This document shows positions 1 through 51,053 of a stretch of DNA of 51,053 bases, piece after piece. This DNA is from an uncultured Chryseobacterium sp. Lineage in GTDB: Bacteria; Bacteroidota; Bacteroidia; Flavobacteriales; Weeksellaceae. A program made the translations under genes and the position numbers. A model generated the notes under the pieces. That model had not been told where the DNA came from, ran no database searches, and saw nothing but the letters and a program-made list of their open reading frames with translations. The number at the start of each line of letters is the position of its first letter. Position 1 is the stretch's first letter. Location of the stretch: the NCBI GenBank assembly GCA_913778085.1, contig CAJYXJ010000067.1, positions 1 to 51,053 of the forward strand, in the 5' to 3' direction.

Positions 1-33
1 CGGTAAAATATTTTTTATACCTTGCCAACTATT

Positions 34-94
34 GGCAGAAAGGTCTGAACTATATGTTTTTATTCGCATTTAAACAATATAAACCCTTTCTGCC
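34..94. repeat. 10-bp inverted repeat at window start
   Basis: GGCAGAAAGG (34-43) is matched perfectly by CCTTTCTGCC (85-94), with a 41-base spacer and a short T-rich stretch after the right arm. A smaller palindrome, TGCCAA/TTGGCA, overlaps the left arm. It could be the terminator of a gene lying before the window, but the loop is long. No coding region is visible in 1-377. Confidence 0.35.
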
Positions 95-130
95 TATTTT
101 TAAAAAAATAATTCAAACAGCTTCTAACAT

Positions 131-347
131 CCTGTTTGTCTTTGACTTTGTCGAATCTCCGATTTCCCGAAGGGAATCTAAACAGAGTATTAGAGTACAG
201 CATGGAAAGATTCGTGTTTGAATTCCTGCGGAATGACAGACTTGGTGCCTAATATCTTTAGGACTTCTCTTCTTAAACAGATAGCTTTATAAGTCCTGTT
301 GTCTTTGACTTCATCGAATCTTCAATTTCCTGAAGGAAATCTAGAAG
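131..347. repeat. Dispersed intergenic repeat, two copies (131-239 and 295-347)
   Basis: The unit CCTGTTTGTCTTTGACTT... begins at 131 and again at 295. Each copy contains a small hairpin, TTTCCCGAAGGGA in the first and ATTTCCTGAAGGAAAT in the second. The first copy continues with a segment containing GTATTAGAGTACA and ends in ATTCCTGCGGAATGAC. Related, more diverged copies lie at 10775-10925. The stretch 1-377 holds nothing else that I can recognise. Confidence 0.6.
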
Positions 348-377
348 TTGCAGTATAAGAGAGCCAGAAGAGGATCA

Positions 378-1229
378 TCAAATTAAAATATTCAGGCTTG
401 CGGGCTGAACTTTTACATGAATCGGAGATTTTATTTTATTAAATTCTCCATCTAAGTGCCAATTCTTGGTATTGACTTTAAATTCAATCTCTGAAATAGG
501 CAGATACGTAATGTAATCGTCTTCTCTCAGCTTTTTGGTAAACATCCTGAAAGCAAAAAGCGGGGAATAGGTAATCGGAAATTTTTTCACCAGCACCATA
601 TCGACGAGTCCGTCGCTTTTGCTGGCATGCGGCGCAATATAGGCATTGTTCCCAAACTGCCTTGTATTGGCGATATTTACCATCAGGTACTTTCCGTTGT
701 GCGCTTTGTATGCTTCATCAAAAAACTTCAGCTTGATCGGCTTATAGTTGAAAAAAGTCCGGAGGCAAACCTTAATGTAGTTTTTAAATCCCCTGGTTGT
801 TTTTTCAAACTCTTTCACTACCTTCCCGTCGAACCCGGTTCCTGATACATTGATCGAGAGCCTGCCGTTCACCGTAAAGGTATCTATTTTCCTTGATTTT
901 TTAGCAGTGATCTTACCGATCAGCTCGTCCAGGTTTTTGCTGAACTGCGTTTCGTTGGAAAACCCGTTTCCGGAACCGGCCGGGAAAATAGCCAGTATTT
1001 TTTCGGTACCGATCAGGTTGGCAGCTACCGTTGAAATGGTTCCATCCCCTCCGATCGCCACGAAGATATCCACTTCATCGAAATGCCGGCGCATAAATTC
1101 ATCCGTTGCAGGGATGGATTCCGAAATGTAATATAAAGGATCTTTCACCTTCGATTTCAGTTCATTGAGAAACGGCTGATAGTTTTTCTTCGCCGAAAAA
1201 GGATTAATGATGAAAGCTGCTTTTTCCAT
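378..1229 (-). CDS. Diacylglycerol/sphingosine-kinase-like lipid kinase (YegS family)
   Basis: Expected to phosphorylate a diacylglycerol-like lipid at the inner membrane. The N-terminal half carries the kinase nucleotide-binding signature GGDGT (about residue 60) followed by FPAGSGNGFS, typical of the DAGK catalytic domain (PF00781). The C-terminal half is the beta-rich YegS domain with the late motif LDGE. I start at MEKAAFIINPFSAKKN (1229). An in-frame ATG at 1268 would put 13 extra residues inside the terminator hairpin of the neighbouring gene, so it is unlikely. The length of about 283 residues is normal. The exact lipid substrate cannot be read from the sequence. Confidence 0.85.
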   Translation of the reverse strand: MEKAAFIINPFSAKKNYQPFLNELKSKVKDPLYYISESIPATDEFMRRHFDEVDIFVAIGGDGTISTVAANLIGTEKILAIFPAGSGNGFSNETQFSKNLDELIGKITAKKSRKIDTFTVNGRLSINVSGTGFDGKVVKEFEKTTRGFKNYIKVCLRTFFNYKPIKLKFFDEAYKAHNGKYLMVNIANTRQFGNNAYIAPHASKSDGLVDMVLVKKFPITYSPLFAFRMFTKKLREDDYITYLPISEIEFKVNTKNWHLDGEFNKIKSPIHVKVQPASLNILI

Positions 1230-1235
1230 TGATGC

Positions 1236-1269
1236 AAAAATAAAAAATGCTTCCGCATCCGGAAGCATT
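1236..1269 (-). terminator. Intrinsic terminator after the DUF3298 lipoprotein gene
   Basis: A perfect 10-bp stem AATGCTTCCG/CGGAAGCATT with loop CATC, followed on the minus strand by a T-rich run. It lies between the stop codon at 1274 and the lipid-kinase start at 1229, so the two genes are probably transcribed separately. Confidence 0.8.
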
Positions 1270-1273
1270 AATA

Positions 1274-2101
1274 TTAGTTAATTTTCATTCTTTTCGTAAA
1301 TTCAGGGCTCAGTGTTCCTTTCAGGTCTGCCCATGAAACAGGAATAGTAATATCTCCTGCCGCAAAAGCGGTAATTTCATACGGGCTGTAATGGAAATAC
1401 AGGTTTTTACCATCGAAATAGAAATTTTCCGTTGCCGGGATTTTGTCGACCAAAAGCATCTCGGAATTATTCACCTGCCCATTGTTGTCGGTAGTACCGC
1501 TATTCATTCTGTTGATGTTTTTCATCAATAATGCCTCCAGCTTGTCGACAGGCATTGAAGTAATATCTTTCAGTTCCATTTTCCTGTTATTCTTCAGGTC
1601 AAAAACCCTCTCAGAAAAACCGTAATTATCGTGGGCACCGCCGGAATAAGATCCCCAGACGTACTCAATATGAAGGTAATCGTTGATATTTGACTTTATA
1701 TCCATAGCGGTATCGGAATACCATTCCTGTGCAAAGGTTAGATCGGAGCCCCATTCTTTGGAATCTTTCCTGATTTGGTTGAAATATTCGTTTTTGCTTT
1801 TCTGAAGGTAATTCCTAAGGCCGTTTTTAGAGAAATCGGTAATATTTTTTTCGGAAAAATAAATGCTGTCTAATAACGTTTTATCCTTTAAAGTCGGAAA
1901 AACCAGCATTCTGGACGTATATTTTACGGTAAGAGAATCATTTATTTTTAGGGAATCTTCAATTTTTACGGAGTCTACGGTAAATCTTCCTGCTTCCGAA
2001 ACTTCGGCATTACCGGTTACGGTATTGTTGTTTTCGGTTTTTTTACAGGCTGATACAGCCAATAACGAAGAAATGGCAAGCACGGCAATAATGTTTTTCA
2101 T
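1274..2101 (-). CDS. DUF3298/RsiV-like exported lipoprotein
   Basis: A lipoprotein of about 275 residues. The N-terminus MKNIIAVLAISSLLAVSACKK has a clear lipobox (VSAC) and, with the Lys pair after the Cys, points to membrane anchoring outside the cytoplasm. The C-terminal half has the signature VWGSYSGGAHDNYG followed by FDLKNNRKMELKDI, typical of the DUF3298/DUF4163 proteins that include the C-terminal domain of RsiV and PdaC. I start at the Met of the signal peptide (2101) rather than nine codons earlier. No enzymatic role can be assigned; RsiV relatives bind lysozyme, but that should not be assumed here. Confidence 0.75.
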   Translation of the reverse strand: MKNIIAVLAISSLLAVSACKKTENNNTVTGNAEVSEAGRFTVDSVKIEDSLKINDSLTVKYTSRMLVFPTLKDKTLLDSIYFSEKNITDFSKNGLRNYLQKSKNEYFNQIRKDSKEWGSDLTFAQEWYSDTAMDIKSNINDYLHIEYVWGSYSGGAHDNYGFSERVFDLKNNRKMELKDITSMPVDKLEALLMKNINRMNSGTTDNNGQVNNSEMLLVDKIPATENFYFDGKNLYFHYSPYEITAFAAGDITIPVSWADLKGTLSPEFTKRMKIN

Positions 2102-2125
2102 ATTCTTAATTTTCCTTCTAACATG

Positions 2126-2151
2126 CAAAAACCATTCAAAAAATGAATGGT
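2126..2151 (-). terminator. Terminator after the DUF3857 gene pair
   Basis: Stem ACCATTCA/TGAATGGT with an A5 loop, followed on the minus strand by TTTTGC. It lies just beyond the stop codon at 2181. Confidence 0.6.
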
Positions 2152-2180
2152 CTCCGATTTATTTTTATAAAATAAAGTTT

Positions 2181-4112
2181 TTACTTTTTTACCAGACTGA
2201 TGACCTGGTTTTCCTGCTTTGACGCGACGCCCCAGATCTGCCTGAATGCCGGATAATATTCTTTGGGATAATTCGGGCTTAATATTTTTGTGGTGGAAAT
2301 CACTTCAATTTTATTTCCTTTCTGCTCCGCAATATAGCTGTATTCAATCTCCTTATCGTCAGTAACAATTTTTTTGCTCTTCGGCATTTCTTCCACCACA
2401 TAGCCTTCCGGAATCTCAAAAACAATCTTTTTTATTTTGGTAAAAGGGGAAACAAAATCAATCAGGTATTTTCGCTCCTCCGTCTGGTCGAATTCATTTG
2501 AATTTTTATTGAGAAACAACATGGGGTTGATGATCATTTTCTTACCAATCCTGTCGATGAGGTTATCAGAAGAAAATTTCATCGTGCTCTCAAAGTCTCC
2601 GTTATCGAGTACTTTGGAGTTGATATCCGTAAAATCGATGGCAAAGTTTTCCTTATACTGTTTCTTGTATTTATCCGCATTATCATCATAGCTTTCTTTC
2701 GCAAACATGGCATAAGTACCGGTATCTTTATCCGAATAAGTACCCGAAATACTTCCGTCGGCATCAATTTTAGCCTCCGCAGTAAGATAGGTAAAACTTG
2801 TTTTTGCGTTGATCATGGATAATTGCTGAACTTTTTCCTTGGAAATCAAAATTCCGAACTGGTTCCAGTCTCTTGGCGGCAGCTGGTCCATTGACGACTG
2901 TTTTGAAGTGGCATCATACAGATGAAAGCCATCTTTGGTCTGGATTGCGGCGATCACAAAATTCATATTGGAAACATTGGGCGAAGCGATATTAATCAGG
3001 CCGTGGTTTACTGTAGAAATAGCAAGAGGGTCTGCTTTAATTCCTGCCTCACGAAGCATCATTACCAGAAAAAGATTGATTTCCGCAGCATTTCCCGTTT
3101 TTGTTTCAAGCATTTTTTTTATTCCGTCTTCCACATATAATCCTCTGTCATTATTCCATGTAAAAGTATTTTTAACATAATTGAAAATAGCATTGGCCTT
3201 GTCAATTTCATTAGAAATATTGGAAATTCCGGCCGGCATATGTTCTTTGGCTAATCTTGTTTTTTTCAGTTCGCTACCGAAATCTTCATTCTCATACAAT
3301 CTTTCCTTGATCTGTTCCCAGGAAGAGGAATACAGCTTCAGCTCCCTGAAATTGGTGGAATGCAGCTCGGCACTTATTTTTGTTCTGTAATTCTTATCAT
3401 TGCTTACGAACTTTTCCGTTTTAAAACCTTTCAGGTTCTCGTATCCGAAACGGTAAGTCCGATAGTTTGTTCCGTACATCGTTCTTTCTTCCACTTCCCT
3501 GTACTTTGGATTAAGAAACCCTGTATAATTGACATTATAAGAAATATTGGAAGGGCTGTCCAGTACATATTCCGTATATAGGGAAGGAGTATCCGTCTCG
3601 ATCATAATTTCAGGAATGATGAACAGAAACGGGGAAGTAACTTCATACTGGTATTCGATAACGGACCCGTTCTTTACATTGGGAAATGCAAATTTGGTAA
3701 TCGATACGTATTTGCTTTCCTTACTTTTATATTTTGAGCTTTTATCGACTTTTGTGGCAACAGAAGCACCGTTTTCAAGATTATAGGTAAATGCCTTTAT
3801 TCTGGATAGGGTTTCCTGCTCGCTTCCTCCCTGATAAAGAGGTATCTCCAGGTTTAGCCAATCTTCCGCCTTATCTTTGTCATAGATTTTAACCCTGTAA
3901 AAAGCCTGCTTGATAAGGTTACCGGTATTGTTGTCGATACTGAAGTGTAAAGATTTGTATAGAATTTCCGCAGGTGCATTTTCGTCCAGAGCGGATTTTT
4001 GCCTGGATAAATCCGTTTCATTGAATTTGGGATATTCAAGAAACGCGTGTTTCTGCGCATCAATAAACATGAAGTTCATAGAGCATACAGTGATTAGAAA
4101 TAATTTTCTCAT
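2181..4112 (-). CDS. DUF3857 protein with a degenerate transglutaminase-like domain
   Basis: Exported protein of 643 residues with a signal peptide ending near IDAQ (residue 20). It has an N-terminal DUF3857 beta-sandwich region (about 45-230) and then a transglutaminase-like core (about 300-410). The segment matching the catalytic GDC of the neighbouring paralogue reads GNAAEINLF, so Cys is replaced by Ala342. The segment matching its NHV reads NFV (Phe385), so the catalytic His is also lost. The late Asp (LYDATS) remains. The protein is therefore probably non-catalytic. Its start lies one base after the stop codon of the active-looking paralogue, so the two form an operon. The function is unknown. 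Confidence 0.85.
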   Translation of the reverse strand: MRKLFLITVCSMNFMFIDAQKHAFLEYPKFNETDLSRQKSALDENAPAEILYKSLHFSIDNNTGNLIKQAFYRVKIYDKDKAEDWLNLEIPLYQGGSEQETLSRIKAFTYNLENGASVATKVDKSSKYKSKESKYVSITKFAFPNVKNGSVIEYQYEVTSPFLFIIPEIMIETDTPSLYTEYVLDSPSNISYNVNYTGFLNPKYREVEERTMYGTNYRTYRFGYENLKGFKTEKFVSNDKNYRTKISAELHSTNFRELKLYSSSWEQIKERLYENEDFGSELKKTRLAKEHMPAGISNISNEIDKANAIFNYVKNTFTWNNDRGLYVEDGIKKMLETKTGNAAEINLFLVMMLREAGIKADPLAISTVNHGLINIASPNVSNMNFVIAAIQTKDGFHLYDATSKQSSMDQLPPRDWNQFGILISKEKVQQLSMINAKTSFTYLTAEAKIDADGSISGTYSDKDTGTYAMFAKESYDDNADKYKKQYKENFAIDFTDINSKVLDNGDFESTMKFSSDNLIDRIGKKMIINPMLFLNKNSNEFDQTEERKYLIDFVSPFTKIKKIVFEIPEGYVVEEMPKSKKIVTDDKEIEYSYIAEQKGNKIEVISTTKILSPNYPKEYYPAFRQIWGVASKQENQVISLVKK

Positions 4113-4113
4113 G

Positions 4114-6006
4114 TTAAATTTTAGAAATTAAAATTTTTGAATTGTCGATGTTTATCGTTTTTTTTCTGAAACTGACGTAATCATTGTACTTTTCTTTTGG
4201 GTAAAGTCCTTTATTGATCCTGATCGTACGGCTTACTTTCAGCTCTTCCCCGTTCTTTACAAAGTTGAGTTTATAGGTTCCGAATTCTGAATTCAGTGTG
4301 ACATTTTCCGGAATTTCCTCAATTTTATAGTTTTTAGGAAGAACAAAGCTGATTTCGTATTCATCCTCAAAAGACTGTCTCAGTTCAAAAGGCAGTGCTC
4401 TTTTGTCATCTGTTTTATAAATATTGCCGGAATAAATTGGCACCGCTCTGAAAATCATGCTGCTTCCGGCATTTTTAGAGTAATTGTTTGCTTTGAAGTC
4501 AAGATCGAACTTGGCAACGGCGTTGTCCCTGTCATTCAGGAAATTTTTCAGTTCGATTTTTTCGAAATGCAGAACGTCAAGAAGATTTCTTACCGCTTCA
4601 TTCCTGTCTTTCGGCGACATGGCTGCTAATGCCAGATGATTGTCGTATTGAATCCCGGTATAGGCAAAATTTCCTTCTCCGGAGATGCTGTTATCTTCAT
4701 TCAGCTTTACTTTCAGGAACTGTTTTTCTTTACTTTGGTCTGCCGAATACACTGGTGTGTCGATCAGTTCAATTCCGTTTTTACGGATAGAAAGTACATT
4801 CCGGTCCGTGGTACTGTAACTTAAATGGTTGAATGCTATCTGTTGTGAAGTATTTTCCAGCCAGATGTTTCCTTTTTCTGTAGGAATCATCAGAATGACG
4901 TGGTTTCCCCCCATTTTCGGAAAGTCCCTATCAAATGAAACCGGCGAAGAACCGGAATTGATCACCGAATAATAGGATGGAATCCCTGCTTCATCCAGTA
5001 ATGTTTTCATGTAATTGGTAAGACCCTTACAGTCGCCGTATCCTTTTTTCTGAACTTCGTCCGGGAGCATAGGCTGCCATCCGCCGATTCCCAGTGCCAC
5101 GAAAATATATCTTGTTTTACCCTGCATGTACTGGTAAAGCTTTTTCACTTTTTCTTCCGTTGTCCCCTTAAGGTTCAATGCGGCCACTTCCGCTTTGATG
5201 GCAGGTGTCGATAAGGACACCGGCTGCAGAATGCTGTTATAATACCAAGAACCGAAATCGCTCCAGCTATTGATACTTCCCTGCTTCCCTTCGAGATTAA
5301 ACTTCGTCAGGGCAAAGCTTACTTTCGGTAAAATTTTTATCGGTTGCGGAGATAAAAATGCATCTTCGATCGCCGGAACATTCTTGTAAGTATACATTTT
5401 TTCGCCCGCAACCTCACTTTCGGTAACTGAAGTATAATTGTATGCCGAAGGATAAGTCTTGGTTTTGAGTTCGATACCGGATTTGTTGATGATCTTCATC
5501 TGTGCCTCTTCCAGAGAAACATTATTGGATCTGAACGGAATAAAATCAGGCATAAACACGGTGTTACGATCACCCATCTGGTAGGAAAATTCAACGGTGT
5601 ACGGATATTGGGTAGGCGTGTAGGATAAAGCCATTACCCGGTTGTCTGAATAGAAAGTCCCCTGATTATTGTTGGCAAAATCCCCGAAGTCCGATTTGGA
5701 AAATGATTTGATCTTTTTACCGGATTCATCATAAACAGTAACTTTGATATCAGAGATGCTGTTTCCCTTATCATACGGAATAAAAGCCAGAGCCTTATCA
5801 TCCCCATCTTTGGTAAGAACTGTGGTTACCGTATAAAACTGGTATCGTATGTCATCGATTTTATTGATCTGAACGGTGGTAAAATCTTTCCGGATAACTG
5901 CGTCCGCGTTTATCTTAAGATTCTCAGGAATTGCAGAAACGGGGAAATTCTGTGTGTGGTAAAAAGAAGCGATAGAAAGGGCTCCGATACAAAGGATTTT
6001 CATCAT
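4114..6006 (-). CDS. DUF3857/transglutaminase-like exported protein
   Basis: 630 residues with a weak signal peptide (MKILCIGALSIASFYHTQN). It has DUF3857 in the first 240 residues and then a transglutaminase-like domain with plausible catalytic Cys326 (GYGDCKGLTNYM), His369 (GGNHVIL) and an acidic residue in WLENTSQ. The C-terminal 200 residues are beta-rich (DUF2569/DUF3858-like position). Such proteins are common in Bacteroidota and are presumed periplasmic; the substrate is unknown. It is the first gene of a two-gene operon with the degenerate paralogue downstream. Either of the two initial Met codons could be the start. Confidence 0.85.
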   Translation of the reverse strand: MMKILCIGALSIASFYHTQNFPVSAIPENLKINADAVIRKDFTTVQINKIDDIRYQFYTVTTVLTKDGDDKALAFIPYDKGNSISDIKVTVYDESGKKIKSFSKSDFGDFANNNQGTFYSDNRVMALSYTPTQYPYTVEFSYQMGDRNTVFMPDFIPFRSNNVSLEEAQMKIINKSGIELKTKTYPSAYNYTSVTESEVAGEKMYTYKNVPAIEDAFLSPQPIKILPKVSFALTKFNLEGKQGSINSWSDFGSWYYNSILQPVSLSTPAIKAEVAALNLKGTTEEKVKKLYQYMQGKTRYIFVALGIGGWQPMLPDEVQKKGYGDCKGLTNYMKTLLDEAGIPSYYSVINSGSSPVSFDRDFPKMGGNHVILMIPTEKGNIWLENTSQQIAFNHLSYSTTDRNVLSIRKNGIELIDTPVYSADQSKEKQFLKVKLNEDNSISGEGNFAYTGIQYDNHLALAAMSPKDRNEAVRNLLDVLHFEKIELKNFLNDRDNAVAKFDLDFKANNYSKNAGSSMIFRAVPIYSGNIYKTDDKRALPFELRQSFEDEYEISFVLPKNYKIEEIPENVTLNSEFGTYKLNFVKNGEELKVSRTIRINKGLYPKEKYNDYVSFRKKTINIDNSKILISKI

Positions 6007-6093
6007 GGTTATTAAAAATATCGCAAAAATAAGAAAATCTGATAAGGGATGAAATACTTTTTTAAGGTATTACCGATAATTCATATTTGGGAC

Positions 6094-6126
6094 CAAAAAA
6101 AAGACTTCATTGCTGAAGTCTTTTTC
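6094..6126. terminator. gyrB terminator (bidirectional form)
   Basis: Perfect 9-bp stem AAGACTTCA/TGAAGTCTT with loop TTGC, flanked by an A-run on the left and a T-run on the right, so it can act in both directions. It lies just beyond the gyrB stop codon at 6145. Confidence 0.85.
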
Positions 6127-6144
6127 TGTTTATATAAAATACAA

Positions 6145-8148
<2,004 letters not shown>

Positions 8149-8308
8149 TTAAAATGTGTCAAAAAACAGAGGATTTTTCGATGGGGAATAGGCCTCGCCC
8201 ATTTAAAAAAGATCAAAGTTAAAACCTATTTCTCAAAGGATTGCTGTTGTAAATCATACGGAGCTTTTCTAATTTATGCGTACCTTTAATTACCCAAAAA
8301 TTGAATTC

Positions 8309-9652
8309 ATGGACGACTTTCTTGCAGCCCGTGCCCAGATGGCGATGTCACTGGGATTTCATATCATTTTTTCCTGCGTCGGTATGGTGATGCCTTTCCT
8401 GATGGCTTTTGCCCACTGGAAGTATCTGAAAACAAAGGATGAAGTTTATAAAGGTTTAACGAAAGCCTGGAGCAAAGGGGTGGCTATCCTATTTGCCACG
8501 GGTGCCGTCTCCGGTACTATGCTCTCCTTCGAGCTCGGACTTCTCTGGCCTCAGTTTATGAAACACGCCGGGCCTATTTTCGGAATGCCGTTCTCTCTCG
8601 AAGGAACCGCATTCTTCATTGAAGCCATTGCCATCGGCTTTTTCTTATACGGATGGGACCGTTTTAACAAATGGTTCCACTGGTTCTGCGGATTTCTGGT
8701 CGGTTTAAGCGGGCTGGCATCAGGCATCCTGGTGGTTGCTGCTAATGCCTGGATGAATTCACCTGCTGGATTTGACTATATCAACGGACAATACCTCAAT
8801 ATCGATCCGATTAAAGCGATGTTCAACGATGCCTGGTTTTCGCAGGCACTGCATATGACGGTAGCTGCTTTTTGCGCCACCGGGTTTGCCGTTGCGGGTG
8901 TTCATGCTTTTCTGATCCTGAGAAAAAGAAATGTTGAATTCCATACCAAAGCTTTTAAAATTGCGGCGGGATTTGCCCTGATCGGGGCTTTCGGAGCACC
9001 TTTAACCGGCGATACAGCAGCCAAATCGGTCGCCAAACGCCAGCCGATCAAGCTGGCAGCGATGGAAGCCCATTTTGAAACGGAAAAAGGGGCAGCCTTC
9101 GTAATCGGTGGAATTCCTAATGAAAAGAAAGAGGAGATAAAATATGCTATCAAAATTCCGAAACTCCTGAGCTTCCTGGTAAGCAGTGATTTCAACAGTG
9201 AAGTGAAAGGCCTGAAAGATTTCCCGAAAGACGAATGGCCGCCGGTAGCGGTGGTGCATTATGCCTTCCAGACCATGATTTTTTTCGGGGTCATCATGAT
9301 CATCATCGGATCCGTTTACCTGTATGCAACCTTTTTCAGAAAAGAATGGCTCACCAAGAGATGGCTGCTGAAAACATTTTTAATTGCTACTCCTTTCGGA
9401 TATATCGCTCTGGAAGCAGGATGGACGGTAACCGAAGTCGGACGGCAGCCCTGGATTATTTACGGAGTGATGCGTACCGTAGATGCTGTGACGCCAATGC
9501 CGGGCATCCAGTATTCGTTTTATTTCTTTACGGCTGTTTTTGCCTCCCTATCGGTTCTAATGGCCTTTCTGCTGAGCCGTCAGATCAAGATGGTACCGAA
9601 ATTATATGATCCCAACGATCCTCAGTTTAATCCTAAAAGCAAAGAATCATGA
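8309..9652 (+). CDS. cydA: Cytochrome bd ubiquinol oxidase subunit I
   Basis: Heme-binding subunit of the terminal oxidase that reduces O2 with quinol at the inner membrane. MDDFLAARAQMAMSLGFHIIF is the typical beginning with the heme ligand His near residue 19; EVGRQPW is the signature near the end; many transmembrane helices lie between. The Q-loop after KRQPIKLAAMEAHF is short, so the protein (447 residues) is shorter than the E. coli form and resembles the short-loop/CIO class. An in-frame ATG at 8276 is less likely because the best promoter-like hexamer (TACCTTTA, 8280) lies inside it. Overlaps cydB by four bases. Confidence 0.95.
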   Translation: MDDFLAARAQMAMSLGFHIIFSCVGMVMPFLMAFAHWKYLKTKDEVYKGLTKAWSKGVAILFATGAVSGTMLSFELGLLWPQFMKHAGPIFGMPFSLEGTAFFIEAIAIGFFLYGWDRFNKWFHWFCGFLVGLSGLASGILVVAANAWMNSPAGFDYINGQYLNIDPIKAMFNDAWFSQALHMTVAAFCATGFAVAGVHAFLILRKRNVEFHTKAFKIAAGFALIGAFGAPLTGDTAAKSVAKRQPIKLAAMEAHFETEKGAAFVIGGIPNEKKEEIKYAIKIPKLLSFLVSSDFNSEVKGLKDFPKDEWPPVAVVHYAFQTMIFFGVIMIIIGSVYLYATFFRKEWLTKRWLLKTFLIATPFGYIALEAGWTVTEVGRQPWIIYGVMRTVDAVTPMPGIQYSFYFFTAVFASLSVLMAFLLSRQIKMVPKLYDPNDPQFNPKSKES

Positions 9653-10695
9653 TTTACGTAGTTATAGGTTTTCTCTGGCTTTCCATCTGCCTCTATGTTA
9701 TTTTGGGAGGTGCCGATTTCGGTGCGGGAATCGTAGAGCTAATGACCAGAAAAAAGAACCGCCCCAAAACACAGGTGATTATGTACGAATCTATTGCCCC
9801 GGTTTGGGAAGCCAACCACATGTGGCTGATTATTGCGGTGGTGATATTATTCGTCGGATTTCCTGAAGTCTACACGACCCTTTCCACTTATCTTCACATT
9901 CCGTTGGTTCTGATGCTGATTGGGATTATTGCGCGGGGAACATCTTTTACCTTCAGGCATTATGATGCCGTAAAAGACGAATGGCAAAAGGTATATACCC
10001 AGATTTTCTATTTCTCCAGCCTGCTGACCCCATTTTTCCTGGGACTGATTGCTGCGGCCACGATTTCACGTTCCATTCAGCCGGATGCCGATAATTTTCT
10101 TGACTTGTATATTTTCAGCTGGCTGAACTGGTTTGGCGCAGCTGTTGGGTTGTTTACCATATCAATATGTGCTTATTTGGCATCAATTTTTGCTTTAAGG
10201 GAGACCTGCGACCGTATGGAACTGAAGCTGATGATCAGAAAATCCAAGCAGACGATGATCTTCGTTGTCATTACCGGAATTCTGGTTTTTGTGACCGCAT
10301 CAATTTCCGGGATTCCGCTGGTGATGTGGGTATTTTCAAAACCACTGGGTATTATGGCGACCACTTTTGCAACCATTTGCCTGTTCCTGATCCTGAGAGC
10401 CATGCATACCGGGAAACTGCTTTCCGTACGTGCTCTTGCCGGCTTTCAGGTAATTATGATTCTTGTAGCAGCGACTTACCAGCATAATCCCAACATCATC
10501 CTTTTCGCAAACGGGCAACATCTTTCACTTTTTGAACATGTAGCTGCCCCAAAAACCATCACGGCATTAGGATGGGCCCTGATGCTTGGCTCGGCCTTTA
10601 TTCTTCCTTTCCTCTTTTACCTGATGGTGTCCTTCAGTAAACAAAGGAGAAAACTTAAAGAAACGGCAAAACCAGAAACACCGATCAAGCCGTAA
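9649..10695 (+). CDS. cydB: Cytochrome bd ubiquinol oxidase subunit II
   Basis: Second subunit of the bd oxidase, a polytopic membrane protein of 348 residues. The N-terminus WLSICLYVILGGADFGAGI and then APVWEANHMWLI match the family's conserved quinol-oxidase II region. Its ATG overlaps the cydA stop (ATGA), which indicates translational coupling in a two-gene operon. No cydX or cydDC genes are visible in the window. Confidence 0.95.
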   Translation: MIYVVIGFLWLSICLYVILGGADFGAGIVELMTRKKNRPKTQVIMYESIAPVWEANHMWLIIAVVILFVGFPEVYTTLSTYLHIPLVLMLIGIIARGTSFTFRHYDAVKDEWQKVYTQIFYFSSLLTPFFLGLIAAATISRSIQPDADNFLDLYIFSWLNWFGAAVGLFTISICAYLASIFALRETCDRMELKLMIRKSKQTMIFVVITGILVFVTASISGIPLVMWVFSKPLGIMATTFATICLFLILRAMHTGKLLSVRALAGFQVIMILVAATYQHNPNIILFANGQHLSLFEHVAAPKTITALGWALMLGSAFILPFLFYLMVSFSKQRRKLKETAKPETPIKP

Positions 10696-11083
10696 CTAAT
10701 GTGTGACTGATAACAATACCGGGAAAGATCAATTTTAGATCTAACCCCTTATTGTCATCCCCATAGCGATCCAAATAAGTATTAGAGCACAACATGGGAA
10801 TATTCGTATTTAGATTCCTACAGGAATGACAAAAATGCCGTGAAATATCAGTTTAAAGATTCAATACCCTGTTTGTGATTTCTAAAGAGAAGCTAAATAA
10901 AGTATCAGACAATAGATTGGAAAGATTATTATCCCACAGATGCCCCCAGATCTTCACAAATCTTTGAGGCTGCTATGTCTGATTACTTCAAAAAATATTA
11001 ATCCATTAATATTTGATATTCAAAACCTTCAGCAGTAATCCCGATATAAACTTCCAGCATCCGACTTCACTCTTCCAGTCATC
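10696..11083. repeat. Intergenic region with two diverged copies of the 131-347 repeat
   Basis: The segment 10775-10831 contains GTATTAGAGCACAACATGG and ends in GATTCCTACAGGAATGAC, matching 187-239. A looser copy at 10868-10925 starts CCTGTTTGTGATTTC and contains TATCAGACAATAGATTGG. The hairpin ATTCCT-AC-AGGAAT is perfect. The rest of the gap between cydB and the OmpA-like gene is A/T-rich with no recognisable gene. Confidence 0.6.
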
Positions 11084-11905
11084 TTACTTTTTAAGCAGAA
11101 CAATTTCGACCCTCCGGTTTTTACTGAAATCGTCTTCTGTACGTTCGGGATATACAACAGGATTAAGATGTCCCTGGCCGGTAGCTTTTATCCTTGAAGG
11201 CGTGATTCCCTGCTGCTCCAGGAATTCTTTGATGGCGTTTGCTCTTGTAAAGGAAAGATTGAAGGTTTTGAGGTCCAGGTCCTGACCGTCAAAATTATCA
11301 TAATCACAACAAATATGACCCTGCAGCTCGACTTCCAGGGACGGATTGCTTTTTAAAATACCCGCAAGCTGTGCAAGAACGGGATTTGCTTTGGAAAGCC
11401 AGACATGACGCCCTCCTACAAAATTCACATTCGGCAGCGAAAAGGTATCTCTTACTTTCATTTCAGATACCCTTTTGCTGAAGAAACTCGCGTATGCTTT
11501 TCCGGATCTAATCTCTCCCGAAACCATTACCCGGTCGATAAAAATATCCACCCTCCTGTTTTTCTTTCGCAGTTCCTCTGTGCTGTTATCGTTGATCTGT
11601 TTTTCTTTTCCCAGACCCGTTAAACTTTGTAGTTCGATATTACCGCCGATCTTTTTCTGCAGATAAGCACCGACGGCCCCGGCACGACTTTCCGAAAGTT
11701 TTTTATTGTAATCCGAAGATCCGGAAATATCACAATTTCCGAAGATTCTGAACTTCAGCTTTTTATTCAGACGGCTGAGGCTGTCCAGTTTTTTCTGTGA
11801 ATCCAGGCTGAGTTCAGCACTGTTGTAATCGAAATATACAGAAGTAAGCATCTGTGCTTTGAAATTTAGGCATAAAAAGATCAGTAAGATCAGAATTCTC
11901 ATCAT
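11084..11905 (-). CDS. OmpA-family protein with two tandem OmpA-like domains
   Basis: Exported protein of 273 residues beginning with a signal peptide (MMRILILLIFLCLNFKAQ). Two peptidoglycan-binding OmpA C-terminal-type domains are visible. The first, about residues 20-112, has VYFDYNSAEL, SESRAGAVGAYL and ELRKKNRRVDIFI. The second, about 150-272, has ELQGHICCDYD, FTRANAIKEFL and FSKNRRVEIVLL. No beta-barrel precedes them, so it probably acts as a periplasmic or outer-membrane-associated wall-binding protein. It is a single gene, and the duplication within one short polypeptide is its distinctive feature. Confidence 0.85.
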   Translation of the reverse strand: MMRILILLIFLCLNFKAQMLTSVYFDYNSAELSLDSQKKLDSLSRLNKKLKFRIFGNCDISGSSDYNKKLSESRAGAVGAYLQKKIGGNIELQSLTGLGKEKQINDNSTEELRKKNRRVDIFIDRVMVSGEIRSGKAYASFFSKRVSEMKVRDTFSLPNVNFVGGRHVWLSKANPVLAQLAGILKSNPSLEVELQGHICCDYDNFDGQDLDLKTFNLSFTRANAIKEFLEQQGITPSRIKATGQGHLNPVVYPERTEDDFSKNRRVEIVLLKK

Positions 11906-12005
11906 ATTCAGCTTTTTGTCATAAAACGGAAAACCTGGTGAAATAGTTTGTCCGGTTTTTTCGAAAATCCTTATTTTTACTTCATGCCATTTTAATTTAA
12001 AACCT

Positions 12006-12470
12006 ATGAAGATCCGATATTTATTTTATATTGTCCTGTTTTTCGCTTCACCATTATATCAGTGTCAACATGCAGATCCCGACTATGAACAAATCGAGGG
12101 AAGCTGGAAAGGGAATTTTAAGGATAGTAAAAACCTGTATCCGGTCAATCTGGAAATTTCAAAAAGCAGCCAAAATAAAAACTCTTACCAATTCATTTTC
12201 AATAATTTTAACAATGAAAAATTTTATGTAACGAAAAGCCGTGTTAAGCAGGATTCCCCAAAAAAATTCACTTTCACCATTGAAGAAGCAGGACTTTCGT
12301 ATTGTGCAAATTGCAAATTTACCGAAGGAAAAGTGATCCTCACGATAATGGATGACCAAACCATCAAATTGTCAATCCTCTCTGTTGGTCCCATGTATTG
12401 GCGGAGCTATGACGTTCAGGAAGGAATGCCGGATATTTCGGGCCTGGTCTTGATGAAAGACCGGAAATAA
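12006..12470 (+). CDS. Small exported protein of unknown function
   Basis: 154 residues with a hydrophobic leader (MKIRYLFYIVLFFASPLYQCQ). A Cys at residue 20 follows LYQ, which is a poor lipobox, so either lipid anchoring or ordinary cleavage is possible. The mature part has a beta-rich pattern starting EIEGSWKGNF-like (read EQIEGSWKGNF), reminiscent of small lipocalin-like domains, and a CANC pair that might form a disulfide. It is a single gene, divergent from the OmpA-like gene. I do not recognise the family. Confidence 0.6.
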   Translation: MKIRYLFYIVLFFASPLYQCQHADPDYEQIEGSWKGNFKDSKNLYPVNLEISKSSQNKNSYQFIFNNFNNEKFYVTKSRVKQDSPKKFTFTIEEAGLSYCANCKFTEGKVILTIMDDQTIKLSILSVGPMYWRSYDVQEGMPDISGLVLMKDRK

Positions 12471-12761
12471 AAAGTCATGAAAAAAATTTCAGGATTCACA
12501 TGTTGTATCATCGATTTCTTATGTCGGTTTATTAGAAGACTTTCATCAGTCTCCACTTTTACCAAGATTATTCTTCTAAAGTCTTTGAAGGTTTATCCCC
12601 CTTTTACCGGACAGCTGGCTTCTTTCTTTTTACTTATGCTAAAAAAAATCAACACACTTTAAAAGCAGCCGTTGGGGATAGATCAAAAATTCCGGCGAAG
12701 CAAACTTCCGCCGGAACTGAAAATAAATTAATTTACCAAAAAAATATCCTCTGGACATTAT
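12471..12761. other. Intergenic region
   Basis: Between two convergent genes. A 61-codon ORF at 12477 is short, cysteine-rich at its start and lacks any other support, so I do not call it. The only clear structure is the terminator at 12685-12716. Confidence 0.5.
12685..12716 (-). terminator. Terminator of the first delta-60 T9SS gene
   Basis: Perfect 8-bp stem TTCCGGCG/CGCCGGAA with an 11-base loop, followed on the minus strand by TTTTTG. It lies about 45 bases beyond the stop codon at 12762. Confidence 0.8.
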
Positions 12762-14168
12762 TTAATTTTTAACTGCTTTCTTTGAGATTACTTTACCGGA
12801 TGCAGTAGTTATCTTTACAAAATAGTTTCCTTTTACCAGTGATGAAGTATTGAGCTTGGACTTTTTTCCTTTTAAAACAATCCTGCCTGTTCCATCGGCA
12901 ATTTCCACCTCATTTACCGGTTCATCCGCGAATAGGGAAAGCTCGTCTTTAAAAGGATTATTGATCCGGATATCCTGATTTTTTAAAAATAATCCGTCTG
13001 CGGAGAGCACCTGCTGCTGGATAACAAACCTTGAAATATTGTTGTCGTGTATTACATAAATGTAATTATCCTTTACAAAAATGAACCGTAATCCCGGATA
13101 GGTATAAGAAGTACCTGAAAGAGGATAAAAAGTATTGTTATTGATCGTTACATTATTTCCGTTCAAAGAATAACAGGCAATTCCCAGTTCCTGTGCTGAA
13201 TTTTCCGCAGGCACAAAGATAAGATTATTGTAAGCCAGAGGCTGGGCATCAGCAGAATAGACAGTCCCGTTATAGGCAAATGATTTATTTCCCGTAATTG
13301 TGCCATTGGTTCCTACAGAAGGATCTAAATTTCCCTGAATATTGGTTTTTGTAAAATAGATATGGTTGCTGTCTGTAAATTTATTGATAAATGAGCCGTC
13401 ATTCTGTGAAGCCTGGATACCGGAATCATATGATGCTGCGGAAGGAATACCTGAATTCCTTACCTGCGCGTATCCGCCCTGACCGTAGGAAGTATCCAGA
13501 TTCCCGGTATTGATATCAATTTTCCGGATGCTGGACTGCCCCGGCGAAGGATTGATAAATTCATAAAGCGCGTTGCCTGTATTGAAAAAGAATTCGTAGC
13601 TGCTGTTTCCGTTCGGATCACCTGCTATGGCAGCATTGATGCCCATTAAACCGTTGATGCCGTAAGAAGAATCCGGAGTTCCGTCGGGCAGAAACTTGTA
13701 AAAGCCTGCATCATCACGGAAGAAAATCTTACCGTCGGAAAGTACAAGTTTATAATTCCAGTCGGCTGCCTGCATGGCCGACCCGGAGAAACTACTGTCC
13801 GGCTGACCGTTTGAGAGGTATTTCTTATTTCCGTTGGTCAGGAAAAAATTATTATTTGCATAAAAATAATACGCTTCAAAATAAGGTATCAGTACATTCC
13901 CATTATTTCCGAAACTGGCATCAAGAGAACCATCGCTGTTCAAACGGGTAAACTGGGTTTCGCTGCTGCTTCCTGAAGGATAGCTTACAAAAATTTTATT
14001 TCCCTGAAAGGTCGAATGGATGTTGGGAATAAGCAGCAGATAATTATTTGAACCTACCCCTGAAATGGTAACCGTTCCGTTGGTTCCGAATGACGTATCT
14101 TTTGCAATATTGATCTGCGCATTGGCCATAGTACATGCCAAGCCCAGAAAGGTAATAATTTGTTTCAT
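12762..14168 (-). CDS. Delta-60-repeat protein with T9SS type A sorting domain
   Basis: Secreted or surface protein of 468 residues. The signal peptide is MKQIITFLGLACTMANAQ. The body carries several delta-60-type repeats with the pattern NxDGSLDxSFGxxG (for example SDGSLDASFGNNGN, PDGTPDSSYGINGL, NTGNLDTSYGQGGY), expected to form a beta-propeller. The last 75 residues are a T9SS sorting domain, with VNEVEIADGTGRIVLKGK, LNTSSLVKGNYFVKI and KVISKKAVKN, that directs the protein through the type IX system and is then removed. A paralogue lies immediately upstream on the same strand. The ligand or function is unknown. Confidence 0.85.
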   Translation of the reverse strand: MKQIITFLGLACTMANAQINIAKDTSFGTNGTVTISGVGSNNYLLLIPNIHSTFQGNKIFVSYPSGSSSETQFTRLNSDGSLDASFGNNGNVLIPYFEAYYFYANNNFFLTNGNKKYLSNGQPDSSFSGSAMQAADWNYKLVLSDGKIFFRDDAGFYKFLPDGTPDSSYGINGLMGINAAIAGDPNGNSSYEFFFNTGNALYEFINPSPGQSSIRKIDINTGNLDTSYGQGGYAQVRNSGIPSAASYDSGIQASQNDGSFINKFTDSNHIYFTKTNIQGNLDPSVGTNGTITGNKSFAYNGTVYSADAQPLAYNNLIFVPAENSAQELGIACYSLNGNNVTINNNTFYPLSGTSYTYPGLRFIFVKDNYIYVIHDNNISRFVIQQQVLSADGLFLKNQDIRINNPFKDELSLFADEPVNEVEIADGTGRIVLKGKKSKLNTSSLVKGNYFVKITTASGKVISKKAVKN

Positions 14169-14190
14169 AAAAACGTGTTTTTTATTTATG

Positions 14191-14198
14191 CAAATCTA
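14191..14198 (-). promoter_or_regulatory. Bacteroidota-type -7 element of the 12762-14168 gene
   Basis: The minus strand reads TAGATTTG, a full match to TAnnTTTG, about 25 bases before the ATG. I see no convincing -33 TTTG at the ideal distance. Confidence 0.55.
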
Positions 14199-14524
14199 CA
14201 ATAATTTTCTATCCCATCTTACACATGTTTCAAAGTTATTAAAACTTTATTTTGCCTTATTTTAAATTTCCTGCCTTTCACTCCATCCGCAAGAATTGAT
14301 TTCCTGCAATTTCAAATTCTTTGATGCACTTAAAATTCATAGGCTGTAAAGGCAAATTCAGATTTTAAGTTAGCCAAATACTAGTGTCAGACCGGATTTC
14401 TGTTCCCGTTTAAAACTATCGTTATTGGAATAATCATCCAAACCTATAATACATCCATTTCCAGCTATCTGATAAGATATTAATGTTTTTAATTTAACAG
14501 AAATATATTAATGTGTTATCTGAA

Positions 14525-14553
14525 ACAGAAAACCCCGGATTTGATCCAGGGTT
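14525..14553 (-). terminator. Terminator of the second delta-60 T9SS gene
   Basis: Stem AACCCTGGA/TCCGGGGTT (one G-T pair) with loop TCAAA on the minus strand, followed by TTCTGTTT. It lies 25 bases beyond the stop codon at 14578. Confidence 0.8.
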
Positions 14554-14577
14554 CCCTATCCGTATGAGATTAAGAGA

Positions 14578-15999
14578 TTAGAGCTTCATCCCTTTTTTGG
14601 AAATGATCTTATCTTTTTGGGTCGTAATTTTAATAATATAAATACCTTTCTGAAGACCGGAAGTATTGATATTTTTTGATGATCTGCTTTTCATGATCAG
14701 TCTGCCACTTTTATCGAAAATTTCTACAGACTTTATTTCTTCGTTTGTGATCAGATTCAGCTCGTTACGGAATGGATTGACAAACCAGACATCGATTGTT
14801 CGGTCAGTTTCATTTACGGCAAGAACATTATTTGAAATAACATACCTTTTAATTATTCTCGGGCTGATCATCAGATACAGATAATTATCCTTTGCCGAAA
14901 TTGAAATTTTATCATCGGGATTTATCATCGAGGTGGTAATGCCCGTATCCAAAAGATTCTGACCGTTGATCGTGCTTAAATTACTGCCGTCAGCACTCAG
15001 AAGGAATAGCTTCCTGGGATAACTGTTGTCCATAACCGGTATGACAACGTGATTGTTTACCATTGTAAAATCCTGTGCGTATAAGAGGTCGGTTCCATTC
15101 ATATTGCCGGGGAGATCTATTCTCCCGTTAGAACCGAATGAAGTATCGAGCATACCCGAGGGTAAAGTCTTTGTAAGAAATTTTGCAGATGGATTGCTTT
15201 CCTCAAACAGATAATTGATCAGTGAATTATCATTCATCATACAGAATTTCATTATTGTAGCTGAAGCGCCCACAGTGTACTGCGCATTTCCGTTAATCCC
15301 AAAACTGGTGTCATAATTCCCCGTAGTATAATTCATCTTCCGGAGCGTCGAATTGTTGGATTCATATTCAATAACAGAATTGCCGGAATGGAAGGCTACG
15401 AATTTTTCATTGTTACTGAAAGCGGTATTGGTATAATTGGATAAAATGCTGTTACAGGCTATTGTTCCGCTGATACCGAAAGTGGAATCAAGCTGCCCTG
15501 AAGGATTGAGCTGATAAATTCTGTCTGTAGTTCTGATGAGCAGGTTTCCATTCGGGAGAACCTTACGGTAGACCTCATTGGCCTGGATTTCCGTTTGCCC
15601 GGCAGTTCCGTAGGTGGAATCCAACGTTCCGTCGTAATGAAATTTTTTACCTGAAAACATCATCATATCAGCAGCACCGGAATTATGAATGAAGTCATCG
15701 CTGCCTGCCGTACCATACATTAACGGACACGCAAAAGACCCTCCTGTTCCAAAAGATGAATCTATACTGCCATCCGTACCCAGCAAAGTAATTCTTGAAT
15801 CCGTAAGGCTGGAGGTCGACAGATCAAAGTTCTGAACGATAATTTTGCCGTTTATAAAATGATAAGACAGAAATCCACTCAGACCGGGATTTAAATTTAC
15901 AATACTGTTGCTTCCGAAATTAGAATCTGATAGAAGGTTAAGTTGAGCGTAGGACGTAGAAGCTACCAACGCTAACGCGGTAATAAATGATTTTTTCAT
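14578..15999 (-). CDS. Delta-60-repeat protein with T9SS type A sorting domain (paralogue)
   Basis: 473 residues from the start MKKSFITALALVASTSYAQ (15999), a clear signal peptide. The upstream in-frame ATG at 16098 would include the promoter and terminator region, so I reject it. Delta-60-like repeats include GTDGSIDSSFGTGGS, HYDGTLDSTYGTAGQ, PSGQLDSTFGISGT and PSGMLDTSFGSNGR. The C-terminal T9SS domain shows NPFRNELNLITNEEIKSVEI-type spacing, SGRLIMKSRSSKNINTSGL and KGIYIIKI. It is similar throughout to its neighbour at 12762-14168, so the pair most likely arose by tandem duplication. Confidence 0.85.
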   Translation of the reverse strand: MKKSFITALALVASTSYAQLNLLSDSNFGSNSIVNLNPGLSGFLSYHFINGKIIVQNFDLSTSSLTDSRITLLGTDGSIDSSFGTGGSFACPLMYGTAGSDDFIHNSGAADMMMFSGKKFHYDGTLDSTYGTAGQTEIQANEVYRKVLPNGNLLIRTTDRIYQLNPSGQLDSTFGISGTIACNSILSNYTNTAFSNNEKFVAFHSGNSVIEYESNNSTLRKMNYTTGNYDTSFGINGNAQYTVGASATIMKFCMMNDNSLINYLFEESNPSAKFLTKTLPSGMLDTSFGSNGRIDLPGNMNGTDLLYAQDFTMVNNHVVIPVMDNSYPRKLFLLSADGSNLSTINGQNLLDTGITTSMINPDDKISISAKDNYLYLMISPRIIKRYVISNNVLAVNETDRTIDVWFVNPFRNELNLITNEEIKSVEIFDKSGRLIMKSRSSKNINTSGLQKGIYIIKITTQKDKIISKKGMKL

Positions 16000-16022
16000 A
16001 ATATTTTGTTTGTGGTGTGTAT

Positions 16023-16030
16023 CAAAATTA
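16023..16030 (-). promoter_or_regulatory. -7 element of the 14578-15999 gene
   Basis: The minus strand reads TAATTTTG (TAnnTTTG) about 24 bases before the ATG at 15999. This supports the shorter start for that gene. Confidence 0.6.
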
Positions 16031-16049
16031 ACGATTTTTTTCACACAAA

Positions 16050-16079
16050 AATGAAAAAGCAGGCAATAAATGCCTGCTT
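16050..16079 (-). terminator. lysS terminator
   Basis: Perfect 8-bp stem AAGCAGGC/GCCTGCTT with a 7-base loop, followed on the minus strand by TTTTCATTTTT. It lies 27 bases beyond the lysS stop codon. Confidence 0.85.
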
Positions 16080-16105
16080 CTATATATCTGTGGTACATAA
16101 AGTTA

Positions 16106-17806
16106 CTAAACCAGTTTCATCAAGATATTCTCATCGGTCTTTTCTACCTTTACGAGGTTTGCTTTTGTTAAATTTTTAGAAGCTTTGTCCCATTTTTTAC
16201 CGGAAAGCTGGCTTCTCTGTTTTACTTCAGCCAGTGAAAACGCTTCTTGCTGAGAATTTAAAATTTCAAGAATTACCTTTTCGTCCTCCCCCAATTCAAT
16301 CTGCGGAACCGTTTTTTCCGGTTTCATTTGCGGGAAGAACAGCACTTCCTGAATAGAGGCATTATCGGTAAGGAACATAATGAGTCGGTCCATCCCAATT
16401 CCTAATCCTGAGGTCGGCGGCATCCCGTATTCCAATGCCCTCAGGAAATCCTCGTCGATAAACTGCCCTGCTTCATCATCTCCTTTTTCAGCCAGTTTCA
16501 GCTGGTCTTCAAAACGCTCTCTTTGGTCGATCGGGTCGTTAAGCTCGGAATAGGCATTGGCGATTTCTTTACCGCAAACCATTAATTCAAAACGTTCTGT
16601 CAGACCCTCTTTGCTTCTGTGTTTTTTTGTTAAAGGTGACATTTCGATCGGGTAATCGGTAATAAAAGTCGGCTGGATGAAGTTTCCTTCGCATTTCTCA
16701 CCGAAGATTTCATCGATCAACTTTCCTTTCCCCATAGTTTCATTCACTTCAATACCGATTGATTTGGCAAAATCGAATAATTCCTGCTCGGTTTTACCGG
16801 TAATATCGAAACCTGTGAATTTCAGGATGGCATCCGTCATAGAAACCCTTTCATAAGGGGCTTTAAAATCCACTTCATATTCTCCGAAAGTCGCTTTGGT
16901 AGTTCCGTTTACCTGGATGGCACAGAATTCCAGTAATTTCTCGGTGAAATCCATCATCCAGTTATAATCTTTGTAAGCGACATAGATTTCCATAGCGGTA
17001 AATTCCGGGTTATGGGTACGGTCCATCCCTTCATTCCTGAAGTTTTTGGAGAATTCGTAAACTCCGTCGAATCCGCCTACGATCAGTCTTTTCAGATATA
17101 GCTCGTTGGCGATTCTCAAATACAGCGGAATATCCAAAGCATTGTGATGGGTAATGAAAGGCCTAGCGGCAGCTCCACCCGGAATCGACTGTAAAATCGG
17201 TGTTTCTACCTCAAAATACCCGGCATCGTTGAAGAACGTTCTCATGGCATTGAAAAGTTTCGTTCGCTTCACGAAAACTTCTTTGACGTGAGGGTTTACC
17301 GTAAGATCCACATAACGCTGTCTGTACCTCATCTCCGGATCATTGAAGGCATCGTGCACAACTCCGTTTTCATCTGTTTTTGCCTGTGGTAAAGGTCTCA
17401 GAGATTTAGTTAAAAGTGTAAAATTCTTTACCAACACCGTCATTTCACCTACCTGCGTGGTAAAAAGCTCTCCTTCCACCCCAATGATGTCGCCTATATC
17501 CAAAAGGTGCTTGTAGACTTCATTGTACAATGTTTTGTCTTCACCCGTGCAGATCTCGTCCCTGTTGAAATACACCTGGATACGACCTGTAGAATCCTGC
17601 AATTCAGCAAAAGAAGCTTTCCCCTGAATTCTTCTGGACATCAGTCTTCCAGCAATCTTCACCTGTTTACTTTCTGCGAACTCCTGTTTTATAGATTCTG
17701 TGGTATCCGTAATAACGTATTCATCCGCAGGGAATGCGTTGATCCCCATTTCAACAAGCTTGTTCAGCTTTTCTCTTCTAATGATTTCCTGTTCTGATAA
17801 TTGCAT
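16106..17806 (-). CDS. lysS: Lysyl-tRNA synthetase (class II)
   Basis: Charges tRNA-Lys in the cytoplasm. The N-terminal OB-fold anticodon-binding domain (about 50-150, with GRLMSRRIQGKASFAELQD) precedes the class II catalytic core with motif 2 (FRNEGMDRTHNPEFT), CGKEIANAYSELNDP and motif 3 (GLGIGMDRLIMFL). It has 566 residues instead of the roughly 500 usual in E. coli. About 60 C-terminal residues follow the core (from EDEKVILEIL to ENILMKLV), with a pattern like a small winged helix (FSLAEVKQRSQLSGKKW). The role of this tail is not known to me. Confidence 0.97.
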   Translation of the reverse strand: MQLSEQEIIRREKLNKLVEMGINAFPADEYVITDTTESIKQEFAESKQVKIAGRLMSRRIQGKASFAELQDSTGRIQVYFNRDEICTGEDKTLYNEVYKHLLDIGDIIGVEGELFTTQVGEMTVLVKNFTLLTKSLRPLPQAKTDENGVVHDAFNDPEMRYRQRYVDLTVNPHVKEVFVKRTKLFNAMRTFFNDAGYFEVETPILQSIPGGAAARPFITHHNALDIPLYLRIANELYLKRLIVGGFDGVYEFSKNFRNEGMDRTHNPEFTAMEIYVAYKDYNWMMDFTEKLLEFCAIQVNGTTKATFGEYEVDFKAPYERVSMTDAILKFTGFDITGKTEQELFDFAKSIGIEVNETMGKGKLIDEIFGEKCEGNFIQPTFITDYPIEMSPLTKKHRSKEGLTERFELMVCGKEIANAYSELNDPIDQRERFEDQLKLAEKGDDEAGQFIDEDFLRALEYGMPPTSGLGIGMDRLIMFLTDNASIQEVLFFPQMKPEKTVPQIELGEDEKVILEILNSQQEAFSLAEVKQRSQLSGKKWDKASKNLTKANLVKVEKTDENILMKLV

Positions 17807-17999
17807 TTCTTATTTTTCTAAAAGCGTACAAATTTAGTGATTATTTACAATAATTAAGTTTAAAAGTTAGATCAAATATTATATCCATTAAATTCTGAAT
17901 ATTAAAGAAAATAATCAATAATATATACAATTTTATAAAAAATTTTAAATTAAAATTAAAATATCACTTTTTAATGAATTAAAATAGATTAAAAATTGT
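17807..17999. other. Very A/T-rich intergenic stretch
   Basis: It lies between the divergent lysS start and the small-transcript promoter at 18000. It is almost wholly A and T with short runs and no ORF; probably the two promoter regions back to back. Confidence 0.4.
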
Positions 18000-18007
18000 T
18001 ACCTTTG
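18000..18007 (+). promoter_or_regulatory. -7 element of a small free-standing transcript
   Basis: TACCTTTG, a full match to TAnnTTTG, lies about 40 bases before a short ORF. No strong -33 TTTG is present. The predicted start of transcription is near 18012. Confidence 0.5.
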
Positions 18008-18046
18008 GGTTACATCACGAATCAAAATAAAATAAAGTATGAAAAA

Positions 18047-18136
18047 ATGATGACTTTGTTTCCCCGTATTTTTACCACGTCCCGGCTGAATCTTCCGGTA
18101 CAGATCGATATGGGCGGGCGGATTGTTCAGATGTAA
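18047..18136 (+). CDS. Candidate 29-residue small protein or leader peptide
   Basis: The ORF starts MMTLFPRIFTTSRLN, continues LPVQIDMGGR and ends IVQM. It is preceded by a three-codon ORF (Met-Lys-Lys-stop, 18039-18050) whose stop overlaps the ATGATG start. Promoter (18000) and terminator (18191-18220) enclose it in a transcript of about 200 bases with no other gene. The G/C content rises sharply over the ORF compared with the flanks, which suggests selection at the protein or RNA level. There is no signal peptide or membrane segment. It might be a leader peptide without a structural gene, a small protein or an sRNA; I cannot decide. Confidence 0.4.
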   Translation: MMTLFPRIFTTSRLNLPVQIDMGGRIVQM

Positions 18137-18190
18137 ATTCTTTTTAAAAGCCCGATTTTCAGTATGATTCTAGAAACACAATGCTCTAAG

Positions 18191-18220
18191 CACCTTACAA
18201 CCTGTAAGGTGTTTACTTTT
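18191..18220 (+). terminator. Terminator of the small transcript
   Basis: Perfect 9-bp stem CACCTTACA/TGTAAGGTG with loop ACC, then TTTACTTTT on the plus strand. The minus side has no T-run, so it serves the plus-strand transcript rather than rlmF. Its T-run overlaps the last codons of rlmF. Confidence 0.75.
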
Positions 18221-19151
18221 GGTTTACATTCAGCCAGGTCTTGTGCTTCTGCTGCGGAACATACGTCCATGCCAGCATCCTGCTGATCTTCTGTCCCTGC
18301 GCCATTTCGATTATCCTGAATTCTACAGCTTTTACTTTCTTAAGAAGAGAAGTGAGCTTAAAGAGGTGGTCTTTTTTGGAAACCAGACAGGTAAACCACA
18401 GCACCTGTAAAGGATACAGCGTACTTTCTCTGATCATTTTTGTGATAAATGCCAGCTCACCGCCTTCACACCAAAGTTCGGATTGCATCCCGCCGAAATT
18501 CAGGACCGGCTTACGGACTTTTGATTTGCTTAAGTTCTTTGTTTTTCTCAGGCTTCCTCTGAAAGCGGATGCTTCGGAATCATGGAACGGAGGGTTGCAC
18601 ATGGAAAAGGCAAACCGATCTGCAGGTTCTATGATATTTTTAAAGATATGATCCGTTTCCGGCTGTTTTTTCAGACGGATAGCCGGTGACAAATCCGGAT
18701 TATGGCCTAAGATCTGTTCCGCATTTCGCAGAGAGTCTCCATTAATATCAGTCCCAAGCATATTCCAGCCGTATGAGCGGTTCGCAATTAAAGGATAGAC
18801 CAGATTGGCTCCCGTCCCGATATCAAGCCCATGTATCTCTTGACCTTCCGGAAGTTTACTGAAAGATTCCGCCAATAGATCGGCGATGTAATGAATGTAA
18901 TCTGCCCTGCCGGGAATCGGCGGACAGAGGTTGGCATCGGGAATATCCCACTGCTGAACCTTATAAAAGTGCAACAACAAAGCTTTATTCAGGAGCTTAA
19001 CCGCCTTTGGAAGGCTGAAATTGATCGTCACACTTTGATAAGCGTTCACAAAAACATAATGTTTGAGTTCAGGTACACCGGCAATCAGCTGATCGAAATC
19101 GTACGGATCCCGGTGGAGGTTTCTGGGATGCAGGTTGGACTTTTCAGCCAT
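18213..19151 (-). CDS. rlmF: 23S rRNA (adenine1618-N6)-methyltransferase
   Basis: Methylates N6 of A1618 in 23S rRNA using S-adenosylmethionine. The start MAEKSNLHPRNLHRDPYDFDQL is the hallmark N-terminus of the family. The SAM-binding loop is HGLDIGTGANLVYPLI and the catalytic motif of N6-adenine methyltransferases is CNPPFHDS. The length of 312 residues is typical. It is the last gene of a three-gene unit after a small lipoprotein and a cytochrome c, with a gap of only 3 bases to the cytochrome. Confidence 0.93.
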   Translation of the reverse strand: MAEKSNLHPRNLHRDPYDFDQLIAGVPELKHYVFVNAYQSVTINFSLPKAVKLLNKALLLHFYKVQQWDIPDANLCPPIPGRADYIHYIADLLAESFSKLPEGQEIHGLDIGTGANLVYPLIANRSYGWNMLGTDINGDSLRNAEQILGHNPDLSPAIRLKKQPETDHIFKNIIEPADRFAFSMCNPPFHDSEASAFRGSLRKTKNLSKSKVRKPVLNFGGMQSELWCEGGELAFITKMIRESTLYPLQVLWFTCLVSKKDHLFKLTSLLKKVKAVEFRIIEMAQGQKISRMLAWTYVPQQKHKTWLNVNQK

Positions 19152-19154
19152 GCC

Positions 19155-19526
19155 TTATTTTTTCAGGCTTAAAATATACTGCACCATTTTTTTGGCATCT
19201 TCTTTAGATACCTGCGGATGAGGAGACATCGGCACCCCGCCCCAGATTCCGCTGCCGCCTTCAATGATCTTGGAAGCCAGCAGCTCCGCATCTTTTTCAG
19301 AATATTTATCTGCAATCTGCTGATAAGAAGGGCCGATCATCTTTTCGTTCACAGCGTGGCATCCGGAACAGTCCAGCATCTCCATAATCTGATCTCCGGA
19401 AAAATGGCTTTTGCCGGGTTCCGATACCGATGCCGTTCCGGAACCGGTACCCGATGAAGGAGTTTCTTTTTTAGAACAGGAAAACATCAGCATTACCATC
19501 GCTCCTGCCAAAAACAGATTTCTCAT
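19155..19526 (-). CDS. Small class I cytochrome c lipoprotein
   Basis: 123 residues. The signal peptide ends in the lipobox MFSC, so the protein is probably anchored to a membrane facing the periplasm. A Ser/Gly-rich linker is followed by one heme-binding site CSGCH (about residue 54) and the Met ligand in VPMSPHPQ. The size and the ending KKMVQYILSLKK match mono-heme cytochromes c-551/c552-like electron carriers. It lies between rlmF and a small lipoprotein gene; the partner oxidase is not known, although cydAB cannot be its partner since bd oxidases take quinol. Confidence 0.88.
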   Translation of the reverse strand: MRNLFLAGAMVMLMFSCSKKETPSSGTGSGTASVSEPGKSHFSGDQIMEMLDCSGCHAVNEKMIGPSYQQIADKYSEKDAELLASKIIEGGSGIWGGVPMSPHPQVSKEDAKKMVQYILSLKK

Positions 19527-19538
19527 GATTTTCCTTAA

Positions 19539-19766
19539 TTATTTTTTAGCAGCAGTAGCCGTATCTGCTTTTGCCTGGCTGGCCGGTAAAGATTCTGCTG
19601 CATTCACCTGGGAGTTCTCTGTTTTTCTGGCAGCAGAATCCACTACCGTAGGGGCATCCGGCTCTGGCAACATCGTGTTGCTGTCCTGTAAGTCATGATT
19701 TGGCTTTTTTGAGCAGCTTGCCGCTACTAAACCTCCGATAAATGCGATTGCTAATACTTTTTTCAT
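19539..19766 (-). CDS. Small hypothetical lipoprotein
   Basis: 75 residues with a clear lipobox in MKKVLAIAFIGGLVAASCSKK. The rest is rich in Ala, Ser, Asp and Thr and seems unstructured. It is the first gene of the unit ending in rlmF, and 12 bases separate it from the cytochrome gene. The function is unknown. Confidence 0.65.
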   Translation of the reverse strand: MKKVLAIAFIGGLVAASCSKKPNHDLQDSNTMLPEPDAPTVVDSAARKTENSQVNAAESLPASQAKADTATAAKK

Positions 19767-19790
19767 TATTTTTTCCTATAAAAATTTAGA

Positions 19791-19798
19791 CAAAAATA
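19791..19798 (-). promoter_or_regulatory. -7 element of the lipoprotein-cytochrome-rlmF unit
   Basis: The minus strand reads TATTTTTG (TAnnTTTG) about 25 bases before the ATG at 19766. Confidence 0.55.
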
Positions 19799-19905
19799 TA
19801 AAAAATAAACGTTCAAACTCATGATAAATGTCCATTTTAAAGATATTTTACGGAAGATTAAATTCAGGAATGATTATATTTAAGATTGGTTTTTAAAATT
19901 AAAGC

Positions 19906-20541
19906 ATGCTTTTCATTTCAAAAATTCTCTTTTTCACGAGTCATCACGGTTTTCTGACGGTGGTCTTTTTGTTTATCATTTTCGGGGCGTTATCCGTTTT
20001 TACCAAAAAGTGGGGACTGCTGATCATCGCCTTTATCCTTTCCATCGGAAATGTCATCGGAGGTCAGTTTCTGAATGCCTGGTTTTTAAATACCTATGGT
20101 ACCGAAAGTACGGCCATCATTACCTCCGATGCGGAAACCAGCTCTACCCTCAATGAACGGTATATTCACGAATACGAAGCCATTGTAAGGAAACAGGACG
20201 GCAGCTATGTTAAAACTTTCTTTTCCACTACCACGGCAGCCATTTATCCTATTGAAAATGCGATCAGGATTCCGCAGAAAGAAAAACCGTTTCCCGTAAA
20301 ATTTATTCCCGGCTATGAAAAAAACATGGTGATTCTTTACAACCGGTCTGATGAAGGAAAAATGCTTCTGAAATATGAAAAGCGAAAGCCCGTTGAAAAA
20401 GCGAGAATTCAATATGAAGCTGATCCCGGAAATCAAGAGTTTATCCATGAATATCAATCTGCCCTCCAAAACTATCTGAAAGAATATGATGATCCTGAAT
20501 ACCGGGAAAGGCTTAATCAACTTGAAAACAGATCTTTCTAG
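19906..20541 (+). CDS. Membrane protein of unknown function
   Basis: 211 residues. Two hydrophobic segments lie near the N-terminus (about 15-35, FLTVVFLFIIFGALSVF, and 36-55, WGLLIIAFILSIGNVI). A soluble region of about 150 residues follows, with a beta-rich part (TESTAIITSDAETSST, YEAIVRKQDGSY) somewhat like DUF3592 membrane proteins, and a charged helical tail. It lies alone between the rlmF unit and the trp leader. No family is firmly recognised. Confidence 0.6.
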   Translation: MLFISKILFFTSHHGFLTVVFLFIIFGALSVFTKKWGLLIIAFILSIGNVIGGQFLNAWFLNTYGTESTAIITSDAETSSTLNERYIHEYEAIVRKQDGSYVKTFFSTTTAAIYPIENAIRIPQKEKPFPVKFIPGYEKNMVILYNRSDEGKMLLKYEKRKPVEKARIQYEADPGNQEFIHEYQSALQNYLKEYDDPEYRERLNQLENRSF

Positions 20542-20862
20542 AGCTTTAATTTAAATCTTTTAGCTTAAAAACTGATTTGAATTTCAACATTAAGCAGTTA
20601 AGATATTTTAGCTTAAAAAAGTCAACTTTAATGCATACCGTTTTTAACCATTAAATTTGAGTTTTTCAGGCAAAGATTCTGCAGCGGTAAAAGCTAAGAA
20701 TAAACAACGTTTATTTTAATTCAGAAAATTAAGATGAAGAGAGAGAACGAAAAATTTCTGAGTTAAAATTTAAACGGGCCTTGAGATCAAGCGGCAGAAA
20801 ATTTTAACAAACTACAAAAAAGGAACGGGATTTGTTGTAAGGTTTGAGATTTATTTTAATGA
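20542..20862. other. Intergenic region before the trp promoter
   Basis: A/T-rich, containing the direct repeat TTTTAGCTTAAAAA twice (about 20559 and 20606). No gene is visible. The repeats might be protein-binding sites, but their distance of about 250 bases from the promoter makes that doubtful. Confidence 0.35.
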
Positions 20863-20863
20863 T

Positions 20864-20897
20864 TTTGTTTTTCATATTAAAAAAATATATACATTTG
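20864..20897 (+). promoter_or_regulatory. trp operon promoter
   Basis: -33 element TTTG at 20864-20867 and -7 element TACATTTG (TAnnTTTG) at 20890-20897, 22 bases apart. Transcription is predicted to begin at about 20901-20904, at or next to the leader-peptide ATG (20902). Confidence 0.7.
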
Positions 20898-20901
20898 TAC
20901 C

Positions 20902-20979
20902 ATGTTTAGTAACAGCAATAATATTTGGTGGTGGCTTCCAAACTCTTCGTCGGGTCTGAGGCTGTTGTCGTGCTGTTAA
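20902..20979 (+). CDS. trpL: Tryptophan operon leader peptide
   Basis: 25 codons: it starts MFSNSNNIWWWLPNSSSG and ends LRLLSCC. The three consecutive Trp codons (20926-20934) are the diagnostic feature of ribosome-mediated attenuation. A strong terminator lies 39 bases beyond the stop, and trpE follows at 21079. The ATG lies only about 5 bases beyond the -7 element, so the mRNA is probably leaderless or nearly so. A pairing that could prevent the terminator is 20948-20957 (CGTCGGGTCT) with 21018-21028 (AGACTTTGACG), ten pairs with one bulged base and two G-U pairs. Confidence 0.9.
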   Translation: MFSNSNNIWWWLPNSSSGLRLLSCC

Positions 20980-21017
20980 TCCATCTTAACGCATCAATAA
21001 TAAAACAATATACAAAG

Positions 21018-21050
21018 AGACTTTGACGGATACCGTTGAAGTCTTTTTTA
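21018..21050 (+). terminator. trp attenuator terminator
   Basis: 12-bp stem AGACTTTGACGG/CCGTTGAAGTCT with two G-U pairs and a 3-base loop, then TTTTTTATTT. It lies between the leader peptide and trpE, 29 bases before the trpE start. Tryptophan shortage is expected to stall the ribosome on the Trp codons and stop this hairpin forming. Confidence 0.9.
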
Positions 21051-21078
21051 TTTAATCCCAATTAAAAATAAACTGCAG

Positions 21079-22506
21079 ATGTTCAGTAAAAAAATAAAAG
21101 TAAAAACCGTTTCAAGAAAAACCCTGGGCGATCTCCGGACGCCAATGACCATTTATCTCCAGATCCGCGATCAGTTCAGGGATACGATCCTGCTGGAAAG
21201 CTCGGATTCCAAGAATATCGACAACAATTTTTCATTTATTGCCGTTAATGCCATTGCCGGAATCGAGATTAAAACCTTAACGGATTTTGAAGTGAAACTT
21301 CCCGGTCAGGAACCGGTAAAGCAATCCATCGGCGGACAGAACATTACTCAGATCCTGCAGGATTTTGCCCATGTGTTTGCGTGTGAAAATACAAGTGATC
21401 CGATTGAAAAAACGGCACAGAGCCTTTTCGGATATACAAGTTTTGAAGCTGTCCAGTTTTTTGAAAACCTGAACTTCAAGCTGCAGAGTCCTGAGGTGGA
21501 AATCCCCGTTCTACGGTACCGTCTGTATCAGTACGTTATTGCCATCAATCATTACAATGATGAAATGCACATCATCGAAAACCAGATGGAGGGCGTAAAA
21601 CCCGAACTTTACGTATTGGAAAGCTTAATCAAAAACCACAATTCCGTTATCTACCCTTTTGAAAAAGACGGCGGGGAAACGTCAAACATCACCGATGAGG
21701 AATACATCGACCTGGTAAAGACCGCCCAGAAGCACTGTATGCGGGGCGATGTCTTCCAGCTGGTTTTAAGCAGACGGTTTGAACAGAAATTCAGAGGAGA
21801 TGAATTCAACGTATACCGGGCTTTGAGGAACATCAATCCTTCACCTTACCTTTTCTTTTTCGACTACGGAAGTTATAAACTCTTCGGATCCAGTCCGGAA
21901 AGCCAGCTGATCATCAGAAATAACAAAGCCGTTATTCACCCGATTGCAGGAACTTTCAAAAGAACCGGACATCTCGAAACCGATCTTCAGTCTATTGAAG
22001 CCCTTAAAAATGATGAAAAGGAGAATGCAGAACACACCATGCTTGTAGATCTGGCCAGAAACGATCTGGGTAAACTCGGAAAAAACGTTACGGTAACCAA
22101 ATTAAAGGAAATCCAGCTTTTTTCCCACGTCATCCACATGGTCAGCGAAGTAACGGCCGATCTGGCAGAGCATACCAATCCTTTCGAAATGGTGGCCACT
22201 ACTTTCCCTCAGGGAACCTTAAGCGGGGCCCCGAAGCATAAAGCCTTACAGCTGATCGATAAATATGAGAAAGATTCCCGCGGCTATTACGGCGGCTGTA
22301 TCGGAATGATCGGACTGGACGGCGAATGTAACCAGGCCATTATGATCCGTACTTTTTTAAGCAAAAACAACACTTTATATTACCAAGCGGGTGCCGGACT
22401 GGTAGCAAAATCCAATTCTGAAAGTGAGCTTCAAGAAGTAAACAATAAGCTGAATGCGCTGAAAAAGGCTGTAGAAAAAGCAGAAAGACTGGTCGAAAAA
22501 TATTAA
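21079..22506 (+). CDS. trpE: Anthranilate synthase component I
   Basis: Converts chorismate and ammonia (from TrpG) to anthranilate, the first step of tryptophan synthesis. The N-terminal domain has the LLESSDSKN motif (about residues 36-44), whose LLES box contributes to tryptophan feedback binding. The C-terminal chorismate-binding domain has GDVFQLVLSRRF, PSPYLFFFDYG, GSSPESQL, HPIAGTFKRTG and TFPQGTLSGAPKHKAL. At 475 residues it is normal. First structural gene after the attenuator. Confidence 0.96.
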   Translation: MFSKKIKVKTVSRKTLGDLRTPMTIYLQIRDQFRDTILLESSDSKNIDNNFSFIAVNAIAGIEIKTLTDFEVKLPGQEPVKQSIGGQNITQILQDFAHVFACENTSDPIEKTAQSLFGYTSFEAVQFFENLNFKLQSPEVEIPVLRYRLYQYVIAINHYNDEMHIIENQMEGVKPELYVLESLIKNHNSVIYPFEKDGGETSNITDEEYIDLVKTAQKHCMRGDVFQLVLSRRFEQKFRGDEFNVYRALRNINPSPYLFFFDYGSYKLFGSSPESQLIIRNNKAVIHPIAGTFKRTGHLETDLQSIEALKNDEKENAEHTMLVDLARNDLGKLGKNVTVTKLKEIQLFSHVIHMVSEVTADLAEHTNPFEMVATTFPQGTLSGAPKHKALQLIDKYEKDSRGYYGGCIGMIGLDGECNQAIMIRTFLSKNNTLYYQAGAGLVAKSNSESELQEVNNKLNALKKAVEKAERLVEKY

Positions 22507-22520
22507 TAAAGAAAAACAAA

Positions 22521-23132
22521 ATGACACATACCGAACCATCAACCGTTAATCAACTGTCAACCGCCAAAATCCTTGTATTTGATAACTACGACAGCTTTAC
22601 GTATAACCTTGTCCAGATGATTGAAAGAATTCTTGATACCAAAGTGGATGTGGTGAAGAATGACCAGATTACTTTAGCCGAAATCAATCAGTACGATAAA
22701 ATCGTGCTTTCTCCCGGCCCCGGAATTCCCGAAGAAGCAGGTATTTTACTGGATGTCATTAAGGAATACGCACCTACCAAAAGTATCCTCGGAGTATGCC
22801 TTGGCCAGCAGGCCATTGCAGAGGCTTTCGGAGGGAGTCTGATCAATCTTACCGAAATTTATCATGGGGTCGCCACACCTGCAGATTTTGTAAAGGATGA
22901 TACGAAAATTTTCAGAAACCTTTCCAGTGGGATTGATGTCGGACGATACCACAGCTGGGTGGTGGACCGTGAAGATTTCCCGGAAGAACTGGAAATTACC
23001 GCTGTCGACAAAGACGGCATGATCATGGCTCTCCAGCATAAAACTTACGATGTGCACGGGGTCCAGTTTCACCCGGAAAGCATTCTTACCCCGGAAGGAG
23101 AAGTGATTATCCGAAATTTTCTGTTAGCTTAA
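22521..23132 (+). CDS. trpG: Anthranilate synthase glutamine amidotransferase component
   Basis: Supplies ammonia to TrpE from glutamine. Class I glutamine amidotransferase fold with the nucleophile in GVCLGQQAIAEAFGG and the His-Glu pair in VQFHPES. The family core begins at KILVFDNYDSFTYNL. The 15 or so residues before it (MTHTEPSTVNQLST) look like a translated low-complexity repeat (see findings). It starts 14 bases after trpE. Confidence 0.95.
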   Translation: MTHTEPSTVNQLSTAKILVFDNYDSFTYNLVQMIERILDTKVDVVKNDQITLAEINQYDKIVLSPGPGIPEEAGILLDVIKEYAPTKSILGVCLGQQAIAEAFGGSLINLTEIYHGVATPADFVKDDTKIFRNLSSGIDVGRYHSWVVDREDFPEELEITAVDKDGMIMALQHKTYDVHGVQFHPESILTPEGEVIIRNFLLA

Positions 23133-23141
23133 AAAATACTT

Positions 23142-24131
23142 ATGAAAGAAATTCTTCAATACCTTTTCAATCATCATACGCTTTCCAAATCGCAGGCGAA
23201 GGCGATCATGATTGAAATTGCTCAAAATAAATTCAATGCTACGGAAGTAACAGCCTTTGTTACTGTCTTCCTGATGCGGAATATAACCCTGCCGGAACTG
23301 GAAGGTTTCCGCGATGCCCTTTTGCAGATGGCCATTCCGGTAAACATCGAGGCAGAAGATGCCATCGATATCGTAGGAACCGGTGGTGACGGCAAAAACA
23401 CCATTAATATCTCTACCCTGGCGAGCTTTGTGGTAGCCGGCGCCGGACAAAAAGTAACAAAACACGGCAATTACGGTGCTTCCACCATCACAGGATCATC
23501 CAATGTATTGGAAGCGCTGGGGTATGAATTTAAAAACAGTACTGAACAACTTCAGGAAGAACTGGCTAAAGCCAATATCTGCTTTCTGCACGCTCCGTAT
23601 TTTCATCCGGCCCTGCAATCCGTCGGTGCGCTCAGAAAATCATTGGGACTGAGAACTTTTTTTAATCTCCTGGGCCCGTTGGTAAATCCTGCGAAGCCAC
23701 AGTTTTCAGTGATTGGTGTTTACAACCTTGAAATTGCACGGATTTATCAGTATCTTCTGCAAAAAGACCGTCGTAATTTTACACTGGTTCACGGAATGGA
23801 CGGATATGACGAAATCAGCCTCACAGGTGATAGCAAGATCATCAGTAAAAAGGGCGAAGCTGTTTATACCACCGAAGATCTGGGATTTGCAGCAATAACA
23901 CCCGATCGTATTCAGGCCGCCGGTACGCCGGAGGAAACGGCAAAGATTTTCAGAAATATCCTTGAAGGCAAGGGAACGGACGAACAGAATTCCGTGGTGC
24001 TGGCGAATGCAGCGGTTGCCTTATTCTATACCGGTAAATTCGGAAATTATGAAGACTGCCTATCTATGGCAAAAGATAGTTTACACGGCGGAAAGGCTTT
24101 GCAAAGCCTAAAATTATTGTTGAATGAATAA
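23142..24131 (+). CDS. trpD: Anthranilate phosphoribosyltransferase
   Basis: Adds phosphoribose from PRPP to anthranilate. Contains the signature GTGGDG in DIVGTGGDGKNTINIS (about residue 80), KHGNYGASTITGSSNVLEALG and RTFFNLLGPLVNPA. 329 residues, normal length. The gap to trpG is nine bases, and the gene is not fused to trpG as it is in enteric bacteria. Confidence 0.96.
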   Translation: MKEILQYLFNHHTLSKSQAKAIMIEIAQNKFNATEVTAFVTVFLMRNITLPELEGFRDALLQMAIPVNIEAEDAIDIVGTGGDGKNTINISTLASFVVAGAGQKVTKHGNYGASTITGSSNVLEALGYEFKNSTEQLQEELAKANICFLHAPYFHPALQSVGALRKSLGLRTFFNLLGPLVNPAKPQFSVIGVYNLEIARIYQYLLQKDRRNFTLVHGMDGYDEISLTGDSKIISKKGEAVYTTEDLGFAAITPDRIQAAGTPEETAKIFRNILEGKGTDEQNSVVLANAAVALFYTGKFGNYEDCLSMAKDSLHGGKALQSLKLLLNE

Positions 24132-24141
24132 ATGAGCGGTT

Positions 24142-24921
24142 ATGAATATTTTAGATACAATCATCCATAGAAAAAAAGAAGAACTGGCCTTTTCGAAATC
24201 AAAAGTTTCCGTTCAGCAGCTTAAAGATTCTGAATTCTTCGGGAGAAAAAGTTATTCATTAAAAGAAACCTTAGGAACCAAAAGCGGAGTTATTGCTGAA
24301 TTTAAAAGGCAATCTCCATCCAAAGGGATCATCAACGATAAAATTTCACCGGTGGAAGTGGTTTCTGCCTATGAACATTCCGGAGCCAGTGCAGTTTCCA
24401 TTCTGACGGACCGGGATTTTTTCGGCGGAAGTTTTGATGATATTCTAAGCGTGAGAAATCATATTGACATTCCTGTCTTGCGAAAGGATTTTATGGTGGA
24501 CGAATACCAGTTTTATGAAGCGAAATCTATCGGCGCTGATGTCATTTTGCTGATCGCGGCCTGTCTTTCCCCTCAGCAGGTGCAGGAATTCACGGCACTT
24601 GCTCATGAACTCGGACTGGAGGTACTACTTGAAATCCATTCGGAAGAAGAATTAAAACATATTAACCCGGATATTAATTTTGTTGGTATCAACAACAGGA
24701 ACCTGAAAGATTTCAAAGTAGATTTGCAGCATTCCGTTGATCTGAAAAACAAGCTACCCGAAGGAATTTTATCTGTTGCCGAAAGCGGTATTTACAGCGA
24801 AGAAGATTTTAAATACCTCAAAGAAAAGGGCTTTGACGGATTTTTAATGGGCGAATATTTCATGAAAGATGAAAATCCGGGAAATAAATTCAGGGAATTT
24901 ATTTCTCGTGTAACCGTATAA
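24142..24921 (+). CDS. trpC: Indole-3-glycerol phosphate synthase
   Basis: Ring closure from CdRP to indole-3-glycerol phosphate. TIM barrel with IAEFKRQSPSKG (catalytic Lys), VLRKDFMVDEYQ, FVGINNRNLKDF and VAESGIYSEED. 259 residues. It is monofunctional, with TrpF encoded separately 18 bases downstream. Confidence 0.96.
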   Translation: MNILDTIIHRKKEELAFSKSKVSVQQLKDSEFFGRKSYSLKETLGTKSGVIAEFKRQSPSKGIINDKISPVEVVSAYEHSGASAVSILTDRDFFGGSFDDILSVRNHIDIPVLRKDFMVDEYQFYEAKSIGADVILLIAACLSPQQVQEFTALAHELGLEVLLEIHSEEELKHINPDINFVGINNRNLKDFKVDLQHSVDLKNKLPEGILSVAESGIYSEEDFKYLKEKGFDGFLMGEYFMKDENPGNKFREFISRVTV

Positions 24922-24939
24922 CAATTTATCAATATAACA

Positions 24940-25611
24940 ATGATAGAAAGCCAGAAACCATCAGCCATTAACCAACAGCCGAAGCTTAAAGTTTGCGGAT
25001 TAACACAGCCTGAACAGATTCAGGAACTGATTTTGATGGAAACTGATTTCCTTGGTTTTATTTTCTATGAAAAATCGCCTCGGTACGCGCTTAATCATCT
25101 GACATTAGAAGAAATTTCAATGACCGGCCATCAGGCAAAGGTTGGGGTTTTTGTAAACGAAAGCCCGGAAAAGATAGCAGAAACAGCAGATAAAGCAAAA
25201 CTGGATTTTATTCAGCCGCACGGCGATGAAGATCAAAATTTTATTGCTGAACTAAGAAAAATGGTCAATCCTAAAACCGGAATCATTAAAGTCATCAGAA
25301 TAGGAGCTCAAACCCCGGATGAATTACAGAGAATAATCAATAATTGTGGGTCAATGGTCAATTATCTGTTGTTTGATACCGACTCTAAAGCGTTCGGAGG
25401 AACCGGGAAAACCTTTGACTGGGATCTACTGAATAAAATAGAAATCCCTCTCCCTTATTTTTTAAGCGGCGGAATTTCGGAAGAAAATATTGATGGCATC
25501 AGAATGTTGATTCAAAAGCCTTTTGCTGTAGATATCAATTCTAAATTTGAAACTGGACCGGGTATGAAGGACGTAGAAAAAATAAAAAATTTTAAAAATA
25601 AGATCAGATAA
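24940..25611 (+). CDS. trpF: Phosphoribosylanthranilate isomerase
   Basis: Isomerises N-(5-phosphoribosyl)anthranilate to CdRP. TIM barrel starting at the conserved LKVCGLTQPEQ (catalytic Cys), then FLGFIFYEKSPRY, DFIQPHGDE, LFDTDSKAFGGTGKTFDW and YFLSGGISEENI. The first 14 residues (MIESQKPSAINQQP) are extra and seem to derive from a repeat. Last gene before the REP/RAYT insertion that separates it from trpB. Confidence 0.95.
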   Translation: MIESQKPSAINQQPKLKVCGLTQPEQIQELILMETDFLGFIFYEKSPRYALNHLTLEEISMTGHQAKVGVFVNESPEKIAETADKAKLDFIQPHGDEDQNFIAELRKMVNPKTGIIKVIRIGAQTPDELQRIINNCGSMVNYLLFDTDSKAFGGTGKTFDWDLLNKIEIPLPYFLSGGISEENIDGIRMLIQKPFAVDINSKFETGPGMKDVEKIKNFKNKIR

Positions 25612-25613
25612 AA

Positions 25614-25670
25614 AAGTTGCCGAAGGGACGGCTTACCACAGAATCGGATTGAATCCGGTTCAATCCGATC
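25614..25670 (+). repeat. REP-like element 1
   Basis: Starts GTTGCCGAAGGGACGGCTTA and continues with AGAATCGGATTGAATCCGGTT, so it has two adjacent palindromes (the first degenerate here). It begins right after the trpF stop codon and forms an inverted pair with the copy at 25725-25776. Confidence 0.7.
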
Positions 25671-25724
25671 ATTTTAAAAACAGTACCAATGAAGATTTAT
25701 TAATGAGGATACGGAAATGCTAAT

Positions 25725-25776
25725 AAAATCGGATTTACATCCGATTCTGAACTAAATCGTCCCTTTGGGACTGTAG
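25725..25776 (-). repeat. REP-like element 2 (inverted)
   Basis: On the minus strand it reads AGTCCCAAAGGGACGATTTA and then AGAATCGGATGTAAATCCGA, that is, the same two palindromes as element 1 in opposite direction. Elements 1 and 2 are arranged like a BIME (paired REP) of enteric bacteria. Between them lies GAAGATTTATTAATGAGG, which resembles part of the adjacent transposase gene. Confidence 0.7.
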
Positions 25777-25903
25777 GAATGGTAAACTTTCTAACTTTTA
25801 GCAAAAATAAAAAATGAGTTACAAAAACGGATTAAAACAGACCACAGAGAATTCAGAAGCGTATCTGTTTGTAAGATGTGATATCCGAATATCGAACATC
25901 ACA

Positions 25904-25955
25904 GAAAGTCCCGAAGGGACGGCTTAGAATAGAATCGGATAGAATCCGATTCAGG
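25904..25955 (+). repeat. REP-like element 3
   Basis: AGTCCCGAAGGGACGGCTTA followed by AGAATCGGATAGAATCCGAT. It is the cleanest copy: GTCCC-GAA-GGGAC is a perfect palindrome and AATCGGAT-AG-AATCCGATT nearly so. It lies 30 bases before the RAYT start. Confidence 0.75.
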
Positions 25956-25984
25956 TCATCACTATAAACCAAAAAACACAAAAG

Positions 25985-26436
25985 ATGTCTCAATCATTAG
26001 TTAAAAATTATGTCCATATTGTTTTCAGTACAAAAACCGCGAGGATTTTATTGATGAAAACGTAGAGCAAGAGCTATTTTCCTATATTGCGACAGTTTGT
26101 AAAGATTTCGAAAGCATTGCTTTACAGATCGGAGGAACGGATAATCACACCCATATTCTCTGTTTGCTGTCGAAGAAAATAGCTTTGATGGAACTTGTAC
26201 AGGAGATTAAAGCGCACTCTTCAAAATGGATAAAAACAAAAGGTAAAAAATACAAAACCTTTTTCTGGCAGGATGGCTATGGTGCCTTTTCGGTAAATGA
26301 AGAAAATGTTTATGCAGTTATTCATTATATTAAAAACCAAAGACAACATCATGAACAGATTCATTATAAGGATGAACTAATAGGGATTCTCCAGAAGTAC
26401 AGAATGGATTATGATGAAAAGTATATTTGGGATTGA
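25985..26436 (+). pseudogene. REP-associated tyrosine transposase (IS200-like Y1), frameshifted
   Basis: The reading frame starts MSQSLVKNYVHIVFSTK (25985) and continues one frame over with EDFIDENVEQELFSYI to YIWD (stop 26434-26436). One A missing from the run at 26032-26036 explains the shift: adding one A restores the usual FSTKNREDFIDE. The HUH motif is intact (DNHTHIL), as are the probable catalytic Tyr region (YAVIHYIKNQRQHH) and the family's WQDGYGAFSV. RAYTs move REP elements, and such repeats flank this gene. Either a recent inactivation or a sequencing error in a homopolymer; all else looks functional. Confidence 0.85.
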
Positions 26437-26653
26437 TGATGAGAATCGGATTGGCATGCAATTTAATGAATCATCTTAAAACACAAAATCAGGGAAGATT
26501 TATTGATGAAAACATAGGTAATGAGAAGCATCTTTATAAACAAGATGGGATCTCCAGATATGGAAGATCACAGGAAGTTCCGAAGGGGCTGCTTACTACA
26601 GCATCAGATAGAATCGGATTTACCAATCATTATAAAAAAACACAAAAACAACA
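26437..26653 (+). repeat. REP remnants and a transposase-like fragment
   Basis: GAGAATCGGATTGG (26440) is a partial repeat. 26479-26515 (containing GAAGATTTATTGATGAAAAC) resembles the stretch of the RAYT gene at 26041-26060. 26573-26622 is a fourth, diverged REP copy (AGTTCCGAAGGGGCTGCTTA then AGAATCGGATTT). Together they suggest more than one insertion or copying event. Confidence 0.6.
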
Positions 26654-27217
26654 ATGAAAAAACATTATTCAAGGAAGCTGAAGCTTTTAAAATTCAGAAA
26701 ACGTGATTTTAATGGCATAGAAAGAAAAATATACCGGGTTTTATTTCCCCGCAAATTTAAAAATGAAAAAATACGATTGCTGCATGATTTTGTCTCAAAA
26801 AACGATGGTAACACAGATTATTGGTACCCGGAAGGTTTATTAGGCGATTTTATCGGAATCATTAAAGACTTTTCTCCGGAGGACATCGATTATTTCTTTG
26901 AAACCATCAGCCTATGGGACAGTTATCATTTGGTAGTGATTGCCGATAAACTGCTCGAAAATTATGTAAAGGAAAGTATGAAGTATGATTTCGGAATAGT
27001 GTACTGCAGAATTTTTTGTCGGTATGAAAAATTTGATTCTTATTATCTGATTGATAATCTTGAAATGGCTATTAACAGGTATGATTCCAAACCGGATATC
27101 ATGCTGCTTATCGACCTTACATCTAAAATACACCTGTTATTTAACCATGAAATAATCGGAAAACAACAATTGGATTATAACCTTTTATTAATAAAAAAAT
27201 TACAAAATGAATTATAA
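26654..27217 (+). CDS. Hypothetical protein inside the trp operon
   Basis: 187 residues, Lys/Arg-rich at the N-terminus ([19 protein letters not shown]), mostly helical, with no signal peptide or membrane segment. Visible segments: [22 protein letters not shown] and [20 protein letters not shown]. Its stop overlaps the trpB start by 11 bases, so the two are probably translationally coupled. I do not recognise the family. The helical, acidic C-terminal part resembles immunity or adaptor-like proteins in general character, but that is not evidence for such a role. Its base composition is more A/T-rich than the trp genes, suggesting it arrived with the REP/RAYT segment. Confidence 0.7.
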
Positions 27218-28412
27218 AAACCCGGATGCAAACGGATATTACGGAGAATTCGGAGGGGCATTTATCCCCGAGATGCTGTATCCGAATGTAGAGGAACTGC
27301 AGAAAAGCTATATCGATATTATTGAATCTGAAAATTTTCAGCAGGAATATCAGGAACTTCTGAAAAATTACGTGGGGCGTGCCACACCTTTGTATTTTTC
27401 TAGGAATTTAAGCCGGAAATACAATACCAAAATTTACCTGAAACGGGAGGACCTCAACCATACGGGAGCCCATAAGATCAATAATGCCTTGGGACAGGTT
27501 TTGCTGGCGAAACGGCTTGGGAAAAACAGGATTATTGCAGAAACCGGTGCCGGCCAGCACGGCGTGGCCACCGCAACGGCCTGTGCCCTGCTGGGGCTGG
27601 AATGTATTGTCTATATGGGAGAAATCGATATTCAGCGGCAGGCGCCGAATGTAGCACGTATGAAGATGCTTGGGGCAACCGTTGTACCTGCCACGTCAGG
27701 CTCAAAAACCCTGAAAGATGCGGTGAATGAAGCTTTACGCGACTGGATCAACAATCCGGTGACGACGCATTATGTGATCGGAAGTGTGGTCGGCCCGCAT
27801 CCTTTTCCGGATCTGGTGGCAAGATTTCAGAGCATCATTTCAAAGGAAATCAAGGAACAGCTTTTGGAGCAGGCCGGGCGGGAAAATCCGGATTACGTCA
27901 TTGCCTGTGTCGGCGGCGGAAGCAATGCGGCGGGAACCTTTTACCATTTCGTGAATGAGGAAGACGTGAAAATCATCGCTGCTGAAGCCGGAGGTTTTGG
28001 CGTGGATTCCGGGAAATCGGCGGCTACGACCTTCCTTGGAACATTAGGCGTTTTACATGGCAGCAAAAGCCTGGTGATGCAGACTTCGGACGGACAGGTC
28101 ATCGAACCCCACTCCATTTCCGCAGGACTGGATTATCCGGGAATCGGACCGTTCCACGCGAATCTGTTCAGAGAGAAACGCGCGGAATTTTTCAGTATTA
28201 CGGATGAGGAAGCGTTAAAATCGGCCTTTGAACTTACTAAGTTGGAAGGCATCATCCCGGCCCTGGAAAGTGCCCATGCCCTCGCTGTTTTAGATAAAAA
28301 AGAATTTAACGAAAACGATATTGTGGTCATCTGCCTGAGCGGCCGTGGAGACAAGGATATGGAAACGTATCTGAAAAGGCTGGATGCAGGAAGCGGGAAG
28401 ATGGAAGATTAA
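27207..28412 (+). CDS. trpB: Tryptophan synthase beta chain
   Basis: Condenses indole with serine, using PLP. The PLP lysine is in [19 protein letters not shown], the substrate segment is [16 protein letters not shown], and the phosphate-binding loop is [12 protein letters not shown]. 401 residues, normal. The trpB start overlaps the end of the preceding unknown gene, and trpA follows 40 bases downstream. Confidence 0.97.
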
Positions 28413-28452
28413 CGCACTATAAAATAAATCAATTTAAATTTAAACAAACTTT

Positions 28453-29232
28453 ATGAACGATAATAACATCCAGCACCCAGCTTCCAGCTTCCAGCCTCAA
28501 AAAAAACTAAACATCTACTTCACCGCAGGAATCCCGCAACTGGAAGATACTGCCGGGATTATAAGACTGATCCAGGATTCGGGAGCCGACATGATGGAAA
28601 TCGGGATGCCGTATTCGGATCCGGTAGCGGACGGACCGGTCATCCAGCAGGCCCATGAACGGGCCCTGCAAAACGGAATGACCATCGAAAAACTGTTTGC
28701 CCAACTGAAATCCGTTAAAAATGAAATTAGCGTTCCTGTGATTTTAATGGGATACATCAATCCCGTTCTGAGCTTCGGCTTTGAGAATTTCTGCCGGGAA
28801 TGCTCGGAGAGCGGGGTTTCAGGGTTAATTATTCCTGATTTGCCCCCGATCGAATTTGAGAAGAAATACCGTGACGTTTTAAATCAATACCAACTGAATT
28901 TCACCTTTCTGGTCACTCCGGAAACTTCAGATGAAAGAATTTTGTACCTGGATTCTTTGAGCTCAGGATTTCTGTACGCCGTCAGTTCTTCGTCCACCAC
29001 AGGGAATGAAAATACGGTTCTGAAAAACGAAAGCTATCTTTCAAAACTGGCAGCACTTCCGCTGAAAAATCCGGTGATGATCGGTTTCGGCATCAAGTCC
29101 AGGGAAGATTTTGAAAATGTGACCGAAAAAGCAGACGGCGGAATTATCGGAACTGCGTTTGTGAACATCCTTTTGCAGAATGAAGACTGGAAGAACAAAG
29201 CTGCTGATTTCATCCGTTCCATTAACGGGTAA
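28453..29232 (+). CDS. trpA: Tryptophan synthase alpha chain
   Basis: Cleaves indole-3-glycerol phosphate to indole. TIM barrel with the catalytic Glu and Asp in MMEIGMPYSDPVADGPVIQQA, then GYINPVLSFG and FGIKSRED. 259 residues. The first 17 residues (MNDNNIQHPASSFQPQK) look like a repeat-derived extension before the true start of the fold (LNIYFTAGIPQ). Confidence 0.96.
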   Translation: MNDNNIQHPASSFQPQKKLNIYFTAGIPQLEDTAGIIRLIQDSGADMMEIGMPYSDPVADGPVIQQAHERALQNGMTIEKLFAQLKSVKNEISVPVILMGYINPVLSFGFENFCRECSESGVSGLIIPDLPPIEFEKKYRDVLNQYQLNFTFLVTPETSDERILYLDSLSSGFLYAVSSSSTTGNENTVLKNESYLSKLAALPLKNPVMIGFGIKSREDFENVTEKADGGIIGTAFVNILLQNEDWKNKAADFIRSING

Positions 29233-29239
29233 AAATCAC

Positions 29240-29247
29240 TAAATTTG
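29240..29247 (+). promoter_or_regulatory. lipB promoter (-7 element)
   Basis: TAAATTTG (TAnnTTTG), 18 bases before the lipB ATG and directly after the trpA stop codon. It suggests that lipB has its own promoter and need not rely on the trp operon. Confidence 0.6.
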
Positions 29248-29264
29248 TACAGTCAAAAAAGGAT

Positions 29265-29999
29265 ATGAATACCATTCAGAATAAAACCGTCATATTTGAA
29301 GATTTAGGAACCCGTGATTACCAGTCGGCCTGGGATTACCAGGAATCGTTGATGAAGGCTATCATCGATCTTAAGATCAAGAACCGTGATCTTCCTGCCG
29401 AGCAGCATCTGGCAACGCCCAACCATTTTTTGCTGGTGGAACATCCGCATGTTTATACGCTGGGGAAAAGCGGCCACGAAGAAAATATGCTGGCCGGAAT
29501 TGATAAACTGAAGGAAATCGATGCCACTTTTGTGAAAGTCAACCGCGGTGGCGATATTACCTATCACGGCTATGGGCAGATTGTAGGCTATCCGATCCTG
29601 GACCTGGAAAATTTCTTTACCGACATCCACAAATACATGCGGAACCTGGAAGAAGTCATCATCCGCACCATTGCCGAATACGGATTGAACGGTGAACGTT
29701 CACCAGGTGAAACCGGCGTCTGGCTGGATGTGGGAAAACCATACGCCCGGAAAATCTGTGCTATGGGCGTAAAAGCATCCCGCTGGGTAACCCTGCACGG
29801 TTTTGCCCTGAATGTAAACACCGATATGCGGTATTTTGAATACATCATTCCGTGCGGGATCAAAGACAAGCAGGTGACTTCGCTGAAAAGGGAGCTTGAA
29901 AGGGAACTGACGCCTGAGGAAATGGAAGAGATCAAAGCGAAAATCCGGAAGCATTTTGAGGAGGTTTTCGAAGCGGAACTTCAATTCAATAATTTGTAA
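29265..29999 (+). CDS. lipB: Octanoyl-(acyl carrier protein):protein octanoyltransferase
   Basis: Transfers octanoate from ACP to lipoyl domains, the first step of lipoate synthesis. Signature RGGDITYHGYGQIVGYPI (about 85-102), then GVWLDVGKPYARKICAMGVKASRWVTLHGFALN with the catalytic Lys, and IIPCGIKDKQVTSL with the catalytic Cys. 244 residues, normal. A terminator follows. Confidence 0.95.
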   Translation: MNTIQNKTVIFEDLGTRDYQSAWDYQESLMKAIIDLKIKNRDLPAEQHLATPNHFLLVEHPHVYTLGKSGHEENMLAGIDKLKEIDATFVKVNRGGDITYHGYGQIVGYPILDLENFFTDIHKYMRNLEEVIIRTIAEYGLNGERSPGETGVWLDVGKPYARKICAMGVKASRWVTLHGFALNVNTDMRYFEYIIPCGIKDKQVTSLKRELERELTPEEMEEIKAKIRKHFEEVFEAELQFNNL

Positions 30000-30048
30000 C
30001 GATAACAGCAAAACGTAAGGTAATTTTTTAAATTGCTTTTGGTTCATC

Positions 30049-30080
30049 ATCCCGTCATCTTTTTGGCGGGATATTTTTTT
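30049..30080 (+). terminator. lipB terminator
   Basis: 8-bp stem ATCCCGTC/GGCGGGAT (one T-G pair) followed by ATTTTTTT, 50 bases beyond the lipB stop. Confidence 0.8.
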
Positions 30081-30122
30081 ATTCGTTCCCTGATTTTTAG
30101 GGCAGGATTAAATTATTAATTT

Positions 30123-30130
30123 TATTTTTG
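30123..30130 (+). promoter_or_regulatory. -7 element before the serine hydrolase
   Basis: TATTTTTG (TAnnTTTG) 21 bases before the ATG at 30151. Confidence 0.55.
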
Positions 30131-30150
30131 CCGCTTAATAAAGAAACTTA

Positions 30151-31182
30151 ATGACACGGACTTTTAAATGCATCTGCCTCTTCCTCTTTTTATCCTTCAT
30201 CAACTCCTTTGCCCAGAACCAATATATTTTTGAGATCGACAGCCTGGTCGGCACTAAAAATCCCAGGAATTTCAACGGTGTAATCCTGATTGCCAAAAAA
30301 GGGAAAGTGCAATATTCAAGAGCTTACGGAGTCAAAGACATCTACGATCCTGTTCCGCTGCAAATGGATGACGCGTTCGAAATCATGTCGAACACCAAAC
30401 AGATCACGGCCGTTCTGCTGTTGCAGGAAGCAGAAAAAGGAAAAGTAGATCTACAGGCCCCTATTGGCAATTACCTTGCTGACCTTACCCAACCGTGGGC
30501 AGATTCTGTTACCATCCATCAGCTGATGAACCATACCCATGGAATTACGGATCTTAACAAAGCTCTGGCATTTAAACCCGGATCGGATTTTAAATACGGT
30601 AATCTTTCCAGTATTCTTTTAGGAAAAATCATCGAAAAAGTATCGGGACAATCCTATAAATCAGCGGCTGAAAATCTATTCAAGAAATTAGGGATGAATG
30701 ACACTTTTCTGTATTCGAAAGATGGCAACAGAAAACCTGTAACCGGACATATGGCCGACCGAAATGTTTTCAGCACCGCTGAAGAATCCTTTATTACGGA
30801 CGAAAACCTGCCGGCAGACGGCATCGTCACAACTGCAAAAGACCTCTCGATATGGAATGATGCCCTTCACAAAGGAAAAATTCTGACTCCTGAAATGTAC
30901 CGGCTGATGACCACTCCGTCAGCTATGTCCCAGCATGATGTTTTCGGAAAAGAAAAAGTAGGTTACGGTTACAATATCAGAATAGTAAACGATCAGGAAA
31001 TTTCATATTTCGGGCATACGGGTTTGGGCGACGGCTTTACTTCGCTCAATATTTACTTTCCTAAAAATGAAGTAAGCCTTATCATCCTGGAAAATCAGAT
31101 GAATGAAAACAGTGATCTGTATTATTACTTTGAAAAAGAAATCAAAAACATCATTTTAAGCAGTAATCTGGTGAAAGAATAA
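30151..31182 (+). CDS. Serine hydrolase of the beta-lactamase/PBP-like (PF00144) family
   Basis: Exported protein of 343 residues with the signal peptide MTRTFKCICLFLFLSFINSFAQ. The active site is S80-N-T-K83 (SxxK), with a second motif Y-G-N in FKYGNLSSILLG and a third H-T-G in FGHTGLGDGF. The class C-like fold covers D-peptidases, esterases and beta-lactamases. Without a clear beta-lactamase KTG motif, a D-alanyl-D-peptidase or esterase is more likely than an antibiotic-degrading enzyme. Single gene. Confidence 0.82.
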   Translation: MTRTFKCICLFLFLSFINSFAQNQYIFEIDSLVGTKNPRNFNGVILIAKKGKVQYSRAYGVKDIYDPVPLQMDDAFEIMSNTKQITAVLLLQEAEKGKVDLQAPIGNYLADLTQPWADSVTIHQLMNHTHGITDLNKALAFKPGSDFKYGNLSSILLGKIIEKVSGQSYKSAAENLFKKLGMNDTFLYSKDGNRKPVTGHMADRNVFSTAEESFITDENLPADGIVTTAKDLSIWNDALHKGKILTPEMYRLMTTPSAMSQHDVFGKEKVGYGYNIRIVNDQEISYFGHTGLGDGFTSLNIYFPKNEVSLIILENQMNENSDLYYYFEKEIKNIILSSNLVKE

Positions 31183-31237
31183 TTCGTTCGCTCGTTTAAC
31201 AGCCGGTATCTCTCAAAATTTTCTGTATTCTGCATAT

Positions 31238-31261
31238 CCTGTTATCCATTTAAATAACAGG
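31238..31261 (+). other. Hairpin after the serine hydrolase
   Basis: Perfect 8-bp stem CCTGTTAT/ATAACAGG with an 8-base loop, then AATTTACC. It is a weak terminator candidate since the T-run is short. The next 140 bases, before the glutaminase gene, are A/T-rich. Confidence 0.4.
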
Positions 31262-31409
31262 AATTTACCTGTATTACGGTAAATATTAAGCAGCCTGTTA
31301 TTTTTTTAATAAAAATATTTCTTGTATTCATTTTTTTATTACATTTAATATCACAAAACAGTGAACTAATCAATAGGTTCACTACATATTAACCAAACAA
31401 AATAAAACT

Positions 31410-32363
31410 ATGAAACAACTTCTGTTATCCATGATGGCATTTGTGACCATTGCGTCCTTCAATGCCTGTGCAGATTCAAATGCCGGCCAGGATCCTGCAT
31501 TGGCCAAAGAATTCAACGAAAATGTCCAAAACTTCGGAAGAACCATTCCGGTAACGATGGAAAAAGAAAACGGCAAATACCGGGTAAACTTTATCATTAC
31601 CGCCCAGAATTTTGAAATCCGGGACAGCGAAGAAAATGCAAGGTACATTTCCATGCTTCAGGAGGCCGTGAAAAATGAAACGCCGGTCCATGTTTTCCTG
31701 AAAGCTAACACTAATGAAATTGTAAAAGTTGATGCGCCGACGGAAGAGGATATCCGTTATTTTAAATCACTGCTTACCAAAGAAACCATTGCGGAAACCC
31801 AGAAAGCTGTAAGTGTAATCCCGAACCAGGCTACGCTGAACAGCCTTTTCACCCAGATCAAGAACCAGTCCTGCGGAACATCCACTGCTTCTTCTCCATG
31901 CATTACCTTCAGGTATGCGGTTGACGGCTGCTATGCCAGAGCCCACAAGATGAGACAGATTCTCCTGAATGCCGGATACGACTGCGAAAAACAGTTTGTC
32001 TACGGAAACCTGAGAGCTTCTACCGGCACCTGCTGCGTATCCTGGGGATACCATGTGGCGATCTTAGTAAGCTTTAGAAACGCTTCGGGAGCTGTTGAGA
32101 AAAGAATCATCGACCCTTCTCTGTTTACCAGCGGACCCGTAACGGACACTGCCTGGAGAAATGCCTGTGTAAATACGAGCTGCGGGTCTGCATCTGCCTC
32201 ATCCTATGCGAACACTGCCGGAACGGTTTACTACAGGAGCCCGTCGGGATCCTTGTTGTATGATAACAATTATGTGAATACCAATTGTGTACTGACTACT
32301 TTCGCATCTCTTTCCGGATGCTCTCCAAGCCCGGCACCAAGCGTGTCAAGCTGTGGATTTTAA
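31410..32363 (+). CDS. Protein-glutaminase (protein deamidase) preproenzyme
   Basis: Hydrolyses the side-chain amide of glutamine in proteins (EC 3.5.1.44). 317 residues: signal peptide to about residue 20, propeptide to 132, and a mature enzyme of 185 residues starting AVSVIPNQATLNSLFTQIKN. The catalytic triad is Cys174 (DGCYARAHKM), His215 (WGYHVAIL) and Asp235 (RIIDPSLF). These fall at 42, 83 and 103 of the mature form, the same numbers as in the enzyme of Chryseobacterium proteolyticum. Further Cys pairs (QSCG, SPCI, TCCV, NACVNTSCG, SGCSPS, SSCGF) will form disulfides. The prosegment blocks the active site in the known enzyme and is removed by a protease. Confidence 0.95.
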   Translation: MKQLLLSMMAFVTIASFNACADSNAGQDPALAKEFNENVQNFGRTIPVTMEKENGKYRVNFIITAQNFEIRDSEENARYISMLQEAVKNETPVHVFLKANTNEIVKVDAPTEEDIRYFKSLLTKETIAETQKAVSVIPNQATLNSLFTQIKNQSCGTSTASSPCITFRYAVDGCYARAHKMRQILLNAGYDCEKQFVYGNLRASTGTCCVSWGYHVAILVSFRNASGAVEKRIIDPSLFTSGPVTDTAWRNACVNTSCGSASASSYANTAGTVYYRSPSGSLLYDNNYVNTNCVLTTFASLSGCSPSPAPSVSSCGF

Positions 32364-32377
32364 TAAAAATATACTAG

Positions 32378-32408
32378 AGCTCCTGTATTTTGCAGGAGCT
32401 TTTAATTT
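32378..32408 (+). terminator. Terminator of the protein-glutaminase gene
   Basis: Perfect 8-bp stem AGCTCCTG/CAGGAGCT with a 7-base loop, then TTTAATTT, 15 bases beyond the stop codon. Confidence 0.85.
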
Positions 32409-32417
32409 ATTGTTGCA

Positions 32418-32729
32418 ATGAAAATATTAATGCACATATTTTTTCTGATGATCATAACTATCTCCTGTTCCGGTCATTCAGGTTCTGAGGATTTAACCTG
32501 GTATGATCATTCGGCCATTACCCAAGTGACCGAAGATCCGGACCGTCCTGAAGAATTCGTACGGGTCTCCATCGGAATAAGCCCGCAGGTCTTTTACATT
32601 TCAAAAAAATCTGCAGATTATAAAGATCTGCTGGAAAAAGCGTTAAAGAGTTCCCATGAAAATAAAGGGTATAACATCGGTATTGAAAATAAGACCAATA
32701 TTATCAGGGAAATGCGAGAAGCTCAATGA
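32418..32729 (+). CDS. Small exported hypothetical protein
   Basis: 103 residues with a hydrophobic leader (MKILMHIFFLMIITISCSG). The Cys at 17 could be a lipobox (TISC), so a lipoprotein is possible. The mature part is charged (EDPDRPEEFVRVSIGISPQVFYISKK). It follows the protein-glutaminase terminator and has no strong promoter that I can see. Family unknown. Confidence 0.5.
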   Translation: MKILMHIFFLMIITISCSGHSGSEDLTWYDHSAITQVTEDPDRPEEFVRVSIGISPQVFYISKKSADYKDLLEKALKSSHENKGYNIGIENKTNIIREMREAQ

Positions 32730-32860
32730 TAAGCAATACGGTATTCAGAATTACCATTAAAAGAATAGGGTCCGGCGTGATTTATGGTAATGGCCGGACT
32801 TTGTATTTTACGGATAATAGACCAAAGAAATAATCCATTTAGATAAATTTAACAAAATTA

Positions 32861-32893
32861 AATTGTGCACAATTCAATTTGGCAATATCTTTG
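32861..32893 (+). promoter_or_regulatory. Nitroreductase-ohrR-ohr promoter with OhrR-like operator
   Basis: The perfect palindrome AATTGTGCACAATT (32861-32874) contains the -33 TTG (32863-32865). The -7 element TATCTTTG lies at 32886-32893, 20 bases away, the ideal spacing. Continuing, ACAATTCAATTTG resembles the known OhrR operator ACAATTnAATTGT. A regulator bound here would block the promoter, and ohrR is the second gene of the operon. Confidence 0.65.
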
Positions 32894-32924
32894 CAATATA
32901 GAATTCAATAAAAAATTTAACAAA

Positions 32925-33557
32925 ATGTCATTAATAGAAGATTTAAACTGGAGACATGCGGTAAAAGCTTATGATCCGACCAAAAAAGTATCGGAAGAAG
33001 ATTTAAATAAAATCCTGGAGTCGGCGAGGCTTGCCCCTACTTCATCAGGACTTCAGCCTTTCCGCGTTATCGTAGTTGAAAATCAGGAACTAAAAGAGAA
33101 AATGGTTCAGGGAGCCTTGAATCCGGAAGTGATGAGGGATTCTTCCCACGTATTGGTTTTTGCCGCCTGGGACAGCTATTCCGATGAAAAAATCGACAAG
33201 GTTTATGACCATCATACCGATGTTAGAGATCTGCCGAGAGGCCGTTTTTCCAGCTACACCGACAAAATCAAGGAAATCTACGGAGCCCAGACTCCTGAAG
33301 AACATTTCGCCCACACCGCCAGACAAACCTATATTGCTCTTGGACTGGCCATGGCACAGGCGGCCGAACTTAAAGTAGACACTACTCCCGCAGAAGGTTT
33401 CAGCAATGAGGTGGTAGATGAAATTTTAGGATTGAGGAAAATGGGATTAAAAAGTGTAAGCTTACTGTACATCGGATACCGTGACGAAAAGAACGACTGG
33501 CTTTCACACATGAAAAAGGTGAGAATTCCTATGGAGGAATTTATCATTAAAATGTAA
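32925..33557 (+). CDS. NAD(P)H-dependent nitroreductase-like flavoprotein
   Basis: 210 residues from MSLIEDLNWRHAVKAYDPTKK. The ATG at 32865 would put the start inside the operator and before the transcription start, so I reject it. FMN-binding features are RHAVKAYDP, LAPTSSGLQPFRVIVVEN, and GLALAMAQAAELKVDTTP-like (read LGLAMAQAAELKVDTTP) before the C-terminal GYRDEKNDW. The family includes NfsB and quinone/nitro-reductases. First gene of an operon with ohrR and ohr, so it is probably part of the peroxide response. Confidence 0.85.
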   Translation: MSLIEDLNWRHAVKAYDPTKKVSEEDLNKILESARLAPTSSGLQPFRVIVVENQELKEKMVQGALNPEVMRDSSHVLVFAAWDSYSDEKIDKVYDHHTDVRDLPRGRFSSYTDKIKEIYGAQTPEEHFAHTARQTYIALGLAMAQAAELKVDTTPAEGFSNEVVDEILGLRKMGLKSVSLLYIGYRDEKNDWLSHMKKVRIPMEEFIIKM

Positions 33558-33586
33558 AAAAAATTCAACTTTCAGTTTCAGAAATT

Positions 33587-34021
33587 ATGGAAAATCCCGA
33601 ATGCTTAAAACTCGATAATCAGCTCTGCTTTCCGTTGTACGTGATTGCCAAGGAGATGACGGGGCTTTACCGTCCGTTTCTGGATGAGCTGGACATTACC
33701 TACCCGCAATACCTGGTCATGATGGTTCTTTGGGAACATGACGGCCTTCCGGTAAGCAGTATCGGCGAAAAGCTCTATCTGGACAGCGGTACCCTTACGC
33801 CCTTGCTAAAGAGACTTGAAGCAAAAGGATTGATCTCCCGGAAACGGAAAAAAAAGGACGAACGGGTGGTTGAAGTATTCATTACGGAATCCGGGAAAGC
33901 TTTACAGCTGAAAGCCTGCGAAATCCCCGGAAAGCTGCTGAAGAAAATCGATGCTGCTCCCGAAGACTGGATCGCCCTCAAAGAAAGTGTTCAGAAAATA
34001 TTAAACAAAATAGAAAAATAA
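33587..34021 (+). CDS. ohrR: MarR-family organic-peroxide sensor/repressor
   Basis: 144 residues. The N-terminal LDNQLCFPLYVIAKEM carries the peroxide-sensing Cys at residue 14, in the place of the Cys15 of Bacillus OhrR. The winged helix follows: LPVSSIGEKLYLDSGTLTPLLKRLEAKGLISRKRKKKDERVV. Oxidation of the Cys would release the operator at 32861. The gene lies between the nitroreductase and ohr; its stop codon (34019-34021) directly abuts the ohr ATG. Confidence 0.9.
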   Translation: MENPECLKLDNQLCFPLYVIAKEMTGLYRPFLDELDITYPQYLVMMVLWEHDGLPVSSIGEKLYLDSGTLTPLLKRLEAKGLISRKRKKKDERVVEVFITESGKALQLKACEIPGKLLKKIDAAPEDWIALKESVQKILNKIEK

Positions 34022-34444
34022 ATGAAAACCTTATACACCACAAAAGTTACGGCAACCGGCGGAAGAAACGGCCACGTAAAAAGCGAAAAAGGAATCCTTG
34101 ATCTTGAAGTAAAAATGCCTAAAGCGTTAGGCGGCGCCAATGACAATTTCACCAATCCTGAAATGCTCTTCGCTGCCGGATACGCTGCCTGTTTCGACAG
34201 TGCTTTGAACAGAGTCATTTCCCTGTCTAAAACACAGACCGGAGAAACTACCGTAACTGCGGAAGTAAGCATCGGCCAACTGGATAACGGCGGCTTCGGA
34301 CTGGCGGTTCAGCTGGACGTGAACATTCCCGGCATTTCCCAGGAAGAGGCTCAGTCTCTGACGGAAAAAGCCCATGAAATCTGTCCGTACTCCAATGCAA
34401 CGCGAAACAATATCGAAGTGAAACTTTCGGTAACGAATAATTAG
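34022..34444 (+). CDS. ohr: Organic hydroperoxide resistance protein
   Basis: Thiol peroxidase that reduces organic hydroperoxides. Catalytic Cys in FAAGYAACFDSAL (about 59) and the resolving Cys in HEICPYSNATRNN (about 125), with the conserved Arg/Glu region near the N-terminus (KVTATGGRNGHVKS). 140 residues, normal. A terminator follows. Confidence 0.95.
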   Translation: MKTLYTTKVTATGGRNGHVKSEKGILDLEVKMPKALGGANDNFTNPEMLFAAGYAACFDSALNRVISLSKTQTGETTVTAEVSIGQLDNGGFGLAVQLDVNIPGISQEEAQSLTEKAHEICPYSNATRNNIEVKLSVTNN

Positions 34445-34467
34445 GAATAGATTTTTTTAGATAGTGT

Positions 34468-34500
34468 AAAATCTGCTTTTCAGGAAGCAGATTTTTTCGT
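34468..34500 (+). terminator. ohr operon terminator
   Basis: Stem AAAATCTGCTT/AAGCAGATTTT with a 6-base loop, the right arm continuing into TTTTTTC. It lies 24 bases after the ohr stop. Confidence 0.8.
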
Positions 34501-34599
34501 TTATATTTAATGAAATCAATTTTACCTAATTTGATACTTGGACATGATTGATTAAAAAATATCAGTATGTTTACTGAACAAAAATCTCTTTTTTAAACA

Positions 34600-35727
34600 A
34601 TGTCCTTAAAACCTATCTTATTCCTAATTATTTCTATCATAAGCTTATCTCAAATCCATGCCCAGCATACCTATGCTTTCTTCGGCTCGTTCAACCGGGA
34701 TAAAGATACGGAAGGACTCTATGTTTATGAACTGGATACTCTCAGCGGAAAATTATCGAAAGTTACTTCATTTACAGGAATGCTCAATCCTTCTTTCCTT
34801 ACGGTTTCTCCCAATGGTAAATACGTTTTTGCCTGTACGGAAAGCAAGACAAAAAACGGAGGAAGTGTCAGCAGCTTTGCATTCGATCCTGAAAAAAAAT
34901 CGCTCACGCTGATCAGCAGACAGAAAAGCGGCGGCGAAAATCCCGTTTATCTCACCGTTCATCAAAACGGAAAATGGCTCGTGAACGGAAATTATACGAA
35001 AGGCAGCGTTTCGGTGTATCCTGTTTCTGAGAACGGACAGATCCAGCCGTATGTCCAGAATTTCCAGTTTTCGGAAGGAAGTGTAAACCAGGACAGGCAA
35101 CAGCAGGCGCACATCCACGCTACTGTTTTTTCTCCGGATTCTAATTACCTGTTTCTTCCAGACCTGGGAGCAGACAAAATCCGGGCTTATCTGTTTGAAA
35201 GTGAAAATAGCCAGCCGTTACAGACCGCAGACATTCCTTTTACCTCCACTGTTCCGGGAAGCGGACCAAGGCATCTCATCTTTCACCCCAACGGAAAATT
35301 TGCCTATTGCATTGAAGAGATGGGCGGAGCAGTAAGCGTCTATTCCTATGAAAACGGAAAATTAAACAACCTTCAGAGAATTCATACCCATTCCGAAAAA
35401 TACAAAGATGATTTTGAAAGTTCGGATATCCACATTTCACCTGACGGCAGATTCCTGTATGCTTCCAACCGCGGAAACGAAAACAACATTGCTATTTTTT
35501 CCATTCTGGATGACGGCACTTTAAAAACCGTTGGTTACCAATCCACCAAAGGAAAACACCCCAGGGTTTTCAATCTGGACCCGGACGGTAAATTTTTAAT
35601 GGCCACCAACGCCGGAACCGGTACTGTTGCCGTGTTCAGAAGAAATCCGGAAACGGGACTGCTGAAAAAAGTGGGCCGGAAAATTAAAATTAAGAATGTT
35701 TCGTGTGTGGAAATTAGGAGATATTAA
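34600..35727 (+). CDS. Lactonase-like seven-bladed propeller protein
   Basis: 375 residues with the signal peptide MSLKPILFLIISIISLSQIHAQ. The repeats follow the Lactonase (PF10282) pattern: LDTLSGKLSKVTSF, NPSFLTVSPNGKYVFA, NPVYLTVHQNGKWLVNGNY, GPRHLIFHPNGKFAYC and DIHISPDGRFLYASNRG. The family contains 6-phosphogluconolactonase of the YbhE type, but here the protein is exported, so a cytoplasmic pentose-phosphate role is unlikely. The substrate is unknown. Confidence 0.85.
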   Translation: MSLKPILFLIISIISLSQIHAQHTYAFFGSFNRDKDTEGLYVYELDTLSGKLSKVTSFTGMLNPSFLTVSPNGKYVFACTESKTKNGGSVSSFAFDPEKKSLTLISRQKSGGENPVYLTVHQNGKWLVNGNYTKGSVSVYPVSENGQIQPYVQNFQFSEGSVNQDRQQQAHIHATVFSPDSNYLFLPDLGADKIRAYLFESENSQPLQTADIPFTSTVPGSGPRHLIFHPNGKFAYCIEEMGGAVSVYSYENGKLNNLQRIHTHSEKYKDDFESSDIHISPDGRFLYASNRGNENNIAIFSILDDGTLKTVGYQSTKGKHPRVFNLDPDGKFLMATNAGTGTVAVFRRNPETGLLKKVGRKIKIKNVSCVEIRRY

Positions 35728-35757
35728 TCTTATCTTTATTCCTTCTAAACTTTTGAT

Positions 35758-36072
35758 ATGAAAATGTATATTATTATCCTGAATAATGTTCCGGATAAGC
35801 TGGTTCCCGTCATCGCTGCTCACGCGTCACTGGCATGTTATAAAAAATATGAAAATAGTGAGAATATGAAGAAATGGATTGACGGCATCTTCAGGAAAGT
35901 TGTATGCACAGCCAACGTAACGGAATTTGAAAGTCTTAAAAATGAAACTGATTTTGTCTTGCTGACAGAATCTGCATTAAACAATCAGGAAGTTGCTTTA
36001 GCCTTCTCTCCGCGTGAAGAATACCCTAAAAAATTCAAATTTCTTAGAATGTGGACTCCCAAGAATATTTAA
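35758..36072 (+). CDS. Small PTH2-like protein (tentative)
   Basis: 104 residues, no signal peptide. MYIIILNNVPDKLVPVIAAHASLACYKKY resembles the first strand and helix of peptidyl-tRNA hydrolase type 2 (where the AAQ.aHA motif lies), and the C-terminal YPKKFKFLRMW has a similar position to the last strand. The match is partial, and the family's usual Lys/Asp positions are not all present. Convergent with the deformylase-like gene, 42 bases away. Confidence 0.45.
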   Translation: MKMYIIILNNVPDKLVPVIAAHASLACYKKYENSENMKKWIDGIFRKVVCTANVTEFESLKNETDFVLLTESALNNQEVALAFSPREEYPKKFKFLRMWTPKNI

Positions 36073-36114
36073 ATTATGCCTGTTGATGAAATATATCAAT
36101 CTATTTTAAAATTA

Positions 36115-36735
36115 TCACAACATTACCTTCTTAAAAGCATCCACCTTCTGATAGTGATCATTGGATTCCTTTTCCTTTTTATCAATAATCAGAATTCCGG
36201 ATAGATGATCGATTTCATGCTGGAAAATCACGGCGGTGAATCCTTCAACAATTTCAGAATATGGCTGCCCTTTCAGATCGACGTATTCCAATTGAATGAC
36301 CTGGCTGCGGTAAAACTGATCCCTGAATTCGGGAATGGAAAGGTCTCCTTCCGGACCGAGGTTCTGAATTTCCGATTTCCAGGTAATCACCGGATTGATA
36401 AAATATTCCAGCGGTTCTCCCGGTTTGTCAAAACGCTGTACCCAAATCACTTTCCGGTTAATCCCGACCTGCGGTGCTGCAATACCTACTCCACCGTCCG
36501 TGGATAGCAAAGATTCCTTCATTCTCTTTACCAGGACCGCCGTATTCTTATCCAGCGGATCAATTTCAGAGGAAAGACTCAGCAATATTTTATGCTGATG
36601 CTCATAGGTAGTTTGATAGATGGGCAAAGCGGTATCGGGATCACCCTGATTGATCAGGGAAACTTCATCAGCGGTGAGCTTCTGGGCATGGATGAAACCA
36701 ATAAAGAAGATCAATAAAAAAGAAAGTTTTTTCAT
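36115..36735 (-). CDS. Exported peptide-deformylase-like protein with Cys-to-Asp change
   Basis: 206 residues. A clear signal peptide (MKKLSFLLIFFIGFIHAQ) precedes a peptide-deformylase domain. Motif I is GVGIAAPQVG (82-91) and motif III is FQHEIDHLSG (HExxH 173-177), both intact. Motif II, usually EGCLS, reads EGDLSIPEF, so the metal-binding Cys is Asp131. Cytoplasmic deformylase acts on nascent proteins, so an exported one must do something else, perhaps on formyl-peptides outside. No fmt partner is nearby. The protein may still bind metal through His173, His177 and Asp131. Confidence 0.85.
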   Translation of the reverse strand: MKKLSFLLIFFIGFIHAQKLTADEVSLINQGDPDTALPIYQTTYEHQHKILLSLSSEIDPLDKNTAVLVKRMKESLLSTDGGVGIAAPQVGINRKVIWVQRFDKPGEPLEYFINPVITWKSEIQNLGPEGDLSIPEFRDQFYRSQVIQLEYVDLKGQPYSEIVEGFTAVIFQHEIDHLSGILIIDKKEKESNDHYQKVDAFKKVML

Positions 36736-37406
36736 AGTGGCAGAATGTTGAACAAAGATAAATGATGTTTATAATTTAACCACAGATTCTCGCAGATTAT
36801 TATGTGCCTTCGGTTCCGCTCAGCCACCGGAATCTGAGAAATTCAGCAACCGTTTGTATTTCCGCAGGGATCCCAACATCATATGAGAACGTCAGTTCAA
36901 TGTAAGTTTAATATTTAAATATCAATAGAAATGGGCGATAGCCCATTTGCCAAATGCCGTATAATAAGCGGCTTTAGCCAAAACCTACAATAAATTTAGG
37001 CTAAAGTCAATTAGAAATTACAATTTAATATCTGGCTGAAGTTTAATTCATTCTATTAAATACAACAAATTGAATACCAGTTTACTAATTTTATTTTTAA
37101 GTCGAAATCATGTTATTAAAGAATTCATGGTAAATATTAAAAAGGATGATTTTCCGACGTCAAACTAACTTTTTATAGTCCTGCTACCGTATAACTTTTA
37201 CCTGGCTCTTTTTACTTTTTACCCGGCTCTTTCGGAAATTAACCATTAAGGTTTAATAACGTATTAAGAGAACATTATGTCGAGCTTCGCTTGAAGGAAA
37301 CCGCTGAGTAAAATCTTTGATTTACCTTAATGCAACTTACACCCTTCATCCCCCTTAATGATTCAAAGGTATTCACACTTGGCTTTTTTACTTTTTCCTT
37401 GAGTTT
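36736..37406. repeat. Intergenic region with a GGCTTTAGCC-type palindromic repeat (36922-37011)
   Basis: ATAGAAATGGGCGATAGCCCAT (two overlapping fragments, 36925-36946) is followed by GGCTTTAGCCAAAA (36970) and TTTAGGCTAAAGTC. The same arrangement is at 50671-50797. The rest of this 670-base gap is A/T-rich and shows no ORF with support and no RNA gene I recognise. Confidence 0.6.
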
Positions 37407-38279
37407 TTAGTACGTTTTCGTCATATCCGCCGGGATCACCAGGTTATAATCCGTCGGGATATAGTCTTTTTCCGGCACTTTAAGTTCGGGATCTTCGGAT
37501 TCGAATACGGAGATTACCGCCATCTTCAGGTTCGGATTTTTCTGTTTGAGATACCAGTAAATACCGCCGAATTCCTTGCTGTGGTAATTGCCGTTGTAAT
37601 GAATAAACGTCTTTCCGGGATGAAGGTTTTTAAGGATCGATTCTGCCATGGTGGCATCTTTAATGGCCTGGGCGGAAATAAAATTCATCACTTTCATTTC
37701 TTCCGCATGGTCGCCCATCATTTTTTTCATTTCGGGATAGCCGGGTGTTTCCAAAGTTACCTTGATCGGCAGCTTGGCAATATAAGCTTTATCTTTCGAT
37801 GGCAGACTCTTTAAGGATTCCAGCCCCTCTTTTGAAGTTTGGGAAGCATATCTTCGGGGAACATTGGTGGCGATGAACGGTAATTTTTTATCCTTCGCAA
37901 AATCAACCAGCGGTTGGTAATCCGTGGCAAAATTATTCCACAATCTTGCAGAATCCTTTAAAGTTTTGGCATCAAACGTTCCGTTCAGATATTTGTTTAA
38001 TTGGGGCTGATTGTCTCTTTCAAACATTTCCGCCCCTAAAATCAGCTGCCCGTTTTTCTTTTGGTACAAAGCTTCCGTTACTTTCAGCTGCAGCCAGTGG
38101 TTGATGGAATTGTTATGGTTTTCGCCGAAGAATACCACATCATAGCCGGTAAGTTCATTCACCAGTTTTTCCGTTTTCACTTCCTTTCCTTTTTTGTCAT
38201 AAAACTGATAAGATTTGAAATCCTGCGCATGGAGTGAATAGAAAGCAACTAACAATATAGAGATAAGGATATTTTTCAT
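37407..38279 (-). CDS. ChaN-like exported protein (heme/iron-associated)
   Basis: 290 residues from MKNILISILLVAFYSLHAQ (signal peptide). An ATG 17 codons further upstream is rejected because it would precede the signal peptide with hydrophobic but unrelated residues. The DUF399/ChaN domain begins YDVVFFGENHNNSINHW, continues LILGAEMFERDNQPQL and later has FIHYNGNYHSKEFGGIYWYL. ChaN relatives bind heme cofacially in dimers. It lies next to the hmu operon on the same strand but 320 bases after the operon terminator, so it is a separate unit. Confidence 0.85.
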   Translation of the reverse strand: MKNILISILLVAFYSLHAQDFKSYQFYDKKGKEVKTEKLVNELTGYDVVFFGENHNNSINHWLQLKVTEALYQKKNGQLILGAEMFERDNQPQLNKYLNGTFDAKTLKDSARLWNNFATDYQPLVDFAKDKKLPFIATNVPRRYASQTSKEGLESLKSLPSKDKAYIAKLPIKVTLETPGYPEMKKMMGDHAEEMKVMNFISAQAIKDATMAESILKNLHPGKTFIHYNGNYHSKEFGGIYWYLKQKNPNLKMAVISVFESEDPELKVPEKDYIPTDYNLVIPADMTKTY

Positions 38280-38599
38280 ACTGAATATTTTTTTACCACA
38301 AATAACACCAATAGGAATCACAAAGATCACGATATAATTTTAAAGATAACTTCTGAATTTTAAAATCTGTTTAATTTTAACTTAATACTATATTTACATT
38401 ATCAAGCAAATAAATCTGCGGAATCTGCCAAATCTGCGTGCGTATAAAAGACAATTAAGCAGGCAACAAGGCTCAAACTTAATTTTAGACAAGCATTAGC
38501 CGTGTCATTTGTGAAATTATTTGTGACATCTGTGTTTAAACTGAAGAAAAAGGCCGCCCTACAAAAAACAGGACGGCCTTTAAAAATTAATCTAACTAT
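38280..38599. other. Intergenic region between chaN-like gene and hmuS
   Basis: Holds the hmu operon terminator at 38542-38581 and low-complexity AATCTGCG-type repeats near 38410-38440 (the sort also seen near 36780). No gene is visible. Confidence 0.5.
38542..38581 (-). terminator. hmu operon terminator
   Basis: 12-bp stem AAAGGCCGTCCT/AGGGCGGCCTTT with one G-T pair on the minus strand (on the plus strand it would be a C-A mismatch, so the orientation is clear), then TTTTCTTC. Lies 20 bases beyond the hmuS stop. Confidence 0.88.
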
Positions 38600-39628
38600 T
38601 TATTTTTCCAGCCCTGCCACCAGGTCTTTCCATTCCTGCAGCTCAGGGATTCCCGGCTTTCTTTTTCCGAAGAACTGAACGATAAAGTCCCCTTCTTTAT
38701 TGAATACTTCAATCGCGGTTACTTCACCGTCTTCCGTCGGTTTCTTCACAATCCAGGCTTCTGCGATTTTCGTAACATCCAGATGTAAGTTGAAATCCGG
38801 ATCCATGACGTTGAACCATTGCTGGTGCCATAGGGTTTTCTTTACATTTCCGGTGTGGATCTGGATGATCCCTCTGTTTCCTACGAAGATCATAATCGGA
38901 AGTTCCTTTTCTGAAGCGTCTTCCAGTACGTTTACTACTTTGGAACTTTCAATTTTTTGGGTAAATCCTTCCGGAGCCAGTCTCAGGGCCTGTGTTCTGC
39001 TTACCCCGAATTTCCGGGTCATCATGAAGAAATCGTGGGTATCTTTCAATGATTTCCATGCATGCTGAAAACCTTCTACATCAATTTCAGCATCCGGTTT
39101 TTCTTCCGCTTTCGGGGCTACCGCTTCAAATTCAAAAGAGGTATGCTGCTCATCAGCTTTAAATTTTTCCACGATTGCGTCAAAAGCCGCTTCATTACTG
39201 TCTTTGGTAAGATAAATTTTATGAAGAGCCAAGCCGTCTTTTCCGAAGAATTGCAGGCTTTTTTTATCTCCTTCCACCACGGCAAAAGCAAATTTCCAGT
39301 GGTTCAGGAAAATCCTTAAATCAATATCTGCTCCTACGAAAAGCTGGGCGTGAGGACTGCTGAAATCTCCGTTCTGGTAGGTTCCTTTTCTTTCGTGGAC
39401 GCACTCGTCGTTACGGGTAAGAGCCATTACTTTTCCTAATTGTTCGGCTTCCGTTAAAATATTCTGAAACTCCGGCTTCAGTATCGTTACGCCTTCTCCA
39501 ACGCTGGTTGCCAATAGTTCGGCTTCGCTTACGCCCAGTTCTGCCGCTGCATTTCTGATTCTCAGGTGCGGATTTTCCGCTTTAAGAGCTTCCCATTTTT
39601 CTTTTAGATCGTTTACTAATGTGCTCAT
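38600..39628 (-). CDS. hmuS: Heme-degrading/heme-utilisation factor HmuS (ChuS/HemS family)
   Basis: 342 residues with two similar halves. The N-terminal half begins LRIRNAAAELGVSEAELLATSVGE (about 22-45), with ALTRNDECVHERKGTY after it. The second half repeats the pattern at FFMMTRKFGVSRTQALRLAPEGF. The axial heme His lies in the region KGTYQNGDFSSPHAQLFVG in the first half. No signal peptide, so it is cytoplasmic and would take heme from the HmuTUV transporter. Last gene of the operon, 4 bases after the methyltransferase. Confidence 0.9.
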   Translation of the reverse strand: MSTLVNDLKEKWEALKAENPHLRIRNAAAELGVSEAELLATSVGEGVTILKPEFQNILTEAEQLGKVMALTRNDECVHERKGTYQNGDFSSPHAQLFVGADIDLRIFLNHWKFAFAVVEGDKKSLQFFGKDGLALHKIYLTKDSNEAAFDAIVEKFKADEQHTSFEFEAVAPKAEEKPDAEIDVEGFQHAWKSLKDTHDFFMMTRKFGVSRTQALRLAPEGFTQKIESSKVVNVLEDASEKELPIMIFVGNRGIIQIHTGNVKKTLWHQQWFNVMDPDFNLHLDVTKIAEAWIVKKPTEDGEVTAIEVFNKEGDFIVQFFGKRKPGIPELQEWKDLVAGLEK

Positions 39629-39632
39629 TATT

Positions 39633-40283
39633 TTATTTTTTTATGGTTAAAATCGTGTAATTTCTTGTAATGGTTTCTTCTCCTGTTTTGCTTTTTACTT
39701 CTTCTTCCCTTTCGGAAACCGTTATTCTGCTGAAATAGCTTCCGGAAACGGTCTCCTCCATTTCATCGGTATTGTACAGGGTAAAATCGAATTGGGTAAA
39801 CGGCAGTTTTTCCATGAAATCCCTCTGTCCGAAAGTCAGAACAAAAGTTCCTGTCTTTTTCAGGACCCTGTAAATTTCATTTAAATAGTCCACCGGCTGC
39901 TTCCAGAAATAAACCGTGTTCACGGTAACTATTTTATCAAACATTTTATCTTCAAAAGGCAGCTTTTCCCCTTCATACAATACAAAATCCGCCTGGTCCC
40001 TGAAGGCTTCGTTTAATCTTTTGGCTTCGTTGTGCATGGTCGCGGAAATATCGATTCCCGTATATTTTATATTTTGAGCCCTGTTTAAAATGCTTTTCAC
40101 ATGACCTGCGTTTCCGTGGCCGATCTCAAGAATGTGTTCGTTGTCTTCGATCAGAAGTGCTTTAATGCTTTCCAGTGTCATCCCGATGTTGGTGGCATTC
40201 ATCATCTCGCCGATCTCGATGCCTTTCTCGCCTTCGGGATTCGCAAGGTTCTGGGCTAATATTTTTAGTTTTTCCTGGTCCAT
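39633..40283 (-). CDS. SAM-dependent methyltransferase in the hmu operon
   Basis: 216 residues. Class I methyltransferase fold with motif I HILEIGHGNAGHV (about 50-62), motif II YTGIDISATMHNEA, and post-I IVTVNTVYFWKQP. The methyltransferase_11 type is common, and the substrate is not readable. It is encoded between hmuV and hmuS with a one-base overlap with hmuV, so it is expressed together with heme uptake. A possible role in handling tetrapyrrole products is inference only. Confidence 0.82.
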   Translation of the reverse strand: MDQEKLKILAQNLANPEGEKGIEIGEMMNATNIGMTLESIKALLIEDNEHILEIGHGNAGHVKSILNRAQNIKYTGIDISATMHNEAKRLNEAFRDQADFVLYEGEKLPFEDKMFDKIVTVNTVYFWKQPVDYLNEIYRVLKKTGTFVLTFGQRDFMEKLPFTQFDFTLYNTDEMEETVSGSYFSRITVSEREEEVKSKTGEETITRNYTILTIKK

Positions 40284-41053
40284 TATCCGAAAATGATCAT
40301 AGGGTTATGGGTTACCGGGTGTTCGCAGATGGTACACGGAAAATTGTAAGCATTGCTGATGTTTTCAGCGGTAAAAACTTCTTCCGGCGTTCCGTAGGCG
40401 GCTACTCTTCCCGATTTCATTAATAATATTTTATCAGCGTACTGCGCCGCGAGATTCAGATCATGAAGGACGACTATCGCAGAATTGGCTTTCCGGGTAA
40501 ACTTTTTAATGGTTTCCAGGGCTTTGTACTGGTGCTTCACATCCAGGTTATTCAGCGGCTCGTCCAGAAACAGCAACTTATGGGCAATCTCATTCTGCAG
40601 CTGGGCCATCACTCTGGAAAGGTGCACCCGCTGCTTTTCTCCGCCGGACAGCGTATTGTATTCCCTGTCCTTCAAATGGAATACATCGGTTTCATACATC
40701 ATATTGTTCATCGCTTCATGATCTTCCCGTTTCGGTTGGGCATCAAAATACGGATACCGCCCCATCATCACCACATCTTTCACTTCCAGCGGAATATCAT
40801 TGCTGTTGTGCTGGGAAAATTTTGCCTTGTGCTTCGACAGTTCCTGTACCGTCCAGTCAGTGATCGGCTTTTCTTTGAAGAAAACCTCCTGCTTTGATTT
40901 CACTTCATTGGCCAGCACACTCAGCAGGCTTGACTTTCCGGCTCCGTTCGGACCGACAATTGCCAGGAACTCACCATATCCCAGATGAACATCCACCGCA
41001 TCCAGGATATGGAATTCTTTATGTTTGTAACTGATCTGATGCGCCCTGATCAT
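40283..41053 (-). CDS. hmuV: Heme ABC transporter ATP-binding protein
   Basis: 256 residues. Walker A GPNGAGKSS (about 36-44), signature NTLSGGEKQRVHLSRVMAQL, Walker B KLLFLDEPLNNLD and the switch His in VVLHDLNL. Energises the HmuU permease. Overlaps hmuU by four bases, and the methyltransferase by one. Confidence 0.95.
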   Translation of the reverse strand: MIRAHQISYKHKEFHILDAVDVHLGYGEFLAIVGPNGAGKSSLLSVLANEVKSKQEVFFKEKPITDWTVQELSKHKAKFSQHNSNDIPLEVKDVVMMGRYPYFDAQPKREDHEAMNNMMYETDVFHLKDREYNTLSGGEKQRVHLSRVMAQLQNEIAHKLLFLDEPLNNLDVKHQYKALETIKKFTRKANSAIVVLHDLNLAAQYADKILLMKSGRVAAYGTPEEVFTAENISNAYNFPCTICEHPVTHNPMIIFG

Positions 41054-42093
41054 GACAGTGATTTTTTAAATTTAACTAAAATCGCAATGAAAATCGGACC
41101 TCCCATGAGAGCGGTCAGAATCCCAATCGGCAGTTCCGAGGGCTCTACAATACTTCTGCTGAACGTATCGGCAGTGAGCAAGAGAATGCTTCCGAAAATC
41201 GCCGATAACGGCAGAATGAAAGCATAATCGGATTTAAAGAGAAGCCTTAAAATATAAGGTACGATAAGGCCTACAAAACCGATTGTCCCGGAAAATGCCA
41301 CGCAGCTTCCTATCATTAGTGCCGTAATCAGGATAATCTGCTTCTTCAACCTTTCTACGTTAATTCCCAGATGCTCCGCATCTTTTTCACCCAGCATCAT
41401 GGCATTTAACGCTTTGCCTTTTGGCAGCAGAATGAAGTAAGAGATCACTAAAACAACCGCCAGGATACTGTTCTTGGTCCAGGTCGCGGCGGCAAGGCTT
41501 CCTAAATTCCAGAACGTCAGATCCCTCAGCTGGTCATCTTTTGAAATGTAGATCAGGAAACCGGTGATGGAGAATCCGATAGCGGTAATGGCTACTCCGC
41601 TCAGCAGCATCATGACGACATTGGTTTTTCCCCCGCTTGTCGAAATCCTGTAGACCAGCAGCATGGATAAGAAAGAACCGATGAAAGCAGCGATCCCCAC
41701 CAGTGAAAACTGTACCGCTTCAGGAAGATACTGCTTGAAGTGTCCTCCTAAAACGATGGTAACGGCGGCAAGTAATGTTGCTCCCGAGGTAAGTCCTATC
41801 AGATCCCCTGTGGCCAGCGGATTCTTAAACAATCCCTGTAAACTTGTCCCCGAAACGGCCAGCATGCTTCCGATGAGAACAGCCATCACAATTCTGGCCG
41901 CCCTTACTTCCCAGACCACATACCGATCGCTTAAAGACAGCCACGGATCTCCTTTCATCATCTTACCCAGCACTTCAAAGGCCGACTTTCCTCCGAAATC
42001 ATAAACTCCGGTATTAAGAGACCATACTGCTATCATGGTTAGCAGTATGGCACTTATGCTGACATAAACGTATAATTTACTTCGTGTTTTCAA
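41050..42093 (-). CDS. hmuU: Heme ABC transporter permease (FecCD family)
   Basis: 347 residues with about ten transmembrane helices. Family motifs: AARIVMAVLIGSMLAVSGTSLQGLFKNPLA near the beginning, NVVMMLLSGVAITAI in the middle, and GTIGFVGLIVPYILR near the end. Belongs with hmuT and hmuV; it overlaps hmuT by 17 bases. Confidence 0.95.
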   Translation of the reverse strand: MKTRSKLYVYVSISAILLTMIAVWSLNTGVYDFGGKSAFEVLGKMMKGDPWLSLSDRYVVWEVRAARIVMAVLIGSMLAVSGTSLQGLFKNPLATGDLIGLTSGATLLAAVTIVLGGHFKQYLPEAVQFSLVGIAAFIGSFLSMLLVYRISTSGGKTNVVMMLLSGVAITAIGFSITGFLIYISKDDQLRDLTFWNLGSLAAATWTKNSILAVVLVISYFILLPKGKALNAMMLGEKDAEHLGINVERLKKQIILITALMIGSCVAFSGTIGFVGLIVPYILRLLFKSDYAFILPLSAIFGSILLLTADTFSRSIVEPSELPIGILTALMGGPIFIAILVKFKKSLS

Positions 42094-42955
42094 TTAACAG
42101 TTTGTTTAATCCTACAGCAGCTTCCCCCAACCTCGGCCCGAAGCCTGAAACCAGACCTCCGTCCATTGCAATGATCTTTTTGTTTTTCCCGGCATTGGTC
42201 TGGGCAACACCCGGCATTTTTAAAGCCCCTTCGTTTCCTCCGGCACCCTGCAGTCCGCTGGTAAAGAAGAAGAGCACATCAGGGTTGGCTTTTACCACCG
42301 CTTCAGGAGTTAACGGTTTGAAGTCTTCGAAATCATTAACAGCATTTTCGCCGCCTGCAATTTCAATGAGAGAAGCCATCGGTGTATTTTTTCCGGAAAC
42401 CATCAGCATATTCCCTCTTGCATAGATGAACAGGACTTTCGGTTTTTTAGCAATCGGCTGGATCTGTTTCAGGTCGGCATCAATTTTATTATTCAGTTTC
42501 TGGTAATCGTCGCTTCCGATGGTTTTTGCCACGTCCGCGATGAGTTTTTTGGTTCCGTCTACGGTAAATTCCTGCTTGAAAATCTCTGTTTTAATTCCGG
42601 AAGACTTTATTTTCCCCATCAGTGCCGGGTTGATGTCTTTATCCGAAGCTAAAATCAGGGTCGGGGAAACAGCCATAATCGGCTCAATGGTCATTGAGCG
42701 TACGTGTCCCAAATCAACAGCTGTGGTTTTCAATGATGCCGGATACGTGCTGGTCACATCGGTTCCTACGATTTCTTTTTCATGGCCTAAAGCAGCTACG
42801 ATTTCCGTGATTCCACCATTCAAAGTAACAATTTTGTTGTTGGATTTCGGGGCCTCCGAGCTTACTTCCGTGGCATTTCCTGTTTTGGCGCTTTTCTCTT
42901 TTTTACAGGAGTACACGGCAACCAGTACAGAAGCGGCAAGAATGAATTTTTTCAT
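42077..42955 (-). CDS. hmuT: Heme ABC transporter substrate-binding lipoprotein
   Basis: 292 residues; lipobox in LVAVYSCKKEKS, so it is membrane-anchored in the periplasm. Periplasmic-binding-protein 2 (helical backbone) fold with IVTLNGGITEIVAALG, IVGTDVTSTYPASLK and RSMTIEPIMAVSPTLIL-like segments. Takes heme from the outer-membrane receptor and hands it to HmuUV. Confidence 0.93.
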   Translation of the reverse strand: MKKFILAASVLVAVYSCKKEKSAKTGNATEVSSEAPKSNNKIVTLNGGITEIVAALGHEKEIVGTDVTSTYPASLKTTAVDLGHVRSMTIEPIMAVSPTLILASDKDINPALMGKIKSSGIKTEIFKQEFTVDGTKKLIADVAKTIGSDDYQKLNNKIDADLKQIQPIAKKPKVLFIYARGNMLMVSGKNTPMASLIEIAGGENAVNDFEDFKPLTPEAVVKANPDVLFFFTSGLQGAGGNEGALKMPGVAQTNAGKNKKIIAMDGGLVSGFGPRLGEAAVGLNKLLIENTK

Positions 42956-42979
42956 AATCTACTTATTATTTGATTTATA

Positions 42980-44089
42980 TTATAAGGGTTTGTATTCGAA
43001 CTGGGGGAAGCCTCTTTCTCCTGAAGTATTGGTAAGCCTGGTGAATCTCAGTTTAAAATAGTATCCTTCCGCATCCTTGACGATATAGAAACGGTCCCCG
43101 TATACTTCAAGGCCGTTTGCTCCTACCGGGTTTCTCCAGCTGGAACCGATGACCCGCTGATCATTATAGATAAATTTGGACTGATCGATGTCGGACGTTT
43201 TAAAGTTGGTGTAGGCCTGTACTCCTGAGCCCGGTGCCGGAACAATAATTTCATAAGCCCCTGCTCCCCCAACGTTGTTGATCGTTACAAAGTCTGCATA
43301 AATATAGCTTCCTGCGCCGGTAATGGTATTGGTGAATACCGTGAAACAGAGATCCCACTTTTTCTTTTCAGGCTGAATAACGACTTCTTTTTGGCTTTTT
43401 AAGCTGACAAAATTGTAGTTGTAAGCCGTATTTTTATTAATAACCAACTCCTCATGTGAAGAGGAAGTCAACGGTGCATATTTTACTTTGTAGCCACCGT
43501 TTGCGGTTCTGGTAACCTGGACTTTCATCCAGCCGCGGCTGTCTCCTCCCGTCGCTACGGAACCTACAGGAACGGAACCCGAATAAATTTCTTTTCCCAT
43601 ATTCACGAGGTAAACGGCATTGTCCGAATCATTGGCCTTAATTTCCTCAATGGCGGTGTAGCCCGAAGGAAAGTTTCCATTCACATCATCAATATAGGTT
43701 ACGTTGGAAGGATTGAAGTTGGCCACCTGAACCTGCGTTTGTAAAGAGGCAACACTCGCTTCGGTAACGGCATCAATATCGGTAACATTGGGAATTTTTC
43801 CGGCCGCCATCATAATCGATGAATTTAAAACTACTTTGAAGGCGCTTCCTGAGTAAAAAGCAAGATCCCAATCTGTTCTTTTGGTAAATCTTTGAACAGG
43901 CTCTTGTGTAGCAGGATCAATTTCACTGAGATCAATCCAGACCTGATTAGGCTCGTTTCCTCCACCCACAGCAGGGTTTGCAATAGATCCCTCAACGCGG
44001 GAAACCGCCACCGGATCTTCATTATCGTTGATGCATGACTGAGATATAAAAGAAGCTCCTGCCAATAAGCAAAATAGTATTTTTTTCAT
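42980..44089 (-). CDS. hmuY: HmuY-like heme-binding lipoprotein
   Basis: 369 residues. The signal peptide leads to a Cys in SQSCIND, a probable lipid site. The HmuY fold is shown by WIDLSEIDPATQEPVQRF, TDWDLAFYSGS and, in the second part, KKKWDLCFTVFTNTIT, then GSSWRNPVGANGLEVYGDRF. HmuY binds heme at the cell surface and passes it to HmuR. Second gene of the operon after hmuR. Confidence 0.92.
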   Translation of the reverse strand: MKKILFCLLAGASFISQSCINDNEDPVAVSRVEGSIANPAVGGGNEPNQVWIDLSEIDPATQEPVQRFTKRTDWDLAFYSGSAFKVVLNSSIMMAAGKIPNVTDIDAVTEASVASLQTQVQVANFNPSNVTYIDDVNGNFPSGYTAIEEIKANDSDNAVYLVNMGKEIYSGSVPVGSVATGGDSRGWMKVQVTRTANGGYKVKYAPLTSSSHEELVINKNTAYNYNFVSLKSQKEVVIQPEKKKWDLCFTVFTNTITGAGSYIYADFVTINNVGGAGAYEIIVPAPGSGVQAYTNFKTSDIDQSKFIYNDQRVIGSSWRNPVGANGLEVYGDRFYIVKDAEGYYFKLRFTRLTNTSGERGFPQFEYKPL

Positions 44090-44099
44090 TTTAATTTAT

Positions 44100-46235
44100 T
44101 TAAAAATTATAATTTAATCGGGCAAAATAGCTTCTGCCGTAGAAAAGATTCTGTTGTCCGGTTGCCGCATTGTGCCCGTCTCCTGACTGGATGGTGTTTT
44201 GTACGTTGGTTACATCAAAAATATTTTTCACCCCGGCGCTTATCTCAAAATGGTTTTTAAAGAATGGCTGGCTTACTGTGAAATTCAGCATATTGAAATC
44301 GCCGATTTCTCCTAATATGTATTGCCCCGGATTGGTAGGATCATTTTGGGTTGCTATATGGGTATACCGTCTTTGGGTTCCGGTGTATTTGTAATAAACG
44401 GCAAAGATCGTTTTTGTGGAAGGCAGCGTATAATTGGCGGCCAGGTTGGCCTCCGCATAATAATTGTAATCATCCGGAGAAGTAATGTTTCCGGTATTTA
44501 ATACCTGGGAAATGCCCATCAGTGAAACGCCGGCATTTAATGTAAGATCACCTTTTCTCACATTCACACCACCTCCGAACAAAATAGATTTGTAATTGTC
44601 TACATTCAGGTATGTCATCTGTAACGGACTGTTGTTGATGATAACACTTTCAATTCTGTTCTTTACATCCAGATACATTCCTGAGAGGCTGAAATTGAAT
44701 TTCCAGTTGTTGGAATTCGTCAGGGCATAATCCCAGAATGCAGCAGCCGAATACCCCGTTTCAGGCTTCAGGTTTTCATTCCCCCGGATATCGTGGTTGC
44801 TGTCTACCACATAGGTATACAGTTCGTCGTACGTCGGAAACCGGTTGGCCGATCCGAAAACCGTCCGGATATCCGAATTTTCAGAAGTTCTGAACCGTAA
44901 AGTTCCTGAATAATTGTATTGGGAATCGAACCGGTCGCTTAAAGCCATCCGTACTCCCGGCCGGAAAGACAGCCAGTCATTAACCGTCCATTCTGCCGAA
45001 AGGAAGTTCGCGTAGTTGAAAATCGTACGTTCAATGCTTCTTCCATTGTTATTGCTTTCAAAAGTGGAGGCATCGGCAAAACCTTTGGTCCTGTCCAGCT
45101 CATACCCGATCTGGAAATTCATCTTTTTACTGTCCAGGAAATTGCTGAACATCCCTCTAGAGTACAACACATCGGATTTATAGAATGTAATTTCCGGATC
45201 TCTGGATAATTCCTGCCTGTTCGGTACGTCATAAGTGTACTCCTGTGATTTTCGTTTCTGGCTTTGATAGGAGAAGTCGCCGATATAATTGATCCTTCCC
45301 AGCTTGCTTTGGATATTGAACTGGTGAATCCATCGTTGCGTATGATAATCTTTATCTTTGGCGGTATAAGTACGATTACCTCCGCCAAGATATTCATCGT
45401 CTATGACCGGATTATAGTAGTTTATTTTTTCTGTAAGAAAATTCAGCTTATAGAAAAAGCTCGTGTTGTTTTTGCTGTAACGGATGGTTCCGTTTGTTGT
45501 CAGCTGGTCTTTAGGCTGCCAGTCGTAACCGCGCAGACCATCTTTGCTTTCATTAAAATATTTATACCCGTTCAACGAACCTTTGTATCCCTGAAAATCG
45601 TTATGATTGATATCTGCAGCAACCGACCAGTGGTCATTGATTCGGTAACCTAAATTTAGAGACTGGATATGGCGACCGTTCCCTTTTTTAAACCAATCGT
45701 AATCCTTTCCTACGCTTTCCTCCTGCAAGGAAGCTAAGGCAGTAAATTTTTTGCTGTAATTTTTCCTGGTAATAATATTAATGACCCCGGCTACCGCATT
45801 ATTTCCGTATTCAACACCCATTGAGCCTTTTACGACTTCAATTCTTTCGATATTATTTACATTGATTTTTGTAAGATCGACCAGATTTCCCATTCCTTCG
45901 TCACTTACCACCGGGATATTATCGATAAGGATTTTGGTATATTTACCGCTTAATCCCATGATATTGGCATTGGAATTCCCAGAGTTCCGGCTGGGTTCGA
46001 TTAAGATATTAAGATTTTGATTGAGCACTTCCGCTACATTCGTCACCGCCATGTTTTTGATCTGCTGTGCATCGATAACCTCTACTTTATAGATGGACTT
46101 GTTGATGGCTTGCTGGATATACTGCCCTGTTAAAACGACTTCCTCTATTCGATTTTGTTTTATGGAATCGTTTTCTTGCGCACTCATCCATAAAGCAGTG
46201 GATAAAGAGAGAATGGAAAGCACTTTCTTCTTCAT
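44100..46235 (-). CDS. hmuR: TonB-dependent heme receptor
   Basis: 711 residues from MKKKVLSILSLSTALWMSAQ (46235). The longer reading frame from 46400 would run across the divergent promoter region, so it is rejected. TonB-box-like EEVVLTG (about 36-42), plug domain with VEVIDAQQIKNM, VAGVINIITRKNYSKKF and GSMGVEYGNNAVAG, then a 22-strand barrel ending in FYGRSYFARLNYNF with a terminal aromatic residue. First gene of the operon hmuR-Y-T-U-V-methyltransferase-hmuS. Confidence 0.94.
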   Translation of the reverse strand: MKKKVLSILSLSTALWMSAQENDSIKQNRIEEVVLTGQYIQQAINKSIYKVEVIDAQQIKNMAVTNVAEVLNQNLNILIEPSRNSGNSNANIMGLSGKYTKILIDNIPVVSDEGMGNLVDLTKINVNNIERIEVVKGSMGVEYGNNAVAGVINIITRKNYSKKFTALASLQEESVGKDYDWFKKGNGRHIQSLNLGYRINDHWSVAADINHNDFQGYKGSLNGYKYFNESKDGLRGYDWQPKDQLTTNGTIRYSKNNTSFFYKLNFLTEKINYYNPVIDDEYLGGGNRTYTAKDKDYHTQRWIHQFNIQSKLGRINYIGDFSYQSQKRKSQEYTYDVPNRQELSRDPEITFYKSDVLYSRGMFSNFLDSKKMNFQIGYELDRTKGFADASTFESNNNGRSIERTIFNYANFLSAEWTVNDWLSFRPGVRMALSDRFDSQYNYSGTLRFRTSENSDIRTVFGSANRFPTYDELYTYVVDSNHDIRGNENLKPETGYSAAAFWDYALTNSNNWKFNFSLSGMYLDVKNRIESVIINNSPLQMTYLNVDNYKSILFGGGVNVRKGDLTLNAGVSLMGISQVLNTGNITSPDDYNYYAEANLAANYTLPSTKTIFAVYYKYTGTQRRYTHIATQNDPTNPGQYILGEIGDFNMLNFTVSQPFFKNHFEISAGVKNIFDVTNVQNTIQSGDGHNAATGQQNLFYGRSYFARLNYNF

Positions 46236-46253
46236 ATACTCAAAAATTTTCGA

Positions 46254-46318
46254 CAAATATAATGCTTTATTTAGAATAGTTAAAAATAAATATATATTTT
46301 TGTATAATAATTCTAAAT
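46254..46318. promoter_or_regulatory. Divergent hmuR/T9SS promoters with paired palindromic operator boxes
   Basis: Box 1, ATTTAGAATAGTTAAAAAT (46269-46287), and box 2, TTGTATAATAATTCTAAAT (46300-46318), each have the 9-1-9 plan of an imperfect palindrome with consensus ATTTAGAATnATTCTAAAT. Centres are 31 bases apart. The plus-strand -7 element TATTTTTG (46295-46302) overlaps box 2. The minus-strand -7 element for hmuR, TATATTTG, is at 46254-46261, and box 1 covers its -33 region. The arrangement fits a repressor such as Fur, but the binding protein is not known from sequence. Confidence 0.7.
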
Positions 46319-46330
46319 AAAAATAACAAT

Positions 46331-47149
46331 ATGAAATCAGGACTACTTTTTGGAAGTTTAATGTTCGTGGCGATCTCGGCGAATGCACAAGTAGCGACAA
46401 TTAATGAGAATTTCAACAGCTTCACCGCAGGAAATACAACCTTTCCACAGGGTGGCTGGTCTGCGGTAGTAGCTTCGGCGACTTCTACCCCGCCGCCAGT
46501 TTCTCCAAGAATGATCGTAGCAGCTGATGCCAACGATTCGAACAATAAAATGGTACAATCGTATGCAGGAAATAACGGTTCAGCCCCATCTTATCTGATC
46601 ACCCCACAGATCGTAGCTCCTGCGGGAGACAAGACCTTATCCTTTCAGACCATGCTGGTATCTCCCTCTCCCGGTCCCGGAACTATCCAGATCGGTATGG
46701 CTTCAAGTACAACGGATATGAGTACTTTTGTAGCCGTAGGAAACCCGATCACATTATCGGCAGTAGGTACTGTGCAGAATATCAGCGTAAATATTCCGGC
46801 CTCAGCTTTACAGTATATCGTATTCAGATTTACCCCTTCCACAAGCCATGTGGCCGTACAGATCGACAATGTAGTGTACAATACCTCAACCAGCCTGGCG
46901 GTTTCCGATCAGGTGAAATCAAAGGAAGAAGTAAAGTTTGCCGTGAATTCAGAAAATACAGCGTTGGAATTTATCACCAAAAAAGATCTTAAGAACATTC
47001 AGGTATATTCCGCAGGAGGCCGGAAGGTTGCTGCCGGTAAATTGTCCGGAAGGTCTTTCGATATCACCAGCCTTCAGACCGGTGTATATTATATCCTAAT
47101 CGAAACTGCAGAAGGTACAACAGTGAAATCAAAATTCTTTAAGAAATAG
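46331..47149 (+). CDS. T9SS cargo protein with cleaved-adhesin-like (choice-of-anchor) domain
   Basis: 272 residues. Signal peptide MKSGLLFGSLMFVAISANAQ; then an ENFNSFTAGNTTFPQGGWSAV opening and YLITPQIVAPAGDKTLSFQT, typical of the jelly-roll domain named cleaved adhesin. The C-terminus is a T9SS sorting domain (KNIQVYSAGGRKVAAGKL, SLQTGVYYILIETAEG). The family includes hemagglutinin-adhesin domains that bind heme proteins in Porphyromonas; that role is only suggested here by the shared promoter region with hmuR. Confidence 0.82.
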   Translation: MKSGLLFGSLMFVAISANAQVATINENFNSFTAGNTTFPQGGWSAVVASATSTPPPVSPRMIVAADANDSNNKMVQSYAGNNGSAPSYLITPQIVAPAGDKTLSFQTMLVSPSPGPGTIQIGMASSTTDMSTFVAVGNPITLSAVGTVQNISVNIPASALQYIVFRFTPSTSHVAVQIDNVVYNTSTSLAVSDQVKSKEEVKFAVNSENTALEFITKKDLKNIQVYSAGGRKVAAGKLSGRSFDITSLQTGVYYILIETAEGTTVKSKFFKK

Positions 47150-47173
47150 ATTTATTAAACCGTTTTTACATGT

Positions 47174-47210
47174 AAACTGATTTATGATTTCATAGATCAG
47201 TTTTTTTATT
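47174..47210 (+). terminator. Terminator of the cleaved-adhesin-like gene
   Basis: Long hairpin AAACTGATTTATGA / TCATAGATCAGTTT with a T-G pair and a very short loop, followed by TTTTATT. It lies 25 bases after the stop codon. The rest of 47211-47369 is A/T-rich without a gene. Confidence 0.8.
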
Positions 47211-47369
47211 CCTTTGTTGAAGCATGTAATTTAAGAGCAAGATTAAATTATTTAATGCTAAAATAAAATATCAAAGGTATAATGAACAAAATGTAATCAG
47301 CTCTAAAGCAGCCTGGTGGAAAGGATTCAGGTAAAATTAATTTAAAAACACGATAAAAATAATGTTTCT

Positions 47370-47419
47370 ATTTAGAATAATTAAAAATAATTATATAGTT
47401 TTGTGGAATAATTCTAAAT
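47370..47419 (+). promoter_or_regulatory. Second copy of the paired operator before the HmuY-T9SS gene
   Basis: Box 1 ATTTAGAATAATTAAAAAT (47370-47388) and box 2 TTGTGGAATAATTCTAAAT (47401-47419), centres 31 bases apart as at 46278/46309. The -7 element TAGTTTTG (47396-47403) overlaps the start of box 2. The near-identical arrangement before two promoters 1.1 kb apart argues for one regulator. Confidence 0.72.
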
Positions 47420-47441
47420 AATAAATAGAGACCATTATAGT

Positions 47442-48749
47442 ATGAAAACAAAATTACTTTTTACAGCCATGCTGGCATTGGGAGTACAGCAAACCGTACT
47501 TTCCCAGACCGATGCCAACGGATATACCACCGTTAATATGTCGATGGGCGCAAGTTACCAGAACCGTGTATTTTTTGATCTGAGTGCCAATAATATGGTT
47601 TCCCAGCCTGCCAATACCTGGGATATTGCCTTTTACAGGAATTCAAGCATGAGTTTCGGGACCCGAATGAATGATGCGCAGAATATCGAAGTGTACCAGG
47701 CTTCAAATAATCCGAATGACTGGAACAGTATTACGACAAACAGTGTCGCTTCATACGGATCACCTTTGTACAACCTTGATAATACAACATCTATCCAGAA
47801 AGGTGCTTTCGAACAGGGAACGGCAACGTACGGCTGGGGAGAATACAATCCCGGAAATCACCACATCGAAGGAAAAGTAATTTTTATCCTGAAATACGTT
47901 TCGACAAACACCTATTACAAGTTTATGATCGACGAATATTTCGGCGGCTACACTTTTAAATATGCCAAATGGAATGCGGCCAATTCTTCCTGGGATGCCA
48001 CCACCTCCAAAACCATTGCCAACGGCAGTGATGATGCCTATTTCAATTATTTTTCTTTCGCAACAGGAGATAAGGTTGCCAGCCTTGAGCCTTCGAGAAC
48101 AGACTGGGATTTTATGTTTACCCGATACTGGACCGATTATCCGTATACGGATCCCACTACAGGACAGCCTGCAACCATGAAATACAGAATGTCCGGAGTG
48201 ATCCAGAATACCAACATCACAGTAGCCAAAGTACAGCCTGAAACCCAGGCAACTTCTTCCTCTATCCTTCCGGCATCTTCAGCATTCTCGAATAATATTA
48301 CGGCAATTGGCCACAGCTGGAAGCCTACACAAGGCGTTTATAACAATGTGGTCTATTACATCAAACAGGGTTCTGAATATTACAGGATGTATTTCACTTC
48401 CAATGAAGGATCTTCAACCGGAAACATGTATTTCAAATACAAAAACATTACTTCATCTTTAGGAACAACGGATATTGCTTTCAAAAAAGCATCTTTCGGA
48501 ATCTATCCTAATCCAACAAACGCGGATAAACAGGTTACGGTTCTATTTGATGTTAAAGAAAAAGTGAACAGCAAAGGCCAGGTGGAAGTCTATGATTTAT
48601 CAGGCAAAAAAGTGTATACAGCTGAATTAACCAACCAGACCGGTTTTTACAAGCAGGATCTCAACCTTTCCCACCTTTCTTCAGGAAATTATCTGGTGAA
48701 AATTACCTTCGGCGGAAGCACGGAAACGAAAAAGCTGATCGTGAAATAA
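47442..48749 (+). CDS. HmuY-like domain protein with T9SS sorting domain (candidate secreted hemophore)
   Basis: 435 residues with signal peptide MKTKLLFTAMLALGVQQTVLSQ. The body shares the HmuY pattern of the lipoprotein at 42980: VFFDLSANNMVSQPANTWDI (compare VWIDLSEI...TDWDL), WDIAFYRNSSM and later RTDWDFMFTRYWTDYP, and AIGHSWKP...YYIKQGSEYYRMYFT near the end. The last 80 residues are a T9SS type A sorting domain (FGIYPNPTNADKQVTV, VEVYDLSGKKVYTAEL, LSSGNYLVKITF). The protein should reach the surface or medium and bind heme without a lipid anchor. Downstream of the shared operator. Confidence 0.82.
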   Translation: MKTKLLFTAMLALGVQQTVLSQTDANGYTTVNMSMGASYQNRVFFDLSANNMVSQPANTWDIAFYRNSSMSFGTRMNDAQNIEVYQASNNPNDWNSITTNSVASYGSPLYNLDNTTSIQKGAFEQGTATYGWGEYNPGNHHIEGKVIFILKYVSTNTYYKFMIDEYFGGYTFKYAKWNAANSSWDATTSKTIANGSDDAYFNYFSFATGDKVASLEPSRTDWDFMFTRYWTDYPYTDPTTGQPATMKYRMSGVIQNTNITVAKVQPETQATSSSILPASSAFSNNITAIGHSWKPTQGVYNNVVYYIKQGSEYYRMYFTSNEGSSTGNMYFKYKNITSSLGTTDIAFKKASFGIYPNPTNADKQVTVLFDVKEKVNSKGQVEVYDLSGKKVYTAELTNQTGFYKQDLNLSHLSSGNYLVKITFGGSTETKKLIVK

Positions 48750-49105
48750 GTGAACGAGAATGGTGAATAGTGAATAGTGAATTTACTAACTATAATTTAA
48801 AATTGACCATTCACCATTGACCATTCACTTTTAAATAATACTTTCTATTTTTTCTAAAAAGAGGCTGTCCAAATTTTCGGCAGTTTCTTTTATTTGTATA
48901 AAGCACATATCACCTAAAATGCCGGAGCAGCAGAAACTGTGGAATTTATAGATTTTATTTTATCATCCCATTCGTTATCAATTAGAATAATTACCTTTGA
49001 TCCGTTTCCGTAAAGTGAAAAAATTTAATTAAAGAGTGATAAAACGGATACGCTTTGTGTCCATTTAAAAGTTACCTGCCTTCCCAAAAATCATCAGAAT
49101 TTAAA
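48750..49105. repeat. Intergenic region with inverted heptad-type repeats (48759-48832)
   Basis: Repeats of the sort GAATAGTGAATAGTGAAT (48765-48782) face ATTGACCATTCACCATTGAC (48802-48821), giving an imperfect hairpin of about 22 bp and then TTTTAAA, so it may serve as terminator of the HmuY-T9SS gene. A TACCTTTG -7 element (48992-48999) lies about 110 bases before the Crp/Fnr start. Confidence 0.55.
48992..48999 (+). promoter_or_regulatory. -7 element before the Crp/Fnr gene, with a box-like sequence
   Basis: TACCTTTG (TAnnTTTG). The preceding AATTAGAATAATTACC (48980-48995) resembles box 1 of the hmu operators (left half 8 of 9). Single copy and weak right half, so regulation by the same protein is only a possibility. 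Confidence 0.4.
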
Positions 49106-49675
49106 ATGTACAGTCAATTAGAAAAATATATCAAAACCAGAACAGAAATTGATGATAAAACGCTATCTTCTATCTGCTCATTTTTTCAATTAAGAAGAAC
49201 CAAACGTAACGAGTTTCTGCTGAAAGAAGGTGAAATCTGCAAACATTATTATTTTGTAAATAAAGGCTGCATAAGGCTTTTCAGCAATACTGATGAAGGT
49301 GAAGAAAGTACAAGATATTTCCATTTTGAAGATGCTTTTGGAACTGCGCTATCCAGCTTTATCAATCAAAGACCTGCTTTTGAGTTTATGCAGACCATTG
49401 AACCTTCGGAATTGTTGGTGATCAGCCGCGACAACTACTTTCATTTGGTGGAAACGGTTCCACAGTTTGGTTTTATCTACCGGCAGATTTTAGAATTGGC
49501 CTATATCAAATCACAGGAACGTATTTATTGTTTCCAGAAATTAGAAGCCATCGAAAAGGTCCGTTGGGTGTTAACCAACCAAACGAAATTACTGACCAGG
49601 CTTTCAAACAAAATGGTTGCCTCTTATCTAGGGCTCACCCCGCAAACGCTGAGCAGATTAAAATCAAAACTCTGA
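49106..49675 (+). CDS. Crp/Fnr-family transcriptional regulator
   Basis: 189 residues from MYSQLEKYIKTRTEID. The ATG 17 codons further upstream gives a Cys/Ser-rich extension without family resemblance. The cNMP-binding beta-roll covers about 10-120 (FLLKEGEICKHYYFVNKGCIRLF). The HTH at the C-terminus, SNKMVASYLGLTPQTLSRLKSKL, is complete. Likely effector-binding residues for cAMP (RxS region) are not conserved. It may control the adjacent oxidoreductase, 79 bases away. Confidence 0.88.
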   Translation: MYSQLEKYIKTRTEIDDKTLSSICSFFQLRRTKRNEFLLKEGEICKHYYFVNKGCIRLFSNTDEGEESTRYFHFEDAFGTALSSFINQRPAFEFMQTIEPSELLVISRDNYFHLVETVPQFGFIYRQILELAYIKSQERIYCFQKLEAIEKVRWVLTNQTKLLTRLSNKMVASYLGLTPQTLSRLKSKL

Positions 49676-49754
49676 AAACGTTAATCCAGGACAACGTTTA
49701 TAAAAAACAGGCTCATCATCTTTGTACTTCATTACACAATAAAAAAGTTCAATT

Positions 49755-50633
49755 ATGATTTTAGTAACAACGCCGACAGGCAACACGGGTTCGCTGATTC
49801 TTCAGCAGTTGGCAGAGCAAAGACAGGAGGTCAGAGTTTTTGTCAGGGATCCTGAAAAAATACCAGCCGCTGTTTTAGAAAAAGTGGAAGTTGCTACGGG
49901 CTCTTTGCTGGACGAATATGAGTTTACAAAAGCCCTGCAAGGTTGTGACACGATTTATTTCTGTGTACCACAGAGTAACACCCAGGAAGATGTAAATGTC
50001 TATTACGAAGAATTTGCAGAAGTAGCTTCCAGGGCCATTACAAATGCCGGGACAAAAAGAGTGGTTTATCTGTCCGGCGGTGGCAAAGTAAATCATCTGC
50101 AGGCAGGTCTGCTAACCGCACTCCACCGAAGCGAAGATATCATCAGTCAGTCAGGAGCCTCCGTAAGAGCATTGCGTTGTCCGGTATTTTTTGAAACCCT
50201 TTTGTATCAAAAGAATTCTTTAAAAGAGCTGGGAAGTTTCTCTCTGCCCATCGACGGAAATTACCCATTTCCACAAATCGCCATCAAAGACATTGCTGCT
50301 AAAGCCGTAGAATTCCTAGCAGATCCAACCTGGACGGGCGTTGAAGGGTTTGCTATTCACGGTCCGGAAGAACTCAGCTACAATGAGATTGCATTACAAA
50401 TGAGCGAATTAATGGGAAAACCGATCCGTTTTCAGCAGGTTTCAGAACAGGATTATATAAAGACTCTTTTGGAAAAGCATCATACCAGCGAAGCATTTGC
50501 AATCTCCCTTACTGAAATGTTAACGGCAATCGGCAACGGCTTACATGATACGGAAAAAAGAATAGAAACATCCAAAACAGCGACCACCATTAAAGAATGG
50601 ATGGGTGAAAATCTGGTTTCTAAAATAAAGTAA
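49755..50633 (+). CDS. NmrA/QOR2-like NAD(P)-binding oxidoreductase
   Basis: 292 residues. Rossmann fold with the nucleotide-binding glycine motif TTPTGNTGSLILQQL (5-19), then VRVFVRDPEK and VVYLSGGG. The NmrA-like family has the atypical short-chain dehydrogenase fold. Members reduce quinones or act as redox sensors. Probably in one unit with the Crp/Fnr regulator. Substrate unknown. Confidence 0.85.
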   Translation: MILVTTPTGNTGSLILQQLAEQRQEVRVFVRDPEKIPAAVLEKVEVATGSLLDEYEFTKALQGCDTIYFCVPQSNTQEDVNVYYEEFAEVASRAITNAGTKRVVYLSGGGKVNHLQAGLLTALHRSEDIISQSGASVRALRCPVFFETLLYQKNSLKELGSFSLPIDGNYPFPQIAIKDIAAKAVEFLADPTWTGVEGFAIHGPEELSYNEIALQMSELMGKPIRFQQVSEQDYIKTLLEKHHTSEAFAISLTEMLTAIGNGLHDTEKRIETSKTATTIKEWMGENLVSKIK

Positions 50634-50900
50634 AGCCGGACCATGACATAGAATACTATAAATATCTGGTCAATAGAAATGGGCTTCAGCCCATTTGCTT
50701 TATGAGATATGATGATCCGGCTTTAGCCAAATTATAATATGTTTTGGCTAAAGCCGGATTTTATCATGCTATAATTACGTCGGGCTTCAGCCCAATGTCA
50801 TTAAGTTAGTATTTTTTAGCGTTAATTTTTTGCTAAATTTGAGATTTAATCTCTGATTTTCTTATTATGCAAAAAAAATGTTTCAGATATTCTATTATTA
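50634..50900. repeat. Palindromic repeat of the GGCTTTAGCC type (50671-50797)
   Basis: ATAGAAATGGGCTTCAGCCCAT (in two overlapping fragments) is followed by a perfect 17-bp stem ATCCGGCTTTAGCCAAA (50715-50731) / TTTGGCTAAAGCCGGAT (50743-50759) and then GGGCTTCAGCCC (50782). It is the cleaner copy of the repeat at 36922-37011. The remaining A/T-rich bases to 50900 may hold the end of the insertion sequence that follows, but no terminal inverted repeat can be identified within the window. Confidence 0.6.
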
Positions 50901-51053
50901 TTGGAGGAGGAAATCCACAGCGTGGCTATTTGTAATGAATACAAGATGAGTAGCAGAGATTTCACCCGCAAAAGGAAGTTGAGCTTTTCAAACACGCTTT
51001 TGTTTATGCTCAACTTCATTACCAAAAGCCTGTCCTGTGAGATTGTAAATTTC
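50901..51053 (+). mobile_element. 5' part of an IS4-type transposase gene, cut by the window end
   Basis: The frame reads LEEEIHSVAICNEYKMSSRD then FTRKRKLSFSNTLLFMLNFI, the usual N-terminus of IS4-family transposases of Bacteroidota. No ATG precedes LEEEIHS in this frame; TTG at 50901 is a possible start and ATG at 50946 another. Another frame has an ATG (50867) but stops after 22 codons. So the start is either TTG or altered. Confidence 0.7.

Follow-up and report, generated by a model that had tools for sequence, protein, structure and literature searches.

What controls the tryptophan operon on this 51,053-nt stretch of DNA from an uncultured Chryseobacterium sp. (hereafter the window), and does the short reading frame with three consecutive tryptophan codons in front of trpE take part in that control? 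The operon lies on the + strand, where Pfam matches identify trpE (anthranilate synthase component I, 21079–22506), trpG (22521–23132), trpD (23142–24131), trpC (24142–24921), trpF (24940–25611) and, after an interruption, trpB (27207–28412) and trpA (28453–29232). A contig search showed that the nearest relatives of the window's trpE are those of Chryseobacterium, with up to 97% identity. The original prediction, which read the region upstream of trpE as an attenuator, is supported by the conservation of leader, antiterminator and terminator and by compensatory changes in three helices, and on this comparative evidence we consider ribosome-mediated transcription attenuation of the trp operon to be very probable.

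The 25-codon WWW leader that had been predicted upstream of trpE is real. Its reading frame occupies 20902–20979 of the + strand, encodes MFSNSNNIWWWLPNSSSGLRLLSCC and is kept in near loci, in the family and in the order and class; the three consecutive Trp codons, which by sequence and comparison are the expected stall site, lie at 20926–20934, and the TAA stop codon (20977–20979) follows 51 nt past the first of them. Within the window TGGTGGTGG occurs once, both strands counted, and WWW is found in only one of 719 ATG-initiated small ORFs of 8–40 aa, while 100 Markov-1 random windows of like dinucleotide content yielded three small ORFs with WWW in total. A pattern search of the window's own genome (TTTG, ATG, TGGTGG) returned 14 places against 10 in the reversed control, and only the known site was informative.

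All 23 near loci (L001–L023, of which 22 are titled Chryseobacterium and one, L005, Weeksellaceae bacterium) carry the WWW leader together with a terminator, which excludes the absence of the leader in close relatives that had been named as grounds for giving up the proposal. The WWW leader is likewise present in 29/29 further loci of the family (L028–L056). Sixty more family loci were our own choice among the 88 family genomes that gave a trpE match but no automatic locus, and in 51 of these a WW, WWW or WCW leader stands before trpE; 30 of the 148 family genomes gave no trpE match at the cut-off. Left out of the leader counts are L024, a 3′ fragment of trpE, and two paralogues, L026 and L027; the window's own locus bears the number L025. 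A terminator hairpin follows every one of the 104 family leaders, the window's included, although these amount to 99 distinct cores and some species are thus repeated.

The nine family loci in which no leader ORF precedes trpE (L098, L100, L102, L106–L110 and L112, with L110 struck out as a false MWW match) all belong to a single genus, g17 (L098–L112, L207–L212). A TrpB search revealed that trpB directly precedes trpE in all six g17 genomes checked, and in each of the six a W-rich leader with a terminator is found upstream of trpB, starting with ATG in two cases and with GTG in four, the latter read by eye. The leader is thus found before the gene that is now first and tracks the start of the operon. 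With trpE no longer in first place, this genus provides a natural test that ties the leader to the operon start.

Outside the family, we chose 40 loci from elsewhere in the order and 40 from elsewhere in the class, most genera or families being represented by one or a few loci. A script identified a W-rich leader ORF in 71 of these 80 loci and a terminator hairpin in 69 of the 71, and the Trp motif in the 69 is WWW in 53, WW in 13 and WCW, WLW and WRW in one each. Nine loci had no leader: L144, L145, L147 and L148, from genomes of 300–600 kb; L170, L187 and L188, whose upstream letters by eye resemble the end of trpB; L182, with a W-poor look-alike, NWCC, also seen by eye; and L164.

The intrinsic terminator of the window (21014–21049, + strand) consists of a stem at 21014–21048, with 16 pairs, a loop of 3 and an energy of −17.7 kcal/mol, and a T run at 21044–21049. 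It had been placed at 21018–21050, and is present but slightly longer than that. Terminator-like sites number two in the window against 0.9 ± 1.1 in shuffles, i.e. such a site is not rare in itself. The proposed antiterminator, 20948–20957 with 21018–21028, is confirmed with its ten pairs, T21022 being bulged out. Its first strand (segment 2, 20948–20957) is made of leader codons, and its second strand (segment 3, 21018–21028) is also part of the terminator 5′ arm. Comparison and folding add a protector hairpin, formed by segments 1 and 2 at 20933–20963 of the + strand, in which a conserved core pairs 20939–20945 with 20952–20958; in the window an outer stem, 20933–20938 with 20958–20963, is predicted to replace the outermost core pairs. 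The protector reaches −9.4 kcal/mol with this outer stem and −3.5 kcal/mol as the minimal core. Against simple shuffles, the protector fold has a mean z of −1.3 in 27 representatives, two of them positive, and of −0.8 in the window. The best antiterminator duplex of the window (−13.6 kcal/mol) is also unremarkable by itself when compared with shuffles of the leader strand (z −1.4), and its support comes from the comparison between genera.

Covariation, which the original prediction had put forward as a check, was counted in an alignment of 27 same-type cores picked from the sampled loci, with three mutually exclusive helices and 500 shuffles, and compensatory changes were found in protector, antiterminator and terminator alike. 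Paired cells make up 93.1% of the protector (3 pairs and 8 cells with both sides changed), 91.4% of the antiterminator (4 pairs, 16 cells) and 99.0% of the terminator (4 pairs, 11 cells). In all three helices none of the 500 shuffles reached the observed values for paired cells, for cells changed on both sides or for the covariation score; such scores are inflated by relatedness, and the helices were picked after the sequences had been viewed. Shuffles were not surpassed by the number of pairs with both sides changed in the protector (76/500) or the antiterminator (190/500), nor by the count of further pair types in the terminator (475/500). When the helices were slid out of register, 14–54% of cells were paired; the protector slid by +1 gave 4 pairs and 11 further types, against 3 and 11 in the true register.

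The antiterminator was also assessed by exchanging strands between genera. Leader strands paired with their own terminators at −14.2 kcal/mol and with those of other genera at −11.4 kcal/mol (27 representatives; 0/20,000 permutations), the own terminator being better than the swapped mean in 25/27, with L070 and L111 as the exceptions. For 69 loci of the order and class the corresponding values are −15.8 and −12.1 kcal/mol (0/5,000 permutations); this test left out 11 of the 80 loci, namely the nine without a leader ORF and L179 and L181, where no hairpin was found. For the leader strand of the window, its own terminator comes only 13th among 26. In genera g21 and g10, as in many loci elsewhere in the order, the partner of segment 2 is instead the terminator loop together with the first part of the 3′ arm. 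Judged by comparison, the locus has the antiterminator expected of a trp attenuator, one whose formation would exclude the terminator.

Where would the transcript of such a leader begin? A promoter had been part of the original prediction. A sigma-70 scan returned nothing promoter-like on the + strand of the window, and was discarded as directed at the wrong promoter type for Bacteroidota, but a Bacteroidota −7 box, TACATTTG (TAnnTTTG), is present at 20890–20897 and ends 4 nt upstream of the ATG. The TTG at 20865–20867, 22 nt upstream of the −7 box, is a candidate −33 element of a Bacteroidota sigma-A promoter, matching the −33 consensus. In the Flavobacterium psychrophilum transcriptome report, the sigma-A box TAnnTTTG is located at −12 to −5 (PMC9723704). 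Since the −7 box of the window ends 4 nt before the ATG, +1 would fall on the A of the leader ATG (20902), and from this box spacing we predict a leaderless trp transcript.

A similar spacing is found in 89 of the 104 family leaders, where the gap from the −7 box to the ATG is 4–7 nt (4 nt in 52, 5 in 32, 6 in 4 and 7 in 1); in the remaining 15 the gap is larger or the box was not found. Among sampled loci the box lies 4–7 nt from the ATG in 10/36 from the rest of the order, where 14/36 have it at 16–20 nt as compared with 4 nt in the window, and in 9/33 from the rest of the class, counts that are biased towards leaderlessness because the smallest distance was used for loci with several candidate starts. 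Leaderless mRNAs are uncommon elsewhere: they make up 5.5% in F. psychrophilum (PMC9723704), and in B. thetaiotaomicron 5′ UTRs of less than 10 nt account for about 3.7% (PMC7366714). The window's leader would be a compact example of attenuation in bacteria independent of Shine-Dalgarno initiation. If its transcript truly lacks a 5′ UTR, transcription, the loading of ribosomes and attenuation would all begin at one nucleotide.

From these parts we infer a start site, a stall, a direction of response and a division of work between ribosome occupancy and the protector, as follows. Transcription would begin at or beside the A of the leader ATG, and the ribosome would load at the extreme 5′ end. 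With charged tRNA-Trp in short supply, the ribosome would stall on WWW and sit on the left arm of the protector, leaving segment 2 free; segments 2 and 3 would then pair, the terminator would be blocked and trpE would be transcribed. Given enough tryptophan, the ribosome would read through segment 2 to the stop codon, and its passage, with the protector re-forming behind it, would keep segment 2 from segment 3, upon which the terminator would halt transcription.

The geometry of the leader bears directly on the second half of this scheme. Segment 2 begins about 20 nt past the first Trp codon and, given the size of the ribosome footprint, lies just outside a stalled ribosome. In the window it also lies 20 nt upstream of the leader stop codon, and the earlier worry that a ribosome at the stop would not cover it directly is a fair one. 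The stop is at +51 from the first Trp codon in 54/104 family leaders, and at +27 to +39 in 34/104, a position from which a stop-bound ribosome would cover segment 2.

To follow the competing pairings, the window RNA was folded at equilibrium in six ribosome states, with segment 3 out and the terminator 3′ arm not yet made. The probability of the antiterminator was about 0.86–0.89 with a stalled ribosome, 0.86–0.89 with the ribosome at the stop (0.64–0.79 with a wider block) and up to 0.87 with no ribosome. The sole state separated from the others was that with the ribosome over segment 2, at 0.00, and the complete terminator had a probability of 0.97 in all six modelled states. Equilibrium thus does not explain the switch, and protector kinetics, ribosome occupancy or both must act. 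The other pairing suspected in the original prediction is probably the protector hairpin within the leader ORF, which in these foldings is insufficient at equilibrium. A simple block of segment 2 by the footprint of the stop-bound ribosome was set aside as too simple for Chryseobacterium, given the stop at +51 and the folding.

The same switch could operate with no real role for the protector, if the ribosome were to mask segment 2 during the synthesis of segment 3 and the six tail codons served as a timer. That the antiterminator is abolished in folding only by a ribosome over segment 2 speaks for this arrangement, as do the 34 family leaders with a closer stop codon, in which the ribosome footprint would reach segment 2. 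The protector itself, however, is highly paired, has changed in a compensatory manner and is found again in other genera with unrelated sequence, and would be left without obvious use; moreover, the stop of the window is at +51. We therefore hold a protector-free switch to be possible but somewhat doubtful, and favour attenuation in which the protector takes part.

The tail of the peptide raises a different alternative. The codons for N-S-S-S-G-L are base-identical across 43 leaders of the window's genus, whereas the six tail codons before the stop vary mostly synonymously, with a pN/pS of 0.22 over 22 distinct segments, small numbers from related leaders that hint at a constraint on the peptide. 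If the peptide matters in this way, the nascent chain might sense free tryptophan in the ribosome, as in TnaC, in place of codons sensing charged tRNA. The peptide is, however, wholly different between genera while the Trp codons are retained, and with a TnaC-like arrest tryptophan would raise expression, the wrong sense for a biosynthetic operon, so that we regard this as very improbable. A chance ORF upstream of an ordinary terminator, without any regulation, is hardly credible in spite of the many small ORFs of the window and the occurrence of chance terminator-like sites, being contradicted by conservation in the family and class, by the shift of the leader to trpB where the gene order differs, and by covariation.

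Codon-sensing attenuation of this kind can be compared with several known systems. E. coli trpL likewise combines Trp codons in a short leader ORF with protector, antiterminator and terminator built from segments 1 to 4, but it has a 5′ UTR with a Shine-Dalgarno sequence, and its stop-bound ribosome covers segment 2. In the window, unlike this textbook case, both the protector and the first antiterminator strand are leader codons, segment 2 ends well before the stop codon and the transcript is predicted to be leaderless. A closer parallel in that last respect is trpL (rnTrpL) of Sinorhizobium meliloti, which is leaderless, its RNA starting with the leader ATG (PMC7298713). It belongs to another phylum and is unrelated in sequence, and its start has been mapped whereas that of the window is predicted. 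Action in trans has been reported for rnTrpL and peTrpL of Sinorhizobium. In a speculative joint reading, which we consider unlikely as a whole, the locus would be a leaderless attenuator loaded without Shine-Dalgarno sequence at a 5′-terminal AUG, with protector and segment 2 made of leader codons; the genus tail, selected for its amino acids, would time the ribosome or give the peptide a second role, and the terminated RNA of about 150 nt would be a small leaderless mRNA possibly acting in trans.

The view that attenuation is far less described in Bacteroidota does not hold for trp, which has already been described there through RF01692 and in F. psychrophilum. Bacteroid-trp RNA (Rfam RF01692; Weinberg et al. 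2010, PMC2864571) resembles the window in being a Trp-rich leader RNA before Bacteroidota trp genes; in the alignments it has a hairpin around and behind the Trp codons, and the model ends in the terminator 5′ arm. A Bacteroid-Trp element is noted upstream of the F. psychrophilum trp operon in PMC6414381, and the 2021 transcriptome of that species gives clues to leader-peptide attenuation before amino-acid operons (PMC9723704), with candidates that share phylum and promoter type with the window. Our search for a study of a Chryseobacterium trp leader found none among open-licence papers, which is weak evidence of absence.

The RF01692 covariance model matched the window neither at the gathering score nor at E 5, and the idea that the window is a plain member of RF01692 was dismissed. 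The model matched 0/20 near loci and 3/20 loci of the window's family, with hits in five of ten family loci at E up to 1; 16/20 loci sampled elsewhere in the order, where 19 of the 20 belong to family f3 and one to f4; and 0/20 among the 20 tried of the 40 class loci. The window is therefore not filed there, although other loci in its family connect it with RF01692. Codon-sensing trp attenuation would appear to be far commoner in the sampled Bacteroidia than the lone Rfam model shows. In L093 and L058, the first ~20 positions of the RF01692 model align to sequence containing the −7 box, and the 5′ end of the model may thus be promoter DNA and not RNA.

Some further observations concern the surroundings of these operons. 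Between trpF and trpB, the window (25600–26650) contains an ORF matching the IS200-like Y1 transposase family PF01797; the match spans positions 61–121 of 121, apparently the C-terminal half only. The ORF is flanked by repeats of the GAAGGGACGGCTTA and AATCGGAT motifs, some of them inverted, and judging by these features the interruption looks like an old insertion of the RAYT/REP type. A 187-aa ORF at 26654–27217, overlapping the start of trpB, had no Pfam match at E 0.001. In the 600-kb genomes of L144 and L145 (family f14), a terminator-like hairpin seen by eye is kept before trpE without a Trp leader ORF, and is perhaps a decayed attenuator. Finally, L137 and L149, from genus g34 in family f2 of the order, carry tandem WWW leader ORFs before trpE, each with its own terminator-like hairpin, and thus apparently two attenuators in series.
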